Positions 1 through 64,000 of a DNA stretch of 64,000 nucleotides are shown piece after piece (the first letter of the stretch is position 1; each line of letters begins with the position of its first letter). The stretch is from Pseudooceanicola nanhaiensis. Lineage in GTDB: Bacteria > Pseudomonadota > Alphaproteobacteria > Rhodobacterales > Rhodobacteraceae. The stretch is from assembly GCF_020171315.1 (NCBI RefSeq), contig NZ_JAIUZP010000014.1, positions 1-64,000 of the forward strand, read 5' to 3'. Made by a program: the position numbers and the translations under genes. Under the pieces are notes generated by a model. The model was given only the letters and a program-made list of their open reading frames with translations, had not been told where the DNA came from and ran no database searches.

Positions 1-61
1 GCGCTGTCGCGTCAATGGTACTGCGTCTCAAGACGTGGGAGAGTAGATCGCCGCCAGACCT
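1..61 (+). rRNA. rrf: 5S ribosomal RNA, 3' end only
   Basis: The stretch with TGGTACTGCGTCTCAAGACG, then GTGGGAGAGTAGATCGCCGCCAGACC, is the conserved 3' half of alphaproteobacterial 5S rRNA (loop E/helix IV and the closing strand of helix I). The 5' half lies outside the window. The end is placed just after GCCAGACCT by analogy with other Rhodobacterales 5S genes and could be off by a few bases. No initiator tRNA gene follows, although one often does in this order. A strong terminator hairpin lies about 40 bases downstream. Confidence 0.85.
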
Positions 62-103
62 AGTAAAGAGCCAGATATCTCTCAATACGACATCAAAAAT
101 ACA

Positions 104-139
104 CAAAACGCCCGACGCAAACACGCGACGGGCGTTTTG
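104..139 (+). terminator. rRNA operon terminator hairpin
   Basis: A perfect 11-bp stem (CAAAACGCCCG at 104-114 with CGGGCGTTTTG at 129-139) has its T-rich arm on the 3' side. It sits about 43 bases after the end of the 5S gene and probably ends the rRNA operon transcript. Confidence 0.8.
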
Positions 140-280
140 CGTTAGAAGCACTCCAGCAGACGCAGCACCCACCAGCTCAGGCAGGGATCAGCCCCAGCCG
201 GCGCGCGCGATCTCACTCCAGCTGTGTGGCCAGATTGTCAACGCCCCGCAACGGTGGGGCGCCCCTACCAGGCCCCTCAT

Positions 281-317
281 ACAAAAAGGCGCTTCCCAAC
301 CGGGAAGCGCCTTTTGT
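281..317. terminator. bidirectional terminator
   Basis: A 16-bp stem (281-297 with 302-317, core GGCGCTTCCC) has an A-run on the left arm and a T-run on the right, so it could end transcription from either side. It separates the rRNA operon from the convergent small exported gene at 338-628. A smaller stem (GCCCC...GGGGC, about 243-260) precedes it. Confidence 0.7.
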
Positions 318-337
318 GCAGGGGCTGCGCCCCATCC

Positions 338-628
338 TCAGTGATCGTTGAAGCGATCCGCAGGACCTGCCGGGAAAACCGTCCGTGTGATCAGCTGGAA
401 ACGCCCAAAGTCCGTACGTTGACGGCGAACAGAGCTGTAGGCCTCGCTGGCCGGGGTCTGCTTTACGACACCGGTCGTGACGGGCACGAGGGGGGAGCCG
501 ATGTCGGCGGCCTCGCGGAGGGCGTAGACTTCAGTGGCGGGGACGGTCTTGGTGATGGTGGGGAGGCCCTGCGCCGAGGCGGATGTTGCGGCGAGGAGGA
601 GGGCGGTGGTGAGGGCGATGGATTTCAT
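338..628 (-). CDS. small exported protein of unknown function
   Basis: This encodes 96 aa with a clear Sec signal peptide: MKS, a hydrophobic stretch of about 14 residues (ALTTALLLAATSASA) and an AxA-type cleavage site after residue 19. The mature part is about 77 residues, without cysteines or obvious domains, and ends DRFNDH. An AAGGAC ribosome site precedes the ATG. It is a single gene converging on the rRNA operon. I do not recognise a family; a periplasmic or secreted location is inferred from the signal peptide alone. Confidence 0.7.
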   Translation of the reverse strand: MKSIALTTALLLAATSASAQGLPTITKTVPATEVYALREAADIGSPLVPVTTGVVKQTPASEAYSSVRRQRTDFGRFQLITRTVFPAGPADRFNDH

Positions 629-942
629 CGGGTCTGTCCTTAAGTCTGTCTTCCGGCGATCACCCGGTCGGAGGGGAGCGCGTCTTGATGAGAGGGAGAT
701 AGGCCCGCCCGGCGTTGAGGATTAGCGGTAAAATTCCGGTATTAGTGTTCGACCAGATTGATCAATCGCGAAGCACCTGTCGTCCCGGGGTGACTGATCA
801 CGCGGGGTGGTGGCCGCCGTTGGGTCAAGTTTCCCGGGTAACCAGCGCGCAAAGGCCGCGACCTGCGGTCGCGTGGAGGTCAGCGGGCCGGTAGTCAATG
901 GCCAGGATTTTGTTCGGTCGAGAGGACCGATGACCGCGGGCG
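629..942. other. intergenic stretch with no gene seen
   Basis: These 314 bases lie between the small exported gene and the Lrp-family gene, both on the minus strand. The part next to 628 should carry the promoter of the small gene. Short open frames here are overlapping, lack ribosome sites and look like shadows. I see no RNA gene, strong terminator or repeat. Confidence 0.5.
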
Positions 943-1410
943 CTAGAGCGCCGAGAGATCCAGGGGGCGGTTCTGGATCTTGGATTCCATCACGAACAGC
1001 CCGGTGACCGAAAGCAGGTCGAAGCCGGTGATGAGTTGCTGGTAGAACTTGTCGTAATGGGCGACGCCGCGGGTGACGACGCGGATCATGTAGTCCCAGT
1101 CCCCGCCGATCCGGTAGAAGTCGCAGACCTCCGGCTGGGCCTCCACATGGGCATAGAAGCTGTCGGCCCATTCCTTGGAGTGGTGCCGTGTGCGGATCAT
1201 CACGAGAACAGTCAGGTCATAGCCCAATTCGACCAGATTGATCTCGGCCCGGGTGCCGCTGATCAGCCCCTCGGCGTTCAGCCGCTTGAGCCGCCGCCAG
1301 CAGGCATTCTGCGACAGGCCGGCGCGATCGGCGAGGTCGCGCTGCGAGAGGCCGCCGTCCTTCTGGAGCAGGCTGAGCAACCTCAGATCGAGGGAATCGA
1401 CTTTGGCCAT
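943..1410 (-). CDS. Lrp/AsnC-family transcriptional regulator
   Basis: This encodes 155 aa, the usual length for the family. Residues 1-50 form the AsnC-type helix-turn-helix (DSLDLRLLSLLQKDGGLSQRDLADRAGLSQNACWRRLKRL). Residues 65-145 form the RAM ligand-sensing alpha/beta domain (VLVMIRTRHHSKEW..., VCDFYRIGGDWDYMIRVV). Such proteins are octameric DNA-binding regulators that sense amino acids and often control a neighbouring transporter or catabolic gene. No such target sits divergently next to it here, so its role is open. It lies downstream of the motA operon, but the 93-base gap suggests its own promoter. Confidence 0.92.
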   Translation of the reverse strand: MAKVDSLDLRLLSLLQKDGGLSQRDLADRAGLSQNACWRRLKRLNAEGLISGTRAEINLVELGYDLTVLVMIRTRHHSKEWADSFYAHVEAQPEVCDFYRIGGDWDYMIRVVTRGVAHYDKFYQQLITGFDLLSVTGLFVMESKIQNRPLDLSAL

Positions 1411-1503
1411 GATGCGGGGCTCCTGAGCAGGGCGGGGCAGGTGACCCCGTCTTTCCGCATTTTATGGGTCAGAAGATTGGAGGACACCAGAGATCGGCGT
1501 CGA

Positions 1504-1920
1504 TCAATCGCGGTTCCAGCGCAGGATGGTCATTTCGTCCGCCTCGCGGTCTTCCTTCTGGCGGATGTCCTTCAGACGCTGGCGCAGGTTCCGGATGCGG
1601 ACCGTCTCGTAGGTCTTCATCTCGCGGAACACCTCGGCGACCTTGTCTTCGAGCTTGCGGAACCGGGGATGCAGCTTGTCGATCTCGCGGTCGATCTTGA
1701 GGATCTCTTCGCGGACGGAGGTGACGAAGTTCATCACGTAGGGGGCTGCTTCGATGGTGGTGATCCGGGTCTCGTCGCGCAGGCGGCGGTTCAGCTCGCG
1801 CTTCTGTTCCTCGAGGCGGCCCATCCGTTCCCGCAGCAGGGTGAGTTCCCGCAATTCGTCCTCGATCTCGTGGCGCCTCAGGCGCTCCATGACCAGTAGG
1901 GCGGATTCGAGACTGTTCAT
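1504..1920 (-). CDS. fliJ: FliJ-like flagellar export coiled-coil protein
   Basis: This encodes 138 aa, almost wholly charged alpha-helix with long heptad-like stretches (ELTLLRERMGRLEEQKRELNRRL; KIDREIDKLHPRFRKLEDKVAEV). Length, coiled-coil character and position fit FliJ, the central stalk of the flagellar export ATPase complex and a chaperone-escort factor. FliJ sequences diverge strongly, so the name rests on context as much as sequence. It is the last gene of the motA operon, 7 bases after the small exported gene. The ATPase fliI is far away at 54.4-55.8 kb, an unusual separation. Confidence 0.6.
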   Translation of the reverse strand: MNSLESALLVMERLRRHEIEDELRELTLLRERMGRLEEQKRELNRRLRDETRITTIEAAPYVMNFVTSVREEILKIDREIDKLHPRFRKLEDKVAEVFREMKTYETVRIRNLRQRLKDIRQKEDREADEMTILRWNRD

Positions 1921-1927
1921 GCGGCCC

Positions 1928-2215
1928 TCAGTGGCCGGAGGGGGCCGGGGGCGGATCCTGCGGCACCGGCCGGCCTATCGTGGCGGGCTGGCCCTGCGCG
2001 ACGAGGGCCGCGCGCATCTTGTCGAGGATCTGCGCCGGGAAGGCGCTGTAGGAACCGCCGGGCGTGACGGTGAACGGCTCGAAGCCCTGCGCGGGCGAGA
2101 AGGCGGGTTCCTCCTCGGCCTTGGGTGCGGGGCTGGAGCCAGCCGCAACGAGCAAGGCCGCCGTCGCGAGGGCGGCGGCCGAAAGCCTGCGCAGGGAGGG
2201 AACCGCCCGGGTCAT
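1928..2215 (-). CDS. small exported protein in the motA operon
   Basis: This encodes 95 aa. The ATG overlaps the motA stop codon in an ATGA arrangement, so translation is probably coupled; an in-frame upstream extension to 2422 runs antiparallel through motA and was rejected. The N-terminus is signal-peptide-like (MTRAVPSLRRLSAAALATAALLVAAGSSPA). The mature part is proline-rich (VPQDPPPAPSGH) and has no recognised domain. It lies between motA and the fliJ-like gene, so a periplasmic role in stator or motor assembly is possible but not shown. Confidence 0.65.
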   Translation of the reverse strand: MTRAVPSLRRLSAAALATAALLVAAGSSPAPKAEEEPAFSPAQGFEPFTVTPGGSYSAFPAQILDKMRAALVAQGQPATIGRPVPQDPPPAPSGH

Positions 2216-3078
2216 GCCGCGGGCAGTTCCTTCTGGGCCGCTTCCACGGCGTAGAAGTCCGGCTGCATCCGGCTGGGGATCGAGCCGCGGCCGATCTCGA
2301 CACAGATGTTGGGCGGATGGTCGGCGACCATGGCCACGAAGATATCGCGGATGATCATGTAGAAGGCGCCGTCCTCTTCCTCGATCTGCTTCAGCCGCCC
2401 GGACACGGGCTGCACCATGCAATAGGCAAGGAACACGCCGAGGAACGTTCCCACGAGCGCACCGCCGATCATCGCGCCCAGAACCTCGGGCGGCTGGTCG
2501 ATGGAGGACATCGTCTTGATCACCCCAAGCACAGCCGCCACGATCCCGATCGCGGGCAGGCCGTCGGCCATGGTCTGGATCGCCCCCGCAGGCACGAGCG
2601 CCTCGTGGTGGTGCTTCTTGATCTTGCGGTTGATCACGTCCTCGGTCTGGTACTTGTCGTCGAACTGCATCGACAGCATGCGGAAACTGTCGGTGATCAG
2701 CTCGGTCGCGAAGTGGTCCTTGAGGATCTTGGGGTAGCGCTGGAAGATCTCCGAGGCGCTCGGGTTCTCGATATGATCGTCGAGGGCCAGGATGCCCTTC
2801 TGCTTATAAATGCGCGACAGTTCGTACATCAGGTTCAGAAGGTCCTGATAATCGGAGGCTTTCCACTTCGACCCCTTCAGGACCTTGATGACCCCGACGA
2901 CGGAGCTCTTGATGGTCGAGAAGGAGTTGGCGATCACGAAGGAGCCGAGCGCGGCGCCCCCGATCATCATTCCCTCGAAGGGCAGCGCGTGCAGCACGAT
3001 ATCCATCTTGCCGCCGGACAGGATGAACCCGCCGAACACCAGCCCGAAGACCATGACAAGGCCAAGGATCAGAGTCAT
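2212..3078 (-). CDS. motA: flagellar motor stator protein MotA
   Basis: This encodes 288 aa, close to the 285-295 usual for MotA. With MotB it forms the ion-conducting stator in the inner membrane. Visible features are four hydrophobic segments (TM1 LILGLVMVFGLVFGGFIL; TM3 LPAIGIVAAVLGVIKTM; TM4 GALVGTFLGVFLAYCMV), the cytoplasmic loop with IENPSASEIFQRYP, the TM3 proline of the LPAIG motif, and HPPNICVEIGR after TM4. An in-frame ATG 15 bases upstream (3093) lacks a ribosome site, whereas GGGAA precedes the 3078 ATG. It heads an operon with a small exported gene and fliJ. The matching motB is 5.5 kb away on the other strand, unlike the usual motAB pair. Confidence 0.95.
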   Translation of the reverse strand: MTLILGLVMVFGLVFGGFILSGGKMDIVLHALPFEGMMIGGAALGSFVIANSFSTIKSSVVGVIKVLKGSKWKASDYQDLLNLMYELSRIYKQKGILALDDHIENPSASEIFQRYPKILKDHFATELITDSFRMLSMQFDDKYQTEDVINRKIKKHHHEALVPAGAIQTMADGLPAIGIVAAVLGVIKTMSSIDQPPEVLGAMIGGALVGTFLGVFLAYCMVQPVSGRLKQIEEEDGAFYMIIRDIFVAMVADHPPNICVEIGRGSIPSRMQPDFYAVEAAQKELPAA

Positions 3079-3106
3079 TTCTTTTTCCCGCATCGGTGGT
3101 ACTGAT

Positions 3107-3160
3107 CAAGGAAAAGAATATGCATAATTGACTTCTGATCAAGTATAAACAAGAATAGTT
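3107..3160. promoter_or_regulatory. divergent promoter region with tandem CAWGWATA octamers
   Basis: This AT-rich spacer separates motA (minus) from the plus-strand gene at 3194. It carries CAAGTATA at 3140-3147 and CAAGAATA at 3150-3157, two octamers one helical turn (10 bases) apart. A related GATCAAG...AGAATATG stretch lies at 3105-3121. The octamer recurs upstream of flgI, fliL/fliF and flgB/fliI. A response regulator of the OmpR/CtrA type, such as the FtcR encoded at 24.2 kb, would suit tandem sites with this spacing. This is inference. Confidence 0.5.
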
Positions 3161-3193
3161 CCATAGTTTCTTTGTGAGCGACGGGACGAAGAC

Positions 3194-4366
3194 ATGAGCG
3201 GCATAGATGCCTTTGCCTATCTGTTCGAGGAAGACGCGATCCGGATGGCCCTGCGGGACTGGCCGGAGGGGATGAATCTTGCCTTCTGTCTGGAAGACAG
3301 CGGCGACTGCGAGATGATCGTCTATCATAAGGACGAGGGCCGCGCGGTGCTGCGCAAGGTGGCCGCCGTCCTGCGCCGGTCGCCCGGCCAGTTCGCGGTG
3401 ACGCCTGAGGTGCCCGGTCATCCGACGCGCAAGATCCTCTTCTCGGAAGAACAGAAGATGCTGGCCATGCTGGCGGATGCCGATCAGCTGATCGAAGTCG
3501 CGACGGATTACGCGATCAACTACCGCTTCGCCAAGGACGAGGGGCTGGACCCTGCGACCATGACGGCGCCCGCCCGGTCGGAGCCTGCCGCACCCCCGCC
3601 TGCGCCTGCGCCGAAACCCGCCGCCGAGGCGCCCGCCCGCCGCTTCGGGTCGCGTCTGCATCTGAGCGAGGCCGCCCCCAAAGCTGCCTCGGACGAGCCG
3701 CCTCTGCGCCGGTCTTTCCTGCGTCGCGATCCGCCCAAGCCCGAGGCCTCGCGCCCGGCCGCCGTCAAGGAGCCCGCGGTCGAGGCCCCGGCCGGCAACC
3801 GCAAGAAGGCGGTCTTCCTGCCCGCGGGCTATTCCCCTGCCGATGCGCCGGAGCGGCGCGAATGCCATTTCGCCAGCGGGCGGATCGTCGGCCAGAACGG
3901 GCGGGTGCGCATCACGCTCGGCGAGGGCAAGGTGGGCATCAACACCAAGACGATCCATGTCTCTGACGTGGGCTTCCGCGATGATTTCTCGCGCTTCGTG
4001 CTGCCGCGGTTCACGCTCGGGGACTGGCGCGAGGACAAGACCGTGGTGCTGGATGTGCCGCAGGATCTGTTCCCCGTCGCCATGGCGCAGCGGTTCCGGG
4101 TGCAGCCCTGCCGCGCCGACGTTACCGTGACGGCGCAGGGCATCTTCGTTGCCCCCGGCGCGCCACTGGCCGTCGAGGAGCTGAAGACCCGCCGCCGTCT
4201 GCTGACCCCGGCTCGGGCCGCCGTTCTGGCGCTGCTGGGGGTCGGGATCGCCACCGGCTCGATGGTCAAGGCCTGGCAGCCCGAGCTGACCCGCTCGGGC
4301 CTGATGGCCGAGGCCGAGCAACCCGGCGCTGCCTTGCAGAGCCTGCGCGCCTTCATGGCCCGCTGA
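3194..4366 (+). CDS. unknown protein with a C-terminal membrane segment, flagellar locus
   Basis: This encodes 390 aa. Residues 1-115 are a folded-looking region rich in aromatic and acidic residues (DAFAYLFEEDAIRMALRDWPEGMNLAF). Residues 120-215 are a low-complexity Ala/Pro linker. Residues 220-335 look beta-rich (RECHFASGRIVGQNGRVRITLGEGKVGINTKTIHVSDVGF...). One hydrophobic segment follows near residues 345-362 (PARAAVLALLGVGIATGSMV), with a short tail. I do not recognise a family. It stands 3 bases before the GT2-FkbM gene and divergently from motA, so it is probably cotranscribed with the two glycosyltransferase-like genes and shares their flagellar regulation. Confidence 0.75.
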   Translation: MSGIDAFAYLFEEDAIRMALRDWPEGMNLAFCLEDSGDCEMIVYHKDEGRAVLRKVAAVLRRSPGQFAVTPEVPGHPTRKILFSEEQKMLAMLADADQLIEVATDYAINYRFAKDEGLDPATMTAPARSEPAAPPPAPAPKPAAEAPARRFGSRLHLSEAAPKAASDEPPLRRSFLRRDPPKPEASRPAAVKEPAVEAPAGNRKKAVFLPAGYSPADAPERRECHFASGRIVGQNGRVRITLGEGKVGINTKTIHVSDVGFRDDFSRFVLPRFTLGDWREDKTVVLDVPQDLFPVAMAQRFRVQPCRADVTVTAQGIFVAPGAPLAVEELKTRRRLLTPARAAVLALLGVGIATGSMVKAWQPELTRSGLMAEAEQPGAALQSLRAFMAR

Positions 4367-4369
4367 CCG

Positions 4370-5716
4370 ATGCGCTGCGCGATCATTACCCCCGTCGGGC
4401 CGGGCCACATGGACCTGCTGGAGCAGAGCTGTACGCCTTCGATCCGCCGGGCGATGGCCTATGACATGGGCCCCTTCTCCGAGGTTCGGCACCTCGTCAT
4501 GGACGACACGCTGGGGCAGCACGGGCGCTCCAACCGCCGCAACGATGCGCTTGCCGAGGCAGTGGCCGAAGGCATCGACTGGGTCTATTTCCTCGACGCC
4601 GACGATGTGCTGACGCCCAATGCCTTCGAGGCCTTCGGCCGCATCATCGCGGCAGAGCCCGGGCTGGATGCCGTCTGGGGCCTGATCTGCGAATTCGACG
4701 AGGCCGGGCAGCCGCAGCTGCGCGAGGGCCAGCCCGAGCGGCTCGACACCCGGGCCGAGTTCCTCGCGGTGCCGCCCTATCTCTCGATCCAGATCGGGGC
4801 CTTCATCCGGGCGGATGCCGCGGCACAGATCGGCTTTGACGCCACCATGGATACCGGCGAGGACTTCAAGTTCTACTACGCCCTCTGGGCCGGTTATTCT
4901 TGCGCCAAACGGCCCGAGATCTTCTTCGTCAACCGGCGCGGGCAGCATTCGACCGGGCCGCGGTCGGCCACGGGCGCCGACTGGCGGCGGGTGGTCGACG
5001 GCCTTTGGGCCGCGCAGCTGGCCGAGGTGCCGGTCTGGACCGAAGTGCGCGACCCGAAGGGCGAAGGCAGCGCCCGGATGCGGATCACCAATCCCAACGA
5101 CCTGATCCAGATGGCCCACCTGCGCGGCGAATTCTTCGAGGCCGACAGCCTCGACAAGCTGCGCCGCCTTGTGGCCGCGCCCAACCCGCGCATCGTCGAG
5201 GTGGGGGCGAACATCGGCAACCACGTGGTCTGGTACGCCAAGCATCTGGGCGCGCAGAAGATTTACCCGGTCGAGCCGAACCCCGTCGCGCTGAACATCC
5301 TGCAATCGAACATTGACGCCAATGACCTCGGCGGCGTGATCGACACCCGCGGCATGGGCTTCGGGGCAGGGGCCTCGGAGGGGCATTTCACGATCCAGAC
5401 CGACAATGCCGACAACCTCGGCGCAACCCGGCTGGTGCCCACCGACGAGGGCGGGGTCGAAACCCGGACCCTCGACGCGCTGATGGGCGAGGAAAAGGTC
5501 GATTTCATCAAGATCGACGCCGAGGGGATGGAGATGGAGGTGCTGGAAGGCGCCGCCGCCCTCATCGCCCGTGACAAGCCGCTGATCTGGGTCGAGGTGC
5601 TGCGCCCCAACATGATGCGCTTTGCCCAGAACTGGTGCCGGCAGGCGGGCTACCGCGTCGTCGACAGCACGCCCTACCGCAACACGATCGACTATTTCGC
5701 CGCGCCGAAGGAGTGA
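4370..5716 (+). CDS. glycosyltransferase (GT2-like)-FkbM methyltransferase fusion
   Basis: This encodes 448 aa in two parts. Residues 1-240 resemble a GT-A nucleotide-sugar transferase, with MRCAIITPVGPGH at the start and an acidic metal-binding DADD at residues 76-79 (VYFLDADDVLTP). Residues 265-448 are an FkbM-type SAM-dependent methyltransferase: VEVGANIGNHVVWYAKH (SAM loop, about 275-291), PVEPNPVALNILQSNI, and the family signature DFIKIDAEGMEMEVLEGA (about 379-396). A plausible activity is adding a sugar to a target and O-methylating it. With the next TPR-glycosyltransferase and the flagellar setting, flagellin is the likeliest target, but that is inference. Only 1 base separates it from the next gene. 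Confidence 0.85.
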   Translation: MRCAIITPVGPGHMDLLEQSCTPSIRRAMAYDMGPFSEVRHLVMDDTLGQHGRSNRRNDALAEAVAEGIDWVYFLDADDVLTPNAFEAFGRIIAAEPGLDAVWGLICEFDEAGQPQLREGQPERLDTRAEFLAVPPYLSIQIGAFIRADAAAQIGFDATMDTGEDFKFYYALWAGYSCAKRPEIFFVNRRGQHSTGPRSATGADWRRVVDGLWAAQLAEVPVWTEVRDPKGEGSARMRITNPNDLIQMAHLRGEFFEADSLDKLRRLVAAPNPRIVEVGANIGNHVVWYAKHLGAQKIYPVEPNPVALNILQSNIDANDLGGVIDTRGMGFGAGASEGHFTIQTDNADNLGATRLVPTDEGGVETRTLDALMGEEKVDFIKIDAEGMEMEVLEGAAALIARDKPLIWVEVLRPNMMRFAQNWCRQAGYRVVDSTPYRNTIDYFAAPKE

Positions 5717-5717
5717 C

Positions 5718-7562
5718 ATGCCAGCCTCGACCCTCTCCCGCCAGGAACGCCGGACCCAAATTGCCAAGGCTGCCAAGCTCTATGGCATCAAGGGCGAGGA
5801 AAGCCTGACGTTGCACCATGCCTACAACGCCCTCGCCCGGCACGAGGTGGCGGAGGCGGTGCAGATGGTGCTGCCGATCACCCGCAGCCACCCCGGCAAT
5901 ATCCATGCCTGGATCATCATGGGCGGCGCGGCGCTGGAGAAGCGCGAGGGCAAGACGGCACAGGCGTTCTTTGGCAAGGCCGCCGAGAAGGCGCCGCGCA
6001 ATTCCCTTGTGCTGGCAGGGCAGGCCAAGGCCCATGTGCTGGAGGCCGAGGTCGAAGAGGCCGTCGCCCGGATGGCCGAGGCCTTTGCCAACGGCAGCAC
6101 CGATGCCGGGCTCGCCAACCTCTATGCCGAGCTGATGGCCCCGCTGGGTCGGCGCCTGAAATGCGTCGAGGTGCTGGAGCCGGTGGTGTCCAAGCTGAAG
6201 CAGGCCGATCTATCCTACAAGCTGGCCACGCTGCTGACGGATGCGGATGAACCGGGCCGCGCCGCCCGCTGGTTCGAGACCGCCTACAGCCTCGACCCCA
6301 AGCCCGAGAAGCACCGCATCGGCCAGCTGCGCGCGCTCGTCTACACGCTGCGCTTCGACGCGGCCGAGGAGCTGGCGGCCGAGCTGCTGCCCTATGTCCA
6401 GAACCGCGACGAGGTGGTGGGCCTGCAGCTGATCCTGCGCCGGGTCCAGCGCCGGTACGACGACGTGATTTCGCTGGCCGACAGCCACGAGTTCACGGAT
6501 CCGTCCATGTTCGCCCAATCGCGCGGCATCCTCGCCAACGTCTGGCAGGACAAGGGCGAGATGAAGCGCGCCGACGATGCCTATGTCGAGGCAATCAACA
6601 TCACCGGCGAACAGGCCAACGTGGCCAAGGGCTATGGCGTGTTCCTCTACCGGGGCGGCCACTACGCCAAGGGCGCGCCGTATTATGCGCAGCGTCTGCC
6701 CCAGACCAGCCGGAACCGTATTCCCTACGAGAATTCCGAGGCCGAGACCCTGCTGTCGCAGCCCCGGCTGCACCTGATGGGCGAACAGGGCATCGGGGAC
6801 CAGCTCGCGCTGCTGTCCCTGCTGCGCCTCGCCCCGCTGGCCGAGGGCGTGGAGCTGAACCTCGTCTCGGATCCGCGCTTTGCCGCGGCGCTGGAGGGCA
6901 ACAGCTTCGGGATCAAGGTGAAACCGCAGGATGACTTCCTCGCCACGCCACAACAGCTGCGGCCGAGCGAACTGGTCTTCCTCGGCGATCTCAGCCGCTA
7001 CCTCGACGGGCGCGATCCGGCGGAGAAACACGGGCCGTACCTGCGCCCGGATCCAGCGCGCGTGGCCAAGCTGCGCGAGAAATACGCGGCCCGTGCCAAG
7101 GGCGCCCCGGTGATCGGCATGGCGTGGAACAGCGGCAGCCTGATCGGCTACCTCCGCTCGCTCCCGCTGGTCGAGATGATGGCCGCCGTGCCCGAGGGCG
7201 CCGTGGTGGTGAACCTACAATACGGCGATTGCCGCGCGGCGCTGACCGCGGCTGCCAAGGCCCGGCCCGACGTGACCTTCATCGACGATCGCGAGGTGGA
7301 CCAGATGGCAGACCTCGCCGCCTTCTTCGCGCAGATCGCCGCCGTGGACCGGGTGATCACCATCGACAACACCACGGCCCATGCCTGTGGTGCGATCGGC
7401 CATCCCGACGCGCATGTCCTGATCCCCGCGGGGTCGGAATGCATGTGGTACTGGGGCGATACCGGCGAACAGGATCCATGGTACGGCAATCTGTCCTTGC
7501 ACCGGCAACAAGTTGCCGGGGATTGGGCAAGTGCAATTGCTACCTTGGCGGGTAATTCATAG
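5718..7562 (+). CDS. TPR-repeat protein with GT-B glycosyltransferase-like C-terminus
   Basis: This encodes 614 aa, starting at the ATG one base after the preceding stop; an in-frame extension into that gene was rejected. Residues 20-330 are TPR-like helical pairs (ALARHEVAEAVQMVLPITRSHPGNIHAWIIMGGAALEKREG and others). The C-terminal 270 residues resemble the GT-B/heptosyltransferase-like domain of many bacterial TPR proteins: HLMGEQGIGDQLALLSLL, PVIGMAWNSG (about 461) and the nucleotide-sugar site DRVITIDNTTAHACGAIGHP (about 545-563). Proteins of this type occur in flagellin and surface glycan modification loci. It is probably cotranscribed with the GT2-FkbM fusion; I infer a flagellin glycosyltransferase. 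Confidence 0.82.
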   Translation: MPASTLSRQERRTQIAKAAKLYGIKGEESLTLHHAYNALARHEVAEAVQMVLPITRSHPGNIHAWIIMGGAALEKREGKTAQAFFGKAAEKAPRNSLVLAGQAKAHVLEAEVEEAVARMAEAFANGSTDAGLANLYAELMAPLGRRLKCVEVLEPVVSKLKQADLSYKLATLLTDADEPGRAARWFETAYSLDPKPEKHRIGQLRALVYTLRFDAAEELAAELLPYVQNRDEVVGLQLILRRVQRRYDDVISLADSHEFTDPSMFAQSRGILANVWQDKGEMKRADDAYVEAINITGEQANVAKGYGVFLYRGGHYAKGAPYYAQRLPQTSRNRIPYENSEAETLLSQPRLHLMGEQGIGDQLALLSLLRLAPLAEGVELNLVSDPRFAAALEGNSFGIKVKPQDDFLATPQQLRPSELVFLGDLSRYLDGRDPAEKHGPYLRPDPARVAKLREKYAARAKGAPVIGMAWNSGSLIGYLRSLPLVEMMAAVPEGAVVVNLQYGDCRAALTAAAKARPDVTFIDDREVDQMADLAAFFAQIAAVDRVITIDNTTAHACGAIGHPDAHVLIPAGSECMWYWGDTGEQDPWYGNLSLHRQQVAGDWASAIATLAGNS

Positions 7563-7685
7563 GGAGGATCAAGAATTATGCTGCTCTACACAATAAAAGC
7601 GGCCGATCTTTCAACGCGCCTTAACCCACTTGTCATATCTTTCTGACAGGAGCCGCAAGATGTCGGGCTTCCGGGAAGAACAAGA

Positions 7686-7994
7686 ATGACGATGGGGCCC
7701 ACGACTTTGCGACCCTCAGGACGATCTCTTCTGGCACGGCTGATGCGGCACATGCGCCGCAGCAAGCTGCCCGTGCCTGCCGTGCCGATCAGTGAAAGCG
7801 TGACGCCGAATTTCCTGATCTGCCTCGAAACGGGGACGCGGCAGGTGATGCTGCGCCGCCATCTGCGCCACACTCTGCGGATGACGCCCGAAGAATACCG
7901 GCGCAAGTGGGCGCTGCCACGCGATTATCCGATGGTGGCGGAATCCTATCTCTTGCGGCGCGCGGCACTTTTCTGCCGGACAGAAGAGAGGTAG
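7686..7994 (+). CDS. short MucR/Ros-type regulator with altered zinc finger
   Basis: This encodes 102 aa. The C-terminal two thirds match the MucR/Ros DNA-binding fold (VTPNFLICLETGTRQVMLRRHLRHTLRMTPEEYRRKWALPRDYPMVAESYLLRR). In place of Cys-x2-Cys there is Cys-x2-Thr (CLET), so zinc binding through two cysteines is not possible, although some Mesorhizobium MucR-like proteins fold without the full set of ligands. The N-terminal oligomerisation region of full MucR proteins is missing and replaced by a short basic leader. A complete MucR follows 144 bases later. It could be a dominant-negative partner, an antagonist or a decaying paralogue. Confidence 0.75.
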   Translation: MTMGPTTLRPSGRSLLARLMRHMRRSKLPVPAVPISESVTPNFLICLETGTRQVMLRRHLRHTLRMTPEEYRRKWALPRDYPMVAESYLLRRAALFCRTEER

Positions 7995-8137
7995 TTTGGA
8001 CGAATCCTTCTGGTGTGTAAGAATTGCAGGAAGAAATCCTGCCACCAGGCAACCCGGGGCAAAGACTCGGCGTTGTATTCCAGAGCAAAGATAAGAATAC
8101 GGAGAGCGCCCTGCAGAAGCGGGGCCGATACGAGCAG

Positions 8138-8599
8138 ATGAGCGAGTCAGACACCAAACAGGGCATGATCGCGCAAATTGCGGCGGCCTATGCCTCGCGT
8201 CCCGACGTGAGCGCAGACGACATCATCGCCCTCGTTGGCCGGCTGACCCAGGCCCTCGATCCCGAGGCCGAAGTCGCCGCCCTCATGAACGAGACGACAT
8301 TCACTGCATCCGCCCCCTCGGCGGCCCCGGCGCTTCCGGTGGAGCAGGCGATCACCCAGGACAAGGTCTTTTGCCTGTGCTGCGGCAAGGGCTTCAAGAT
8401 GCTCAAGCGGCATCTCGGCTCCGAGCACGGCCTGACCGAGGCCGAGTATCGCGCCATGTTCAACCTGGCCGAGGATTTCCCGCTGGTCGCGCCGAGCTAC
8501 TCCAAGCGCAAGGCGGATTACGCCAAGCAGGCGGGCTTCGGCAAATACAGCCGCCAGACGCCCGACAAGGGCTCCGCCTCGCGCCAGAAAGCCGACTGA
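8138..8599 (+). CDS. mucR: MucR-family zinc-finger transcriptional regulator
   Basis: This encodes 153 aa, starting at MSESDTKQGMIAQIAAAY; an upstream in-frame start at 8024 gives an atypical leader and was rejected. Residues 1-50 are the helical oligomerisation domain (IAAAYASRPDVSADDIIALVGRL). Residues 80-140 are the Ros/MucR finger with intact ligands, VFCLCCGKGFKMLKRHLGSEHGLT (Cys-x2-Cys-x9-His-x4-His), followed by EAEYRAMFNLAEDFPLVAPSYSKRK. MucR proteins are heat-stable, H-NS-like repressors of AT-rich promoters; in Sinorhizobium MucR represses the flagellar regulator rem. Placed just before motB, it probably tunes this flagellar cluster. Confidence 0.9.
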   Translation: MSESDTKQGMIAQIAAAYASRPDVSADDIIALVGRLTQALDPEAEVAALMNETTFTASAPSAAPALPVEQAITQDKVFCLCCGKGFKMLKRHLGSEHGLTEAEYRAMFNLAEDFPLVAPSYSKRKADYAKQAGFGKYSRQTPDKGSASRQKAD

Positions 8600-8626
8600 T
8601 AGCACGACAGGTGCAGGGGATCGCAG

Positions 8627-9628
8627 ATGGCGGGTAACGCGGAACAGCCGATCATCATCAAGCGTGTCGAGGACGACGGGCACCACGACCACCATGGCGG
8701 TGGCTGGAAGGTGGCCTACGCGGACTTCATGACCGCGATGATGGCCTTCTTCCTGCTGCTCTGGATCCTCGCCGCCTCCGACGAGGAAAAGCTGCGCGGG
8801 CTGGCCGATTACTTCACCCCGTCCCTGAGCGAAGCGGGCGGCCGCGGCGAGGGGATGCTCGACGGGCAGGTGCTGGGGGCGGATGGCGTCATGTCCGGCA
8901 CCGACGGCCCGCAGAGCGAGATCCAGCTGCCCTCCTTCGGGCAGGAGAACCCGCTTGCCGTCTTCGACAGCCGGCTGCGCGAGGAATCGAACGACACCGT
9001 CGTGGAATACGAGGTCGTCCCCGAGGGCGAGGTGCTGCCCGGCAACGAGCGTGACCCGCAGCAGGGTGTGCCGTCAGCGGAATCCATTCAGGACGGCATC
9101 GGCATCCCCGGAGAGATCGCCCGCCAGCAGGAAATCCGCACCTTCGAGCTGGACGCGCTCGAACAGGAGATCGCGAATTCCGTGCAGGACGCGCCCGAGC
9201 TGATCGACCTGCAATCGAACATCCGCTTCGAGCGGACGCCCGAGGGCCTCAACATCGACCTCGTCGATCAGGACGGCCAGTCGATGTTCGCGCTCGGCTC
9301 CTCGCGGGTCGAAAGCCGCACCCGTGACCTGCTGCGGATCATCGGCGAGGCGGTCAGCGACCTGACCCAGGACCTCGCCATCACCGGCCATACGGATGCG
9401 CTGCCCTTCACGCGCCAGCTCGGCTATGGCAACTGGGAGCTGTCGGCCGACCGCGCCAATGCGACGCGCCGTGTGCTGGTGGACACCGGTGTGAACCCGG
9501 CGCGGATCACCCGGATCACCGGCCTTGCCGACACCGATCCGCTGGTGCCCGAAGACCCCCGCGCGGCACAGAACCGCCGGATCTCGATCCAGCTGCTTTA
9601 TCCCGATCCCGCCCTGCTGCAGCAGTGA
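8627..9628 (+). CDS. motB: flagellar motor stator protein MotB
   Basis: This encodes 333 aa. A single transmembrane helix follows the His-rich N-terminus, within WKVAYADFMTAMMAFFLLLWILAAS; Asp33 in YADF is the proton-accepting aspartate of the stator. Residues 95-200 are an acidic periplasmic linker. Residues 225-325 are the OmpA-like peptidoglycan-binding domain (ITGHTDALPFTRQLGYGNWELSADRANATRRVL, then DPRAAQNRRISIQLL). It anchors the MotA/MotB stator to the cell wall. The gene lies 27 bases after mucR and apart from motA. Confidence 0.95.
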   Translation: MAGNAEQPIIIKRVEDDGHHDHHGGGWKVAYADFMTAMMAFFLLLWILAASDEEKLRGLADYFTPSLSEAGGRGEGMLDGQVLGADGVMSGTDGPQSEIQLPSFGQENPLAVFDSRLREESNDTVVEYEVVPEGEVLPGNERDPQQGVPSAESIQDGIGIPGEIARQQEIRTFELDALEQEIANSVQDAPELIDLQSNIRFERTPEGLNIDLVDQDGQSMFALGSSRVESRTRDLLRIIGEAVSDLTQDLAITGHTDALPFTRQLGYGNWELSADRANATRRVLVDTGVNPARITRITGLADTDPLVPEDPRAAQNRRISIQLLYPDPALLQQ

Positions 9629-9764
9629 TTCGCCCCTACATCTGGTAGAGGCCCTGAGCCCGCCTCCATAGGGGCTGCAGGCGGGGCCTGTGACGTTGCG
9701 CGACTCCCGCATGACGTCGGGGTGCATCATTTTTGACACCCCCGAATTCCGGCGAAATCGCGAC

Positions 9765-9861
9765 TTATCCACAGAACTATACACAGGCGAAAACCCGCTA
9801 AAAGGGCGCATCTGCTGACTCGCGGGCGCTGCGCCTTAGCGTCACCCAACAATTATGCACA
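9765..9861 (+). promoter_or_regulatory. cluster of three DnaA boxes in the gap after motB
   Basis: The 356-base gap between motB and the next gene holds three 9-mers in the same orientation: TTATCCACA (9765-9773, the classic high-affinity DnaA box), CTATACACA (9777-9785, one mismatch to TTATNCACA) and TTATGCACA (9853-9861, full match). An AT-rich run follows at about 9900-9932 (GCATATAGTGTATTTAAGG). The arrangement resembles a replication origin or a DnaA-binding control site. Nothing else is visible in the gap apart from the presumed promoter of the next gene. Confidence 0.6.
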
Positions 9862-9984
9862 GCTACGGGATGTAGTTTCTGTCCCCCAATCAGACCCCGC
9901 ATATAGTGTATTTAAGGTGTTTTTAACTTCCCCGAACAGGGACGGAGGGGTATGGTGAAAGTGGGGTGAAGAAAGGCTGCAATC

Positions 9985-10764
9985 ATGCATGGGGCGCGAC
10001 TGCTCGAACTGGTCTGGCAAGGCAAGATAAACGCCGCTCAGGGGACGGGCGCGCTGCGGTTCCGGCGCATGCTGAAGTCCCTTCTGCCGATCCACGCGGT
10101 CGTGCTGACGGCGCGTGAAGGCATCGACCGGGCCACGGTCGTCACCGATGATGTCGAGGTCATGCCCGCGCTGCCGCTGGGGGATGTGATCGTCGAGGAA
10201 CTCGGCATCGACGTGCCCATGGGGGCGCTGATCGTGCTGACCGACGCCGACATGCTGGAAAGCCCGGTGAACGACGAAGACCTGTCCTATGACATGGGCT
10301 TCGTGGTGGGCGAGGTGCTGCTGACCGTGCTGCGTCTCGGGGCCTTCCCGTTGGAGCGCGAGACTGCCGCGCTCTACACGATGGCCGCCTCCTACGATCG
10401 TCTGGCCGAGGCCTCCGGGCTGCAACATCTGGGGCTGCACCCGCGCTCCTTCCGCGCGGGGCTCGTCTGCGCCCTCGGGACCTACTGGTCCGGCGCGCGC
10501 AGCAGCCGTGCCGAGGTGAGCGGGCTTTTCCTGCGCTCCGACTGCCTCGCCGGGATCGAGCTGCGGGCCTACCTCAAGACGCTGGATGCCAGCTTCGACG
10601 CCCCGGCCCATGCCCGCATTCCCGCGTCGCTGCTGGCCTTCAGCGGCGGCACCCGCCCGCTGGAAGACTGGCTCACCCGGACCAGCCGCGCCGTGCTGGC
10701 CCAGCTTGACCAGATGGAGCCGCGCGGCCAGCGTCAGGGCGTGCGCCGCACCACGGACGACTGA
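9985..10764 (+). CDS. unknown protein, flagellar locus
   Basis: This encodes 259 aa with no signal peptide or membrane segment. It begins MHGARLLELVWQGKINAAQGTGALRFRRMLKSLLPIHAVVLTAREG. The middle is rich in acidic and hydrophobic residues (MPALPLGDVIVEELGIDVPMGALIVLTDADMLESPVNDEDLSYDMGFVVGEVLLTVLRLG). The last 20 residues are basic and probably disordered. I do not recognise a family. It sits alone between motB and the sigma-factor operon, downstream of the DnaA-box cluster. Codon use looks like its neighbours, so it is probably a real cytoplasmic protein, possibly tied to flagellar control. Confidence 0.65.
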   Translation: MHGARLLELVWQGKINAAQGTGALRFRRMLKSLLPIHAVVLTAREGIDRATVVTDDVEVMPALPLGDVIVEELGIDVPMGALIVLTDADMLESPVNDEDLSYDMGFVVGEVLLTVLRLGAFPLERETAALYTMAASYDRLAEASGLQHLGLHPRSFRAGLVCALGTYWSGARSSRAEVSGLFLRSDCLAGIELRAYLKTLDASFDAPAHARIPASLLAFSGGTRPLEDWLTRTSRAVLAQLDQMEPRGQRQGVRRTTDD

Positions 10765-10905
10765 TCCGCGCCGTTCATCGCGAAGCCCAAGAGAAGCCCG
10801 GATAATTCCGGGCTTTAACCTTTTCTAAATCAAACATAACTTTCCGTCTGTGCGGAATTGTGCTTACCTGTCCTTGCCGAACAAGAGCAGTCAGGCACAA
10901 GAATA

Positions 10906-11655
10906 ATGTTGGCGATCAGCTATCAGGCGGCCTTGCGGGAACCCCTCCTTGCCGTGGACGACGAACGTGAGGCGATCTGCAAGTGGCAGGACGACCGGGA
11001 CCAGAGGGCGCTGGAATTGCTGCTGCGGTCCCATGCCCGGCAGGCCTGGAGCCAGGCGGCGCGCTGGACGGACAATCCGGTGCACCTGGAAGACCTCGCC
11101 TCCGAGGGGCTGATCGGACTGATGCGGGCCGCGGATAATTTCGACCGCAGCCAGAACGTCCGGTTCTCGACCTACTCGGCGTGGTGGGTGATGAACTGCA
11201 TCTCGGCCGCGCTCGCGCGGATCAAGACGGTGATCGACATTCCGCCGCGCACCTACCTCGATGCGCGCTCGGGGCGGCTCGAGGGCGAGGATGCCTCGCT
11301 CGTACAGGTCGCCATGTCGGGGATGGTGGCGCTGGATGCACCGGTGACGGATGACGGTGCCTCTCCGGCGGACCTGCTGGTCAGCCCCGAGATGACGCCG
11401 GAGGAATGCGCGGCGGCCCGGTCCGCCGCGGCCTGCCAGATCCGTGCCCTTGCGCAGGCAATGGCCGATCTGGACCCACTGGAGGTGGAGATCATCCGCC
11501 GCCGCAAGTTGCAGCCCGTGCCGGAGCGCGTGGAGGATCTGGCCGCCGCGCTCGACATGCCGAAGGACCGGCTGCGCCAGATCGAGAAGAGGGCCCTGCT
11601 GCGGTTGCGGCAGCGGCTTGTCGCGCAGGGCGTCAGCCTTGCGGCGATGCAGTAA
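10906..11655 (+). CDS. RpoH-like sigma-70-family factor in the flagellar cluster
   Basis: This encodes 249 aa from the ATG at 10906; a TTG start 48 bases upstream is possible but less likely. Region 2 is clear (LEDLASEGLIGLMRAADNFDRSQNVRFSTYSAWWVMNCISAALAR). Region 4 is LDPLEVEIIRRRKLQPVPERVEDLAAALDMPKDRLRQIEKRALLRLRQRL. The region between is long and acidic and keeps little of region 3. The pattern is closest to the RpoH group rather than to FliA. It is 10 bases upstream of fliK and heads the fliK-flgD operon. No fliA is seen in the window, so this factor may drive part of the flagellar regulon. A CAAGAATA octamer ends right at the start codon. Confidence 0.8.
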   Translation: MLAISYQAALREPLLAVDDEREAICKWQDDRDQRALELLLRSHARQAWSQAARWTDNPVHLEDLASEGLIGLMRAADNFDRSQNVRFSTYSAWWVMNCISAALARIKTVIDIPPRTYLDARSGRLEGEDASLVQVAMSGMVALDAPVTDDGASPADLLVSPEMTPEECAAARSAAACQIRALAQAMADLDPLEVEIIRRRKLQPVPERVEDLAAALDMPKDRLRQIEKRALLRLRQRLVAQGVSLAAMQ

Positions 11656-11665
11656 GAGGAAGACG

Positions 11666-13777
11666 ATGGTTTTGGGTCTGAAAGTGAGCGATCTGGCGAC
11701 GGCCGCGACGGTACAGGTCGGGCAGGGCGTCAGGACAGAGACGACGGGCACGGGCGGGCGCTTTGCCGCGCTCGTCGCCGCCGTTGCGGCGGGCGCAAAA
11801 CCCGCCGCCGTGCCCGAGGCGTCGGGGCTCACGGTCGTACCCACCTCCGCCGCGTCGCAGCTGCAGGCTGCGCTGCGCGATATCTTCGCGGACTACCCCG
11901 ACGCCGCCTCGACAGAGGCCGAGGCGCAAACCGCCCGGCAGACGACGCTGACCGAGCTTTCGGACCGGATCAGCGCGGCGCTTGCCGAGTATGACACCGC
12001 AGAGGGCACCGACAGCGCGGAGCGCTTCACCCGGTCGTTGGCGGACCTCGCCCCGTCCGAATACCTGTCGGAGACCGGCACGCTCGACACCGGCCGGATC
12101 TTCGCCGCGTTGCCCGGCCTGACTGGCCTGCCCGAGGCACTTGTCGCCCCCACCGCCCTCGCCAGCGGGCAGAGCGAAGAGGTCCCCGCCGTGGGTGAGG
12201 CACAGCCCGCCACCGTTGAGGCCTCGCCAGAGGCCAAGACCGCAGGCACGCGAGACCAGGTTGAGAACGGCGACGCTCTGATGTCGGCGTCAGCCCCGAC
12301 GTCGACTGCGGCCAGCGGCCTTGGGCAAACCCCTGAGGCAGGTGCCGAGGCCGCCGTTGGCGCGGATGTTCAGGACAGCGCCACGACATCCGACGCCGGC
12401 ACCCCGACACCGGGCGTGTCCGCGCAAGCCACTCCCGCCAGTACGACACCGCTCGGCGGGGCCGCCTCCAGGCCCGTCGCCGCGCAAGTCCCGGCGGGGG
12501 ATGTCTCTGGCGAGGCGACCGCAACTGCCGAAGCTCAGCCCCTCGCGGCGTCGAATACGCCGGTCGCCCCGGCCACCGGTGAAATGGTGGCGGAAGCCGC
12601 CCCCGCCCGCCCGGTGGCGCAGGGCGAGACGCAGGCAACGGCCCCGACCTCCGCAGTGTCGCAGCCCCAGCAGACAGCCACGCCCGCGCAGCAGGCCGCC
12701 GCCCCGGCGTCCCAAGACGGTACGGTCGGTACGCAGGCGCCCAAGGCAGCGGCACCTGCCGCCCAAGCGCAGGCGACGGATGCCACCCAGTCAACCTTGG
12801 AGCCCGAGGCAGCCGAGGCCCAGCAACCGGGCAACGCGGCCCCCGCAGCCACGACGGCCCGTGCCAAGGATACGCAAGCGCTCCAGTCCGCCACACCCGC
12901 GACCGGCGAAGTGGATGCGGCGACCACCGTCAGCACGCAGCCGGTCACGACGGCCCAACCGACGAAACTCGCCGCGCTCGAAGCACTTATGCGTCCGGTC
13001 ACCGGCGCAGGGCGTCAGACCGGCTACAGCGCCGCCCTCCGGTCCACCCCGGAGGCAGGATCGCTTACCGCGCAGGCCGCCGCGACAGAGGACAAGCCGG
13101 TGCTGGACGAGGTCGAGACACCGCAACCCTTCGCCGCGGCCCTTGTCCCCTCCGCCACAGCGACGGCCATCACCGAGGCCGACAGCGACGCGGGCACAGG
13201 GGACGCTGGCACCGGCGGCGAGATTGCCGTGGGCCAGATGCAAGGGCTCACCGGGCACGATCCCTTCGGCGCCCTCCTGAACCGGCTCGCGCCGATGTCC
13301 ACCGAGATGCTCGTCACCGACCGTCCGCAGCAACCCGCGCCGATGCAGAGCTACACGCAGCTTGCCGCGACCGTCTCGCAGACCGTGCGCGGCGAGGTCC
13401 TGCAAAACGGCAGCACGCGGATCGAGGTCAGCACGCAGGACCTGGGCCGCATCCAGGTCGAGCTGATGCAGGCCGACGATGGCGATCTGAACATCACCCT
13501 GCGGTCCGACAACCCGCAGGTGCTGAGCGCGCTGCGCGCCGACCGCGACCTGCTGATGAACCTGCTGCGCGACAGCGGCGTCCAGATGGGCGGCGGCAGC
13601 CTCAGCCTCGAAGATTACGGCCAGGGCGGTAGCCGGGGGCAGGACTCTGCCGCCGGGCAGTCCGGCCAGACCGCGCCGCAGGGGGCCGCTACCGCAGACG
13701 ACGAACCGGCCGAAGACCTTCCTCCCGCTTCCCACATCCCCACGCTTGGCCCGGGCCAGGTGGATATCCTGACCTGA
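11666..13777 (+). CDS. fliK: flagellar hook-length control protein FliK
   Basis: This encodes 703 aa from an ATG preceded by AGAGGAAG; the longer frame starting at 11444 runs through the sigma-factor gene and is not real. Residues 1-520 are Ala/Pro/Thr/Gln-rich low-complexity sequence, as expected of the secreted molecular ruler. The conserved C-terminal hook domain is at about 555-660 (RGEVLQNGSTRIEVSTQDLGRIQVELMQADDGDLNITLRSDNPQVLSALRADRDLLMNLLRDSG). FliK sets hook length and switches the export gate from hook to filament substrates. It is longer than most FliK proteins (about 400-600 aa), the excess being in the linker. Confidence 0.88.
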   Translation: MVLGLKVSDLATAATVQVGQGVRTETTGTGGRFAALVAAVAAGAKPAAVPEASGLTVVPTSAASQLQAALRDIFADYPDAASTEAEAQTARQTTLTELSDRISAALAEYDTAEGTDSAERFTRSLADLAPSEYLSETGTLDTGRIFAALPGLTGLPEALVAPTALASGQSEEVPAVGEAQPATVEASPEAKTAGTRDQVENGDALMSASAPTSTAASGLGQTPEAGAEAAVGADVQDSATTSDAGTPTPGVSAQATPASTTPLGGAASRPVAAQVPAGDVSGEATATAEAQPLAASNTPVAPATGEMVAEAAPARPVAQGETQATAPTSAVSQPQQTATPAQQAAAPASQDGTVGTQAPKAAAPAAQAQATDATQSTLEPEAAEAQQPGNAAPAATTARAKDTQALQSATPATGEVDAATTVSTQPVTTAQPTKLAALEALMRPVTGAGRQTGYSAALRSTPEAGSLTAQAAATEDKPVLDEVETPQPFAAALVPSATATAITEADSDAGTGDAGTGGEIAVGQMQGLTGHDPFGALLNRLAPMSTEMLVTDRPQQPAPMQSYTQLAATVSQTVRGEVLQNGSTRIEVSTQDLGRIQVELMQADDGDLNITLRSDNPQVLSALRADRDLLMNLLRDSGVQMGGGSLSLEDYGQGGSRGQDSAAGQSGQTAPQGAATADDEPAEDLPPASHIPTLGPGQVDILT

Positions 13778-13792
13778 TTTCGGAGACGCGCC

Positions 13793-14458
13793 ATGACCAT
13801 CGAGACGGCAATCACCGCAGCCACCGCATCGACTTCCACCGCGACCTCCTCGATGAGCACGCTGTCGGATGACTACAACAGCTTCCTTCAGCTGCTGACC
13901 GCGCAGGTCGCGAACCAGGACCCGCTGGAGCCGATGGACAGCTCCACCTTCGTCAGCCAGCTGGCGCAGCTGTCCTCGGTCGAACAGCAGATCATCACCA
14001 ACTCCCACCTCGAGACCATCGGCGGGCAGGTGGCCACGGCGGCGGTGCTGAACGATCTCAGCTTCGTCGGCCACGAGGTCACGATCGCCACCGACCAGAT
14101 GGAGCTGATCGACAGCGAGGGGAGCTTCTTCTACGAGCTGGCGGATACGGCGGATACGGTGAGCGCGCAGATCTACGCCTCGGACGGCACGCTGGTGAAG
14201 GAATTCACCGGGCTCGACACGACGGCGGGCACGCTGACGCAGGTGACATGGGACGGGACGGACAGCGACGGGCTTCCGGTGCCGGACGACACCTTCACCG
14301 TGCAGATCGTCGCCGAGGATGCAGAGGGCGAGTCGGTCACGGCCGAGACCTATGCCACCACGGCGGTGGAGGGGATCACCTACGCTGCCGGGCTGTCGCA
14401 GCTCCTGCTGCGCAGCGGCGAGACGAACACCTCGGCCAATATCCTGGCGATGGAGTGA
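13793..14458 (+). CDS. flgD: flagellar hook assembly scaffold FlgD
   Basis: This encodes 221 aa. The conserved N-terminal motif is present (LSDDYNSFLQLLTAQVANQDPLEPMDSSTFVSQLAQLSSVEQQI, about 24-67). The tudor/FnIII-like C-terminal half includes LTQVTWDGTDSDGLPVPDDTFTVQIVA. FlgD caps the growing hook and is exported by the flagellar apparatus. GGAG precedes the ATG. It is the third gene of the sigma factor-fliK-flgD operon and converges on the FliL-like gene. Confidence 0.95.
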   Translation: MTIETAITAATASTSTATSSMSTLSDDYNSFLQLLTAQVANQDPLEPMDSSTFVSQLAQLSSVEQQIITNSHLETIGGQVATAAVLNDLSFVGHEVTIATDQMELIDSEGSFFYELADTADTVSAQIYASDGTLVKEFTGLDTTAGTLTQVTWDGTDSDGLPVPDDTFTVQIVAEDAEGESVTAETYATTAVEGITYAAGLSQLLLRSGETNTSANILAME

Positions 14459-14471
14459 CGCGCGGCGCAGG

Positions 14472-15098
14472 TCAGCTGCGCGGCACGTCCTGCTTGAAGA
14501 GCGTCAGGAACAGCACATCCTCAACCGAGGCGAACTGCGGCTGGAGGTCTTCCTTGAGCCGTGCCGCCAGCTTTTCGCTGTCGATCGCGGATCCGGCGAG
14601 GATCGGGTCCTGCGCGGCAGACATCATCGAGGTGAGGATCGCATCGCGCAGACGGGTCGCGTTCTCGGCGATGCGGTATTCGGTCGCCATCTGCGGATCC
14701 GTCATGGCCACGCCGAAATCGGCCACCACGTAGGTCACGCTGGCGGGCTTGTAGACCGGGATCGTCATCTTGCCGAGGGCGACAACCTTCGGATCCGTGA
14801 CCACCCTCGCCTTGCTCAGCGACGGCTGCCGCGGCTTGCCGTGGTCCATCATCTCGCCCGCATCGGCATGGTCTTCGGCGGCGCGCAGCGCCTCGTGGCC
14901 GGTGTCCTCGACCTTGCCATGCACGCCGGGCTCGGCCTTGGCCGGGCTTTCGCCGTGGCCCGCAGGGGCCGCATGGCTGTCATCCTCGACGGAGAGGGCC
15001 GCCTCTGCAGGCTTGGGTTTCATGACCATGCCGATGCCATAGCCCGCGCCGAGGCTCAGGGCTGGCACGGCGGCCATCATCAAAAGGGATTTCTTCAT
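14472..15098 (-). CDS. FliL-like flagellar basal-body protein (first of two)
   Basis: This encodes 208 aa. One N-terminal membrane segment (MKKSLLMMAAVPALSLGAGYGIGMVM) is followed by a His/Glu/Ala-rich linker of about 75 residues and a C-terminal FliL-type domain (TYVVADFGVAMTDPQMATEYRIAENATRLRDAILTSMMSA...EKLAARLKEDLQPQFASVEDVLFLTLFKQDVP). FliL domains ring the MotB linker and stabilise stators. It ends the flgF-G-A-H operon 85 bases after flgH. A second FliL is encoded at 34570-35166. The two are only distantly alike, so they may work at different sites in the motor. Confidence 0.75.
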   Translation of the reverse strand: MKKSLLMMAAVPALSLGAGYGIGMVMKPKPAEAALSVEDDSHAAPAGHGESPAKAEPGVHGKVEDTGHEALRAAEDHADAGEMMDHGKPRQPSLSKARVVTDPKVVALGKMTIPVYKPASVTYVVADFGVAMTDPQMATEYRIAENATRLRDAILTSMMSAAQDPILAGSAIDSEKLAARLKEDLQPQFASVEDVLFLTLFKQDVPRS

Positions 15099-15183
15099 CG
15101 CACCGCTCGAATTCGTTCACTCCCCTTTGGTTATGGGAGGCGAATCCGGCGAAAATCCTGTGCGATTAGGGCGATACCCAGAT

Positions 15184-15942
15184 TTAATACGGCAGGATGA
15201 TGTCCATGGCATCTTCGCCGTAGCTGCGCTGCGTCTGCCGCGTCAGCTGGCCCCGACCACCATATGTGATACGTGCCTCGGCGATTTTGTCATAATCTAT
15301 GGTGTTGTCCATCTGGACGTCCTGCGGACGGATGATCCCGGCCACCCGAAGTTCACGCAACTCCTGGTTGACCTTCACTTCCTGCCGCCCCGCGACGACC
15401 ATATTTCCGTTCGGCAGCATCTGCACGACGAGGGCCGCAACCTTCAGGCTGATGGACTCGTTGCGGTCGATGGAACCGCTGCCCGAGGCACTGCTGCCCG
15501 AGGTGATGTCGACGATGTTGTCGCCGGTGGGCAAGTCGCTTTCGTCCACGCCGGGCAGGATCTTGTCGATCTGGGTGCCATAGCCGAAGAAGGACGGGAA
15601 GCCGATGGAGCCGCCGCCTTCGCGTTCGCGATCGGTGGCGTTGCTCAGGCTGGCTTCGTCCTCGATCTCGATCAGGATGGTCAGGATGTCCCCCACCTTC
15701 GAGGCCCGCTGATCCGCGAAGAAGCCGTCGCTGCCGCGCTGCCAGAGCGAGGCGCCCTCGGCGCGCTCCATGATGCGCGGCGGCTCGGCCGGGGGCATGG
15801 GCACCGAGACGGTCGAGGTCTCGGCCATGTCGCCGGCGCTGAACCCGATCGAGGAGACCTCGGGGTCGCGATCGAAGGGCGAGGTGCCGCAGCCGGCCAG
15901 CAGGCCGGTCAGGGCAACGATGGTAAGGGGGGCGGATTTCAT
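15184..15942 (-). CDS. flgH: flagellar L-ring protein FlgH
   Basis: This encodes 252 aa. It is a lipoprotein precursor: the signal sequence ends in the lipobox LLAGC with Cys18 as the lipidation site. The family core is visible (LWQRGSDGFFADQRASKVGDILTILIEIEDEASLSNATDRERE; NGNMVVAGRQEVKVNQELRELRVAGIIRPQDVQMDNTI). FlgH polymerises into the outer-membrane ring around the rod. The ATG overlaps the flgA stop as ATGA, so translation is coupled. Confidence 0.97.
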   Translation of the reverse strand: MKSAPLTIVALTGLLAGCGTSPFDRDPEVSSIGFSAGDMAETSTVSVPMPPAEPPRIMERAEGASLWQRGSDGFFADQRASKVGDILTILIEIEDEASLSNATDREREGGGSIGFPSFFGYGTQIDKILPGVDESDLPTGDNIVDITSGSSASGSGSIDRNESISLKVAALVVQMLPNGNMVVAGRQEVKVNQELRELRVAGIIRPQDVQMDNTIDYDKIAEARITYGGRGQLTRQTQRSYGEDAMDIILPY

Positions 15943-16634
15943 CGGGTGACCTCCACGATGCCCTCGCCGGTGGCGGTGCCGGTCAGCGAGGTGTTGGACA
16001 CGAGATTGACGATACGCAGTTCCTGCCCGCGGTGGGCATCCTGCAGGGCGCGGCCCGGCGCAGAGAGCGCCAGCAGCCCGTCGTTGTAGCGGATAGAGAC
16101 CTTGTCGCCCCGGCCGATGACCAGCGGCTGCATGACGGATTGCAGCATGACCGGGCGGCCCTGCTGCAGCATCCGGCGGACCTGCATGCCCTCCAGCTCG
16201 GCGCTGTCGGTGACGGCAAAGGCGCCGACGCGGGCCCAAGGCATTTCGATCGTCTGCAGGTCGCCCGCGCGGACGATCTCGTCCGGCATCATGCGGCGGG
16301 CGGGGACGGGCACATCGACCATGACAATGGCAAGGCCCGCGATCCGCACCACGGGGCCGTCCGTCCGCACCACGTCGGCCACGAACTGCCCGGTCGAGGT
16401 GTCCATCCAGAAGCCGGAGAACATGACCGCATTCTGCGGCTTGTCGGTCTGGAAGGAGATCGTGATGCGGCCGTTCTGCGGGAAGGCCGGGCCATAGGTG
16501 TCGCGCGCCTTCTCCTCGACCAGATCGGTGACGTCCGCCGTGGCGACCTGCGCCACGGGTTCGGCCCCGGTGGTCGCCGCGCCCAGGGGCGCCGCACCGA
16601 GCGAGAGCAGAAGGAGGGCGAGCAGCGGTCTCAT
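15939..16634 (-). CDS. flgA: flagellar P-ring assembly chaperone FlgA
   Basis: This encodes 231 aa with a signal peptide (MRPLLALLLLSLGAAPLGAA). The SAF-type C-terminal half is VPVPARRMMPDEIVRAGDLQTIEMPWARVGAFAVTDSAELEGMQVRRMLQQGRPVMLQSVMQPLVIGRGDKVSIRYNDGLL. FlgA is the periplasmic chaperone for FlgI. The start overlaps the flgG stop and the stop overlaps the flgH start (both ATGA), giving a tightly coupled flgG-flgA-flgH unit. Confidence 0.94.
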   Translation of the reverse strand: MRPLLALLLLSLGAAPLGAATTGAEPVAQVATADVTDLVEEKARDTYGPAFPQNGRITISFQTDKPQNAVMFSGFWMDTSTGQFVADVVRTDGPVVRIAGLAIVMVDVPVPARRMMPDEIVRAGDLQTIEMPWARVGAFAVTDSAELEGMQVRRMLQQGRPVMLQSVMQPLVIGRGDKVSIRYNDGLLALSAPGRALQDAHRGQELRIVNLVSNTSLTGTATGEGIVEVTR

Positions 16635-17416
16635 TTGATCTGGTTCGCCGTGGACAGCATCTGGTCCGCGGTCTCGATCGCCTTCGAGTTCATCTCGTAG
16701 GCGCGCTGCGCGGAGATCAGATCGGTGATCTGCTGGATGATGTTCACGTTGGACTGTTCGAGGTAGCCCTGGTGCAGCAGGCCATAGCCTGCGTCCCCGG
16801 CATTGCCGAGCACCGGATCGCCCGAGGCGACGGTGGCCAGCAGCATGTTGTCCCCCATCGCCTTCATGCCGCCCTCGTTGACGAAGGTCGCCATGGTCAA
16901 CTGCCCCAGCTCGACCGGCACGGGATCATCCTCGACATAGGCCGACACCGTCCCCGTGGCGCTGATCGCGACCGAAACGGTATTGTCCGGCACCACGATG
17001 CCCGGGTCGATCTGGAAGCCCTGGAAGTTCACCAGCTCGCCCTCGGCCGACAGCTGGAAGGCGCCGTCGCGGGTATAGGCCTGGTTGCCGTCGGGCAGGT
17101 TGACCACGAAGAAGCCCTTGCCGTCGATGGCGATGTCGGTCTCGTTCTCGGTGCCGACGAGGCCGCCCTGCGTGTTCAGCCGCACGGTGCCCGCCGTCTG
17201 CACGCCAAGGCCGATGTCCACGCCCGTGGGCCGGGAGCTGCCATCCTCTGCGGTCAGCGCGCCCTCGCGTTCGAGGCTCTCGTAGATCAGATCCTGAAAC
17301 GCCGCGCGGCTCGACTTGAAGCCGGTGGTGTTCGCGTTCGCGATGTTGTTCGAAATCACGTCGACGTTGGTCTGCTGGGCCAGCATACCCGTCGCGGCGA
17401 TGCCAAGTGCTTTCAT
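16631..17416 (-). CDS. flgG: flagellar distal rod protein FlgG
   Basis: This encodes 261 aa, the canonical length. The N-terminal rod signature is VDVISNNIANANTTGFKSSRAAFQDLIYESL, followed by the FlgG-specific PTGVDIGLGVQ. The C-terminal coiled-coil end is LEQSNVNIIQQITDLISAQRAYEMNSKAIETADQMLSTANQI. It forms the distal rod, is exported without a cleaved signal, and follows flgF by 21 bases. Confidence 0.97.
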   Translation of the reverse strand: MKALGIAATGMLAQQTNVDVISNNIANANTTGFKSSRAAFQDLIYESLEREGALTAEDGSSRPTGVDIGLGVQTAGTVRLNTQGGLVGTENETDIAIDGKGFFVVNLPDGNQAYTRDGAFQLSAEGELVNFQGFQIDPGIVVPDNTVSVAISATGTVSAYVEDDPVPVELGQLTMATFVNEGGMKAMGDNMLLATVASGDPVLGNAGDAGYGLLHQGYLEQSNVNIIQQITDLISAQRAYEMNSKAIETADQMLSTANQIK

Positions 17417-17437
17417 GAGGAGGCTCCCTTTGCGCCG

Positions 17438-18196
17438 TTACGTGATCCGTCCGAGACGCTGCAGCATGTCCTTGCGCAGGTCGTCTTCGGTGTTCATCAG
17501 TTTGATCGCCCGGTCATAGGCCTGCTGGACCTGGATCATCCGGGTCATCTCGACCACGGGCTGCACGTTGCTGCCCTCGATCGAGCCCTGCACGATCTGC
17601 GTGGTCTCATCCAGTTGCGGCGCCAGCAGCCCCGCCCCGTTTTCGCCCTCGGGCGCGGCCAGCATGTTGTTCCCGATCCGCTCGTAGGCCTGCAGGTCCG
17701 GCAGGTTGAAGACGCCAAGCTGCCCCAGCACATCCCCCGCGAGGTTCGAGATCGAGCCGTCGCGCGCCACGACGATCTGGCCCGCATCGGGCGGAATGGC
17801 GATGTTGCCGCCGCCCACGTCCAGCACCTGCGCCCCGCTCAGCGTCACGAGGTTGCCCTGCGCGTCCAGCGTGAACCGCCCGTCGCGGCCATAGGCCGTG
17901 CGGCCGTCCTGCGTCTCGTAGGCGAACCAGCCGTCGCCCTCGAGCGCGAAGTCCAGCGGGTTGCCCGTATGGGTCAGCGTGCCCTGCGACTCGTCGAGGT
18001 AGGACCCACGGTCGACGACGAAATTCGTCGTGTCGCGCACGTCGAGCCCGGCATCCTTGAACAGCACGCTGTCAAAGACGATCCGCTCGGACTTGAAGCC
18101 GGAAGTGTTCGCATTCGCGATGTTGTTCGCCGTCACGTCCATGTCGCGCCGCATGGCCTGTGCCAGAGATAGCGCAACGTAAGTTGAGTTATCCAT
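17438..18196 (-). CDS. flgF: flagellar proximal rod protein FlgF
   Basis: This encodes 252 aa. It has the rod/hook N-terminal motif (MRRDMDVTANNIANANTSGFKSERIVF), a central FALEGDGWFAYETQDGRTAYGRDGRFTLDAQGNLV segment and a C-terminal IEGSNVQPVVEMTRMIQVQQAYDRAIKLMNTEDDL. It is the first gene of the flgF-G-A-H operon. Its promoter lies in the 104-base divergent spacer shared with the exported protein at 18301. That spacer contains two direct copies of CTTATTCT at 18262-18269 and 18274-18281, and CAAGTACT at 18291-18298. Confidence 0.95.
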   Translation of the reverse strand: MDNSTYVALSLAQAMRRDMDVTANNIANANTSGFKSERIVFDSVLFKDAGLDVRDTTNFVVDRGSYLDESQGTLTHTGNPLDFALEGDGWFAYETQDGRTAYGRDGRFTLDAQGNLVTLSGAQVLDVGGGNIAIPPDAGQIVVARDGSISNLAGDVLGQLGVFNLPDLQAYERIGNNMLAAPEGENGAGLLAPQLDETTQIVQGSIEGSNVQPVVEMTRMIQVQQAYDRAIKLMNTEDDLRKDMLQRLGRIT

Positions 18197-18300
18197 GTCG
18201 CACCGAAGCCTCTGCTTGTGACCTTGCCAAATGACGATGAAGTAAGAACATCTCTGCTTGCTTATTCTGTGTCTTATTCTATCCTATAGCAAGTACTTTC

Positions 18301-20169
18301 ATGGAAAGTTCACTCAGGTTGACCCGCAATGTTTGCATATCCTTAACCTTTGCCGCCGCGATGGCGCTGGTTCCGGGTGCGCTGACGGCGGAGGAGGCGG
18401 CCCATGCAGCGGCGTCGCCCACGGTGACCACTGGCGACTTCACCGCGCCCGACCGGGCCGAGCCGCTGGTGATGCCGCCCGCCTTCGGGCTCTTCGGGTT
18501 CTCACGCGATCATTTCCTGACGGACCGGCGCCGCCTTCTGCAGCGCCTCGCCGCGGCCGAGCCGGGCGATGCCTCCATCAATGCGATCCTTGCCCTTGGC
18601 GATTTCTACGTGGCACACGCCATGGCGCCCGAGGGGCGCTCGCTGCTGCTGGGCCTGCCCGACCGGTTGGCCCCGGGCCATGCCGCCCGCCGCGCCGCAC
18701 AACTGCTCGCGCTTGACCTGATTGATCCGCATTTCCCGGCCCTGACCGCAGAGGCCCGCGACCTGCTGGCCCCCGATCACGCGGCCTGGCCGGATCAGCC
18801 GCTCTTCGCAGCCCTCGAAGCGGTCCGGCGCGGCGACTTCACCGCCGCCGGTCACAGCCTGCCTGCGGCGCAGCGGCGGCTTCAGGGCTTCTCGTCCCCC
18901 TTCCGCGAGGCGGTTCTGCCGGGCCTGCTGGAAACCGCCGTGCGCACCCAGCAGTGGGAGGCCGCCCGTGATCTGGCGGCCGAGTTCGAACATCACCCGG
19001 CGCTGCGCAACGGCCCGGCGCTGAATTACCTCATGGGCCAGACCGCCGAGGTGGACGAGGACTACGTCGCGGCCTTCGATCTCTATGTCACCGCGTCGGC
19101 GGGTGGCGATCTCTGGGCGCACAAGGCCCGGGTGGCGCTGATCGACCTCGGCCTTCGGACCGAAACGCTGCCGCTGGAAGACGCCCGCACCCTGTTGGAG
19201 CAGGCGCGCTATCTCTGGCAGGGCGACAGCTACGCGGCGCAACTGCTGCAGGAACTGGCGGACGTGCAGCTGCGCCTGACGGACCGGGTCGCGGCGCTCT
19301 CGACGCTGGGGGACCTGATGGTCCGGCTGCCCGACACGCCCGAGGCGGCGCTTGCCTCGCAGCAATCCCGCAGCCTGCTGGACGCCTATTATGCCGACGG
19401 CGCGGCGGGCAACCTGACGTTGGCAAGCTTCATGGCCGGGCATCAGCGCCTCGCGCCCAACTTCCGCTTCGCGCCCGGATTTGACCACGCGTCCGAGAAA
19501 TATGCCGATCACTTCCGCGGCCTTGGCGCCACCTCTGTCGCCGCGCGGGAATACGAGCTGACGCGCGACTACCTTGCCGTCGGACAGGATCTGGGCGTTC
19601 TGGACGAGGACCCGGGCCGGCTGGCCGATCTGGAGCTGAAGCGGGCCGAGACGCTTTTCGAGGGCGGCCAGTACGAGCTGTCGCTCGCGCTGATCGAACA
19701 GGGCCTCTCGCTGGAGGATGCGCCGCGGCTCGACCGGCTGAACACGCTGAAGGCCCGGATCTTCGCCGCTACGGGCAAGACCGTCGAAGTGCTGCAGACC
19801 CATGTGCAGAACCCGTCGGCCACCTACCTCAGGATCAAGGCCGAGGCGCTCTTTGCCGGTGGGGACTGGATGCAGGCGCGCACGACCTACCAGCAGTTGC
19901 ACGACGACTTCCCCGAACAGACCACCGGCGCCGACACGCTGAACCTGATCCTTGCCACCTACCGCACCGGGGACCTGACCGGGACCCGCGCCCTGGCGGA
20001 GTCGAACCCCGACCTTGCCGGCCATCCGCTCTGGTCCGAGATCGCCGCCGCGATGACCGAGGCCGCGCCGGATCTGCTGCCGCTGCGCAGCGAGGCGGTG
20101 GAGCTGCGGGTGAACCGTGCCACCACCGCGCTTGACCGGTTCGACGTGCTGAACCGCGCCACGAACTGA
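18301..20169 (+). CDS. exported helical-repeat protein; MotC-like candidate
   Basis: This encodes 622 aa. The N-terminus has a signal peptide (SLRLTRNVCISLTFAAAMALVPGALTAEEA), so the protein is probably periplasmic. The rest is Ala/Leu-rich helical repeats of TPR or Sel1-like character (YLMGQTAEVDEDYVAAFDLYVTASAGGDLWAHKARVALIDLG; AETLFEGGQYELSLALIEQGLSLEDAPRLDRLNTLKARIF). No enzyme motif is visible. It is divergent from flgF and upstream of flgE. Because a MotE homologue is encoded at 36.5 kb and MotE is known in Sinorhizobium as the chaperone of periplasmic MotC, this protein is a candidate MotC counterpart. I cannot confirm homology. Confidence 0.75.
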   Translation: MESSLRLTRNVCISLTFAAAMALVPGALTAEEAAHAAASPTVTTGDFTAPDRAEPLVMPPAFGLFGFSRDHFLTDRRRLLQRLAAAEPGDASINAILALGDFYVAHAMAPEGRSLLLGLPDRLAPGHAARRAAQLLALDLIDPHFPALTAEARDLLAPDHAAWPDQPLFAALEAVRRGDFTAAGHSLPAAQRRLQGFSSPFREAVLPGLLETAVRTQQWEAARDLAAEFEHHPALRNGPALNYLMGQTAEVDEDYVAAFDLYVTASAGGDLWAHKARVALIDLGLRTETLPLEDARTLLEQARYLWQGDSYAAQLLQELADVQLRLTDRVAALSTLGDLMVRLPDTPEAALASQQSRSLLDAYYADGAAGNLTLASFMAGHQRLAPNFRFAPGFDHASEKYADHFRGLGATSVAAREYELTRDYLAVGQDLGVLDEDPGRLADLELKRAETLFEGGQYELSLALIEQGLSLEDAPRLDRLNTLKARIFAATGKTVEVLQTHVQNPSATYLRIKAEALFAGGDWMQARTTYQQLHDDFPEQTTGADTLNLILATYRTGDLTGTRALAESNPDLAGHPLWSEIAAAMTEAAPDLLPLRSEAVELRVNRATTALDRFDVLNRATN

Positions 20170-20350
20170 CATATTCGCCCGCCGCGCCGCCGCTTTGCCC
20201 AAGAGCTGTGCGCCCGACGGACTTAACTACGCCAAGAATTACAAGATTCTCCCCTGAGGAGAAAATTACCAATTCTTTAACCGGGAAGAAAAGCCCGCCT
20301 GCTATCTTCCAAAATGAGGTCGTGGCAGAAAGCACAGAGAGAGGCCCCCA

Positions 20351-21655
20351 ATGAGCATGTCCAACGCAATGCAGTCCGGCGTCAGCGGTCTGCTCGCAAA
20401 CTCCACCGCGGTGTCGCGGGTGTCGTACAACATCGCCAACGCAAGCACCGACGGCTACCGCCGCAGCTTTGCGCAGATGATCACGACGACGACCACCAGC
20501 ACCTCGGGCGGCGAAGCTGCGTCGGGCGTCCGCGCCGAGGTGAAGACCGAGGTGGACAGCGCAGGTTCGCTTCAGACCACCGACAGCTCGACCGATCTGG
20601 GCATCAGCGGCAACGGCTTCTTCGTGGTCTCCGCCAGCTCCGACCCCTCGGGCGATGACTACATGCTGACCCGCGCCGGCTCCTTCACGATCGACGAGGA
20701 CGGCTACCTCGTGAACGCGGCGGGCCTCTACCTCTCCGGCTACAGCTATGACGATACCGGCGAACTTGGCGCGGTGGACCGCACCTCCTTCGCCGATCTG
20801 GAGACGATCAACCTCTCCGACGTCTCCATCCAGGGCGAGGCCACCACGGATATCTCGATCGCGGGCAACCTGCCGTCGCAGGACGCGGGCCTCGAAGAGC
20901 CCGGCTCGGCCTATGTGACTTCGGTCGAATATTACACCGAACTGGGCGAGGCCGAGCGGCTGACCTTCTCGTGGCAGCCGACCGCCACCGACAACACCTG
21001 GGAAGTGACCGTTTCCGACAACGACGGCACCGACCTCGGCAGCGTGACGATCACCTTCAACGACAGCGGCGACGCCGCGGGGTCGGTCGCCTCCTACACC
21101 AACGTCACCTCCACCGCGACGGCGCCCGCCGCCTTCGACGTGGACCCGCTGACCGGCGTGATGACGCTGTCGCTCGACAACGCCACCACCGCGCAGACGA
21201 TCAGCGTGAACCTCGGCGCGCCGGGCGATCTGGACGGGCTGACCCAGTTCTCGGGCGATTACACCGGCCTGACCAGCACCGCCGACGGCGCCGAAACAGG
21301 CAACCTGTCGCGGATCGAGATCAGCGACAGCGGCGACATCTACGGCGTCTACGACACCGGCGTCCGCAAGGCGCTCTACAACATCCCGCTGGCCGAGGTC
21401 GCCAACCCCAACGGGCTGACCACCACGGACAACAACGCCTTCGTTCTCTCGCTCAACTCCGGCACGGTGAAGCTCTCCTCCGCCGGGACGGGCACCGCGG
21501 GCACGATCGTCTCCAACACGCTGGAAGCCTCCAACGTGGACATCGCCGAGGAACTGACCGACCTGATCCAGATTCAGCGCGCCTATTCCTCGAACGCGAA
21601 GATCGTCACCACGGTGGACGAAATGCTGAGCGAAACCGTGAACCTGAAGCGGTAA
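20351..21655 (+). CDS. flgE: flagellar hook protein FlgE
   Basis: This encodes 434 aa. The N-terminal export/assembly motif is SGVSGLLANSTAVSRVSYNIANASTDGYRRSF. A FlgE-type domain follows (SSTDLGISGNGFFVVSASSDPSGDDYMLTRAGSFTIDEDGYLVNAAG). The C-terminal helix is LEASNVDIAEELTDLIQIQRAYSSNAKIVTTVDEMLSETVNLKR. It polymerises into the hook. The 181-base leader contains CAAGAATT (20233-20240) followed after 9 bases by CAAGATTC (20242-20249), similar to the octamers upstream of other operons here. It heads a flgE-flgK-flgL operon. Confidence 0.95.
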   Translation: MSMSNAMQSGVSGLLANSTAVSRVSYNIANASTDGYRRSFAQMITTTTTSTSGGEAASGVRAEVKTEVDSAGSLQTTDSSTDLGISGNGFFVVSASSDPSGDDYMLTRAGSFTIDEDGYLVNAAGLYLSGYSYDDTGELGAVDRTSFADLETINLSDVSIQGEATTDISIAGNLPSQDAGLEEPGSAYVTSVEYYTELGEAERLTFSWQPTATDNTWEVTVSDNDGTDLGSVTITFNDSGDAAGSVASYTNVTSTATAPAAFDVDPLTGVMTLSLDNATTAQTISVNLGAPGDLDGLTQFSGDYTGLTSTADGAETGNLSRIEISDSGDIYGVYDTGVRKALYNIPLAEVANPNGLTTTDNNAFVLSLNSGTVKLSSAGTGTAGTIVSNTLEASNVDIAEELTDLIQIQRAYSSNAKIVTTVDEMLSETVNLKR

Positions 21656-21678
21656 GACCGCAAAGTAAGGACTGAAAC

Positions 21679-23094
21679 GTGAGTATTTCCAACGCGTTCG
21701 CAACCAGCCGCAGCGGCCTCATGGCCACGTCGACCTGGGCCGAGGTCACCTCGACCAACATCGCGAACGCGACGACCGACGGCTATGCCTCGCGCAGTGT
21801 GACCATGACCACCTCGACGCTGGGGGATGTCGCCGTGACCGGCGTCACCCGCAGCGTCAGCACCACGCTCACCGCGATGGTGCGCCGCGAATATGCGGCC
21901 ATGGGCACGCAGGAGGCGATCTCCTCCGGTCTGGAAATCTACTCCACCCTGCTCGGCGGCACCGACAGCGACAGCTCGCTCACCACCAAGCTGGGCGAGC
22001 TTCAGTCCAACCTCGTGCTGCTGGCTGCCGATCCCTCCGACAGCTCGCGCCAGCGGGCCGTCGTAACCTCGGCCCAATCGCTTGCCGAAGAGCTGAACAC
22101 CCTGTCCTCCACGCTGGAAAGCTCGCTGGAGACCACGCAGGACTCGCTCACTTCGGAAGTCAGCGAGGCGAACTCCGAGCTTGAGCAACTGGCCGCGCTC
22201 AACGCCGCCCTCAAGAAAGAGAGCGGCGACACCGAACGGCGGGCCAGCCTGCTCGACCAGCAGGACAAGATCCTCGACAGCCTGTCCGAGCGGATGGACA
22301 TCACCGTCACCACCGAAAGCGACGGCCAGATCACGCTGCGCACCTCGGGCGGCACGGAACTGCTGCGCGGGGACCGCGCGGAAACGCTCGAATACGACAA
22401 GGCCGCCGGCACGCTCAGCGTCAACGGCACCGACATCACGCCCGGCGAGACCGGCAAGCGTGGCTTCGACGAGGGCCGTATCGCGGGCCTCTTCACGCTG
22501 CAGAACACGACGCTGCCCGAATTCCAGAGCCAGCTCGACGAAGTGGCCCGCGCCCTGATCGAAGGCTTCACCGCCCTCGACGACACGCTGGCCACCGGCG
22601 AGCCCGGGCTCTTCACCGATGCGGGCGCTGCCTATGACGCCAGCGACCTGACCGGGCTGGCCGGGCGGATCACCGTCAACAGCGCCGTGCTGCCCGAAGA
22701 GGGTGGCGCGCTCTGGCGGCTGCGCGACGGCATCGGCGCCGACGAGGCAGGCACCGTCGCGGGCGAGGCCGGGCTGATCAATTCCTATATCGACCTCCTC
22801 GAGGGCGAGATGAGTTTCTCCGCAGAAGCGGGACTTGGCGACACCGCCACACTCACGGACTACGTCGTCAGCCTGACGACGTCGCAGCAGACAACGCTGT
22901 CGAGCGCAGAAAGCGAACTCGAGTCTCTGAGCACCAGTGCAACGACGCTGGAAACCAGCAGGCAGAACATTCAGGGCGTCAACCTGGACGATGAACTCAT
23001 CCAGTTGACCGCGATCCAGCAGGCCTATGCGGCCAACTCCCAGGTTCTGACCACGCTGACAGAGATGATCGACTCGCTTCTCGAAGCGGTCTGA
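21679..23094 (+). CDS. flgK: hook-filament junction protein FlgK (HAP1)
   Basis: This encodes 471 aa from a GTG start 23 bases after flgE. It has the N-terminal motif FATSRSGLMATSTWAEVTSTNIANATTDGYASRSV, a middle helical region (LAEELNTLSSTLESSLETTQDSLTSEVSEANSELEQLAALNAAL) and a C-terminal IQGVNLDDELIQLTAIQQAYAANSQVLTTLTEMIDSLLEAV. It connects the hook to the filament. It is somewhat shorter than enterobacterial FlgK (about 547 aa), as is common in alphaproteobacteria. Confidence 0.95.
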   Translation: MSISNAFATSRSGLMATSTWAEVTSTNIANATTDGYASRSVTMTTSTLGDVAVTGVTRSVSTTLTAMVRREYAAMGTQEAISSGLEIYSTLLGGTDSDSSLTTKLGELQSNLVLLAADPSDSSRQRAVVTSAQSLAEELNTLSSTLESSLETTQDSLTSEVSEANSELEQLAALNAALKKESGDTERRASLLDQQDKILDSLSERMDITVTTESDGQITLRTSGGTELLRGDRAETLEYDKAAGTLSVNGTDITPGETGKRGFDEGRIAGLFTLQNTTLPEFQSQLDEVARALIEGFTALDDTLATGEPGLFTDAGAAYDASDLTGLAGRITVNSAVLPEEGGALWRLRDGIGADEAGTVAGEAGLINSYIDLLEGEMSFSAEAGLGDTATLTDYVVSLTTSQQTTLSSAESELESLSTSATTLETSRQNIQGVNLDDELIQLTAIQQAYAANSQVLTTLTEMIDSLLEAV

Positions 23095-23111
23095 GAGCAG
23101 GAGTCCGGCTG

Positions 23112-24191
23112 ATGATCAGCATTTCGAACACCGTATCCACCTACGGCAGCAACCTCCTGCGCCGGCAGACCGTGAGCGACCTCACGAACCAGCTGGCCAA
23201 GGCCGAGTACGAAGTCACCACCGGCCTGCTGCAGAACGTCTTTGGCGAACTTGGCGCCCGCGCCGCGCAATCGCTGACCCTGCGCAGCCAGATGGCAAGC
23301 GCCGAGGCCTTCGTGGACAGCAACACGCTGCTCGCCAACCGGATGGAAGTCACCGCGACCGCCCTCGGCACCATGCGCGACATCGCGCAGGAATTCCTCG
23401 ACGTGGCGATTGCCAACCGCGATGCCCCGGGCAGCACGGTGGAGTCGCTTCAGATGCTGGCGCAATCGACGATCGGCCAGCTGATCGCCACCACCAACAC
23501 GACCTTCCAGGGCAGCGCGCTCTTCTCGGGCACCACCACCAACGCCACCAGCCTTCAGGGCTGGGACGAGGTCAACGACGCCTCCGGCCTGTCGCCCGCC
23601 GACGTGCTGGCCGGCATCGTCGGCACCGGCCCCACCACCGAGGCCGAGGCCGAAGCGATGATCGCCCAGCTGGATGCGGTCTTCTCCAGCGACGCCTCCG
23701 CCGGGACCAGCGGCTACGAGACGACCTTCTACAACGGCACCGACCTGCTGGATGAAAGCGGCGCGGCCAATGACCGGCTCAGCGCCCGGATCGACACCGG
23801 GACCGAGGTCGAATACGGCATTCAGGCCAATGACACGGCCTTTACCGAGCTGATGCAGGGCCTCGCCATGATCGCCTCGACCGATCCGGCCACGATCGAT
23901 GACGAAGACGCCTACAATACCTGGATGACCAAGGCGGTGGACCTGATTTCCTCCGGCATCTCGGGCCTGCTTGAAACGGAAACCGCCCTTGGCGGCCAGC
24001 AGGCGCGCGTCGAGTCCCTGATCGAGGTGCAACAGTCGCGGATCGACCTCTACAATTCGCAGGTTCTCGACCTCGAGGGCGTGGACGAATACGAGGCCGC
24101 AACCCGTCTGACGACCCTGCAGACGCAGCTTCAGGCGAGCTATCAGGTCACCTCCCTGATGAACTCGCTGAGTTTCCTCAACTACATGTAA
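23112..24191 (+). CDS. flgL: hook-filament junction protein FlgL (HAP3)
   Basis: This encodes 359 aa. The flagellin-like N-terminal helix is SISNTVSTYGSNLLRRQTVSDLTNQLAKAEYEVTTGLLQNVFGELG, followed by LRSQMASAEAFVDSNTLLANRMEVTATALGTMRDIAQEFLD. The C-terminal helix is ARVESLIEVQQSRIDLYNSQVLDLEGVDEYEAATRLTTLQTQLQASYQVTSLMNSLSFLNYM. It is the second junction protein between hook and filament. It is the last gene of flgE-K-L and converges on ftcR with 10 bases between stop codons. Confidence 0.92.
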   Translation: MISISNTVSTYGSNLLRRQTVSDLTNQLAKAEYEVTTGLLQNVFGELGARAAQSLTLRSQMASAEAFVDSNTLLANRMEVTATALGTMRDIAQEFLDVAIANRDAPGSTVESLQMLAQSTIGQLIATTNTTFQGSALFSGTTTNATSLQGWDEVNDASGLSPADVLAGIVGTGPTTEAEAEAMIAQLDAVFSSDASAGTSGYETTFYNGTDLLDESGAANDRLSARIDTGTEVEYGIQANDTAFTELMQGLAMIASTDPATIDDEDAYNTWMTKAVDLISSGISGLLETETALGGQQARVESLIEVQQSRIDLYNSQVLDLEGVDEYEAATRLTTLQTQLQASYQVTSLMNSLSFLNYM

Positions 24192-24201
24192 AGAAAGAGC
24201 T

Positions 24202-24948
24202 TCAGGAAGCGCGGGCTTCCTGGAGCGCCGGCAGGGCAGGGGGCAGAGACAGCCCCTCGTCGCCATCCGCGGGCGCCAGCTTGTAGCCGCGGCCGTGCAC
24301 CGTCTCGATGTACTGGTGCCCCGAGGGCGCGGCGGTGTCGATCTTCTTGCGGATCTTGCAGATGTAGACGTCGATCACCTTGTCGAAAGGCTGTTCGTCC
24401 GCCATCCCGTAGACCGCATCGTAGATCGCCGCCTTGGAGATCACCTTGCAGGCGTTCAGCGCCAGCTGCTGGAAGATCGCATGTTCGCGGCGCGACAGCT
24501 TGATCCGCTGACCGGCCACCTCCGGGTCACGCCCGTCGAAATAGGCGGTCACTTCCCCGATGGTCACGCTCTCGGCCGCGTGGCCGTGGCTGCGCCGGGT
24601 GATCGAGTTGATCCGCGAGCGCAGTTCGATCGACTTCAGCGGCACGACAAGGTCATCGTCCGCGCCAAGGTCCAGCATCTTGGCCGCCGCGCGGGAATTG
24701 CGGAAATCGCGCAGCACGAGCACCGGGTTGCGGGCGCCTGCCGCGCGCATCCGCGCGACGATTTCGGGGGTGTCGGGCAGGTCTGCCAGCAGGAAGGGGC
24801 GCGCTTCATGGCCCTCCCGGCTCAGCATGGCCAGATCGCCCCGGAAGAATTCGGCCCCGATGGTCACCGGGTGAATCCGCGCTGAATTCAGCTCGTCTAT
24901 CAAACCCTGGCGGCGTTCCAGCCGCGGTTCGTAGAGATACAGATGCAT
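24202..24948 (-). CDS. ftcR: FtcR/CtrA-like flagellar response regulator
   Basis: This encodes 248 aa with a receiver domain (1-120) and an OmpR/CtrA-type winged helix (about 135-232; KLSRREHAIFQQLALNACKVISKAAIYDAVYG...FDKVIDVYICKIRKKIDTAAPSGHQYIETVHGRGYKL). The receiver is unusual: the acidic pair near residues 7-9 is missing (LYLYEPRL) while Asp56 (LLADLP) stands where the phosphoacceptor should be. This matches the FtcR/Rem group, flagellar master regulators of Rhizobiales that often work without a partner kinase. It probably activates the flagellar operons here. It is divergent from flgI across a spacer with octamer sites, so it may also control itself. Confidence 0.85.
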   Translation of the reverse strand: MHLYLYEPRLERRQGLIDELNSARIHPVTIGAEFFRGDLAMLSREGHEARPFLLADLPDTPEIVARMRAAGARNPVLVLRDFRNSRAAAKMLDLGADDDLVVPLKSIELRSRINSITRRSHGHAAESVTIGEVTAYFDGRDPEVAGQRIKLSRREHAIFQQLALNACKVISKAAIYDAVYGMADEQPFDKVIDVYICKIRKKIDTAAPSGHQYIETVHGRGYKLAPADGDEGLSLPPALPALQEARAS

Positions 24949-25040
24949 CGCGTCCCCGATCTGCCCGCACTCGGGCTGTTATCCTGCTTATCTTGTAAAA
25001 ATATTCATGCTCCGTCAAGCATAGTGAGCAATATTCTTCG

Positions 25041-25060
25041 CATGTATAAATCTATACTTG
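25041..25060. promoter_or_regulatory. inverted octamer pair in the ftcR-flgI spacer
   Basis: CATGTATA (25041-25048) and TATACTTG (25053-25060, CAAGTATA on the other strand) form an inverted repeat with a 4-base centre and one mismatch. A looser GAAGAATA match lies on the minus strand at about 25032-25039. The site is between the divergent ftcR and flgI genes and shares its octamer with three other divergent flagellar spacers, so it is a candidate operator for FtcR or another cluster regulator. Confidence 0.5.
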
Positions 25061-25126
25061 AGCAAACTGGTGTTTTCGGTGTTTAATCAGCAAGAACAGG
25101 CCTCTTATTCCTTTCGGGATTTCCGC

Positions 25127-26242
25127 GTGCACCGCATCACCGCCAAAGTGTCGACCCTGCTTGCCGCCCTTGCCATGGCGCTTGCCCCCGTGTCCGCCGG
25201 TGCGCAGGTCCGGATCAAGGACATCGCGACCTTCGAAGGCGTGCGTGAAAACCAACTGGTGGGCTATGGCCTCGTCGTCGGCCTCAACGGCACCGGCGAC
25301 AGCCTGCGCAACAGCCCCTTCACCCAGAAGAGCATCGAGGGGATGCTGGAACGCCTCGGCGTCGGCAACCTGAGCGAGGACAACATCAAGACGGCCAACA
25401 CCGCCGCCGTGATGGTCACCGCCATGCTGCCGCCCTTCGCGCGGCGCGGCTCCACCATCGATGTGGTCGTCTCCTCGCTCGGCGATGCCACCTCGCTGCG
25501 CGGCGGCACGCTGATCGTGACGCCGCTGTCGGGCGCCGACGGCGAAGTCTATGCCGTGGCGCAGGGGCCGATCGCGGTGGCCGGTTATGCCGCGCAGGGC
25601 ATCAACGCCTCCATCGTCGAAGGCGTGCCCACCGTCGCCCGGATCGAGAACGGCGCCACGGTCGAGAACGAGATCGACTTCAAGCTCGCCAGCATGAAGA
25701 GCATCCGCATCGCCCTGCGGACCCCGGATTTCACCACCGCGCAGCGGGTCGCCGATGCGATCAACGATGCGCTCGGGCCGAACTCCGCCACCGCGCTTGA
25801 TCCCACCACGGTCGAGGTCAGCGGCTACGACAAGACGGATGTGGCCGGGCTGATGTCCGACGTGGAAAACCTCATGGTGCAGCCCGACAGTGTCGCCAAG
25901 GTGGTGATCGACGCGCGCTCCGGCACCATCGTCATCGGCCAGAACGTCCGCATCGACCAGGTCGCCGTCTCGCAGGGCGGGCTGACCGTCATGGTGCGCG
26001 AGGACCTCGAAGTCAGCCAGCCCGAGCCGATCACCATCGGCGGCAATACCGTCGTCGTACCCCAGACCACCGTGGGCGTCGAACAGCAGCCTGCCAGCTT
26101 CACCATCCTCGATGGCGATGTCAGCCTGCAACGACTGGTCGACGGGCTGAACGCCATCGGCGTAACCGCGACGCAGACGATCTCGATCCTGCAGGCGATC
26201 AAGGCCGCCGGGGCCCTGCACGCAGATCTGGAGATCATCTGA
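25127..26242 (+). CDS. flgI: flagellar P-ring protein FlgI
   Basis: This encodes 371 aa from a GTG at 25127, chosen because it places a normal signal peptide at the N-terminus (HRITAKVSTLLAALAMALAPVSAGAQ) and gives the usual FlgI length. A TTG at 25058 would add 23 residues, has no ribosome site and overlaps the octamer repeat. Family motifs are VRIKDIATFEGVRENQLVGYGLVVGLNGTGDS, NTAAVMVTAMLPPFARRGSTIDVVVSSLGDATSLRGGTL and the C-terminal LVDGLNAIGVTATQTISILQAIKAAGALHADLEI. It forms the periplasmic ring, assembled with FlgA. Confidence 0.95.
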   Translation: MHRITAKVSTLLAALAMALAPVSAGAQVRIKDIATFEGVRENQLVGYGLVVGLNGTGDSLRNSPFTQKSIEGMLERLGVGNLSEDNIKTANTAAVMVTAMLPPFARRGSTIDVVVSSLGDATSLRGGTLIVTPLSGADGEVYAVAQGPIAVAGYAAQGINASIVEGVPTVARIENGATVENEIDFKLASMKSIRIALRTPDFTTAQRVADAINDALGPNSATALDPTTVEVSGYDKTDVAGLMSDVENLMVQPDSVAKVVIDARSGTIVIGQNVRIDQVAVSQGGLTVMVREDLEVSQPEPITIGGNTVVVPQTTVGVEQQPASFTILDGDVSLQRLVDGLNAIGVTATQTISILQAIKAAGALHADLEII

Positions 26243-26571
26243 TGGAGCTTCCCGAGACCCGCATCCAGACGGTCACGAAGGGCAAGACCTCCGAGGTCGG
26301 CCCGTCGCTCAAGGAAATCCGCGACGCCGAGAGCGCCGCACGGGAATTCGAGGCGATGTTCCTCAGCCAGGCGGTGGATGAGATGCTCAAGAGCGTCGAC
26401 AGCGGCGCCTTCTCCGGCGGGCAGGCGGCCGAGATGTGGCGCTCCTTCATGGCGCAGGCCGTCGCGGACCAAATCGCGGGCCAGAGCCGGACCGGCATCG
26501 CACAAAGCATTCAAGCAAGTATTTCCGCATATTCAACTGGGCGCAGCCAACCCGAGGAGGACCCCGCATGA
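26242..26571 (+). CDS. flgJ: rod-binding FlgJ, N-terminal domain only
   Basis: This encodes 109 aa. The rod-capping domain is intact (ESAAREFEAMFLSQAVDEMLKSVDSGAFSGGQAAEMWRSFMAQAVADQIAGQ). The C-terminal muramidase domain of enterobacterial FlgJ is absent, as in many alphaproteobacteria; the separate transglycosylase at 57270-58046 probably supplies that activity. The ATG shares its first base with the last base of the flgI stop (TGATG) and the stop overlaps the FlgN-like start (ATGA). Confidence 0.88.
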   Translation: MELPETRIQTVTKGKTSEVGPSLKEIRDAESAAREFEAMFLSQAVDEMLKSVDSGAFSGGQAAEMWRSFMAQAVADQIAGQSRTGIAQSIQASISAYSTGRSQPEEDPA

Positions 26572-26966
26572 GCCGCGCGAACCACGACATTATCGACCAG
26601 CTGAGCAAGCTGCTCCGGGATGAGATCGCCGCCGTCGGCGCCGGTCGCCTCGAGGAGGTCAACAAACTGTTTCCGCAAAAGTCGGCGCTCCTCCAGAAGC
26701 TGCAGGACGCCAGCCCGGCACTCGAGAAAGCTGCACAAGAAAGCGGCACCTCTGCCGAGCGGCTTCGCGAAAAACTTCGGGCTGTTCAGGAGCTTATCCG
26801 CAGCGATTTGGCCATACTCGAGCGTATGACCCACGCGACGGGCGAGATAGCAAAGGAACTTTCGCGCCTCCGTGAGAGACAATCGCTCAACGGATTGTAC
26901 GGCAGCACGGGAACAACTCGCCAAGAAGTTGTTGCCCCCGCAACACAGGTCGACCAGACCATCTAA
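26568..26966 (+). CDS. flgN: FlgN-like export chaperone
   Basis: This encodes 132 aa, starting at the ATG that overlaps the flgJ stop; the longer in-frame version from 26436 runs through flgJ. It is a helical, charged protein (IIDQLSKLLRDEIAAVGAGRLEEVNKLFPQKSALLQKLQDASPALEKA; EKLRAVQELIRSDLAILERMTHATGEIAKELSRL), with the layout of the FlgN/FliT type chaperones that deliver FlgK and FlgL to the export gate. FlgN sequences diverge and the name rests on helical pattern, size and position after flgI-flgJ. Confidence 0.7.
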   Translation: MSRANHDIIDQLSKLLRDEIAAVGAGRLEEVNKLFPQKSALLQKLQDASPALEKAAQESGTSAERLREKLRAVQELIRSDLAILERMTHATGEIAKELSRLRERQSLNGLYGSTGTTRQEVVAPATQVDQTI

Positions 26967-27072
26967 ATTTCGTTACCACTTTTTAACTTTATGCTTCAAA
27001 TTCCATAGTCACGGGCAGGCCCGTTTTCGTCAGAAAGACGATAACGACTATATAAGAATAACGGAGCATAGA

Positions 27073-27909
27073 ATGTCTTCCATTCTTACCAACAACAGCG
27101 CGATGAACGCGCTGTCCACTCTGCGCTCGATCAACAACGATCTGGACAGCACTCAGGACCGGATTTCCACCGGCCTGAAGATCCAGTCGGGCAAAGACAA
27201 CGCCGCATACTTCTCGATCTCCGAGACGATGAAGGGCGACTCGTCGATGTACTCGGCGATCGACGAAGCACTGACCTCGACCATGAACGCCGTTTCGACC
27301 GCCCGCCTGGGCGCCGAGACCGTGAATGATCTGGCCAGCGACTTCGCAGAACGCGTTGCGTTCGCGCAGGGCGGCACCGACGAAGTCCGTGCAGACGTTC
27401 AGGACGAACTGGATGCACTGGTCGAGCGGATCACCACCACGATCAGCCAGGCCACCTTCAACGGCACCAGCCTCGTGGACAGCACCGGCACCGTGACCGT
27501 TGTCACCGGCATCAGCCGCTCTGCGGCCGGTTCCATCACCACCACCACCATCTCGTTCCAGGAGCAAGACCTGGGCGCGATCCTCTCCGCTCTGTCGGCG
27601 ATCGACCTGACCTCTGCTTCGACCGCAGCTCTTCAGGAAGCCGCCCTGCAGGCCGCTGAATCCGCTCTCGACGCCGCAATCGGCGCCGCAACGGCTCTCG
27701 GCATCGCGGAAAACTCGATCGAGACCCAAAAAGACTTCCTCGGCGAGCTGACCAACGTCATCGACAGCGGTGTCGGTTCGATGGTGGACGCAGACATGGA
27801 AAGCGAAGCAGCGCGCCTGCAAGCGCTGCAGGTCCAGCAACAGCTGGCCACGCAGTCGCTCTCCATCGCAAACTCTGCGCCTCAAAATATTCTGAGCCTC
27901 TTCCAGTAA
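27073..27909 (+). CDS. fliC: flagellin
   Basis: This encodes 278 aa, the short flagellin type common in alphaproteobacteria. N-terminal D0/D1 motifs are SSILTNNSAMNALSTLRSINNDLDSTQDRISTGLKIQSGKDNAAYFSISETMKGD. The C-terminal D1/D0 region is ENSIETQKDFLGELTNVIDSGVGSMVDADMESEAARLQALQVQQQLATQSLSIANSAPQNILSLFQ. The variable centre is only about 80 residues, rich in Ser/Thr, giving sites for O-glycosylation. The leader (26967-27072) holds TATATAAGAATA just before the ribosome site GGAG. flaF and flbT follow, the known post-transcriptional control pair. Confidence 0.97.
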   Translation: MSSILTNNSAMNALSTLRSINNDLDSTQDRISTGLKIQSGKDNAAYFSISETMKGDSSMYSAIDEALTSTMNAVSTARLGAETVNDLASDFAERVAFAQGGTDEVRADVQDELDALVERITTTISQATFNGTSLVDSTGTVTVVTGISRSAAGSITTTTISFQEQDLGAILSALSAIDLTSASTAALQEAALQAAESALDAAIGAATALGIAENSIETQKDFLGELTNVIDSGVGSMVDADMESEAARLQALQVQQQLATQSLSIANSAPQNILSLFQ

Positions 27910-27930
27910 AAACTGGTAGGCTGGAATTCG

Positions 27931-27952
27931 AACGGGGCCTCCGGGCCCCGTT
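27931..27952 (+). terminator. hairpin after flagellin
   Basis: AACGGGGCC and GGCCCCGTT form a 9-bp stem with a small loop 21 bases after the flagellin stop. The T-run after it is weak (TTCTCTCC), so it may act as a partial terminator or mRNA-stabilising structure separating abundant flagellin mRNA from flaF-flbT. Confidence 0.55.
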
Positions 27953-28026
27953 CTCTCCCGCAAGGTCCCGGCAGAGGACCGCAAGTCAAAGGGCCCGGAA
28001 GAATTTCCGGGGGTTGAGGACAGAAA

Positions 28027-28425
28027 ATGAGTATAGCCGCCTACAAACGTACGATCCGGGAGTCGGAATCCCCCCGCCAGATCGAACGTCGCATTCTTGC
28101 GCGCCTGACCGGCCAGCTGGAAAATTACGCTGTAGCCTACGACGGTGCCGAAGACCGCGCCGGCCGCCTGCAACTGCTGCATGATGGTCTGCACAAGGTC
28201 CTGACTGATAACCAGAAAATGTGGACTGCCCTGAAAAACGACCTCGCCTCGCCGGGCAATGCCCTGCCGGCCGAGCTGCGCGCGACCCTGCTGTCGCTGG
28301 CACTCTGGGTCGAGCGGCAGACCTCTGTCGTGATGGGCGGCGGCGCCGGGGTTGGGGACCTCGCCACCGTGAACCGTCACATCGTGGCCGGCCTCGCCGG
28401 CGAGGCCCCCGGGCCGAGGGGCTGA
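28027..28425 (+). CDS. flaF: flagellin synthesis regulator FlaF
   Basis: This encodes 132 aa. It matches the FlaF family (YKRTIRESESPRQIERRILARLTGQLENYA; NQKMWTALKNDLASPGNALPAELRATLLSLALWVERQTSVVM). In Caulobacter FlaF is needed for flagellin synthesis and export and opposes FlbT. GAGGA precedes the ATG. It lies 4 bases upstream of flbT. Confidence 0.93.
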   Translation: MSIAAYKRTIRESESPRQIERRILARLTGQLENYAVAYDGAEDRAGRLQLLHDGLHKVLTDNQKMWTALKNDLASPGNALPAELRATLLSLALWVERQTSVVMGGGAGVGDLATVNRHIVAGLAGEAPGPRG

Positions 28426-28429
28426 TCCA

Positions 28430-28915
28430 GTGCTGAAGCTGACGCTGAAACCTTACGAACGGGTCATCGTCAACGGCTGCTCCATCCGGAACTCGGGGCG
28501 CCGGCATTCCATCGTGATCGAGACCCATGCCGATGTGGTCCGGCAGCATGACCTTTTGGACGGGGACGCCGCGTCGACCCCTGTCCGCAAGGCCTACTTC
28601 CTGATCCAGACGGCCCTGATCCGCGCCGACCTGCGCGAAAAGCTGGTCCCCGCGATCCAGAAACAGCTTGCCGCGCTCGCCACCGTCTTCGGGCCGCCGA
28701 ACGTGAGCAATATCTTCGAGGCCGCCAACGAGGTGTCGAAGATGGACTACTACAAGGCGATGCGCGCCCTGCGCCCCGTCCTGCGCTACGAAGAAGAACT
28801 TCTGAACCACCTCGCCTCGGCGGAACGCGCCAAGGCCGCCCCGCCGGAACGCGGCGCGGACCAGAAAGAGGCCGAGGCCGCCCTGACCATTGCCGCGGAA
28901 GAGACCACGTCATGA
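28430..28915 (+). CDS. flbT: flagellin mRNA regulator FlbT
   Basis: This encodes 161 aa from a GTG. Family motifs are LKLTLKPYERVIVNGCSIRNSGRRHSIVIETHADVVRQHDLL and YFLIQTALIRADLREKLVPAIQKQLAAL. FlbT binds flagellin mRNA and ties flagellin translation to hook assembly (shown in Caulobacter). The C-terminal 35 residues are Ala/Glu-rich. The stop overlaps the DUF1217 start by ATGA. Confidence 0.94.
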   Translation: MLKLTLKPYERVIVNGCSIRNSGRRHSIVIETHADVVRQHDLLDGDAASTPVRKAYFLIQTALIRADLREKLVPAIQKQLAALATVFGPPNVSNIFEAANEVSKMDYYKAMRALRPVLRYEEELLNHLASAERAKAAPPERGADQKEAEAALTIAAEETTS

Positions 28916-29736
28916 TTTCCGTCACCGGGATGAGCACGTACAACGCCCTGATCCTCGCCGATGCGACAGAGGAGTCCCAAAAGGAAGTGCTGACCACGAC
29001 CGGCCAGCACTCCCGGGCGATTGCCTCCTTCCTGGAACAGGTCAGCAGCATCGAGACCGTGGATGACCTCGTGGACAACTACGAGGTCTATTCCTTCGTC
29101 ATGAAGGCCTACGACCTCGAGGACGAGATCTTCGGCAAGGCGATGGTGAAGAAGATCCTCTCAGGTGACGAGGAAGACGACGACGCTCTCGTCAACAAGC
29201 TGACCGACAGCCGGTTCACCGCGCTTTACGAGGCCATGGGCTTCTCCGAAGGCGGCACGGTGACCACCAACACGATCGACCCCGAGTGGCAGCAGGCCAT
29301 GGTCGATCAGTATATCGAACAGATCTACTCCAACGAATACGCCGACCAGAACGAGACCCTGGGCACGGTGCTGGAGGTCCGCAACAAGGCGGAAGGGATT
29401 GAGAGCTACTACGACCTGCTGGCCGACGAGAACCTGACGGACTTCATCTATACGGTCCTGAACCTTCCCTCGGACATGTCCGCGCTCGACGTGGACAAAC
29501 AGGCTGAAATCCTTGAAGAAAAGTTCGATCTCGAGGATCTGCAGGACCCGGAAGAGCTGGAAAAGCTGCTCCGCCGCTACGCGATCATCAAGGACGCGCA
29601 GGACGGGACCGCCACCGCGAACAGCGCCGCCGTCACCCTGATGTCGAGCGCGGTGAGTGCTTTGTCCTCGGACGGTCAGTTCGTGCCGATCACCATCGAC
29701 ATGTCGGTGATCTACCCCTCGACCGGCTACGAATGA
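28912..29736 (+). CDS. DUF1217 flagellar-cluster protein
   Basis: This encodes 274 aa, acidic and helical. The pattern MSTYNALILADATEESQKEVLTTTGQHSRAIASFLEQVSSIETVDDLVDNYEVYSFVMKAYDLEDEIFGKAMVKKIL, with later LVNKLTDSRFTALYEAMGF and ILEEKFDLEDLQDPEELEKLLRRYAIIKD, fits the DUF1217 family, repeatedly found in alphaproteobacterial flagellar clusters but without a settled function. It is translationally coupled to flbT and converges on fliG. A role in filament or hook-filament export is possible. Confidence 0.82.
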   Translation: MISVTGMSTYNALILADATEESQKEVLTTTGQHSRAIASFLEQVSSIETVDDLVDNYEVYSFVMKAYDLEDEIFGKAMVKKILSGDEEDDDALVNKLTDSRFTALYEAMGFSEGGTVTTNTIDPEWQQAMVDQYIEQIYSNEYADQNETLGTVLEVRNKAEGIESYYDLLADENLTDFIYTVLNLPSDMSALDVDKQAEILEEKFDLEDLQDPEELEKLLRRYAIIKDAQDGTATANSAAVTLMSSAVSALSSDGQFVPITIDMSVIYPSTGYE

Positions 29737-29753
29737 CGCGGCGGGACGGCTGA

Positions 29754-30818
29754 TCAGGCGATCAGCTCGTCCTCTTCGTCGTCCATCGGCAGGCGGATGA
29801 CCTCTTCGTCGGCCAGTTCCTTGGCATAATCCACCATCGCGGTCTGCGCCTCGCGCACGTCCCGGCCACGCACCGGCCCCATCGAGTTCATCTCGTCCAG
29901 CAGCATGTCGCGCGACCGGCCCGGCAGCACGTTGAGGAAGTGATCGCGCACCTCCTTCGACGCGCCGCGCAGCGCCATCGGCAGCGTGTTGCCCGGCACG
30001 CCGCGCATCACGCGGGCCAGCCCCATCGCGTCCAGCTTCACCAGATCGTCGAAGGTGAACATCTTCTGCTTGATCGCGTTGAACATGTCGGCGGCGCGCT
30101 CTTCCAGCCCCGGTGCGATCCGGTCGAAGGCGTCGCGGTCCAGCTTGTTGAACAGATCCGCCATACGCTGCTGAAGCTCCGAGGCCGTCGGCTGCGACGA
30201 GGCCGCCGCGATGTCGGTGGTCAGCGCCTCTTCCAGCTGCTGCATCATGTGATGCGGCACCGCTTCCATCTTGATCATCCGCTCGATGATGCCTTCCATC
30301 CGCTCGACCCCCAGCAGCGGCAGCACCTTGGCGGCCACGTCGGATTTCACGTTGGACAGGATCGCCGCGGCGGTCTGCTCGTGCTCGCCCTTCAGGTAGT
30401 TGGCGATGACGTTCTCGTTCAGCGCGCTGAACCGCGCCCAGAGATCGCGTTCCTTCAGCGGGCCACGGATGTCCTTGAGGATCGCGTCGGCCTGATCGGT
30501 CGGCAGCAGGTTGCGCAGCATGCTTTCGGCGATGGCGAAGGAGCCGACGACACCGCTGCCGTTGGTGATGCTCTCGGTGAATTCGGTCATCACCTCCTCG
30601 ACCTGCGGCGCCGAGACGGAGCCGAGGCCCGACATGGCGCGGGTCAGCTTCTGGATATCGACCTCGTCGAGCTTCTGCATCAGGTCCGAGCCGCGCTTCT
30701 CGCCCAGGCAGAGGAACAGGATCGCCGCCTTCTCGGGGCCCTTCAGCTTGCGCCGCCGCAGGCCCGCATCCGCTACGCGGCCGGGGACGGAGGTCTTGGT
30801 CATCGTCGTCGCTTTCAT
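29754..30818 (-). CDS. fliG: flagellar motor switch protein FliG
   Basis: This encodes 354 aa. Domains are N (KAAILFLCLGEKRGSDLMQKLDEVDIQKLTRAMSGLG), middle with the EHEQ-type motif (NYLKGEHEQTAAAILSNV), and C with torque helix residues (MFTFDDLVKLDAMGLARVMRGV...REVRDHF, LDEMNSMGPVRGRDV). FliG is the rotor component that meets MotA and sits on FliF. The tail is very acidic (PMDDEEDELIA). It is the last gene of fliF-H-N-P-G; a start six codons downstream (MTKTSV) is also possible. Confidence 0.97.
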   Translation of the reverse strand: MKATTMTKTSVPGRVADAGLRRRKLKGPEKAAILFLCLGEKRGSDLMQKLDEVDIQKLTRAMSGLGSVSAPQVEEVMTEFTESITNGSGVVGSFAIAESMLRNLLPTDQADAILKDIRGPLKERDLWARFSALNENVIANYLKGEHEQTAAAILSNVKSDVAAKVLPLLGVERMEGIIERMIKMEAVPHHMMQQLEEALTTDIAAASSQPTASELQQRMADLFNKLDRDAFDRIAPGLEERAADMFNAIKQKMFTFDDLVKLDAMGLARVMRGVPGNTLPMALRGASKEVRDHFLNVLPGRSRDMLLDEMNSMGPVRGRDVREAQTAMVDYAKELADEEVIRLPMDDEEDELIA

Positions 30819-30830
30819 CGTCCCTACTCC

Positions 30831-31649
30831 TCAGCCCCCGCCCGTCATGGGCAGGTATCCTTCCATCAACGACCCGGCCAGCATGTACCAGCCGTCGATC
30901 AGCACAAAGAAAATCACCTTGAACGGCAGCGAGATCATGACCGGCGGCAGCATCATCATGCCCGCCGACATGAGCACCGAGGCCACGATCAGGTCCAGCG
31001 CCACGAAGGGCAGGTAGATCAGGAACCCGATCGAAAAGGCCCGCCGCAACTCCGACATCATGAAGGCCGGCACCAGTTCCCGCCAGCCGACCTCGTCCAC
31101 GCTTTCGGGCAGCTGGGGCACCACGTCGCTCTCATCCGACCGCGCGGCGATGTCCATGAACAGCAGCAGGTCCTTGTCGCGCGTGTTGGCATACATGAAC
31201 CGCTTGAACGGATCGCCGATCCGCCCGATGGCCTGTTCCTCGGTGATGGAATTCTCCATCAGAGGCTGGATGCCCTGTTCGTAGGCGTCGTTGAACACCG
31301 GCTGCATGACATAGAAGGTCATGAACAGCGCCATCGCCGACAGCACCATGTTCGGTGGCGTCTGGTTCAGGCCAAGCGCGGTACGCAGCATGGAAAAGAC
31401 GATGATGAAGCGGGTAAAGCTCGTCATCACCACCAGCAGACCCGGCGCGATGGACAGCACCGTCATCAGCGCGATCAGCTGGATGATCCGCCCCGACAGG
31501 GTCGCCGTCTCGTCCGTGCCCGGCTGTGCCTGGCTCAACGTCTCGGAAATCGCGCCCAGCAGACCGCCGTCCTGCGCATGTGCCAGACCGGGCCACAGCG
31601 CAAGCGCGGCCAGCAGGGTCAGGCAGAGGGGCAGGGGGCGGCGCAGCAT
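30831..31649 (-). CDS. fliP: flagellar export gate protein FliP
   Basis: This encodes 272 aa. A signal peptide (MLRRPLPLCLTLLAALALWPGLAHAQ) is followed by the family sequence IIQLIALMTVLSIAPGLLVVMTSFTRFIIVFSMLRTALGLNQTPPNMVLSAMALFMTFYVMQPVF and FMMSELRRAFSIGFLIYLPFVALDLIVASVLMSAGMMMLPPVMISLPFKVIFFVLIDGW. FliP forms the export channel with FliQ and FliR. Unusually, those partners are encoded 26 kb away in the second flagellar block. Confidence 0.97.
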   Translation of the reverse strand: MLRRPLPLCLTLLAALALWPGLAHAQDGGLLGAISETLSQAQPGTDETATLSGRIIQLIALMTVLSIAPGLLVVMTSFTRFIIVFSMLRTALGLNQTPPNMVLSAMALFMTFYVMQPVFNDAYEQGIQPLMENSITEEQAIGRIGDPFKRFMYANTRDKDLLLFMDIAARSDESDVVPQLPESVDEVGWRELVPAFMMSELRRAFSIGFLIYLPFVALDLIVASVLMSAGMMMLPPVMISLPFKVIFFVLIDGWYMLAGSLMEGYLPMTGGG

Positions 31650-31653
31650 CGGC

Positions 31654-32031
31654 TCACTTGTCCGAGATGTAGTCCTTGACGATCTCGGTCAGAGACACGC
31701 CCAGCCGATCGCCCGACAGCTTCACCAGATCGCCGCGCGCCACGAGGCGGTCGTTGATCACCACGTCCACCGGCTCGCCGATCTTCTTGTCCAGCTCGAT
31801 GACCGATCCGCGCGACAGCTTCAGCAGCTGCGAGATCGGCATCCGGCTGTGGCCCAGCACGATCTGCACGTTCAGCCCGACGTTGAACATCGCGTCGATG
31901 TTGCGGCCCTTGCCGCTGTCGCGCTTGTCCGGGTCGATCATGTCCTCGATGGCCAGCGTCTCGCCGCTTTCGTCCACCTGCGGAAAGACCTCGTCCTTGC
32001 CGGGGCCTGCCGGTTCGTCTTTCTCAGCCAT
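31654..32031 (-). CDS. fliN: flagellar motor switch protein FliN
   Basis: This encodes 125 aa from the ATG at 32031, preceded by GGAGTG; a start 42 bases upstream was rejected because it overlaps fliH further. The SpoA domain is clear (FNVGLNVQIVLGHSRMPISQLLKLSRGSVIELDKKIGEPVDVVINDRLVARGDLVKLSGDRLGVSLTEIV). The N-terminal 40 residues are acidic and disordered. It builds the lower C-ring and binds FliH. The start overlaps the fliH stop. Confidence 0.96.
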   Translation of the reverse strand: MAEKDEPAGPGKDEVFPQVDESGETLAIEDMIDPDKRDSGKGRNIDAMFNVGLNVQIVLGHSRMPISQLLKLSRGSVIELDKKIGEPVDVVINDRLVARGDLVKLSGDRLGVSLTEIVKDYISDK

Positions 32032-32698
32032 GTGCGTCACTCCGCTCTGATGAGGTCCGCGCGAGGGCGGCATCTGCCGCCGCCTTCAGCGCATCGTGAA
32101 TGCGGTCGCAGACCGCGTTGAAGGAGAAATCCATGAAGCCGTTGTCCCATTCGACACGGGCATCCCCGGCACCGAGCGCCGGGTCGTAGGAAAATTCGAC
32201 GCGCCCGGCATAGCCGATCTCGTGCACCGCCTTCGACAGGTCCTCGCCGATCAGGTCGAGCGAGGCCTTGGGCAGCACGATCCGCAGACCGGCGGCGCCA
32301 AGCGCCATGCCGATGGCCTGTTTCACCTCGGCGCGGACGCGGGGCAGGGACAGCGTGCGCATCGCCTCGGGCGCGACCTTCTCGAAGACCGACAGCGTGA
32401 AGTCCAGCACCTGGCTCTCCAGGTCGGCGCGGTGCTTGTCGGCTTCCTTCAGCAGCACGTCGAGGCGGGGCACGATCTGGTTCACCGCCTCCATCTGCGC
32501 CCGCACATCGGCAAGGTCGGCTGCCGAAGAGGCCTCGGCCCGGCCCGCGATCCGGCCATCCGCATAGCCTTCGGCGCGCGCCTCGGCTTCCGCCTGACGC
32601 AACTCGGCCTCCGTGAACGTGGCAAGCGCGGCCCGGGCCGCGCGCTTTGCCTCCATCGCACGTTCAAGGTCGAAGTCCCGCTCGAAGGCGAAGCGCAT
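32024..32698 (-). CDS. fliH: FliH-like negative regulator of the export ATPase
   Basis: This encodes 224 aa. It contains the helical FliH/V-ATPase E-subunit pattern: an Ala/Glu/Arg-rich coiled coil (EAELRQAEAEARAEGYADGRIAGRAEASS) with GxxxG-like repeats, then VLDFTLSVFEKVAPEAMRTLSLPRVRAEVKQAIGMALGAAGLRIVLPKASLDLIGEDL. FliH dimers hold FliI at the C-ring through FliN, encoded next. It is 3 bases after fliF. Confidence 0.85.
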   Translation of the reverse strand: MRFAFERDFDLERAMEAKRAARAALATFTEAELRQAEAEARAEGYADGRIAGRAEASSAADLADVRAQMEAVNQIVPRLDVLLKEADKHRADLESQVLDFTLSVFEKVAPEAMRTLSLPRVRAEVKQAIGMALGAAGLRIVLPKASLDLIGEDLSKAVHEIGYAGRVEFSYDPALGAGDARVEWDNGFMDFSFNAVCDRIHDALKAAADAALARTSSERSDAHG

Positions 32699-32701
32699 GG
32701 G

Positions 32702-34423
32702 TCAGAGCTCCTCCGCCAGCCAGGACTGAATGACCCGCAGGGATTCATCCGGTTCGTTCTCGACCAGGACACCCACGCTCTCGATCCAGCCCTTCTTGAT
32801 GCCACCGCTGACCGGGCCCAGCTGGACGACTTCGCCGTCCATGTCGTCGGGGCCGAGAATCGTGCCGGTATGCGCCCCGCCGCCCGCGGTCGGGGCCGGG
32901 CCCGACAGGGCCGGCGCGTTCGGACGCTGGGCTGCGGGCAGGGCCGCCGGATCGGCAAGGGCCCCCGCCTCGCCCCCGGCAAGCGCAAGGGCACCGCCGC
33001 CCGCGGCCGCCCCGGCAAGTGCGGGCATGTCGCCGCCTTCGCTGGTCATGCGCCGCAGCAGGGGCATCACGCCGAAGGCCATCACCGCTGCCACGACCCC
33101 AAGGGCAAAGAGACCGCGCAGGATCGACATCAGGTTGTCGGTCAGCACCTGGCCGATGGACTGGCCGACCGGCTCGCCCACATCCATCGAGTAATCCATG
33201 AACCGCAGGCTATCGACCTGCACCGTATCGCCGCGCGCATTGTCGAAGCCGACCGCCGATTGCACCAGCTGGGTCAGCCGCTCCAGTTCGTCCGCGCTGC
33301 GCTCCTCGTAGGCGACCGTGCCGTCATCGGCGACGTTGTAGATGCCGTTGACCAGGACCGCGACGGAGATCCGGTTGATGTCGCCCGGCTCGCGGACCAC
33401 CTCGCTCGACGTGTTGCCGATCTCGTAGTTGACGATCTCGTTCGTCGAGGCGCTGGAGTTGCTGTTCTGCGGCTGGCCGCCGGGGCCGTTCTGCAGCCCG
33501 CCCGGCAGGTTGTCGAGAACGCCGACCTCGCCCTGCGCGTTGCGGGTATCCTCGGTGTTCTCTTCGCGGGTCTCGGTCGAGCGGACAACCCGCTGCGAGG
33601 GGTCATAGCTCTGCTGGCGGATCACCTGACGCTCGGTGGTCAGGTCCACGTTCACGTTGACCCGCGCATTGCCCGCCCCGACCCGCGCGGTCAGGATCGA
33701 CTGGATGTTGCGCGACATGCGCTCTTCGATGGCGGTCCGCACGCTCTGAAGCGTCACCTCCGCCGTGCTGTCGCCATCTTCGGCAAGGATAGTCTCGCCG
33801 CTCGCCGACAGGACGGTCACGCGGCCCGGCGCCAGGCCCGGCACGGCCGACGCAACCAGAGCGCGAATCGATTGACCTTCGCGGCGACCGATCTCGGCGC
33901 TGCCCGCGCCGCGCACGATGACCGAGGCAGAGGGCTCCGCCGTCTCGCGCGAAAACGCCTCGCGCTCGGGCAGCACCAAGTGCACCCGCGCCGCGGCAAT
34001 GCCGTCGATGGTCTGGATCGAGCGGGCCAGCTCGCCCTCCATGGCGCGCAGGCGATTCACCCGCTGCATGAAGGTGTTCATCCCCAGGCCGGAGGACTGG
34101 TCGAAGATCTCCCAGCCGGGCGTGCCTTCATCCAGAAGCCCTTGTTCTGCAAGGGCCATTCGGGCGCGCGGGATGTCTTCGCGGGGCACAGAAACAGTCG
34201 AACCGGCCGCCTCCAGCTCCACCTTGAAGCCCGCGCCTTCCAGCGCGTCGATCAGGCGGCTGGCCGCAGCAGGGGACAGGTTGCTGTAGAGCGGCACGTA
34301 TTCCGGCCGCATCACCATGTTCAGACCAAAGAGCAGCGCGAAAACGATGCCGACGCCCGTCGCACCAAGTGCGATCAGACGCCCACGTCCAAGCGACAGC
34401 AGATTGTCGATAAACGGTCCCAA
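32702..34423 (-). CDS. fliF: flagellar MS-ring protein FliF
   Basis: This encodes 573 aa, the usual size. TM1 is near residues 17-37 (LIALGATGVGIVFALLFGLNMV). Next is the YscJ/FliF ring-building region (YVPLYSNLSPAAASRLIDALEGAGFKVELEAAGSTVSVPREDIPRARMALAEQGLL; VNRLRAMEGELARSIQTIDGIAAARVHLVLPEREAFSRE). TM2 is near 430-450 (LRGLFALGVVAAVMAFGVMPLL), with a C-terminal FliG-binding tail. It heads fliF-H-N-P-G and is divergent from fliL. Confidence 0.97.
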   Translation of the reverse strand: MGPFIDNLLSLGRGRLIALGATGVGIVFALLFGLNMVMRPEYVPLYSNLSPAAASRLIDALEGAGFKVELEAAGSTVSVPREDIPRARMALAEQGLLDEGTPGWEIFDQSSGLGMNTFMQRVNRLRAMEGELARSIQTIDGIAAARVHLVLPEREAFSRETAEPSASVIVRGAGSAEIGRREGQSIRALVASAVPGLAPGRVTVLSASGETILAEDGDSTAEVTLQSVRTAIEERMSRNIQSILTARVGAGNARVNVNVDLTTERQVIRQQSYDPSQRVVRSTETREENTEDTRNAQGEVGVLDNLPGGLQNGPGGQPQNSNSSASTNEIVNYEIGNTSSEVVREPGDINRISVAVLVNGIYNVADDGTVAYEERSADELERLTQLVQSAVGFDNARGDTVQVDSLRFMDYSMDVGEPVGQSIGQVLTDNLMSILRGLFALGVVAAVMAFGVMPLLRRMTSEGGDMPALAGAAAGGGALALAGGEAGALADPAALPAAQRPNAPALSGPAPTAGGGAHTGTILGPDDMDGEVVQLGPVSGGIKKGWIESVGVLVENEPDESLRVIQSWLAEEL

Positions 34424-34503
34424 ACCCTACCCCCGGCGCAGATAGCTGCCTTTACTCGGATTTAACCGGATTAATCCTTGCTGCGCAAGCACAGTTTACA
34501 ATT

Positions 34504-34555
34504 TATACTTGCTTAAGAGACAATTAATCTGCATTGTAATCAACAGCTATACATG
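34504..34555. promoter_or_regulatory. octamer sites in the fliF-fliL spacer
   Basis: Two minus-strand octamers lie in the 146-base divergent spacer: TATACTTG at 34504-34511 (CAAGTATA) and TATACATG at 34548-34555 (CATGTATA), 44 bases apart start to start (about four helical turns). Both match the CAWGWATA pattern seen upstream of motA, flgI and flgB. The spacer is AT-rich relative to its surroundings. A shared flagellar activator site is inferred. Confidence 0.5.
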
Positions 34556-34569
34556 AACGGGCATATTCG

Positions 34570-35166
34570 ATGGCAGAGGCGCAAGACTCGTCCGGAGGGG
34601 CACCTGCAAAGCGGTCGCTGGGCCGCCGGATCATGATGCCTATTCTCCTCCTGCTGCTCTCCGCTCTGGGGATCGCAGGCGGCATGGCGATCTCCATGGG
34701 GCCGGCAACCTTCCTCGCCTTTATCCAGGGCGAAGACCTGCCCGAGCCGGAAGACGCCCCCGCAGAAGAACACGCCACCAATGATCACGGCGCGGCTCAG
34801 GCCGACACGGGCCATGGTGGCGGTCACGGCGCGGCCCCGGGCGACGAGATGACGGTGACGCCCTTCAAGGAGATGATCGTCAACATCACCTCGACCACCG
34901 CCACCGGACGCCGCACCACGCGCTTCCTCAAGCTGAACGTCGCCCTCGTCTATGATGCCGCCCTGCCGGGCGCCGATGATGTCGAGGCCCGCAAGCTCTA
35001 CCTCCGCGACAGCTTCCAGGATTACCTGCGCCAGCTGAACGAGGCCGACCTGCAGGGCACCTACGGGCTGACCACCCTCAAGACCGAACTCCTGCGCCGC
35101 GCCCGCGCCGTCACCGGCAGCGACGCCCCGCAGGAACTCCTCGTCTCCGACCTGATCGTGCAGTGA
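34570..35166 (+). CDS. fliL: flagellar basal-body-associated protein FliL
   Basis: This encodes 198 aa. A short cytoplasmic N-terminus precedes one TM helix (RIMMPILLLLLSALGIAGGMAISM, about 21-44), a His/Gly/Asp linker (55-95), then the FliL domain (TPFKEMIVNITSTTATGRRTTRFLKLNVALVYDA...LYLRDSFQDYLRQLNEADLQGTYGLTTLKTELLRRARAVTGSDAPQELLVSDLIVQ). It stabilises stator units. It heads fliL-fliM-(unknown)-motE, 3 bases before fliM. A second FliL-like gene is at 14.5 kb. Confidence 0.92.
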   Translation: MAEAQDSSGGAPAKRSLGRRIMMPILLLLLSALGIAGGMAISMGPATFLAFIQGEDLPEPEDAPAEEHATNDHGAAQADTGHGGGHGAAPGDEMTVTPFKEMIVNITSTTATGRRTTRFLKLNVALVYDAALPGADDVEARKLYLRDSFQDYLRQLNEADLQGTYGLTTLKTELLRRARAVTGSDAPQELLVSDLIVQ

Positions 35167-35169
35167 GCC

Positions 35170-36138
35170 ATGGCTGAGATTACCCGTCCGACCCCTCCCG
35201 AAGAGCTGAACGGCGCCCCCATCGAGGAGCAGATCATCCAGATGGCCAAGCTCTCCTACGAGCGGCTGCCGCTGCTCGAGGTGATCTTCGACCGTTTCGC
35301 GCTCTCCCTCGGCCCCGCGCTGAAAAGCTACTGCGGCGTGCTGGCGGATGCCGAGCTGGAAGGCTTCGAATACATGCCCTATTCCGAGGCGCTCGAAGGG
35401 CTCTCGGCCAACGGGCTGGTGGCGATCACCCAGGCCTCCGAGTGGGACAGCGAGATCGCGACCGTCCTCGACCCCGATCTGCTCTTCACCGCGCTGGAGA
35501 TCATGCTGGGCGGGCGTACCGTGAAGGGCTCCGACTGGGCGCCGCGTAGCTTCACCGCGATCGAACGCCGCCTCGGCACCAATATCTGCGAGGTCATCCT
35601 GCGGGAACTCTCGACCGCCTTCTCGCAGCTCAGCGACAACGATTTCACCATCGACCACATGGAGGGCAACCCCCATACGCTGGTCCTCGCACCGCCGGGC
35701 AGCCCCTGCGTGCGCATCACCTACAAGATCACGCTGGACGAACGCGTCGGCAAACTCTCCTTCGTCATCCCCAATAACGCCATCGACAAGGTCCGCCCCA
35801 CGCTGGCGCAAGCCTTCCGGGGCGGACAGCTTGGGGGGGATGACGCCTGGCGGGCCCTGCTGACGGATCAGATCTCCGACACCAGCGTGACGCTTGCCGC
35901 GGTCCTGCACGAACCCGTGCTGCCGCTGACCTCCGTGCTGCAGTGGAAGCGCGGGCAGGTCCTCGACCTGGGCATCGACTCCGAACACGAAGTGACGGTG
36001 ACCTGCTCCGGCAAGAAGATGTTCCGGGCCGCCATGGGCCGGCGCAAGAACGGGTCGGTCGCGCTGCGCGTGACCGAAGATTTCGACAACGCAAAAGACA
36101 TGAAAGAGGGTGGGTTCTCCGATGTCGTTCCTGATTGA
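35170..36138 (+). CDS. fliM: flagellar motor switch protein FliM
   Basis: This encodes 322 aa. The CheC-like middle is FTALEIMLGGRTVKGSDWAPRSFTAIERRLGTNICEVILRELSTAFSQL, and the SpoA domain is LTDQISDTSVTLAAVLHEPVLPLTSVLQWKRGQVLDLGIDSEHEVTVTCSGKKMFRAAMGRRKNGSVALRV. FliM is the middle of the C-ring. The N-terminus (MAEITRPTPPEELNGAPIEEQIIQMAK) lacks the LSQxEIDALL CheY-binding peptide of E. coli FliM, so CheY docking may differ. The stop lies 17 bases inside the next gene. Confidence 0.94.
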   Translation: MAEITRPTPPEELNGAPIEEQIIQMAKLSYERLPLLEVIFDRFALSLGPALKSYCGVLADAELEGFEYMPYSEALEGLSANGLVAITQASEWDSEIATVLDPDLLFTALEIMLGGRTVKGSDWAPRSFTAIERRLGTNICEVILRELSTAFSQLSDNDFTIDHMEGNPHTLVLAPPGSPCVRITYKITLDERVGKLSFVIPNNAIDKVRPTLAQAFRGGQLGGDDAWRALLTDQISDTSVTLAAVLHEPVLPLTSVLQWKRGQVLDLGIDSEHEVTVTCSGKKMFRAAMGRRKNGSVALRVTEDFDNAKDMKEGGFSDVVPD

Positions 36139-36484
36139 TATGATCATCCTGGCACTTCTGGCCGGTACGCTGATTTACGCCTTCCTCGTCGACCGCCGGG
36201 TGCGGATGCTGATGGCCGCGCTGCGCGACATGCAGCCGCTGGTCGCCAATTTCTCCGAGGCCGTGGACCGGTCCGAGAAGTCGGTCACCCAGATGAAGAC
36301 CATGGCCACCGACATCTCCGAGCCGCGCCGCACCCATGCCGCCCCCGAGGCCCGCAGCGAACCGGCCACGCTCTCCTTCCGCTCGGTCCGCGATCCGCAA
36401 CGCGCGCCCACCGGCGTGGCCCGCCTGCGCGGCAAGTCGGACCTCGTGCGCGGCTTCTTCGAGACCGCACAGCGGGGCGTCTGA
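36122..36484 (+). CDS. small membrane-anchored flagellar-cluster protein
   Basis: This encodes 120 aa, starting at the ATG preceded by GAGGGTGGG and overlapping the fliM stop. One N-terminal TM helix (SFLIDMIILALLAGTLIYAFLV) is followed by a cytoplasmic helical stretch (RRVRMLMAALRDMQPLVANFSEAVDRSEKSVTQMKTMATDI) and a basic tail. Related small proteins occur next to fliM and motE in alphaproteobacteria and are usually annotated only as flagellar or DUF6468; no function is established. Its place suggests a switch- or stator-associated role. Confidence 0.75.
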   Translation: MSFLIDMIILALLAGTLIYAFLVDRRVRMLMAALRDMQPLVANFSEAVDRSEKSVTQMKTMATDISEPRRTHAAPEARSEPATLSFRSVRDPQRAPTGVARLRGKSDLVRGFFETAQRGV

Positions 36485-36487
36485 TCC

Positions 36488-37138
36488 ATGTGGCGGCCCC
36501 GTCCCTTCGCGATCATCATCGGTGCCCTCGCGCTCACGGGCGTGGTGAAGGCCGGTATGACGCTGACCACCGATCCCGCCGCGCTGCCGTCGACGCCGGT
36601 GGACATGCTCTTCGTGTCCCGCGCCTCTGCCGCGGGGCCCGCCAAGCCGCCCGAACCTGCGCCGGTGGCCGAGGCACAGCAGATCAAGGCCGCGCTCGAC
36701 AGCTCCTGCGGGGTGCCCGAGGACATGCTGCGCGCGATCCGCGAGGAACGTTCCCTGCTGGAAGAGCAGAAGGACCAGCTGGCACAGCGCGCCTCTGAAC
36801 TGGACCTCGCCGGCGAAGCCCTCGCACAGGAGCGCGCCCAACTGGGCGATCTCAAGACCGAGGTCGTGGCCATGCTCGACAGGGCAGAGGCCGCCCATAC
36901 CGCGGATGTGGATCGCCTCGTGGCGCTCTACTCCAACATGAAACCCAAGGACGCCGCCGCGATCATGGACGAACTCGACATCGAGGTCTCGGTCATGGTC
37001 CTCGGCACGATGAACGAACGCGACGCCGCGCCGATCCTCGCCGCCCTCAACCCCACGCGGGCGCGGGCGATCTCGCGCATTATCATGGAACGTTCGAAAC
37101 TCCCCGGAGATCAGAGACTCGACAACCTCAAACTCTGA
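36488..37138 (+). CDS. motE: MotE-like periplasmic chaperone
   Basis: This encodes 216 aa. It has a signal-anchor at the N-terminus (FAIIIGALALTGVVKAGMTL), a long coiled coil (EDMLRAIREERSLLEEQKDQLAQRASELDLAGEALAQERAQLGDLKTEVVAML) and a C-terminal MgtE-N/FliG-like domain (LVALYSNMKPKDAAAIMDELDIEVSVMVLGTMNERDAAPILAALNPTRARAISRII). This is the MotE architecture. In Sinorhizobium MotE is a chaperone for the periplasmic motility protein MotC; the exported protein at 18301 is my candidate for that partner. It is the last gene of the fliL operon and of the first flagellar block. Confidence 0.87.
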   Translation: MWRPRPFAIIIGALALTGVVKAGMTLTTDPAALPSTPVDMLFVSRASAAGPAKPPEPAPVAEAQQIKAALDSSCGVPEDMLRAIREERSLLEEQKDQLAQRASELDLAGEALAQERAQLGDLKTEVVAMLDRAEAAHTADVDRLVALYSNMKPKDAAAIMDELDIEVSVMVLGTMNERDAAPILAALNPTRARAISRIIMERSKLPGDQRLDNLKL

Positions 37139-37162
37139 TCGACCCCAAGCCCGGGGAACGAG

Positions 37163-37204
37163 AGACGGCCGCCAACACCCACCCTGGCGGCCGTCTTCTT
37201 TTTT
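37163..37204 (+). terminator. terminator after motE
   Basis: A 12-bp perfect stem (AGACGGCCGCCA at 37163-37174 with TGGCGGCCGTCT at 37185-37196) is followed by a T-rich run (TCTTTTTT). It ends the fliL-fliM-motE transcript and marks the right end of the first flagellar block. Confidence 0.85.
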
Positions 37205-37243
37205 CGCGTAACCCGAATTATGTAAATTCCGTTACCGCGCCGC

Positions 37244-38545
37244 TCAGAACAACAGCCCCGGCAGCCACAGCACCATCGACGGCCAGGCGATCAGCAGCAG
37301 CGTGAAGGCCAGCATCATCAGGACGAAGGGCAGCGCGCCCCAGATCACGTCCATGATCGAGCCCCGCATCCGCACGCCCTGCACGATGTAGAGGTTCATC
37401 CCGATGGGCGGCGTGATCAGCCCGATCTCCATCATCAGGACAAGGAAGATGCCGAACCACACCGGGTCGATCCCCATGTGCAGCACCAGCGGGAACACCA
37501 CCGGCAGGGTCGCGATCATCATCGACAGCGTCTCCATGAAGCAGCCGAGCACGAGGTAGAACACCATCAGCAGCAGCAGGATCCCCAGCGGCCCCGCGCC
37601 CGTGTTCGCCACCGCCCGGGTCAGCGCCTGCGGAATGCCCAGCATCCCGATGACGAAGTTCAGGAACTGCGCGCCCACCATGATCAGCAGGATCATCGAG
37701 GAGATCCGCACCGTCGAAATCATCGCCTCGTGCAGCAGAGGCAGCGTCAGCTTGCGCCGAAACAGCGCCACGGCCAGCGCCGCGACCACGCCGATGGCGG
37801 CGGATTCCGTAGGCGTCGCCCAACCGGCATAGATCACGCCCATGACCACGGCGAAGATCACCAGCGGCGGCAGCACGTCCAGCAGGTTGCGCAGCTTCTC
37901 GTTCCACGGCCGCGCGGGCATCACCGGGCCCGCAACGCCGGGCTTCACCAGCGCGATCCCGATGATCAGCGCCATGAAACAACCCGTCAGCAGGATGCCC
38001 GGCACCAGACCGGCGGCAAAGAGCTGCCCGATGGAGGTATTCGTCATCGAGCCGTAGATGATCATGTTGATCGAAGGCGGGATCAGGATCCCCAGCGTCG
38101 CGCCCGCGGCAATCGTGCCCGCGGTCAACCGCTCGTCATATTTCCGCTCCGCGAGGATCGGCAGCGCCACGTTCCCGATGGTCGCCGCCGTCGCCACGGA
38201 AGAGCCAGAGACCGCGGCAAAGAACGTGCTCGCCCCGATGTTCGAATGCAGCAGTCCGCCCGGCAGGCGCCGCAACCAGTCCGACAGCGAGCGATAGAGA
38301 CCCTCGGCCACGCCCGAGCGCACGAGGATCTCGCCAAGGAAGACGAAAAGCGGGATCGCCGTCAGGATGAAATCGTTCTGACCGCTCCACATCTGGCTGC
38401 CAAAGGTGGTCAGCACCGGCCAGCCCATCAGGGTCCAGGCCCCGATCAGCGCGGTCAGGAACATCGCCACCGCCACCGGCAGGCCGATCAGCATCATGGT
38501 CAGCATCATGACAAAGCCGAGAACGGCACCTCCGACCCCGATCAT
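37244..38545 (-). CDS. dctM: TRAP transporter large permease (DctM family)
   Basis: This encodes 433 aa and is very hydrophobic, with about 12 membrane segments. Typical DctM motifs are present (LIGLPVAVAMFLTALIG; IPLFVFLGEILVRSG; GASTFFAAVSGSSVATAATIGNVALPIL; TAGTIAAGATLGILIPPSINMIIYG; MMEIGLITPPIGMNLYIVQGV). It carries a solute with sodium in a secondary transporter. The start overlaps the dctQ stop. The neighbouring hydantoinase suggests a cyclic amide, ureide or organic acid substrate. Confidence 0.95.
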   Translation of the reverse strand: MIGVGGAVLGFVMMLTMMLIGLPVAVAMFLTALIGAWTLMGWPVLTTFGSQMWSGQNDFILTAIPLFVFLGEILVRSGVAEGLYRSLSDWLRRLPGGLLHSNIGASTFFAAVSGSSVATAATIGNVALPILAERKYDERLTAGTIAAGATLGILIPPSINMIIYGSMTNTSIGQLFAAGLVPGILLTGCFMALIIGIALVKPGVAGPVMPARPWNEKLRNLLDVLPPLVIFAVVMGVIYAGWATPTESAAIGVVAALAVALFRRKLTLPLLHEAMISTVRISSMILLIMVGAQFLNFVIGMLGIPQALTRAVANTGAGPLGILLLLMVFYLVLGCFMETLSMMIATLPVVFPLVLHMGIDPVWFGIFLVLMMEIGLITPPIGMNLYIVQGVRMRGSIMDVIWGALPFVLMMLAFTLLLIAWPSMVLWLPGLLF

Positions 38546-39138
38546 GCCTTGCGCTCCCGGCGGGTCGATCCGTCGACCTGTTCCTCGTCCATGATTTCCT
38601 CAAGGCTCTTGATGCCATAGAGGCGGTTCACCAGCGGCCAGTTGGTGACGAACAGATAGGCCGCGTGCAGTGTCACGATGGTCGAGACGACGGCAAAGAA
38701 CAGCAGCCCCGCCACCCAGACCGATTGCGGCATCCACAGCGGCGTCATCAGCGGCGTGCCGGACAGCGACTTGTAGTCGATGCTCTCGGCCAGCGCCGCC
38801 CATCCGCGCCACGCGATGAAGAGCGCCATCACCATGATGCCCACCAAGGCCAGCAGGTTCAGCGCCGCCGCCATCCGGCCCGGCACCCGCTCCACGAGGA
38901 TCTCCACCCGCGTGTGCGCGCGCTCCAGCAGCGCATAGGAAAACCCGAAGGCCGCGAGGATCGCCAGCACGTAGCCGCCCATCTCGTCGCTGCCCTGAAG
39001 GGACATGTTCGCGAACCGCCGCAGCAGGATTTCCAGCGCGATCAGCAGGCTCAGCGCCAGCAGCGCATATCCCGCGATCAGCGCCATGATCCGCGACAGC
39101 GGCAGCAAGGCGCGCGTCACCTTTGACTCGGTCGACAT
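38542..39138 (-). CDS. dctQ: TRAP transporter small permease (DctQ family)
   Basis: This encodes 198 aa. Four hydrophobic segments are seen (IMALIAGYALLALSLLIALEILLRRF; GGYVLAILAAFGFSYALLERAHTRVEILV; MAAALNLLALVGIMVMALFIAWRGWAAL; WVAGLLFFAVVSTIVTLHAAYLFV), with the usual ERAHTRVEIL segment after TM2. It pairs with DctM. About 100 bases separate it from the upstream binding-protein gene. Confidence 0.92.
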   Translation of the reverse strand: MSTESKVTRALLPLSRIMALIAGYALLALSLLIALEILLRRFANMSLQGSDEMGGYVLAILAAFGFSYALLERAHTRVEILVERVPGRMAAALNLLALVGIMVMALFIAWRGWAALAESIDYKSLSGTPLMTPLWMPQSVWVAGLLFFAVVSTIVTLHAAYLFVTNWPLVNRLYGIKSLEEIMDEEQVDGSTRRERKA

Positions 39139-39238
39139 CCTTCGTCCCTTCCCTTCGGCGCGGCGAAACCTCTCCCGCGCCCGTCAGATCTGCGGGGCCG
39201 CCCGAAGGCAGCCCCGCCCTGTCACGTGGCGCTCAGGC

Positions 39239-40282
39239 TCACTCGATGGTCAGGCCAGCGGCCTTGCCCGCGGTCTCGTTCCACGTGGCCGAGCAGTTCG
39301 GGTCCACCGCGTTGCAGGTGTCCTTCCACATCGGCAGCACGACGGTCTGGGCGATTTCCTTGATCTTCGCCACGTCCGCGTCGTTGATCTCCACCAGCTT
39401 CATGCCGAACTTCTTGTGGTCGGTGCAGCTGTCCGCGCCCACGTTGCAATCCAGCGCGTCGCCGTTGGTGTTGATCGCCAGATCCCACAGCGAGGTCTCA
39501 AGCCCCTTGAACGCGGTTTCCAGCTCGGCCTTCTGCTCGTCCGAGAAGCTGTTCCAGGTGTCGAGGTTGATGAAGTGGCCCTGCACCCCGCCCGAAACCG
39601 ACAGCGGCAGCTGGTGGGTGGTCACTTCCGGCCAGTTGCCGGTGTTGCCCGAGGTGGGCGAGGTCACGCCGCAGGAGGCCACGCCGCGCTGAAGCGCCGG
39701 GTAGACTTCCGAGAACTGCAGCGTCACCGGCGTCGCGCCGAGCGCTTCCAGCATCGCGGACATGGAGGGCGTGAAGGAGCGGATCTTGAGGCCGTTCAGA
39801 TCGGCAAGGCTCTCGATCTCGGCATTGCAGTAGAAGACCTGCGGGCCGAACGGCCAGATGGTCAGCACCTTGGCGTTGAACTTCTCCTGCAGGCGCTTGT
39901 CGAAGACGTCGCGGTAGGCGTCGACCACTTCGCGCAGCTTGGTCATGTCGGTGGCCACGCCGATCAGGTCGACCCCCTCGAAGAACGGGTCATCGCGCGA
40001 GGCCATGCCGATCTGCACCGACATGATGTCGAACGCGCCCGAGCGCAGCATGCGCAGCGCGTCAGGGGCCTTCACGCCCACGACATCCATCGGGTTGTAG
40101 TTCACGGCCACGTCGACGCCGGACTCGTCCTTCAGGTTCTCGAAGAAGGCCTGCTCGATGGCGATGTGCTTCTTGTTCTGGGAAAAGTTGCCCGCGACCC
40201 GCAGGTCGGTCTGAGCCGCGGCAACGCCCGCGGTGGCAATCAGCGCTGCCGACAGCAGCGTGGAGGTGATGAGTTTACGCAT
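39239..40282 (-). CDS. dctP: TRAP transporter substrate-binding protein (DctP family)
   Basis: This encodes 347 aa from the ATG at 40282, preceded by GGGGAG; an upstream in-frame start was rejected. The signal peptide is MRKLITSTLLSAALIATAGVAAAQ. Family features are the GAFDIMSVQIGMASRDDPFFEGVDL segment and LADLNGLKIRSFTPSMSAMLEALGATPVTLQFSEVYPALQRGVASCG, where Arg of KIRSF normally binds the ligand carboxylate. Four cysteines toward the C-terminus (LDCNVGADSCTDH; DTCNAVDPNCS) may form disulfides. It delivers substrate to the DctQM permease. Confidence 0.95.
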   Translation of the reverse strand: MRKLITSTLLSAALIATAGVAAAQTDLRVAGNFSQNKKHIAIEQAFFENLKDESGVDVAVNYNPMDVVGVKAPDALRMLRSGAFDIMSVQIGMASRDDPFFEGVDLIGVATDMTKLREVVDAYRDVFDKRLQEKFNAKVLTIWPFGPQVFYCNAEIESLADLNGLKIRSFTPSMSAMLEALGATPVTLQFSEVYPALQRGVASCGVTSPTSGNTGNWPEVTTHQLPLSVSGGVQGHFINLDTWNSFSDEQKAELETAFKGLETSLWDLAINTNGDALDCNVGADSCTDHKKFGMKLVEINDADVAKIKEIAQTVVLPMWKDTCNAVDPNCSATWNETAGKAAGLTIE

Positions 40283-40454
40283 GAGTCTCCCCGTTTTTGC
40301 ATTCATTTCTGACGTGACGCTTGCAGATCGCAGGTAACCCGGCAAACCCGTTCATGGCGGCGGATGCGGAAAAAGCGGATTCTTCGCCCGCTGCTGCCAC
40401 AATCATCGGATTTCGAGGCAAAACGCTTAAAATATGCCCGTTTCATGTCTCAAG

Positions 40455-40466
40455 ATTGTATCCAAT
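40455..40466. promoter_or_regulatory. putative GntR operator
   Basis: ATTGTATCCAAT is a near-perfect dyad (ATTG-TATC-CAAT) close to the ATTGTATACAAT consensus of FCD-type GntR regulators. It lies in the divergent spacer between dctP (minus) and the decarboxylase-like gene (plus). The GntR protein encoded at 41319 is the obvious candidate to bind it and control both directions. Confidence 0.6.
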
Positions 40467-40578
40467 ACCGGAAACAGCTTGCGATTCTCCCCCCTGACAC
40501 CGCAACACTCAGCGCAGGTCCAGCACGCCGGGGCCCTGCAAGGTCTCTGTCGGCGCCCATGAATAACCGGAATTTTGA

Positions 40579-41322
40579 ATGCAAAATCGCCCTGCCCTGC
40601 CCCGTCCGAAGCTGATCGGCATGCTGACGCCCTCCTCCAACACGGTGGTGGAGCCCTATACGAACCACCTCGCGTGGCCGCTCTTCCCGCAGGTCTCGGT
40701 GCATTACGGGCGGTTCCGGGTCACGCGCATCGCGCTCGACGAAGGCTCCGACGATCAGTTCTCCCTCGCGCCGATCCTCGCCGCCGCAGACCTCTTGAAC
40801 GACGCCCGGCCCGATCTCATCGCGTGGAATGGCACCTCGGCCAGCTGGCTTGGCTTTCAGACGGACGAAACCCTTTGCGCAGCGATCAGCGCCCACACCG
40901 GCAAGCCCGCCACCACCGCCGTCCTTGCGCTCAACAAATTGCTCGGCAAGCTCGGCGCGGCCAGGATCGCCCTCGTCACGCCCTATACGCAGGACGTGCA
41001 GGACCGCATCATCGCCAATTACGCCGCCCTCGGGATCGAGACGGTGGCCGAACGCCACGCGGGGCTCAGCGACAATTTCTCCTTCGCCACGGTCGAGGAA
41101 GACACGATCGCCACCATGTGCCGCGAGGTCGCCGCCGCGAAGCCCGACGCCATCGTCATCCTCTGCACCAACATGCGCGGCCCCCTCGTCGCCGCCGGGC
41201 TGGAGGCGGAACTGCGCATCCCCGTGCTCGACTCCGTCGCCTTCACCCTCTGGGGCACGCTCGACGCGCTCGATATTCCCATGGAGCCGCTGGCCGATTT
41301 CGGCATGATGTTCCGGCAATGA
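40579..41322 (+). CDS. arylmalonate decarboxylase/maleate isomerase-family enzyme
   Basis: This encodes 247 aa of the Asp/Glu racemase superfamily. The N-terminal motif PKLIGMLTPSSNTVVEPY is typical of the maleate isomerase and arylmalonate decarboxylase branch. The second catalytic cysteine is kept (IVILCTNMRGPL, Cys196). The position of the first catalytic cysteine is glycine (IAWNGTSASWLG, Gly85). Racemases and maleate isomerases need two cysteines; Bordetella arylmalonate decarboxylase has Gly74 and Cys188. A one-cysteine decarboxylase-like mechanism is therefore more likely than racemisation. It is upstream of GntR and hydantoinase genes and divergent from the TRAP transporter. The true substrate is unknown. 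Confidence 0.82.
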   Translation: MQNRPALPRPKLIGMLTPSSNTVVEPYTNHLAWPLFPQVSVHYGRFRVTRIALDEGSDDQFSLAPILAAADLLNDARPDLIAWNGTSASWLGFQTDETLCAAISAHTGKPATTAVLALNKLLGKLGAARIALVTPYTQDVQDRIIANYAALGIETVAERHAGLSDNFSFATVEEDTIATMCREVAAAKPDAIVILCTNMRGPLVAAGLEAELRIPVLDSVAFTLWGTLDALDIPMEPLADFGMMFRQ

Positions 41323-42062
41323 TCCCTGACTTGACGACGAAAGGCCCGCGGATGGAGGCACAGGACAAGACCGAGACCCGGAGCGAGACCCAGCCTGAGA
41401 CCCAGACCGAGGCCGGAACCCTGCACCAGACGCTTGTGGCCAATATCCGAAACCTCCTGATCGAGGGCGGCCTCGCCGCCGGTCAGCGCATCCCCGAGGC
41501 AGAGCTCTGCCAGCGGTTCGGCGTCTCCCGCACGCCGCTGCGCGAGGCGCTCAAGGTGCTCGCCTCCGAGGGGTTCATCCAGCTGCGCCCGAACCGCGGC
41601 GCCATCCTCGCCCCGCTGGACCCGGGCCAGATCGCCCCGATCTTCGAACTCAAGGGCGCGCTCGAACGGCTCATCGGCCTGACGGCGGCCGACCGCGCGA
41701 CCGAGGCAGAGCTCACCCGCCTGTCCACCCTGCACCACGCGCTGAACGATACGCTGGCGTCCGGAAACCTCGCCTCCTACACGCAGCTCAACTACGACTT
41801 CCACAAGGGCCTCGCCGAGGCCACGCGCAACGCCGAGCTGATGCAGAGCTACGACATCCTGCAACAGAAGATCTGGCGCTTCCGCTTCCTCGTGAACGAC
41901 AGTTTCTCGCGGATCGAGGAATCCTTTGCCGAACACGAACAGATCATGATCGCCCTGCGCGCCCGCACGCCGCTCGACCTTGCCGCGCGGCTCGAGGCGC
42001 ACAACCAGAAGACCTGCGACGCGATGCAACGCGCCGTGGCCCAGCTCGACCAGCCCGGCTGA
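41319..42062 (+). CDS. GntR-family (FCD) transcriptional regulator
   Basis: This encodes 247 aa from an ATG overlapping the preceding stop (ATGA); an ATG at 41352 is an alternative start. Residues 12-35 are an odd Glu/Thr/Gln-rich repeat (TETRSETQPETQTEAG). The winged helix is at about 40-100 (NIRNLLIEGGLAAGQRIPEAELCQRFGVSRTPLREALKVLASEGFIQLRPNRGAILAPL). The FCD ligand domain fills the rest (LNYDFHKGLAEATRNAELMQSYDILQQKIWRFRFLVN...EHEQIMIALRARTPLDLAARLEAHNQKT). It probably senses the pathway substrate and controls the transporter and enzymes around it. Confidence 0.92.
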   Translation: MIPDLTTKGPRMEAQDKTETRSETQPETQTEAGTLHQTLVANIRNLLIEGGLAAGQRIPEAELCQRFGVSRTPLREALKVLASEGFIQLRPNRGAILAPLDPGQIAPIFELKGALERLIGLTAADRATEAELTRLSTLHHALNDTLASGNLASYTQLNYDFHKGLAEATRNAELMQSYDILQQKIWRFRFLVNDSFSRIEESFAEHEQIMIALRARTPLDLAARLEAHNQKTCDAMQRAVAQLDQPG

Positions 42063-42103
42063 CACCCCGGACACCCGGACAGCCCATCGGACAGGAGCCC
42101 GAC

Positions 42104-43498
42104 ATGTACGACACGATCATCCGCGGTGGCCGCGTCTCGACCGCCAGCGATACTTTCGACAGCGACATCGCGATCCGCGACGGCAAGATCGTGGCCCTCG
42201 GCCATGATCTGGGCGAGGCGGCAGAGGTGATCGACGCCTCGGGCCTCTGGGTGCTGCCCGGCGGGATCGACAGCCACGTCCATATTTCCCAGCCCTCGGG
42301 CGAGGGGATCGTCATGGCGGATGATTTCGAAAGCGCCACCCGCTCCGCCGTGATCGGCGGCAATACGATGCTGCTGCCCTTCTGCCTGCAGGAACGCGGC
42401 GACAGCCTGCGGCAGGCGGTCACCGACTACCACGCCAAGGCCGAGGGCGCCTGCTACACCGACGTGTCCTTCCACCTGATCATCACCGATCCCACGCCCT
42501 CCGTGCTGGGGCAGGAACTGCCCGCGCTCGTGGCCGACGGCTATACCTCCTTCAAGGTCTTCATGACCTACGAGGGCATGGCCCTGACCGACATGGAAAT
42601 GCTCAAGGTCATGGCCGTGGCCCGCGACACCGGCGCCCTCGTCATGGTCCACGCCGAGAATTACGACATGATCCGCTTCATGACCGAGCAGCTGGAGGCC
42701 GCGGGCATGACCGCGCCGCGCCACCACGCCACCTCGCGTCCCATCGTGGTGGAGCGTGAGGCGACCCACCGCGCGATCTCGCTGGCCGAGCTGTCGGACA
42801 TTCCCCTGATGGTCGTCCATGTCTCCAACCGCGAGGCGACGGAAGAAATCCGCCGCGCCCAGTCCCGGGGCCTCAACATCCGGGGCGAGACCTGCCCGCA
42901 ATACCTCGTCCTGACCGAGGATGACCTCGACGGGCTGAACATGGAGGGCGCGAAATACGTCTGCTCCCCGCCGCCCCGTGACCTCGACAGCCAGAAGGCC
43001 TGCTGGGAGGGGCTGCAACAGGGCGTGTTCAACGTCTACTCCTCGGACCACAGCCCGTTCCGCTACGACGATCCGGCGGGCAAGCTCTTCCCCAAGGGCC
43101 GCACCTCCTTCCGCTGGGTGCCCAACGGCATCCCCGGCGTCGGCGCGCGCCTGCCGATCCTCTTCTCCGAGGGCGTCGTGAAGGGCCGGATCGACATCAA
43201 CCGTTTCGTGGCCCTGACCGCCACGAACCACGCCAAGACCTATGGCCTCTACCCGCGCAAGGGCACCATCGCCATCGGGGCCGATGCCGACATCACGCTC
43301 TGGGATCCCGAGAAGCGCCAGACCCTGACCCACGCGCTGCTGCAGGACGGCGCCGATTACACCCCCTACGAGGGGATGGAGATCACCGGCTGGCCCGTCA
43401 CCACCATGGTGCGCGGCAAGACCGTGGTCCGTGACGGCGCGCTGCAGGATGCCAAGGGCCACGGCGAACATATCTCGCGCGGCTTCACGCAGGGCTGA
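42104..43498 (+). CDS. hydA: hydantoinase/dihydropyrimidinase-type amidohydrolase
   Basis: This encodes 464 aa, the usual length. The two-metal amidohydrolase site is complete: His58 and His60 (GIDSHVH), the lysine to be carbamylated Lys151 (SFKVFMTY), His183 (VMVHAENYD), His239 (MVVHVSN) and Asp315 (YSSDHSPF). It opens cyclic amides such as hydantoins or dihydropyrimidines. Together with the decarboxylase-like enzyme, GntR and the TRAP transporter, it forms a small uptake-and-degradation locus. D-hydantoinase, dihydropyrimidinase and allantoinase activities cannot be told apart here. Confidence 0.9.
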   Translation: MYDTIIRGGRVSTASDTFDSDIAIRDGKIVALGHDLGEAAEVIDASGLWVLPGGIDSHVHISQPSGEGIVMADDFESATRSAVIGGNTMLLPFCLQERGDSLRQAVTDYHAKAEGACYTDVSFHLIITDPTPSVLGQELPALVADGYTSFKVFMTYEGMALTDMEMLKVMAVARDTGALVMVHAENYDMIRFMTEQLEAAGMTAPRHHATSRPIVVEREATHRAISLAELSDIPLMVVHVSNREATEEIRRAQSRGLNIRGETCPQYLVLTEDDLDGLNMEGAKYVCSPPPRDLDSQKACWEGLQQGVFNVYSSDHSPFRYDDPAGKLFPKGRTSFRWVPNGIPGVGARLPILFSEGVVKGRIDINRFVALTATNHAKTYGLYPRKGTIAIGADADITLWDPEKRQTLTHALLQDGADYTPYEGMEITGWPVTTMVRGKTVVRDGALQDAKGHGEHISRGFTQG

Positions 43499-43504
43499 AC
43501 CGCA

Positions 43505-43537
43505 AACGCCCGCGCCGGGTCTCCCCGCGCGGGCGTT
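43505..43537. terminator. terminator between convergent genes
   Basis: AACGCCCGCG (43505-43514) pairs with CGCGGGCGTT (43528-43537). It sits directly after the hydantoinase stop and upstream of the convergent permease stop at 43559, and is likely to serve both strands. Confidence 0.7.
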
Positions 43538-43558
43538 CCTCAGCCTTGGACAGGCCCC

Positions 43559-44443
43559 CTACCCTTTCACACCGGACATGGTGATCCCCCGCACGAAGGC
43601 GCGCCGGGCAAAGAGGAAGACCAGCAGCATCGGCACCGTCACCACGGTCGCCGCCGCGAAGGTCCGGCCATAGTTGATGTCGAAGGTGGACTTGTACTGC
43701 ATCATCGACAGGGTCGCGGTCATCTTCTCCTGGCTCTGCACCACGATCAGCGGCCAGTAGAGGTCGTTCCAGTGCGACACGAAGGAAAAGACCGAGAAGG
43801 CCGCCGCTGCCGGCACCGCCGCGGGCAGGATCAGCCGCAGCACGATCTCGATTTCCGTGAACCCGTCCACCCGCGCCGCCTGAATGATCGAATCCGGATA
43901 GGCGCGGAAGAACTGGCGGAACAGGAAGATCGCGAAGACCGAGACGAGGAAGGGGAACATCATCGACAGGTAGGTGTCGAGCAGCCCCGCCTTCACCAGC
44001 CCGAGGTAGATCGGGATCGAGGTCACGTTGATCGGCACCGTCAGGCAGGCAATCACCGTACCCAGCAGTATGGTCGATCCCCGGAACTTCAGCTTGGCCA
44101 GGGCATAGGCCGCAGGCACCGCGGTCGCCAGCTGCACCACGAGGATGCCGACGCAGACGATCATGCTGTTGGTCAGGTAGCGCAGGTAGGGCTGCGTCAC
44201 CAGCACGTCGTAATAGTTCTGCCAGCCCGCAAAGGTCTTGGGCCAGAGGGTGAAATCGCTGTCAAAGACCTCGGACGTCGGCTTCAGGCTCGACGAGACC
44301 ATCCAGAGGAACGGGAACACCATCAGCCAGGCCCCCAGCAGAAGCAGCAGCGTGACGATGATCCGCCCCGGCGTGACGCGCGACAGCGCACCCGTGATGC
44401 GGTCGGTCAGGGACAGGTCGGGGGTATGTGTCAGATCGCTCAT
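43559..44443 (-). CDS. ugpE: ABC transporter permease (UgpE/MalG type)
   Basis: This encodes 294 aa from the ATG preceded by GAGG. Six hydrophobic segments are present, with the EAA loop FRAYPDSIIQAARVDGFTEIEIVLRLILPAAVPAAAAFSVFSFVSHWNDLYWPLIV that touches the ATPase. The C-terminus FARRAFVRGITMSGVKG is typical of CUT1 permeases. It is the last gene of the operon ugpB-ugpC-ugpA-ugpE. Confidence 0.92.
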   Translation of the reverse strand: MSDLTHTPDLSLTDRITGALSRVTPGRIIVTLLLLLGAWLMVFPFLWMVSSSLKPTSEVFDSDFTLWPKTFAGWQNYYDVLVTQPYLRYLTNSMIVCVGILVVQLATAVPAAYALAKLKFRGSTILLGTVIACLTVPINVTSIPIYLGLVKAGLLDTYLSMMFPFLVSVFAIFLFRQFFRAYPDSIIQAARVDGFTEIEIVLRLILPAAVPAAAAFSVFSFVSHWNDLYWPLIVVQSQEKMTATLSMMQYKSTFDINYGRTFAAATVVTVPMLLVFLFARRAFVRGITMSGVKG

Positions 44444-44454
44444 GTCCTCAGCCC

Positions 44455-45339
44455 TCACTCAGCGGCCTTGTCGGCCATCAGGGTCTGGATCAGCGCAAAG
44501 ACGAAGATCACGCCCAGGAAGAAGACCGACAGCGCCGCCGCGTAGCCCATGTTGAAATACTCGAACCCCTCAAGGAACGTCAGGTAGAGGAACACCTCCG
44601 AGGCATGGGCCGGCTGGCCCTGCGTCAGGATCGCCACCGTGTCGAAAAGCTTGAACGCCGTGATCGACGAGGTGACCGCCACGAAGACCGAGGTCGGCGC
44701 AAGCGCAGGCCATGTCACCCGCAGGAACTCGTCCACCGGGTGATCCGCCCCGTCGATCCGCGCCGCGTCATAGAGGCTGCGCGGGATCGCCGTCAGCCCG
44801 GCGATGAACAGCACCATGTTGAAGCCGATGATCGCCCACAGCGAGATCCCCGCCAGCGAGAACAGCACCACCTCGGGCGAGCCGAGGAAGTTCACCGGCC
44901 CGATCCCGATATTGCCCAGCCATTCGTTCAGGATGCCCTGCCGGCTGTCCATCAGCGCCGACCAGACCAGCGCCATCGCCGTCAGGGTCGAGGTCACGGG
45001 CATGAAGTAGAGGATCTCGAAGACCGAGCGGAACTGCTTGCGCTTCTGGATCGAGATCGCCAGCCACAGCGGGATGACGAAGGCGCAGGGCAGGAAGACC
45101 GCCGCATAGACCGCCGTATTGCGCAGCGCGTTGCCGAACTGCGCGTCCCCGAACATCTTGATGTAATTGGCGAAACCGACCCATTCCCAGTAGTCGCTGA
45201 TCAGCGTGTAATCGGTCAGCGAGGCCAGCACCACGGCGATCATCGGCCCGATATAGATCAACAGGATCAACACGATGGCCGGGGCCACCATGGCATAGGC
45301 CAGCCGGGCCTGCCGCCGTTGCAGAAGGGGCGCGCTCAT
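44455..45339 (-). CDS. ugpA: ABC transporter permease (UgpA/MalF type)
   Basis: This encodes 294 aa from an ATG overlapping the ATPase stop (ATGA); the much longer frame upstream runs through ugpC. Six membrane segments begin with LAYAMVAPAIVLILLIYIGPMIAVVLASLTDY. The EAA loop is IPRSLYDAARIDGADHPVDEFLRVTWPALAPTSVFVAVTSSITAFKLFDTVAILTQG. It partners UgpE in the membrane channel. Confidence 0.92.
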   Translation of the reverse strand: MSAPLLQRRQARLAYAMVAPAIVLILLIYIGPMIAVVLASLTDYTLISDYWEWVGFANYIKMFGDAQFGNALRNTAVYAAVFLPCAFVIPLWLAISIQKRKQFRSVFEILYFMPVTSTLTAMALVWSALMDSRQGILNEWLGNIGIGPVNFLGSPEVVLFSLAGISLWAIIGFNMVLFIAGLTAIPRSLYDAARIDGADHPVDEFLRVTWPALAPTSVFVAVTSSITAFKLFDTVAILTQGQPAHASEVFLYLTFLEGFEYFNMGYAAALSVFFLGVIFVFALIQTLMADKAAE

Positions 45340-46511
45340 GCCGGCACCTCCGTGCGCAGCGAGGCCCCCTGCCCCACGGCCAGCCGCTGACCACCCGCCC
45401 CGAAGAGCAGCACGGCACCCACCGGCACCTCGGCCGCGAAGGTTTCGGGCAGATGCAGCGGCGCGCTTGCGTCGGGCGCCTTCTGCACCCGCAGGCGCAG
45501 GGCCACGTCGGGCGCATGGGCCAGCGCCCCGTGCACCACCAGCTCGCCGCCCAGATCCTCGACCCCGTGGCGCACCACCTGCAGGCCGAAGGACGGGCCC
45601 GTGCCGCTGCCGGCCAGACGGATCGCTTCGGGGCGGATGCCCAGCATCAGGTCCGTGCCCTCGGGCTGGCCGCTGGCCACGGGCAGCGCCTGCCCCGCCA
45701 GCTGCAGCCCACCGGCCACCGCGCGCACCGGCAGCAGGTTCACCTCCGGCGAGCCGATGAACCGCGCCACGTCGATCGAGGCCGGATCGCCATAAAGCGC
45801 ACCCGGAGGGCCGACCTGCAACAGGTGCCCCTCCTGCAACAGCGCCACCCGGTCGGACATGGTCATCGCCTCGACCTGATCGTGGGTCACGTAGACGAAG
45901 GTCAGCCCCGACTTGCGATGCAGCTCCACGATCTCGCGGCGCACTTCGACCCGCAGCTTGGCGTCGAGGTTCGACAGCGGCTCGTCCATCAGGAAGAGGC
46001 TGGGATCGCGCACCAGCGCCCGGCCCAGGGCCACCCGCTGACGCTGCCCGCCGGACAGCGCCGCAGGCCGCCGGTCCAGCAGATGCGCAATGCGCAGCTG
46101 CTCGGCCACCTGCTGCACCTTGGCGGCAATCTCGCGCCGGGTCTGGGCATGGCCGGGGGTCACCCATTTCGCGCCGGGCAGACGCGCCCGCATCGGCAGG
46201 CGGCCCATGACCAGCGGCATCGCCATGTTCTGCGCCACGCTCATATGCGGGTACAGCGCATAGTCCTGGAACACGAGCGCCACGTTGCGAGCCTTGGGCG
46301 TGGCCTGATCGACCGCAACGCCGTCGATCTCGATCCGCCCGCTATCGGCGGTCTCGAGCCCCGAAATGATCCGTAACAGGGTCGATTTACCGCACCCCGA
46401 CGCCCCCACCAGCGACAGGAACTCGCCGTCCTGCACATCGAGGCTGATCCCCTTCAGGACCTGCGTTTCGCCAAAGGATTTCTTGATGTCGGTGAGGGTG
46501 AGCCGTGCCAT
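45336..46511 (-). CDS. ugpC: ABC transporter ATPase (UgpC/MalK type)
   Basis: This encodes 391 aa. Walker A is GASGCGKST (about 36-44), the Q-loop FQDYALYPHM, signature LSGGQRQRVALGRALVRDPSLFLMDEPLSNLDAKLRVEVRREI (Walker B and D-loop) and the H-loop YVTHDQVEAM. The C-terminal regulatory TOBE region is about 245-391. An extra stretch near residues 105-122 (PMRARLPGAKWVTPGHAQ) between Q-loop and signature is a small insertion. It powers import. Confidence 0.95.
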   Translation of the reverse strand: MARLTLTDIKKSFGETQVLKGISLDVQDGEFLSLVGASGCGKSTLLRIISGLETADSGRIEIDGVAVDQATPKARNVALVFQDYALYPHMSVAQNMAMPLVMGRLPMRARLPGAKWVTPGHAQTRREIAAKVQQVAEQLRIAHLLDRRPAALSGGQRQRVALGRALVRDPSLFLMDEPLSNLDAKLRVEVRREIVELHRKSGLTFVYVTHDQVEAMTMSDRVALLQEGHLLQVGPPGALYGDPASIDVARFIGSPEVNLLPVRAVAGGLQLAGQALPVASGQPEGTDLMLGIRPEAIRLAGSGTGPSFGLQVVRHGVEDLGGELVVHGALAHAPDVALRLRVQKAPDASAPLHLPETFAAEVPVGAVLLFGAGGQRLAVGQGASLRTEVPA

Positions 46512-46524
46512 GTCCTGAACCTGT

Positions 46525-46559
46525 AAAAAAGCAGGCGGGGGCCAGAACCGGCCCCCGCC
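46525..46559 (-). terminator. intra-operon attenuator between ugpB and ugpC
   Basis: On the minus strand a 10-bp GC stem (GGCGGGGGCC with GGCCCCCGCC) is followed by TGCTTTTTTAC, a typical terminator. It lies in the 67-base gap after the binding-protein gene. Partial termination here would make more binding protein than membrane components, as in many ABC operons. Confidence 0.8.
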
Positions 46560-46578
46560 CTTTTGGGTCTCTGCGCGA

Positions 46579-47856
46579 TCAGCGCTTCATCAGCTGTTCA
46601 GCGATGTCCTTGACCTGCGCGGCGCCATCCTCGGGGGTGGTCTCGCCCAGCATCACGGCGCGGAAGACGGACCGCTGGTCGCGCCAGATCTTCTCGGACT
46701 GGGTGCCCGGGTAACCCCACCATGCACCGGCGCGGGCGTATTGGCTCGACGGCGTGGCGAAGTAGGGCTCGGCCTTGTAGTAGGCGCCGAGGTATTCATC
46801 CTCCAGCGACATCACGTTGGTCGGCAGATAGCCGGTGTTCTTCGCGGTCAGCTCCTGACCTTTCGGGCCGGTCAGGAACTTCAGGTATTCCCAGACAGCC
46901 GCCTGTTTCTCGGGGTCCTGCGTGGTGATGATGCCCGCGTTGCCACCCGTCGGCAGGGTGCCGTTGGCGTCATCCCAGACGGTGAACTTGATCGAGCGCA
47001 GGTCAAAGCCTTCGCCCACGCGTTCCTGCATCAGCTTGGCCGAGGCGGGGGAGTTCGCGTAGAAGCCCATCTTGCCCGAGGTGAAGGCGGTCAGCTGGGT
47101 GTCGATGTCGGTGCGCGGGTCGTAACCGCCCTCGGTCACCATGCGGCGGGCCAGCTGCATGGCCTTCAGGCTGCGCTCGTCCGCGTCGAACGCCACGGTG
47201 TCGCCCGCGTCGTTCAGCATCTGGCCGCCCTGCTGGGCGATCAGCACCTGGAACATCCAGTCATCGCCCCACTGGTCCACGGCAAAGGACATGCCGTCGA
47301 TATCGTCCCCCAGCGCGTCGACCTTGGCGGCCAGTTCCAGCACGCCGTCCCAGTCGGTGGGGAAGTCTTCGACCTCGACGCCCGCTTGCTTCAGCAGGTC
47401 GGCGTTGACGTACCACTGCACGACCGAGGCGTTGAAGGGCATGCCGTATTGCACGCCGTCCACCTGGCCCAGGCCCAGCATCTGCTCGGAGTAGTTCGCG
47501 TCCTTCCAGCCCGCTTCTTCCTTGTCCATCAGCGTGGACAGGTCGGCGATCTGGCCGCGCTGCGCCATGGCACGGGCCAGCGAGGGCAGCTGGTTGTAGG
47601 CCTCGAAGGCGCAATCGGGCAGCGTGTTGGTGGCCGAGGCGCGCATCAGCTTGAGGTGCGTGTCCGAGTAGTTCTGCGCCGGAGCGGCATAGGTCACCTC
47701 GACCTCGTCCTGCATCGCGTTGAACATCTCGGCCAGCGGCTGGTGCTGGCGGCTCAGGTGGCCGGCGTTGGTCAGGCAGGTGATCTGGGTCTTAGCGTGG
47801 GCGGTGCCGGCAAGCGCCAGCGTGGCCACCACGGCCAGGGTGAACTTCGAGGTCAT
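46579..47856 (-). CDS. ugpB: ABC transporter substrate-binding protein (UgpB-like)
   Basis: This encodes 425 aa from the ATG preceded by AAGGAACG. The signal peptide is MTSKFTLAVVATLALAGTAHA. The fold is of the extracellular solute-binding family 1 (YGMPFNASVVQWYVNADLLKQAGVEVEDFPTDWDGVLELAAKV; GGNAGIITTQDPEKQAAVWEYLKFLTGPKGQELTAKNTGYLPTN; YARAGAWWGYPGTQSEKIWRD). The resemblance to UgpB and the divergent phosphodiesterase gene suggest glycerol-3-phosphate or a glycerophosphodiester as ligand, but sugar binding cannot be excluded. Confidence 0.88.
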   Translation of the reverse strand: MTSKFTLAVVATLALAGTAHAKTQITCLTNAGHLSRQHQPLAEMFNAMQDEVEVTYAAPAQNYSDTHLKLMRASATNTLPDCAFEAYNQLPSLARAMAQRGQIADLSTLMDKEEAGWKDANYSEQMLGLGQVDGVQYGMPFNASVVQWYVNADLLKQAGVEVEDFPTDWDGVLELAAKVDALGDDIDGMSFAVDQWGDDWMFQVLIAQQGGQMLNDAGDTVAFDADERSLKAMQLARRMVTEGGYDPRTDIDTQLTAFTSGKMGFYANSPASAKLMQERVGEGFDLRSIKFTVWDDANGTLPTGGNAGIITTQDPEKQAAVWEYLKFLTGPKGQELTAKNTGYLPTNVMSLEDEYLGAYYKAEPYFATPSSQYARAGAWWGYPGTQSEKIWRDQRSVFRAVMLGETTPEDGAAQVKDIAEQLMKR

Positions 47857-47991
47857 GGGTCGTTCCTTTGTGACGGGGGCCGGAGGGGGCCTTGGAAACC
47901 GCTGATCCGGGGGATGGCCCCGGCTCATGGGCGGCTCACTAGCCGGGAAAGCACGACGGAACGGCGACGGTTTTCCAAAGCTTCCATGGCG

Positions 47992-48067
47992 GTTGCGTGA
48001 CGCCTTCATGAACTTCGCCCCCTGCCCCGCCGCCATCGCCACGCCGTCGCAAAGCCGTTACGCAAAC
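47992..48067. promoter_or_regulatory. inverted sequence pair in the ugpB-phosphodiesterase spacer
   Basis: GTTGCGTGACG at 47992-48002 and CGTTACGCAAAC at 48056-48067 are imperfect reverse complements about 64 bases apart in the 246-base divergent spacer. They may be operator half-sites or a looping pair for a regulator not encoded nearby. No PHO box with CTGTCAT repeats was seen. The evidence is weak. Confidence 0.3.
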
Positions 48068-48102
48068 GCCCTATGGCGCGCTCCATTAACGGAGACCCCC
48101 TC

Positions 48103-48912
48103 ATGAAGATCATCCACATCACCGACACCCACCTCGTGCCTGCGGGCGAGACGCTCTATGGTCTCGACCCCACCGCGCGGCTCAAGCGGGTGCTCGACGA
48201 CGTCAACCATACGCATCCGGATGCTGGCCTCGTCGTCCTCACCGGCGACCTGACGCAGGACGGCAACCCGGTGGCCTATGCCCAGCTGGACGCGCTGCTC
48301 TCCGACCTGCCGATGCCGGTGCGCCTGCTGCTCGGCAACCACGACGCCCGCGACAACTTCCGCGCCGCCTTCCCGCAGCACCCGGTCGACAGCCACGGCT
48401 TCGTCCAGTCGATGATGGAGGTGCCCGGCTCCGACGACCGGCTGCTCTTCCTCGACAGCAACTCGACCACCGAGATCGGCGGCCGCTTCTGCCCCGAGCG
48501 TGCGGCCTGGCTGCGCGAAACACTCGCCACCTGCCCCCAGAGCCCGCTGACCGTCTTCATCCACCATCCGCCCGTGGCCCACGGCATGGCGCATTTCAAC
48601 AACATCGGGATGCATGATGCGAATATGCTGATGGAGATCCTCCGCGCCCATCCCGGTGGCGTTCGGCACATCTTCTTCGGCCACATCCACATCCCGCTGA
48701 CCGGCACCACCCGCGACGGGATCGGCTTCACCGCGGGCCGTGGCTGCACCCACCAGTTCCGGCAGGACTTCCTCAACCCCGCCCCCGACTGGGTCGCCGG
48801 CGTGCCGAACTATGCCGTCATCACGCTGACCGACGATCTGCTCTCCTGCCACGGCGTGGATACGCTCGACGCCCAGACGATCGCCCCGGCGACCTTCTGC
48901 GCTGGCCCATGA
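48103..48912 (+). CDS. cyclic-nucleotide/glycerophosphodiester metallophosphoesterase (GpdQ/CpdA-like)
   Basis: This encodes 269 aa from the ATG preceded by GGAG; a start 30 bases upstream was rejected. All calcineurin-type metal motifs are seen: DTH in IIHITDTHL, GDLTQDG, GNHD (LLGNHDARDNF), HHPP (FIHHPPVAHG) and GHIH (FFGHIHIPL). The family includes GpdQ (glycerophosphodiesters) and CpdA (cAMP). Because it is divergent from a Ugp-type transporter, hydrolysis of imported glycerophosphodiesters is the likelier role. It is cytoplasmic, having no signal peptide. Confidence 0.88.
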   Translation: MKIIHITDTHLVPAGETLYGLDPTARLKRVLDDVNHTHPDAGLVVLTGDLTQDGNPVAYAQLDALLSDLPMPVRLLLGNHDARDNFRAAFPQHPVDSHGFVQSMMEVPGSDDRLLFLDSNSTTEIGGRFCPERAAWLRETLATCPQSPLTVFIHHPPVAHGMAHFNNIGMHDANMLMEILRAHPGGVRHIFFGHIHIPLTGTTRDGIGFTAGRGCTHQFRQDFLNPAPDWVAGVPNYAVITLTDDLLSCHGVDTLDAQTIAPATFCAGP

Positions 48913-48920
48913 TCTGATCA

Positions 48921-48945
48921 AGGGGCGGACACGACGCCCGCCCCT
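48921..48945 (+). terminator. hairpin after the phosphodiesterase gene
   Basis: AGGGGCGG at 48921 pairs with CCGCCCCT ending at 48945, around a 9-base loop, 8 bases after the stop codon. No T-run follows, so it may be a weak terminator or mRNA end structure. Confidence 0.5.
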
Positions 48946-48968
48946 GCCCTTCTCCCCTTCCACACGCT

Positions 48969-49038
48969 GAGAGCCGAGAGCCGAGAGCCGAGAGCCGAGA
49001 GCCGAGAGCCGAGAGCCGAGAGCCGAGAGCCGAGAGCC
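48969..49038 (+). repeat. tandem repeat, 10 copies of GAGAGCC
   Basis: Ten perfect head-to-tail copies of the 7-mer GAGAGCC fill 70 bases in a non-coding gap. A 7-base unit changes frame at each copy, and the open frames over it are artefacts of the repeat. Perfect identity suggests recent slippage and probable copy-number variation between strains. Confidence 0.95.
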
Positions 49039-49060
49039 GGGCATCGCAGACGGCCCTGAC

Positions 49061-49090
49061 AAACGCCACCCCTCGCGGGTGGCGTTTTGC
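49061..49090 (+). terminator. terminator after the tandem repeat
   Basis: AAACGCCACC (49061-49070) pairs with GGTGGCGTTT (49078-49087), followed by a short T-rich end. It lies just downstream of the 7-bp tandem array and 35 bases before the first 70-bp structured repeat. Confidence 0.7.
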
Positions 49091-49124
49091 ATCTGCCCCC
49101 AGCGTACCGCCCTCCGTCCACCCC

Positions 49125-49194
49125 CCGCCCGGCCGCAGGCCGGGCAGCGCCGACCCGCCCCCATGGGGCGGCGCTGAAGCGCCACCCCGCGGGT
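49125..49194 (+). repeat. 70-bp structured direct repeat, copy A
   Basis: This matches copy B (54247-54316) at 62 of 70 positions without gaps. It folds into three hairpins: GCCCGGCC/GGCCGGGC, GCCCC(AT)GGGGC and GGCGC/GCGCC. Seven of eight differences fall in the loops of the first and third hairpins. The two copies are in the same orientation and bracket the TRIC gene and the replication module. The 230 bases from here to the TRIC gene hold no other recognised feature. Confidence 0.85.
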
Positions 49195-49424
49195 TTCTGC
49201 TGCCCTCCGCGTTTCCTGACCTCGGCCCGCATGGGGGCCTGTCGACGCCAAAGTGAGCGCCGCAAGGCGCCTCCCTCGCCGGGCCGATCCGCGACGGCAA
49301 GACCAGCCAGCCCCCCCCGGCTCGCCTCCCAATTCGCCCCCCGCCCCAACGTCGCCGCCCTGCCCCGCTTCCCAACCGCCTCCGCGCCCTTTAGAAGAGT
49401 GAGTCCTTTCACCGCGGGGCCCAC

Positions 49425-50045
49425 ATGAGCAGCATTCCCGTCGGGCTTTCGCTCGACCTCCTCGGCACTTTCGTCTTCGGGCTCTCGGGCGCGATGCTGG
49501 CGGTGCGCCGGCAGCTCGATCTCTTCGGCATCGCGGTGCTGGCGATCTGCACTGCACTGGCGGGCGGCATGGTCCGCGACCTGATGCTGGGCGCCACGCC
49601 CCCCGCCGCGCTGCACGACACGCGCTACCTCTACACCGCGCTCGCCTCTGCCGTCGTGGTCTTCTTCGGGCACCGGCTGATCGAGAAGATGCACCGTCCG
49701 GTCATGGTGCTCGACGCGCTCGGCCTCGGGCTCTTTGCGGTGGCCAGTTGCCGCAAGGCGCTGCTCTACGGGCTCGACCCGCTCTCAGCGATGCTGCTCG
49801 GCGTGGTGGCGGCGGTGGGCGGCGGCGCCCTGCGCGACATCCTCGTGACCGAGGTGCCCCGCGTGCTGCGCGAGGACATCTATGCCCTCGCCGCCCTGCT
49901 TGGCGCAGGCGTCGTCGTGGTGGGCCGGGCGCTGGACCTGCCGGATTTCTGGACCAGCGTGGCGGGTGTCCTGCTCTGCGCGCTGTTCCGGATCGTCAGC
50001 CACTGGCGGGGCTGGCAGGTGCCCCGGGCGCCGGGATCGTCCTGA
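49425..50045 (+). CDS. TRIC/YicG-family membrane protein
   Basis: This encodes 206 aa with six to seven membrane segments (LSLDLLGTFVFGLSGAMLAV; LFGIAVLAICTALAGGMVRDLMLG; YTALASAVVVFFGHRLIE; LDALGLGLFAVASCRKAL; AMLLGVVAAVGGGALRDILV; AALLGAGVVVVGRAL). The two internal repeats with GG(M/A)xRD are the mark of the UPF0126/YicG family, prokaryotic relatives of trimeric intracellular cation channels. Physiological substrates in bacteria are uncertain. It is a single gene between copy A of the 70-bp repeat and the parB region. Confidence 0.9.
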   Translation: MSSIPVGLSLDLLGTFVFGLSGAMLAVRRQLDLFGIAVLAICTALAGGMVRDLMLGATPPAALHDTRYLYTALASAVVVFFGHRLIEKMHRPVMVLDALGLGLFAVASCRKALLYGLDPLSAMLLGVVAAVGGGALRDILVTEVPRVLREDIYALAALLGAGVVVVGRALDLPDFWTSVAGVLLCALFRIVSHWRGWQVPRAPGSS

Positions 50046-50090
50046 GCGCCACGATTCGTATTATGTTAAGAGACAGCCTTCCCCGGGTCT

Positions 50091-50112
50091 GACCTTCCCC
50101 GCGGGGAAGGTC
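50091..50112. repeat. palindrome CTTCCCCGCGGGGAAG, copy 1 (22-bp perfect dyad)
   Basis: The 16-base core is extended by three matching bases on each side to a perfect 22-bp palindrome. It lies 46 bases after the TRIC gene, downstream of parB. It belongs to a seven-member family, six of them within 3 kb around parAB. Confidence 0.9.
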
Positions 50113-50243
50113 GGGGAAGCAGTGGCGCAGGATATGGCTCCCGGAACCGAAGGCGGCCTTGCCCGGCATGGCCCGGCTGTCGCCTCATTCGGAAGCCCAC
50201 GCAGGCGGAACTGACCCTCAGCCCGAGGCCCCAGCCAGCCGGA

Positions 50244-50263
50244 ACCTTCCCCGCGGGGAAGGT
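50244..50263. repeat. palindrome CTTCCCCGCGGGGAAG, copy 2 (20-bp perfect dyad)
   Basis: The core is extended by two bases each side. It lies in the non-coding stretch downstream of parB, about 150 bases after copy 1 and 165 before copy 3. Confidence 0.9.
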
Positions 50264-50347
50264 CCTCCCACCGGGTCGGGTGCCTCGAACGCAAGAGCCC
50301 TACGCGACCGAGAAGGCCTCCCGCCCCGGTCGGGACCCTCAAACGAA

Positions 50348-50376
50348 AGAGACCCCTCCGTGCCGGAGAGGTCTCT
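50348..50376. terminator. hairpin downstream of parB
   Basis: AGAGACC...CTCCG at 50348 pairs with CGGAG...GGTCTCT ending at 50376, around TGC, with one unpaired base on each arm. It lies between palindrome copies 2 and 3, near the end of the parAB operon, and probably ends that transcript. Confidence 0.55.
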
Positions 50377-50408
50377 AATCCCCACAACAGGGTCTGTTTG
50401 ATGACCAA

Positions 50409-50426
50409 TCTTCCCCGCGGGGAAGA
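50409..50426. repeat. palindrome CTTCCCCGCGGGGAAG, copy 3 (18-bp dyad)
   Basis: It lies just 3 bases beyond the parB stop codon. The core is extended by one base on each side. With copies 1 and 2 it forms a downstream cluster with roughly 150-165-base spacing. Confidence 0.9.
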
Positions 50427-50429
50427 CCC

Positions 50430-51620
50430 TCAGTCGAGCTGGTCGAGCATCTTGCGCACCGCCTGTTCCAGCTTGCGCCGGTCAATGGTGGAGAAGTCCC
50501 GATCCAGCCGCAGCTCCAGCCGCCCGTTGGCGGCGGTGCATTTCGCCCGGCCCTCGCGGCGGTCGAACTGGAAGCTGGTCTTGGCCTTACCGGAGGCCGC
50601 GGGCTTGGGCGTGGCGACCCCGGCACGGGCGGGCGGGACATGACCCTCGGCAGGCGCGGTCAGCCCGGCGAAGCGGCGCAGCACCTCCAGCTCTTCCTTG
50701 ACCGAGCGGTTGTCGAGCGGGCCGAGCGCCTCGGCGATGGCCCCGGCCAGACCCTCGACCTCCTCCAGCCGCGCGGCAAGCGCGAGGCCGAGGGCGCGGG
50801 GAATCTCAGGCGCGAATTGCAGCTGCGGACCGATGGCCGCGATCACCCGGATGAAGCTGCGGATGTAGCTGCGCTTCTGGTAGCCGGCGGACTTGAAGAG
50901 CTCGGCCACGGCCTTGTCGGCGTCGCTGGTCGCTGTCTCCGGATCGGCGGCATAATCGATCGCCAGCTGCGCCATTTCGGCAAAGGAGATGTCCTTGCGT
51001 ACGAGGTTCTCATCCACCATCCGGCGATAGAGCGCGTCGAGCCCCTCACCCTTGGGCGTGATCGCGGCGGGGATCGTGGCGTAGCTTTCGTCGCCGGTTT
51101 CCTCCAGCAGCGCGCGGTAGGCCGAGAGGCGGCGGAAGCCCTGGATCAGCTCGTAGCGGCCGCCCTCTGCCTCCTCGACCCGGATCGGGTTCGAGAGGCC
51201 AAGGGCGCGGATGGAATCGCGCAGCTCGCCCAGTTCCTCGTCCGGCCCGGCAGCACGGTCCCGGACCAGCTTGGAGGTGTGGATCGCATCCAGCGGCAGC
51301 AGGTCGACCACGAGGCCGAGTCGCTTGAGGCGGACGTGCTCATGGGCGAGGCGGTCATTCTCGGCACGGATCCGGGCCTCGACCTCGCGGCGTTCGCGGA
51401 GGCTGTCGGCGGTCTCGCCGATGGCCGTGGCCATGGGGCCGCGACGGGCGGCGCGGGGGGCCTCGGCGGGGGCGACCTTCCCCGCGGGGAAGGTCTGCGG
51501 ATCCGGCTCGGCCTTGGCCTCGGGCTCAGGGGCCGGGGCCGGTTCAGCTGCGGGCGCGGCGGAGGGGGTGCTGTCCTCCTCCGGCATGGAGATGTCGAAG
51601 ATGCGGCGTTTGCGGCTCAT
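50430..51620 (-). CDS. parB: ParB-family partition protein
   Basis: This encodes 396 aa from the ATG preceded by GGAGAG; the upstream in-frame extension overlaps parA and was rejected. Residues 1-65 are disordered and Pro/Ala/Glu-rich. Residues 95-175 are the ParB/Srx nucleotide-binding domain (VVDLLPLDAIHTSKLVRD...LSNPIRVEEAEGGRYELIQGFRRLSAYRALLEE). A helix-turn-helix region follows (VRKDISFAEMAQLAIDYAA...AVAELFKSAGYQKRSYIRSFIRVI). It should bind centromere sites and work with ParA in segregating the replicon. A palindrome copy is built into the disordered part, coding Thr43-Phe-Pro-Ala-Gly-Lys-Val49. Confidence 0.92.
   Translation of the reverse strand: MSRKRRIFDISMPEEDSTPSAAPAAEPAPAPEPEAKAEPDPQTFPAGKVAPAEAPRAARRGPMATAIGETADSLRERREVEARIRAENDRLAHEHVRLKRLGLVVDLLPLDAIHTSKLVRDRAAGPDEELGELRDSIRALGLSNPIRVEEAEGGRYELIQGFRRLSAYRALLEETGDESYATIPAAITPKGEGLDALYRRMVDENLVRKDISFAEMAQLAIDYAADPETATSDADKAVAELFKSAGYQKRSYIRSFIRVIAAIGPQLQFAPEIPRALGLALAARLEEVEGLAGAIAEALGPLDNRSVKEELEVLRRFAGLTAPAEGHVPPARAGVATPKPAASGKAKTSFQFDRREGRAKCTAANGRLELRLDRDFSTIDRRKLEQAVRKMLDQLD
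51474..51495. repeat. palindrome copy 4, inside parB (22-bp perfect dyad)
   Basis: The 22-bp dyad is in frame within parB and codes TFPAGKV (residues 43-49) in the disordered N-terminal region, where an insertion would be tolerated. It is identical in length and core to copy 1. Confidence 0.9.
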
Positions 51621-51631
51621 GGCTCTCTCCT

Positions 51632-52927
51632 TCAGACCTTGTCCCAGTTGGCGATGATGTTGTCGCGGAACTCGCCATAGGCGCGGTCGAAACTCTCCCG
51701 GGCGCGGCGCCATGTTTCGCGGGTCATGTCGCGGTAGTCGATCTCGTAGACCGAGCTGAGGAAGCGGCCGGATTGTTCGACGGCGCGGGTCATCTCGATC
51801 GGGTTCTGTGTCACATGATCCCCAAAAACCTTGCGGAAGGCCTCCAGCATCGCGCGGTGCAGGTCGTTGCCGGGCTCGTAGCGCGTCATCAAGAAGCGGA
51901 TGTCGGCGAAGGCCTTGGGCAGGGCGATCTTCCCCGCGGGGAAGTTTTCGCCGAAGCCATGGGCGAGGTCCTCGAGCGCCTCGGAGAGCTGGCCGATGAA
52001 GGAGGTCGTACTGTCGTATTCCCAGTAGCCGGGGCCGGAGGGGATGTAGAGCGCGTCGGCGGCGAAGACCGCGTTCATGGACTGGTACCCAATGGCGGGC
52101 GGGCAGTCGAAGATGATGAGGTCGTAATCGTCATCGCCGAGGCCATCGAGGTAGCGCGACACGGCGGCGAAGAAGGTCCACTCCGGGTTCAGGTGCCGGT
52201 ACTGGGCCGAGGCGAACTCGACGAAGGCGGCGTTGGCGCAGGAGGGGATGATGTCAATCGTGGACCAGGAGGTCTGCTTGATGAAATCGTGGTGGCGCAG
52301 CTCGTCGAGGCCCATGTCGCGGATCGAAGCGGGGATCTTGCGGGCGGGCAGGGCGGTGCCGCTCTCGGCCCCGACGAGGGCCGCGTTCTGGCGGTCGGTC
52401 TCGCGGATCAGGTCGCGGGCCATGATGCCCCAGACGGTGTAGTCCTCGGCCACGTCGGTGAGGCCCATGGAGTGGGAGAGCGTGGCCTGCGGGTCGAAGT
52501 CCACCAGCAGCACGCGGTAGCCGTCGAGGGCGGCGGCATGGGCGAAGTGCAGCGCGACGGTGGACTTGCCGGCGCCGCCCTTGAAGTTGGCGACCGCCGC
52601 GCGGAAGGCGCGCTTGCCGGCGGGGCGGGGCGGCATCAGGCTCTTGCGGTTGATCTTCATGCGGCGGCGCAGCTCGTTGATCTCTTCGAGCGTGTACCAG
52701 CGCTGCCGGCCCTCGGCCTCGACCTCGCCGGAGGGCAGGGAGGGATCGGCGGCGAGACGGCCGCGAAAGGTGGACTGGTTGATGCGCAGGATCAGCTCGG
52801 ACACCTCCCAGGAGGAGAAGCGGCGCAGGGTCTTGCGGCTTTCGGGGCTGAAGGTCTGCTGGCGGATCCAGCCCTGCATCTTGAGGGACTGCGCCTGCAG
52901 CTGTGCGAGGTCTTCGTGGGTGTACAT
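51632..52927 (-). CDS. parA: ParA-family partition ATPase
   Basis: This encodes 431 aa. The N-terminal region (1-105) carries a MerR/HTH-like segment (WYTLEEINELRRRMKINRKSLMPPRP), as in plasmid ParA proteins that repress their own operon. The deviant Walker A is KGGAGKST at 116-123, followed by VLLVDFDPQATLSHSMG and DYDLIIFDCPPAIGYQSMNAVFAADALYIPSGPGYWEYDSTTSF. This large type (Ia) is plasmid- or chromid-like rather than chromosomal. A palindrome copy codes Phe329-Pro-Ala-Gly-Lys333 in a likely surface loop. parB follows 11 bases later. Confidence 0.94.
   Translation of the reverse strand: MYTHEDLAQLQAQSLKMQGWIRQQTFSPESRKTLRRFSSWEVSELILRINQSTFRGRLAADPSLPSGEVEAEGRQRWYTLEEINELRRRMKINRKSLMPPRPAGKRAFRAAVANFKGGAGKSTVALHFAHAAALDGYRVLLVDFDPQATLSHSMGLTDVAEDYTVWGIMARDLIRETDRQNAALVGAESGTALPARKIPASIRDMGLDELRHHDFIKQTSWSTIDIIPSCANAAFVEFASAQYRHLNPEWTFFAAVSRYLDGLGDDDYDLIIFDCPPAIGYQSMNAVFAADALYIPSGPGYWEYDSTTSFIGQLSEALEDLAHGFGENFPAGKIALPKAFADIRFLMTRYEPGNDLHRAMLEAFRKVFGDHVTQNPIEMTRAVEQSGRFLSSVYEIDYRDMTRETWRRARESFDRAYGEFRDNIIANWDKV
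51929..51944. repeat. palindrome copy 5, inside parA (16-bp dyad)
   Basis: The exact 16-base core lies in frame within parA and codes FPAGK (residues 329-333), the same peptide as the copy in parB. It lies between two conserved stretches of ParA. Confidence 0.9.
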
Positions 52928-53033
52928 GCTCGGCCTCTGTTTATCAGGACGTAAATTGTTTCTCACTTTCGAATTACGCTGGTTTCCCGAAAAACGCAAA
53001 AGGGAAGTTCCCCCGAACAGCGTTCTGTGAGAT

Positions 53034-53049
53034 CTTCCCCGCAGGGAAG
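53034..53049. repeat. palindrome copy 6, one mismatch
   Basis: CTTCCCCGCAGGGAAG differs from the core at one base. It lies between parA and the rep gene, at the parA edge of the presumed origin region. Confidence 0.75.
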
Positions 53050-53097
53050 GCCAGGGGCCGTTAACCCCTGTGCAGCAAGGCGAATCGAATCGAGTGT

Positions 53098-53233
53098 GAT
53101 TCCCGGTGATTCCCTCCGAATCCCTGAGTCGCGCCTTGGGGATGACCCCAGATCTAGGGGGACACCACGGGGGCCTCTGCTGCATATTGGGGGACAAAAG
53201 TGCCTGATTAGGGGACACACAGGCTGTCCCCCT
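53098..53233. promoter_or_regulatory. candidate replication origin with two iteron-like series
   Basis: Within the 551-base spacer between parA and rep lie two repeat series. First, GATTCCC at 53098, GATTCCC at 53108 and GAATCCC at 53118, spaced exactly 10 bases. Second, GGGGGACA at 53157-53164 and 53189-53196, AGGGGACA at 53210-53217, and an inverted TGTCCCCC at 53225-53232. Phased short repeats next to a rep gene are typical iterons for initiator binding. The remaining spacer to 53478 has no clear gene and probably holds the rep promoter. Confidence 0.6.
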
Positions 53234-53478
53234 CTACCAATTGATACCGATTTCTTCGAAATGGTTCTGGGAAGGGCGAGTTGCTCGCTTGACAGGATCA
53301 GCCAATCGGACGCAAATAGATGCATGATCGGAATTAGCGTCGAGTTCGTAGAAAACTCTCCCCGATCAGAGGCGACACACCGGGCAGTCTTCCCAGACAG
53401 GGACCTTCCTTCCCGGCGACAACACGGAACATCACCGAAGCATCCTCAGAAGGGGATCACCGGGACAGGAGACGCGGG

Positions 53479-54165
53479 ATGCAACTTGCCCGAGCGACAG
53501 GTCGTGCGGCGGCCTCGCGTAAATACGATATTCTATCCGCGCTGATGGCGCTTGGCCTGTCGCAGGACAAGGTGGCCCAGAGACAGATCATGCGGATGAT
53601 GGCGCTGATCACCACGCGCTACAACTGGCAGCGCGACGAACTGGCCATGGGCCAGCGGGAGATCGCCCGGCTGTGGTCGGTGGACGAGCGCACGGTGAAG
53701 CGTGAAATGGCAAAGCTGCGCGGCCGCGGCTGGCTGGTGCAGAAGACACGCGGCGCGCGCGGACGGATCAGCACCTATGGCATCGACTTCGAGCGGATGC
53801 TGGAAGACACCCGCCCGGCCTGGGCGCTGATCGGCGAGGACTTCGTCCAGCGGCTCGATCCGAATGCCTCGGTCCCGGCGGGCGAGGAGACGGCGACGAA
53901 TGTCGTGCCCCTGCGCAAGGTCGTGCCCGAGGAGGGAGGATCGGTCTGGGGACAGGCGCAGGCGATCCTGCATGGCGAGGATGCCTCCACCTATGGCGCG
54001 TGGTTCCACGGGCTGACCGAGGTGGACCGCGAGGGCGGCACGATGATCCTGGCGGCGCCGTCGTCGTTCATCGCGAGCTATGTGACGACGCATCTGCGGG
54101 AGCGGCTGCGGGTGGCACTGCGGCGGGTGGACCCGACGATCTCGGATTTGCGGGTGGTGTGCTGA
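53479..54165 (+). CDS. DnaA-like plasmid replication initiator
   Basis: This encodes 228 aa from an ATG preceded by AGGAGA. Residues 25-110 look like a winged-helix DNA-binding region (RQIMRMMALITTRYNWQRDELAMGQREIARLWSVDERTVKREMAKLRGRGWLVQKTRGARGRISTYGI). Residues 155-228 resemble DnaA domain I-like sequence (VWGQAQAILHGEDASTYGAWFHGLTEVDREGGTMILAAPSSFIASYVTTHLRERLRVALRRV). This combination, lacking the AAA+ domain, is the DnaA-like replicase described for Rhodobacterales plasmids, which occurs with parAB. It should start replication at the adjacent iteron-like region. Confidence 0.85.
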   Translation: MQLARATGRAAASRKYDILSALMALGLSQDKVAQRQIMRMMALITTRYNWQRDELAMGQREIARLWSVDERTVKREMAKLRGRGWLVQKTRGARGRISTYGIDFERMLEDTRPAWALIGEDFVQRLDPNASVPAGEETATNVVPLRKVVPEEGGSVWGQAQAILHGEDASTYGAWFHGLTEVDREGGTMILAAPSSFIASYVTTHLRERLRVALRRVDPTISDLRVVC

Positions 54166-54199
54166 GGCGGGGCAGGGGGCTCCGGTTCGGCTGGATGGG

Positions 54200-54228
54200 A
54201 GCGCTCCGTTGAGGGGCGCTTTTTTCTT
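54200..54228 (+). terminator. terminator after the rep gene
   Basis: AGCGCTCC pairs with GGGGCGCT (one G-T pair) around GTTGA, followed by TTTTTCTTT. It lies 34 bases after the rep stop and 18 before copy B of the 70-bp repeat. Confidence 0.8.
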
Positions 54229-54246
54229 TGGCCTCTCTGGGGTGTT

Positions 54247-54316
54247 CCGCCCGGCCTTGGGCCGGGCTGCGCCGACCCGCCCCCATGGGGCGGCGCAAGT
54301 GCGCCACCCCGCGGGT
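54247..54316 (+). repeat. 70-bp structured direct repeat, copy B
   Basis: This is the second copy of the element at 49125-49194, in the same orientation. It keeps all three hairpin stems; the loops differ (TTG against GCA, AAGT against TGAA). It lies between the rep terminator and the end of fliI, so the pair encloses the TRIC gene, parB, parA and rep. Confidence 0.85.
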
Positions 54317-54380
54317 CAGCTCAGCCCTTCGTGGTCATGTCGGCCGGGGACACTGGTCGTGCAGTCTTTGACCGATTCCC

Positions 54381-55757
54381 TCACCCAGCCCGTTGCACGG
54401 CCGTCTGGGGTTGCGGGATTTCCACCTTCACCCCGGCGTCCAGCAGCAGCTGGTAGATATGCGCGAAGGTCTCGTCCGCGATCATCGTCTGGTGCTTCCG
54501 CTGGCTGAGGAAGCTTTCGACCGGATCGTAGAACTTGATCGCCGCGTCGATGTCCGCGTCGGAGCCCTTGCGATAGGCGCCAAGCCGGATCAGCTCTTCC
54601 ATGTCGGCGTATTTCGCGAGCGTCCGGCGCGCGGCCTGAAGCACGGCGTATTCAGCCTCGGAGTGGCAGTCGGGCAGCATCCGCGAGATGCTCTGATGCA
54701 GGTCCACGGCGGGGAAGCGGCCCCGTTCGGCGATGCGCCGGGCGAGGACGACGTGGCCGTCCATGATCCCGCGCACCGAGTCGGCCACCGGTTCGTTCAT
54801 GTCGTCGCCGTCCACGAGGACGGTGTAGATCGCGGTGATGTCGCCGGTGCCCTCGGTCCCCGGGCCCGCGCGTTCCATCAGTTGCGGCAGCTCGGCGAAA
54901 ACCGTGGGCGGGTAGCCCTTGGAGGTCGGCGGTTCGCCCCCCGAGAGGCCGATCTCGCGCTGTGCCATGGCGAAGCGGGTGACGCTGTCCATGAGCAGGA
55001 GGACCTGCAGGCCCTGATCGCGGAAGTATTCGGCCACAGCGGTGGCGGTCCAGGCGGCTTGGCGGCGCATCAGCGGCGGCTCATCCCCGGTGGAGACCAC
55101 GACGACCGAGCGCGCCATACCCTCGGGGCCGAGGTCCTCCTCGATGAAGTCCATGACCTCGCGGCCCCGTTCGCCGATCAGCCCCACGACGATCACGTCG
55201 GCATCGGCGTTGCGGGCCAGCATGGCCATCAGCGTCGATTTCCCGACGCCGGAGCCGGAGAAGACGCCCATCCGCTGACCACGGCAGAGCGGGGTGAAGA
55301 CGTCGAAGATCTTAATGCCGGTTTCGAGACGGCGCCCGACGCGGCGGCGATCGAAGGCGGGCGGGGGCCCGGCCTTGACCTTGCGGGGATGGTCGCCCTC
55401 GTGCAGCGGGCCCTTGCGGTCCACCGGTTCGCCAAGCGCGTTGATCACCCGGCCGACCCATGCGGAGTGCGGGCGGATCATCTCACCCTGCGGAGAGAAG
55501 GTAACCTCGTTCCCGGTGGTGACGCCATGCCAGGTGCCAAACGGCAGCACATGGGTGCCCTGGTCGTCGATCCCGACCACTTCGCCCAGAACCGGACCGT
55601 GGCGGCCCTGCACGATGCAGCGCTGCCCGATGCCCATGACGCGCTCAAGACCAGTCACGGTGAGGGAGAGGCCCAGGATGGCCTTGACCTCACCAACTAT
55701 TCTTGTTGCATCAAGGTTACGCGCAAACGTAGATAGTTCAGAAAACGGGGTCTGCAT
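54381..55757 (-). CDS. fliI: flagellar export ATPase FliI
   Basis: This encodes 458 aa. The Walker A is GSGVGKST (168-175), with GLIGERGREVMDFIEEDLG, VLLLMDSVTRFAMAQREIGLSGGEPPTSKGYPPTVFAELPQLMERAGPG and DGHVVLARRIAERGRFPAVDLHQSISRMLPD, the F1-beta-like FliI pattern. It energises export of rod, hook and filament proteins. It is alone on the minus strand, divergent from flgB. An octamer TATTCTTG lies within its first codons at 55698-55705. Confidence 0.97.
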   Translation of the reverse strand: MQTPFSELSTFARNLDATRIVGEVKAILGLSLTVTGLERVMGIGQRCIVQGRHGPVLGEVVGIDDQGTHVLPFGTWHGVTTGNEVTFSPQGEMIRPHSAWVGRVINALGEPVDRKGPLHEGDHPRKVKAGPPPAFDRRRVGRRLETGIKIFDVFTPLCRGQRMGVFSGSGVGKSTLMAMLARNADADVIVVGLIGERGREVMDFIEEDLGPEGMARSVVVVSTGDEPPLMRRQAAWTATAVAEYFRDQGLQVLLLMDSVTRFAMAQREIGLSGGEPPTSKGYPPTVFAELPQLMERAGPGTEGTGDITAIYTVLVDGDDMNEPVADSVRGIMDGHVVLARRIAERGRFPAVDLHQSISRMLPDCHSEAEYAVLQAARRTLAKYADMEELIRLGAYRKGSDADIDAAIKFYDPVESFLSQRKHQTMIADETFAHIYQLLLDAGVKVEIPQPQTAVQRAG

Positions 55758-55784
55758 GAGCCTTATCCCGTAGAAAAGCCGATT

Positions 55785-55801
55785 TATACATGCTATTCTT
55801 G
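55785..55801. promoter_or_regulatory. tandem octamers in the fliI-flgB spacer
   Basis: TATACATG (55785-55792) and TATTCTTG (55794-55801) read CAAGAATA-G-CATGTATA on the minus strand, two octamers offset by 9 bases. This mirrors the pair upstream of motA. The spacer is only 67 bases, so the site can affect both fliI and the flgB operon. Confidence 0.5.
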
Positions 55802-55824
55802 ATTGAGAGAAAAGGAAACAGCCT

Positions 55825-56223
55825 TTGAAACTTCAGGATATGTCATTTTTCCGGGTCGCGTCCGAGCGGATGAAGTGGCTGTCCGCGCGGCAATCCGTGA
55901 TTTCGGAGAACATCGCGAACGCCAACACGCCGAATTACAAGGCGCGTGACGTGGCGGGCTTCGACGAGGCCATGGGCCGGGCGCGGCAGTCCAGCGGCAT
56001 CGTGGTGACGGATGCGCATCACATCAGCGGCACGGCGCCCTCGGGCGGGATCCGCACCGAGGCGGACGACACCGCGTGGGAAACCGGCATGGATGGTAAC
56101 AACGTCGTGCTGGAGCAGCAGGCGATCACGGCCAACGAAGTGAGCGAAAGCTACCGGATGGCCGCGCAGCTCTACAAGAAGGGTCATGACCTGCTGACGC
56201 TGGCCGTGACCGGCATTCGTTAA
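55825..56223 (+). CDS. flgB: flagellar proximal rod protein FlgB
   Basis: This encodes 132 aa. The start is a TTG with AAAGGAA at good spacing; an ATG at 55840 is the alternative. The rod motif is SARQSVISENIANANTPNYKARDVAGFDEAMG, and the C-terminus ITANEVSESYRMAAQLYKKGHDLLTLAVTG is typical. It begins the second flagellar block's main operon flgB-C-fliE-fliQ-slt-flhA-fliR-flhB. Confidence 0.93.
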   Translation: MKLQDMSFFRVASERMKWLSARQSVISENIANANTPNYKARDVAGFDEAMGRARQSSGIVVTDAHHISGTAPSGGIRTEADDTAWETGMDGNNVVLEQQAITANEVSESYRMAAQLYKKGHDLLTLAVTGIR

Positions 56224-56234
56224 GGAGACTTGTC

Positions 56235-56645
56235 ATGGATCCCCTGAAGTCCATTGCGACCGTCTCGGCCTCGGGCATGCGCGCGCAGGGCGAGCGGCTG
56301 AAGGTCGTGTCCGAGAACGTGGCGAACGCCAACTCGCTGGGTTCTTCGCCCGGGGCGGAGCCCTACCGTCGCAAGACGATTTCCTTCGAAGAGGCCGTGG
56401 ACCGCGAGAGCGGCGTGTCGCGCGTCGAAGTGTCGGACATCGGTCGCGACATGAGCGAGTTCGAGCTGACCTACGACCCCTCGCATCCGGCAGCGGACGA
56501 GAACGGTTACGTCAAGATTTCCAACGTGAACACGGTGCTGGAGATGGCCAACATGCGCGAGGCCGCCCGCACCTACGAAGCCAACATGAACATGTTCGAG
56601 GCCGGCCGGCGGATGCGCAGCCAGATCCTCGACCTGCTGGAGTGA
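56235..56645 (+). CDS. flgC: flagellar proximal rod protein FlgC
   Basis: This encodes 136 aa. The N-terminal motif is SIATVSASGMRAQGERLKVVSENVANANS, then DPSHPAADENGYVKISNVNTVLEMANMREAARTYEANMNMFEAGRRMRSQILDLL. These are diagnostic for FlgC. A rod component placed between FlgB and FliE in the operon. Confidence 0.96.
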   Translation: MDPLKSIATVSASGMRAQGERLKVVSENVANANSLGSSPGAEPYRRKTISFEEAVDRESGVSRVEVSDIGRDMSEFELTYDPSHPAADENGYVKISNVNTVLEMANMREAARTYEANMNMFEAGRRMRSQILDLLE

Positions 56646-56651
56646 GACTAG

Positions 56652-56981
56652 ATGGTTGATACGACCCTGATTTCCTCGGCCGCGGCGCGCGGGGCCTACC
56701 AGAACTCGTTGCAGATCCATGCGGAGCGCAACGTGCTGGAGCAGGCGGGCTCGGACGAGGGCGGGACCAGCTTCGCGGATATGCTGAAGCAGGCCACCGA
56801 GAATGCCGTGGACACCGCCCGCGAGGCGGACCGCGTGACCATGGCCGGTGTGCAGGACAAGGTGGGCACGCAGGAGGTGGTCGAGGCCACGATCGCGCTG
56901 GAGAGCACGGTGAAGACCGCCGTGGCCGTGCGCGACAAGCTGGTCGATGCCTACCGCGACATCATGAACATGCCGCTGTAA
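56652..56981 (+). CDS. fliE: flagellar hook-basal body protein FliE
   Basis: This encodes 109 aa. The family end is FADMLKQATENAVDTAREADRVTMAGVQDKVGTQEVVEATIALESTVKTAVAVRDKLVDAYRDIMNMPL. FliE joins the MS ring and export gate to the rod. It follows flgC by 6 bases. Confidence 0.95.
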   Translation: MVDTTLISSAAARGAYQNSLQIHAERNVLEQAGSDEGGTSFADMLKQATENAVDTAREADRVTMAGVQDKVGTQEVVEATIALESTVKTAVAVRDKLVDAYRDIMNMPL

Positions 56982-57003
56982 CGCGGCCGGGCTGGGGGCG
57001 GAC

Positions 57004-57273
57004 GTGACCGAGGGCGATACCTACGACATCCTGTCGGAGATGTTCCTGACGGTGCTGTATGGCGCCGCCCCGGTCATGATCGTCGCCCTGCTGGTGGGTC
57101 TTGGCATCGCCTTCTTCCAGGCACTGACCCAGATCCAGGAGATGACGCTGACCTTCGTGCCGAAGATCGCCGCGATCATCATCACGCTGCTGGCGGCGAC
57201 GCCCTTCATCTACAACGTGCTGCTGCGCTTTTCGGACCGGATCTTTGACCTGATCGTCAGCGGGGGCCTGTGA
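57004..57273 (+). CDS. fliQ: flagellar export gate protein FliQ
   Basis: This encodes 89 aa from a GTG. Two membrane hairpin helices (LTVLYGAAPVMIVALLVGLGIAFFQALTQIQEMTLTFVPKIAAIIITLLAATPFIYNVLLRF) match FliQ. It forms the export channel with FliP and FliR. The stop overlaps the transglycosylase start (GTGA). Confidence 0.95.
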   Translation: MTEGDTYDILSEMFLTVLYGAAPVMIVALLVGLGIAFFQALTQIQEMTLTFVPKIAAIIITLLAATPFIYNVLLRFSDRIFDLIVSGGL

Positions 57274-58046
57274 AGGTCCGGGCGCTCCTTGCCGCGGTTG
57301 CGGCGGTTCTGGCCGTGCCTGCGCTTGCAGGCGACGGCTGGTCCGGTTTCTACACCCCGACGGAGCGCCCGCGTCAGCGGATGGAGGCGGTGGTCGAGGA
57401 TACCGGCGTCTGCGTGCGCGAGATCCTGAAGGCACAGCTGCGCCACGGCATCCCGGAAAACATCCTGCTGGGCATCGGCCTGCAGGAGGCGGGGCTGCGG
57501 CGCGACGGGCATTTCACGGTCTGGCCCTGGGCGGTGAACGCGGAAGGCACCGGCCGCGTGTTCAGCAGCCGCAACGAGGCGCTGAACTGGGTCGCGGACC
57601 AGAAGCGTCAGGGCGTGAAATCCATCGACGTGGGCTGCATGCAGATCAACCTGCACTGGCACCCCGATGCCTTCCGCAGCCCGGCCGAGGGCTTCGACCC
57701 GGCCACCAACGTGGACTATGCCGCCCGGTTCCTGAAGTCGCTTTACGACAAGACCGGCGACTGGGTGACGGCGGCGGGGTCCTACCATTCCTTCACCCCG
57801 GCCAAGCGCGAGATCTACCTGACCTCGCTGCGGCGCAACGTGACCGTGGCCAACGAGCGGATCGCGGAGTTCCGCGCCATGGCCGCCGGGACCGACATCC
57901 AGCTGGCCGAGGCGACCCCGGCCCCCGCGCCGGTGCAGGCCGGGGCCTTCTGGTCCGGGCAGATGACGAAAGGGGAGGGGCGCTGGACGCTGTATTCCTC
58001 GCGCGAGATGCAGCCCATCCTGCCCAACTTCGAGGCCATGTTCTGA
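57270..58046 (+). CDS. flagellar-cluster lytic transglycosylase
   Basis: This encodes 258 aa from a GTG coupled to fliQ. The signal peptide is KVRALLAAVAAVLAVPALA. The SLT domain is at 45-185 (REILKAQLRHGIPENILLGIGLQEAGLRRDG with the catalytic Glu, SIDVGCMQINLHWHPDAF, NVDYAARFLKSLYDKTGDWVTAAGSYHS). It should cut peptidoglycan to let the rod through, replacing the muramidase domain that FlgJ here lacks. A comparable enzyme (SltF) is known in Rhodobacter sphaeroides. The last 60 residues are a non-catalytic tail. Confidence 0.9.
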   Translation: MKVRALLAAVAAVLAVPALAGDGWSGFYTPTERPRQRMEAVVEDTGVCVREILKAQLRHGIPENILLGIGLQEAGLRRDGHFTVWPWAVNAEGTGRVFSSRNEALNWVADQKRQGVKSIDVGCMQINLHWHPDAFRSPAEGFDPATNVDYAARFLKSLYDKTGDWVTAAGSYHSFTPAKREIYLTSLRRNVTVANERIAEFRAMAAGTDIQLAEATPAPAPVQAGAFWSGQMTKGEGRWTLYSSREMQPILPNFEAMF

Positions 58047-58047
58047 G

Positions 58048-60153
58048 ATGAGCAAGACAGCCACCGCCAAGGCCAAGCCCTTTGCCCTCCCGGAGTGGAT
58101 GACCCGCTCGCTGGCCAATCACGACATCGGCTTTGCCATCGGCGTGACGCTGGTGCTGCTGATGCTCTTCATCCCGCTGCCTCCGGTGCTGCTGGATCTT
58201 GGGCTGGCGATCTCGCTGTCGCTGTCGGTGCTGATCCTGATGGTGGCGCTGTGGATCCCGAAGCCGCTGGAGTTCAACTCCTTCCCGACGCTGCTGCTGG
58301 TGGTGACCATGCTGCGGCTGTCGCTGAACGTCGCCTCGACCCGGCTGATCCTGAGCGAGGGCCACACCGGGCCCGGCGCGGCGGGTGGCGTGATCGAGGG
58401 CTTTTCGCGGTTCATCGTGGGCGGCAATTACGTCATCGGGATCGTGATCTTTACCATCCTCGTGGTGATCAACTTCGTGGTGATCACCAAGGGCTCGACC
58501 CGGATCGCGGAAGTCGCGGCGCGGTTCTCGCTGGATGCGATGCCGGGCAAGCAGATGGCGATCGACGCCGACCTTGGCGCGGGCATGATCGACGAGAACG
58601 AGGCCCGCCGCCGCCGCAAGGAGCTGGAGGACGAAAGCGGGTTCTTCGGGGCCATGGACGGTGCGTCCAAGTTCGTGCGCGGCGACGCGGTGGCGGGGAT
58701 CATCATCACGCTGGTGAACGTGGTGGGCGGCATCCTGATCGGCGTGCTGCAACACGGGCTGTCGGTCGGATCGGCTGCGGATTTCTACACGGTGCTGACC
58801 ATCGGCGACGGGCTGGTGAGCCAGATCCCCGCGCTGGTCGTATCGCTGGCCGCGGGCCTGCTGGTGACCAAGGGCGGCACCGAGGGCGCGGCGAACGAGG
58901 CGGTGCTGGGGCAGCTGTCGAAGTTCCCCAAGGCGCTTTACATGGCCGCCGCGCTGCTTTTCGGGATCGGGCTGCTGCCCGGCTTCCCGATGCCGATCTT
59001 CGTGCTGCTGACGGGGTTGATGGCCGGTCTTGGCTGGACGATGCAGCGCCGGGCGCAGGCGGCGGAGGACAAGAAGGTCCGCGACGCGGTTGCGGCCGAG
59101 CGGGCGGGCGCGGCCAAGCCCGAGGACGACATCAAGGAAACCATGAAGCTGGACGATCTGCGCCTCGAGATGGGCGCGGCGCTGGTGCCGTTGATCAACG
59201 CGCCCGACGCCGCCCTGCCGGGCAAGATCCGCTCTCTCCGCTCGCTCTTCGCGCGCGAATACGGCTTTGTCCTGCCCTCGGTGCGGATCAAGGACGAGGC
59301 GGCGCTGCCCTCCACCAGCTATGCGATCCGGGTGCAGGGCGTGGACGTGGCCCGGGGCGAAGTGCGCCCGCACGGCATGATGGTGATCAACCCCGCCGAG
59401 GCGCCGATCGCCCTGCCGGGGGAGAAGTGCAAGGACCCGACCTTTGGCCTCGACGCGGTCTGGGTCGACCGGGCCCATGCGCAGGAGGCCGAACGGCAGG
59501 GGTACACCGTCGTCGATCCCGAGAGCGTCATCACCACCCACCTGACCGAGGTGATCAAGGAGCATATGCCGGAGCTGCTGACCTATGGCGCGACGCAGGG
59601 CCTGATCAACAACCTCGACCGGGAGTACCAGAAGCTGGCGAACGAGATCGGCGGCTCGCCGGTGATCACGGTGCAGCAGGTGCTGCAACAGCTGCTGAAG
59701 GAACATGTCTCGATCCGGAACCTGCCGCTGATCATCGAGGCGATTGCCGAGGTCGGGCGCAAGAACCCGAACATCATCACGGTGACGGAGCATGTGCGGC
59801 GCAAGCTGGCGAGCCAGATCTGCAACTCGCTGACCGATCAGAGCGGCTATATCTCGGCCATCAACCTCTCGGGCAGCTGGGAGAAGGAATTCATCGACGC
59901 GGTGCGGGTGAACGGCGACGACCGGAATTTCCTGATGTCGCCGCAGCGGGTGCAGGAATTCGTGCTGCAGGCCCGGCAGGTGATCCAGAAGCACGCCTCG
60001 AAGGATGAATGGCCCGCGATCATGGTGCCGCCGGACGTGCGGACCTTCGTGCGGTCGATGCTGGAGCGGGTCAGCCCGCGCACCCCGGTGATTGCCCACG
60101 CGGAGATCCACCGCAAGGCGCAGATCCGCACCGTCGGCACCATCGGGGACTGA
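58048..60153 (+). CDS. flhA: flagellar export gate protein FlhA
   Basis: This encodes 701 aa, the usual size. The N-terminal half has about eight membrane segments and the conserved cytoplasmic loop (FVVITKGSTRIAEVAARFSLDAMPGKQMAIDADLGAGMIDENEARRRRKELEDESGFFGAMDGASKFVRGDAVAGIIITLVN). The C-terminal half (from about 365) is the substrate- and chaperone-docking domain. FlhA is the proton-driven part of the gate. Confidence 0.98.
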   Translation: MSKTATAKAKPFALPEWMTRSLANHDIGFAIGVTLVLLMLFIPLPPVLLDLGLAISLSLSVLILMVALWIPKPLEFNSFPTLLLVVTMLRLSLNVASTRLILSEGHTGPGAAGGVIEGFSRFIVGGNYVIGIVIFTILVVINFVVITKGSTRIAEVAARFSLDAMPGKQMAIDADLGAGMIDENEARRRRKELEDESGFFGAMDGASKFVRGDAVAGIIITLVNVVGGILIGVLQHGLSVGSAADFYTVLTIGDGLVSQIPALVVSLAAGLLVTKGGTEGAANEAVLGQLSKFPKALYMAAALLFGIGLLPGFPMPIFVLLTGLMAGLGWTMQRRAQAAEDKKVRDAVAAERAGAAKPEDDIKETMKLDDLRLEMGAALVPLINAPDAALPGKIRSLRSLFAREYGFVLPSVRIKDEAALPSTSYAIRVQGVDVARGEVRPHGMMVINPAEAPIALPGEKCKDPTFGLDAVWVDRAHAQEAERQGYTVVDPESVITTHLTEVIKEHMPELLTYGATQGLINNLDREYQKLANEIGGSPVITVQQVLQQLLKEHVSIRNLPLIIEAIAEVGRKNPNIITVTEHVRRKLASQICNSLTDQSGYISAINLSGSWEKEFIDAVRVNGDDRNFLMSPQRVQEFVLQARQVIQKHASKDEWPAIMVPPDVRTFVRSMLERVSPRTPVIAHAEIHRKAQIRTVGTIGD

Positions 60154-60157
60154 CGCG

Positions 60158-60913
60158 ATGGACCTGACGGCCTTCCTGACGGCGCAGGTGACGGGCTTCG
60201 TGCTCGTCTTTGCGCGTCTGGGGTCCACCTTCATGTTCATGCCGGGCTTCGGCGAGGCGCTGATCCCCCTGCGGGTGCGGCTGGCCTTTGCGCTGCTGCT
60301 CTCGGTCGCGCTGCGGCCCGCGGTGGACGTGCCGGACACCGAGTTCGCCAATGTCTTCCAGCTGATCTTCTCGCTGGGGCTGGAGGTGACCATCGGGGTC
60401 TGGATCGGGATCACCGCGCGGATCATCATGTCCTCGATCCAGTTCGCGGGCTACCAGGTGGGCCTGACCTCGGGCCTTGCGAACGCGTTCTCGAACGAGC
60501 TGGGATCGTTCCAGGGCTCGACCCTGATCGCCTCGGCGCTGATGATGGCGGGGGCGGCGCTGATCTTTGCCAGCGACCTGCATTACCTGATCATCGACGC
60601 GCTGATGCGCTCTTACGAGGTGTTTCCGCTGGGGGGGATGATGCCCGGCGACATGGCCCAGCAGATCCTGCGGGCGGGGGGCATGAGCTTCTACATCGGG
60701 GCGATGATCGCCGCGCCCTTCTTCGTCATGTCGCTGGTGCTGAACGTGGGCTTCGGCCTTGCCAACCGGATGATGCCCACGCTGCCGGTCTTCTTCATCG
60801 CGGCGCCCGTCCTCATCGCCTCGGGGCTTTTCGTTCTGGTCATGGCCAGCCCGATGATGCTTCATGTGGTCCACGACCGCTTTGCCGACTGGCTGAACGG
60901 CCTGGTCTTCTGA
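60158..60913 (+). CDS. fliR: flagellar export gate protein FliR
   Basis: This encodes 251 aa from the ATG four bases after the flhA stop. It is hydrophobic, with FliR motifs FVLVFARLGSTFMFMPGFGEALIPLRVRLAFALLLSVALRP and IMSSIQFAGYQVGLTSGLANAFSNELGSFQGSTLIASALMMAGAALIFASDLHYLIIDALMRSYEVFPLG. It completes the FliPQR channel. Confidence 0.96.
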   Translation: MDLTAFLTAQVTGFVLVFARLGSTFMFMPGFGEALIPLRVRLAFALLLSVALRPAVDVPDTEFANVFQLIFSLGLEVTIGVWIGITARIIMSSIQFAGYQVGLTSGLANAFSNELGSFQGSTLIASALMMAGAALIFASDLHYLIIDALMRSYEVFPLGGMMPGDMAQQILRAGGMSFYIGAMIAAPFFVMSLVLNVGFGLANRMMPTLPVFFIAAPVLIASGLFVLVMASPMMLHVVHDRFADWLNGLVF

Positions 60914-60923
60914 GGGCGGCGCG

Positions 60924-62048
60924 ATGGCAGAGCAGGATACCGACAAGGACAACCGCACAGAGGAGCCGACGCTCCGAAAGCTGCGAAAGGCGCGGCAACA
61001 GGGGGACGTCCCCTCCTCGCGGGAGCCGGGCATCCTCATGGGCGTGCTGTCCCTGACGATCATCGCGATGTTCCTGCTGCCGCAGATGGGGCCGAACCTT
61101 GCCGGGGTGCTGGGCAACATCTTCCGCATCGCCGGCACGGTCGAGATCGGCGAGGACCGCGCGGGCCTGCGCGACGTGGGGCAGGTCACGTGGTCGCTGG
61201 CGCGGAGCCTTGGCGTCGTGCTGGGGCCGGTGCTGGTGCTGCTGGTGACCACGGCGATCTTCGGCGTGCTGGTCCAGGGCGAGACGGTGGTGGCCGTCGA
61301 GCGGATCAAGCCCAAGATGTCCAAGATCAACCCGCTGGCGGGGTTCAAGCGCATCTTCTCGGTCGATGCCCTGGTCGAGTTCCTGAAATCCGTGTCCAAG
61401 GTGCTGTTCGTGGGCTCTGTCGCGGTCTGGGTCGGCACCCGCGCCGTGCGCCAGATCTGGCAGGGCGAGGGCATGCTGCCCGAAACGCTGCTGGCCTACA
61501 TCGGGCGGCAGGTGGCCCTGCTGCTGATCATCGTGACCGTCTTCCTTGCGGTGCTCTCGATCGTCGACGTGATCTGGAAGCGGCACCGCTGGATGCAGAA
61601 GCAGCGCATGACGCTTCAGGAAGTGAAGGAAGAGCACAAGGAAAACGAGGGCGATCCGCAGATCAAGGCGCGCCGGATGCAGCAGCGCCGGAAGCGGGCC
61701 AAGCAGCGGATCAAGACCGCCGTGCCGAAGGCCACCGTGATCCTGACCAACCCGACCCATTTCGCGGTCGCGCTGCGCTATGAGCAGGGCACCGACATCG
61801 CCCCGGTCTGCGTAGCCAAGGGCGCGGACCTGATGGCGGCGCAGATCCGGAAGCTGGCGCTGGAGCACGAGGTGCCCATCGTCGAGAACAAGCCGCTGGC
61901 GCGGGCGCTTTTCACCGTGGCCGAGATCGACGAGCAGATCCCGCTGGAGCACTGGCAGGCGGTGGCGGAGATCATCGGCTTCCTCTTCGACCTGAAGAAG
62001 AACGTGGACCGTCGTCCGCCGGAGGGCTCCAGCCTGCGCTTCGACTGA
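60924..62048 (+). CDS. flhB: flagellar export switch protein FlhB
   Basis: This encodes 374 aa. Four membrane segments are followed by the cytoplasmic domain with the autocleavage site NPTH (276-279) in VILTNPTHFAVALRYEQGTDIAPVCVAKGADLMAAQIRKLALEHEVPIVENKPLARALF. The cut between Asn and Pro, triggered with FliK, changes substrate class. It is the last flagellar gene of the window. A hairpin ACTGCCGG/CCGGCAGT follows at 62064-62084. Confidence 0.97.
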   Translation: MAEQDTDKDNRTEEPTLRKLRKARQQGDVPSSREPGILMGVLSLTIIAMFLLPQMGPNLAGVLGNIFRIAGTVEIGEDRAGLRDVGQVTWSLARSLGVVLGPVLVLLVTTAIFGVLVQGETVVAVERIKPKMSKINPLAGFKRIFSVDALVEFLKSVSKVLFVGSVAVWVGTRAVRQIWQGEGMLPETLLAYIGRQVALLLIIVTVFLAVLSIVDVIWKRHRWMQKQRMTLQEVKEEHKENEGDPQIKARRMQQRRKRAKQRIKTAVPKATVILTNPTHFAVALRYEQGTDIAPVCVAKGADLMAAQIRKLALEHEVPIVENKPLARALFTVAEIDEQIPLEHWQAVAEIIGFLFDLKKNVDRRPPEGSSLRFD

Positions 62049-62226
62049 GGCGGGGGCCGCGGGACTGCCGGATAACCCGGCAGTTGGTCGGGCGAGGCGC
62101 GCCGGGGCAGGGGGTGTCCTTGTCATCCGCCGGGGGCGCTCCTACGGTCCGGGCCGAACCTCACCCGGGGCCTGCCTCCCTCTGCCGGTCCGGCTTTTTC
62201 CCCGTTTTTTAAGGACAGACGACGCG

Positions 62227-63045
62227 ATGACCTTCCAAAAAGATGTCGAGACCCGTTACGGCGGGCTGATGCCCGCAAAGCCGCTGATCGAGGCGACCGC
62301 CGTGATGGAGCAGATGATGTCCCACCGGTCGGTCCGCAGCTACGAGGACCGGCCGCTGCCCGAGGGGATGCTGGAGACGCTGCTGGCGGCGGGCCAGTCG
62401 GGGGCCTCCTCCTCCAACATGCAGGCGATCAGCATCGTCGCGGTGCGCGATCCCGCCCGCAAGGCCGAGCTGGCGGAGATGGGGCGTCAGCCTTTCCTCG
62501 CCACGGCGCCGGTGATCCTGTGCTTCGTGGCGGACCATTCCCGCGCGGCCCGGATCGGCGCGCGCACCGGGGTCGATCTCTTCACGCTGCCCTACATGGA
62601 CAACCTGCTGGCCGCGACCTGCGACTGCGCCATCGTGGCCCAGAACATGGTGCTGGCGGCGGAATCGCTGGGGGTCGGAAGCTGCTATGTCGGCAACCTG
62701 CGCAACGAACCGGCCCGGCTGGCCAAGCTGCTGAACCTGCCGCCGCGCGCGGTGGTGATCTTCGGCCTGACCATGGGCTACGAGGCGCCGCCCGTCACTG
62801 GTGTCCGCCCGCGTTTGCCGCAGGGCGTTGTCCTGCACGAGGAGACCTACAACCGCGACGAGGCCGCCGAGGCACAGATCATGGCGGAGTACGATGCCGT
62901 CTTTGCCCGCCACGAGGCCGGGCAGAACCGCCCGCCGGTCACCTTCTCACAGCGCAACGCCGAGCGCTATGCCAGTGCCGAATACCTGTCGGGCCGGGAC
63001 AAGCTGAAGGCGCAGTTGCAGGACATGGGTTTCCCCCTGCTCTGA
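62227..63045 (+). CDS. NfsA-type nitroreductase family protein
   Basis: This encodes 272 aa. The flavin-binding N-terminal motif is MMSHRSVRSYEDRPLPEGMLETLLAAGQSGASSSNMQAISIVAV, with LLAATCDCAIVAQNMVLAAESLGVGSCYVGNLRNEPARLAKLLNLPPRAVVIFGLTMGYEA and a C-terminal extension as in NfsA/Frp enzymes. These FMN proteins reduce nitroaromatics, quinones or flavins with NADPH. It has no evident link to motility. Confidence 0.88.
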   Translation: MTFQKDVETRYGGLMPAKPLIEATAVMEQMMSHRSVRSYEDRPLPEGMLETLLAAGQSGASSSNMQAISIVAVRDPARKAELAEMGRQPFLATAPVILCFVADHSRAARIGARTGVDLFTLPYMDNLLAATCDCAIVAQNMVLAAESLGVGSCYVGNLRNEPARLAKLLNLPPRAVVIFGLTMGYEAPPVTGVRPRLPQGVVLHEETYNRDEAAEAQIMAEYDAVFARHEAGQNRPPVTFSQRNAERYASAEYLSGRDKLKAQLQDMGFPLL

Positions 63046-63054
63046 TCGGAACCT

Positions 63055-63066
63055 TCCCCGCGGGGA
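63055..63066. repeat. palindrome copy 7, shortened
   Basis: The sequence reads CCTTCCCCGCGGGGATG: a 12-base perfect core (TCCCCGCGGGGA) with one lost base pair in the outer arm. It lies 9 bases after the nitroreductase stop, 10 kb from the main cluster, and resembles a decayed member of the family. Confidence 0.6.
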
Positions 63067-63072
63067 TGAGGG

Positions 63073-63103
63073 ACGGGCGTGGCCGAGGGGCCGCGCCCGT
63101 TTT
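63073..63103 (+). terminator. terminator after the nitroreductase
   Basis: ACGGGCG...GGCC pairs with GGCC...CGCCCGT with unpaired bases in the arms, followed by TTT. It separates the nitroreductase gene from the following MaoC-like gene. Confidence 0.6.
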
Positions 63104-63191
63104 GCGTCAGGGGAAGCGTCACGATAGAATTAGCTTGCAGATAATTAGCTAGATACCTATCCTGAGGCCAACTTTGGGAGGAGTTCGGCTC

Positions 63192-64000
63192 ATGATTGAG
63201 TATGAGGCCCTGCTGGCGCGTGAATTTGCGCCGGTGGAACACAGCTATTCGAAACGCGATACCATTCTCTATGCGCTTGGCCTTGGCCTTGGCGCGGATC
63301 CGTCGAACCCCGCGCATCTGCGCGCGACCTACGAGGGGGCGGAAGGCTTTGGCGCGCTGCCCGCCATGGTCAACGTGCTGGCCTATCCCGGGTTCTGGGC
63401 AATGGAGCCCGACACCGGCCTGACATGGCAGAAGATCCTCCACGGCGAGCAGAGCCTGACGCTCCACGCCCCGCTGCCCGCCGAGGGCACGCTGGTGGGC
63501 GAGACGAAGGTCACCGGCATCGTGGACAAGGGCGCCGACAAGGGCGCGCTGATCTATTCCGAGCGGGTGCTGACCGACAAGGCCAGCGGCACGAAGATCG
63601 CCACCGTCGCCTCCACCAGTTTCGCGCGGGGCGATGGCGGGTTCGGCGGGCCGGACGGGCCGGTGAAGCCGGTGCACAAGCTGCCCGAGACGGATCCGGA
63701 GGCGACCTTCGATCACCCGACGCAGCCCGGTGCGGCGCTGATCTATCGGCTGAGCGGCGACTGGAACCCGCTGCACGCGGATCCGGCGGTGGCGCAGGGC
63801 GTGGGCTTCGAGAAGCCGATCCTGCACGGGCTCTGCACCCTTGGGATCGCCGCGTGGTCCGTGACGCAGGCCATGGCGGAGGGGCGGTCCGAGGCGTTGA
63901 CCCATCTGCAGCTGCGGTTCTCGGCGCCGGTCTATCCCGGCGAGACGATCCGCACCGAGATGTGGCGCGCAGGAAACGAGGTCTCGTTCCGCGCCCGCGT
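63192..64000 (+). CDS. MaoC-family enoyl-CoA hydratase, 3' end outside the window
   Basis: This is a partial gene of at least 269 codons, starting at the ATG preceded by GGGAGGAG. It begins MIEYEALLAREFAPVEHSYSKRDTILYALGLGLG, an N-terminal hot-dog domain. The second hot-dog domain has the hydratase-2 signature YRLSGDWNPLHADPAVAQGVGFEKPILHG, with the catalytic Asp and His. Double-hot-dog MaoC enzymes hydrate 2-enoyl-CoA in fatty acid or side-chain oxidation. The frame is open to the last base. Confidence 0.9.
   Translation, partial: MIEYEALLAREFAPVEHSYSKRDTILYALGLGLGADPSNPAHLRATYEGAEGFGALPAMVNVLAYPGFWAMEPDTGLTWQKILHGEQSLTLHAPLPAEGTLVGETKVTGIVDKGADKGALIYSERVLTDKASGTKIATVASTSFARGDGGFGGPDGPVKPVHKLPETDPEATFDHPTQPGAALIYRLSGDWNPLHADPAVAQGVGFEKPILHGLCTLGIAAWSVTQAMAEGRSEALTHLQLRFSAPVYPGETIRTEMWRAGNEVSFRAR

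Follow-up and report, generated by a model that had tools for sequence, protein, structure and literature searches.

Palindromes in and around parAB of a DnaA-like replicon of Pseudooceanicola nanhaiensis as a probable multi-site centromere, partly written in protein code

Genes and Palindromes of the Locus

The window, that is the whole stretch of 64,000 nucleotides analysed here, carries a replication and partition module in which a putative replicase gene is divergent from parA and parB (Table 1). The replicase shows a weak similarity to DnaA (DnaA_N match with an E value of 6.8e-5 and 22.9 bits, under the Pfam cut-off of 24.6), so that the replicon can be classed as DnaA-like, with its replication function predicted. 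The gene order is identical to that of the named plasmids used for comparison, among them pMaD5 of M. algicola, which has a gene annotated as DnaA-like-I. The repeats between rep and parA are possibly iterons of the replicase. As in ParABS systems, a Walker-type ParA is accompanied by a ParB with a ParB_N domain and a helix-turn-helix (HTH), the latter taken from a predicted model, and replicon-specific palindromic sites lie near the genes. The AlphaFold model of ParA is of low confidence (mean pLDDT 57). The model of ParB has a mean pLDDT of 77; its second HTH helix begins at residue 247, and among the solved structures nearest to the model are Noc in complex with its site and KorB together with its operator.

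Table 1. Features of the module and of its palindromes, with positions in the window
Feature	Position	Strand	Remarks
Candidate parS copy	50094..50109	.	Exact 16-mer; perfect palindrome over 50091-50112
Candidate parS copy	50246..50261	.	Exact; perfect palindrome over 50244-50263
Candidate parS copy	50410..50425	.	Exact; directly 3' of the parB stop; 18-bp perfect palindrome
parB	50430..51620	-	396 aa; Pfam ParB_N; putative reader of the palindrome
Codons of ParB Y247 and Q248	50877..50882	-	First residues of the predicted recognition helix; position calculated by hand
Candidate parS copy	51477..51492	-	Exact; in frame in parB, FPAGK within TFPAGKV (residues 43-49); 22-bp perfect palindrome
parA	51632..52927	-	431 aa; Walker ATPase, AAA_31
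Candidate parS copy	51929..51944	-	Exact; in frame in parA, codons 329-333 FPAGK (context NFPAGKI)
Candidate parS copy	53034..53049	.	1 mismatch; about 107 nt upstream of parA
Four GGGGACA/TGTCCCC repeats	53158..53231	.	Between rep and parA; spacing recurs in relatives
DnaA-like plasmid replicase	53479..54165	+	228 aa; weak DnaA_N match at the C-terminus
Distal copy, role uncertain	63053..63068	.	1 mismatch; soon after the end of ORF 62227-63045

The first-pass annotation, made from the letters of the DNA, had described a palindrome family around and inside parAB, and a scan of the window bears this out: the 16-mer CTTCCCCGCGGGGAAG occurs five times exactly and twice with one mismatch, with the five exact copies and one near copy within 3 kb around parAB and the seventh 10 kb off. 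The copies listed in that annotation stand, while four of the starts given for them (50091, 50244, 50409 and 51474) are those of longer perfect palindromes of 22, 20, 18 and 22 bp, in which the 16-mers start 1-3 nt later. When up to three mismatches are allowed, the window holds nine matches versus 0.87 expected, a number reached in 0/100 shuffles.

In the 4.82-Mb genome (30 contigs), copies with at most one mismatch are found at seven places, all on contig C14 (79,718 bp) and all inside the window; the whole-genome search found none on the other contigs, and a reversed-pattern control at the same tolerance gave 0 matches throughout the genome. Thus, the even spread over all replicons that the first-pass annotation had named as the outcome that would speak against it was not seen. 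With two mismatches, six places lie on other contigs among the matches listed, and with three mismatches the 119 places in the genome are near background, as the reversed control gives 93. The same genome carries a second parAB, on contig C16, and the only two genomic copies of the palindrome that belongs to it, TTTCGCGCGCGAAA, both lie next to those genes.

Two further observations were made along the window: half-site-like motifs, TTCCCC at 50079 and GGGGAA at 50113, stand beside the copy at 50094..50109, and the product of the ORF 62227-63045 looks nitroreductase-like by eye.

Site Positions and Site Types among Relatives

ParB homologues at an E value of 1e-60 or better are present in 76 of 295 family genomes, a count that includes the genome of the window. 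The loci of relatives comprise one from each of the other 75 genomes and four named plasmids, with L079 removed because it repeats L045; the 76 parA rows include one with a gap at the site, so that 75 were counted. At least two sites are found in 70 of the 76 loci. Both the downstream and the upstream positions recur, with 36 sites no more than 25 nt from the parB stop and 49 within 250 nt upstream of parA, and most copies lie inside or downstream of genes. In parB, the sites of relatives cluster near the 5' end and further along the gene; in the model of the window's ParB, the N-terminal tail and the linker 324-343 are of low confidence, and the in-parB site falls in the disordered tail. The listing of copies per locus took only those within two mismatches of the in-parA copy and hence leans to one type per locus; a separate count of half-site types, made without reference to the in-parA copy and free of that lean, also finds the type mostly uniform within a locus.

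Of the 295 genomes, 36 contain an exact copy of the 14-mer core TTCCCCGCGGGGAA, namely 29 of the 76 with a close ParB homologue and 7 of the 219 without one (counts taken from two lists); three of these seven have a weaker homologue and four have none at 1e-8. Many other loci carry a palindrome of another type. In four of five genomes with a complete module, examined via the named loci, the 14-mer is confined to the module with four copies each, and the fifth has four copies there and one elsewhere.

Counter-cases occur as well. Some genomes with a complete module have the 14-mer also on other contigs; copies away from the parB contig, among the places listed, number five in G035 (on C1), three in G032, two in G105 and one in G027. 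Two genomes have a ParB without ParA and replicase amid scattered sites: G034 holds 32 copies on the chromosome out of a total of 33, and G295, again with a lone parB, holds five over four contigs. For G034, no ParA match was found in the stretches read around the lone parB, and there were only weak ones elsewhere on the chromosome.

A Palindrome in Frame in parA

The two in-gene copies of the window had been read in the first-pass annotation as encoding peptides in ParB and ParA, and translation agrees, giving TFPAGKV and NFPAGKI, respectively. Among relatives, a palindrome with at least seven of eight pairs is found at parA codon 329 in 66 of 75 genes, with all eight pairs in 41; the site has a mean of 7.29 pairs versus 2.14 (sd 0.87) over 1170 other parA windows, a background that leaves out residues 55-72 and 320-335. 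The half-site at this spot can be of the type CTTCC, TGTCC, CTTAC/T, TTTCC or GTTCC, both halves being altered together, and the ParA peptide follows the type of palindrome (FPAGK, VPAGT, LPTGK, LSADK, FPAGN). The use of rare codons argues that the palindrome itself is kept at the site. Indeed, Leu is encoded by TTA in 19 of 21 cases, versus 1% of Leu elsewhere in parA, and Thr at position 5 by ACA in 22 of 27, versus 10% elsewhere (L045 is left out of this codon count). As to reading frame, 108 of the 118 in-gene sites in the 76 loci are in the FPAGK frame, 8 in the LPRGE frame and 2 in the third.

The suggestion of the first-pass annotation that FPAGK is an insertion did not hold in that form, as the stretch is not a clean insert and varies in length and sequence across homologues; the second ParA of the window's genome has different residues at this spot. 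The in-parA copy is not indispensable, since fewer than seven pairs are found in 9 of 75 loci, with the palindrome gone in some (D. shibae pDSHI02 among them, where the parA match is partial), and since the copy is absent from two plasmids of Sulfitobacter pontiacus discussed below. In L064 and L116, the in-parA copy differs from the other copies of the locus. A second palindrome-rich window of parA, at aa 311 (mean 6.53 pairs), was rejected as a site because it shows only one extra pair type versus seven at codon 329, and is read as a conserved protein stretch.

ParB Residues and Site Type

The type of palindrome varies in step with the two residues that open the predicted recognition helix of ParB. 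In particular, residue 247 goes with the outer triplet (Y with CTT, R with TGT, P with TTT, K with GTT) and residue 248 with base 4 (Q with C; T, S or V with A). A script typed 126 ParB rows, of which 119 have a clear site type and 7 do not. Residue 247 fits the triplet in 117 of the 119, the misses being L068 (TTT with A) and L116 (GTT with R), and residue 248 fits base 4 in 116, all three misses being C with S. The combination of CTTC with S at 248 is that of L043, L045 and L053, plus the hand-labelled L039.

Site types follow the ParB tree, needing 11 changes versus 44.1 when shuffled, a count in which four rows (L039, L057, L061 and L107) were typed by hand. On a tree built without the recognition segment, the triplet requires 8 changes, residue 247 requires 7 and the two jointly 8; base 4 requires 2, the residue-248 class 5 and the two jointly 5. 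An independent-pairs test yielded two pairs for base 4, there being too few switches for a sign test; three or four of the hand-set types also entered this test and the reading of the residue rule.

The rule was then applied to 47 further loci, mostly close kin, and fits all 45 that are readable, 27 of which share the YQ/CTTC state and 18 of which have other states; L190 is probably the same record as the training locus L071, and without it the fit is 44 of 44. This test was held-out and not blind, as the rule was derived from other loci and the palindromes of L161-L190 and L197-L201 were known beforehand. In Sulfitobacter pontiacus DSM 110277, two co-resident DnaA-like plasmids have GTTC with KQ and GTTA with KT, respectively; a published table assigns them to DnaA-like classes I and II (PMC9025767). 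Since the form of the palindrome changes together with two ParB residues, the pairing is predictable and can be put to the test.

Interpretation and Proposed Mechanism

Confinement to the replicon contig, the recurrent position in parA, the two-sided changes of the half-sites and the tracking of type by ParB residues together argue that the palindromes are very probably a multi-site parS that belongs to a DnaA-like plasmid and doubles in part as in-frame coding sequence, in line with the first-pass annotation, which had proposed a multi-site centromere in and around parA and parB. ParB binding and spreading, segregation and incompatibility are what these features of the DNA and of the predicted proteins would imply.

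It is very unlikely that the palindromes are mere operators for repression of parAB by ParB (or ParA), with the partition site elsewhere. Autoregulation is common in this class of partition systems and would suit the copy upstream of parA and the upstream sites of relatives, but the prevalence of copies inside or downstream of genes is unexpected for an operator, and the CTTCCCCGCGGGGAAG family alone recurs among the perfect palindromes of at least 14 bp in the window. A shade less probable still is a small mobile or REP-like palindrome inserted by chance around parAB and, in frame, within its genes, which was the alternative left by the first-pass annotation. Rickettsia palindromic elements do insert in frame in genes, and the scattered copies of the two orphan-parB genomes would agree with mobility; against this stand not only the single contig to which the copies are restricted in the window's genome, where a mobile element would be dispersed, but also the recurrent parA position, the co-changing halves, the mostly single type per locus and the agreement with ParB residues, and no common flank was seen by eye in 20 bp on each side of the seven copies, bar a few bases that lengthen the arms. 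Finally, conservation of FPAGK for protein function, with the DNA palindrome as a by-product, deserves next to no credence: an alignment of 23 ParA sequences shows no variation at P330 and G332 and almost none at F329, but the residues change with palindrome type, the codons in use are the rare TTA and ACA, the same peptides recur elsewhere in ParA and also in ParB, and the peptide is altered wherever the palindrome is lost (loci with at most five of eight pairs, where P or G may remain), so that FPAGK kept without its palindrome, which the first-pass annotation would have counted against a centromere, was not seen.

On the reading as a multi-site parS, dimers of the ParB encoded by the adjacent gene would bind each 16-bp palindrome with one recognition helix per half-site, the outer triplet being read by residue 247 and base 4 by residue 248. 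Bound sites would seed a partition complex, which the ParA ATPase would move to the daughter cells. With sites upstream of parA, in parA, in parB and just after parB, the centromere would be partly protein code. A change in ParB specificity would then be followed by a change of the sites and by rewriting of the ParA residues at the spot (FPAGK, VPAGT, LPTGK, LSADK); a compatibility switch would thus rewrite residues of the motor protein because copies of the centromere are written in frame in parA and parB. On balance, we lean towards a wider proposal in which a modular two-residue code in the ParB helix sets the centromere type of the plasmid family, the in-frame copies make each compatibility switch rewrite ParA, and the orphan ParB amid scattered sites in two genomes may be an early step towards a chromosomal role like that of Noc.

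If so, two ParB residues would determine the DNA site and, through it, plasmid compatibility, which is a directly testable rule, and the module would be a clean natural case of the same DNA serving as centromere and as protein code. For a plasmid family that is widespread, the sequence would then tell the centromere type and the likely incompatibility.

Comparison with Known Systems

That DnaA-like plasmids have palindromic anchors is prior knowledge, and the parS inside spo0J of B. subtilis is a known in-gene site. The DnaA-like I and II modules of Rhodobacterales share the arrangement rep - parA - parB with the window; for these modules, Petersen et al. 2011 reportedly distinguished two compatibility groups and took conserved palindromes to be the probable anchors of the centromere. 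The recurrent in-frame parA site, the covariation of half-site and peptide and the two-residue ParB rule were not found in searches of open PMC papers, which is a weak negative, and Petersen et al. may hold some of them. Palindromic anchors and in-gene parS were already known; what may be new is the recurrence of the dual-coded site and the residue rule.

A specificity switch by few residues has a counterpart in chromosomal ParB-parS and Noc-NBS, where a few residues of the DNA interface switch site specificity (PMC7383237); the site there is different.

There is also a likeness to repABC replicons. As described in two papers (PMC9040568; PMC5613091), their parS is a palindrome of 14-16 bp present in multiple copies near or in the partition genes, in some cases at the start of repB or in ORFs that come after, and in Rhodobacterales repABC plasmids it tends to sit in the repB-repC interval or 3' of repC; a single reciprocal exchange distinguishes the palindromes of RepABC-1 and RepABC-2. 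In-gene parS are known for repABC replicons from PMC9040568, which also gives the consensus GTTNNCNGCNGNNAAC. The GTTC type of the DnaA-like relatives, GTTCCCCGCGGGGAAC, fits this consensus, whereas the window's 16-mer differs from it, by eye, in the outermost pair alone. The gene sets are distinct: repABC replicons have RepC as replicase, whereas the module of the window has a DnaA-like one beside parAB, and its ParB and ParA stay under the repABC profile cut-offs (37.5 bits versus 201.5 for RepB and 217 versus 348 for RepA). Sites near the repABC consensus, together with these sub-cut-off matches, make the parS reading stronger and less novel, and the comparison of sites and profiles points to a shared origin of the repABC and DnaA-like centromere families.

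Repeats and hybrid sites

The GGGGACA/TGTCCCC repeats recur, with their spacing, between rep and parA across the loci of relatives. At least two are found in 61 of the 69 loci examined irrespective of parS type, a tally inflated in TGTCC-type loci by upstream parS copies of that type, whose half-site is identical to the repeat 7-mer. This recurrence regardless of parS type suggests that the repeats are possibly replicase iterons. Asymmetric CTTATCC..GGGTAAG sites are hybrids, with two halves from different parS types, in three loci (L084, L096 and L113). The window also contains a perfect 7-bp tandem repeat. It further holds FliI-like and FlhB-like ORFs, thus its replicon seems to carry flagellar genes.

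Features of the window and of genome G034
Feature	Location	Remark
GAGAGCC tandem repeat	window 48969-49039	10.1 copies
GGGGACA/TGTCCCC repeats	window 53158-53231	4 copies, rep-parA interval
FliI-like ORF	window 54381-55757	named by eye
FlhB-like ORF	window 60924-62048	named by eye
Orphan ParB homologue (L089)	G034 C1:3419974-3420852	

Orphan ParB proteins

In G034, neither parA nor rep is present in the stretch surrounding the ParB homologue L089, whose gene contains an FPAGK site in frame. A second ParB standing apart from these genes is that of a Tabrizicola MAG (L168), with no full parA or rep nearby and five sites spread over four contigs of the genome. The G034 genome holds 33 exact copies of TTCCCCGCGGGGAA, frequently extended to AAACC...GGTTT, and L089 may represent a domesticated, Noc-like protein.
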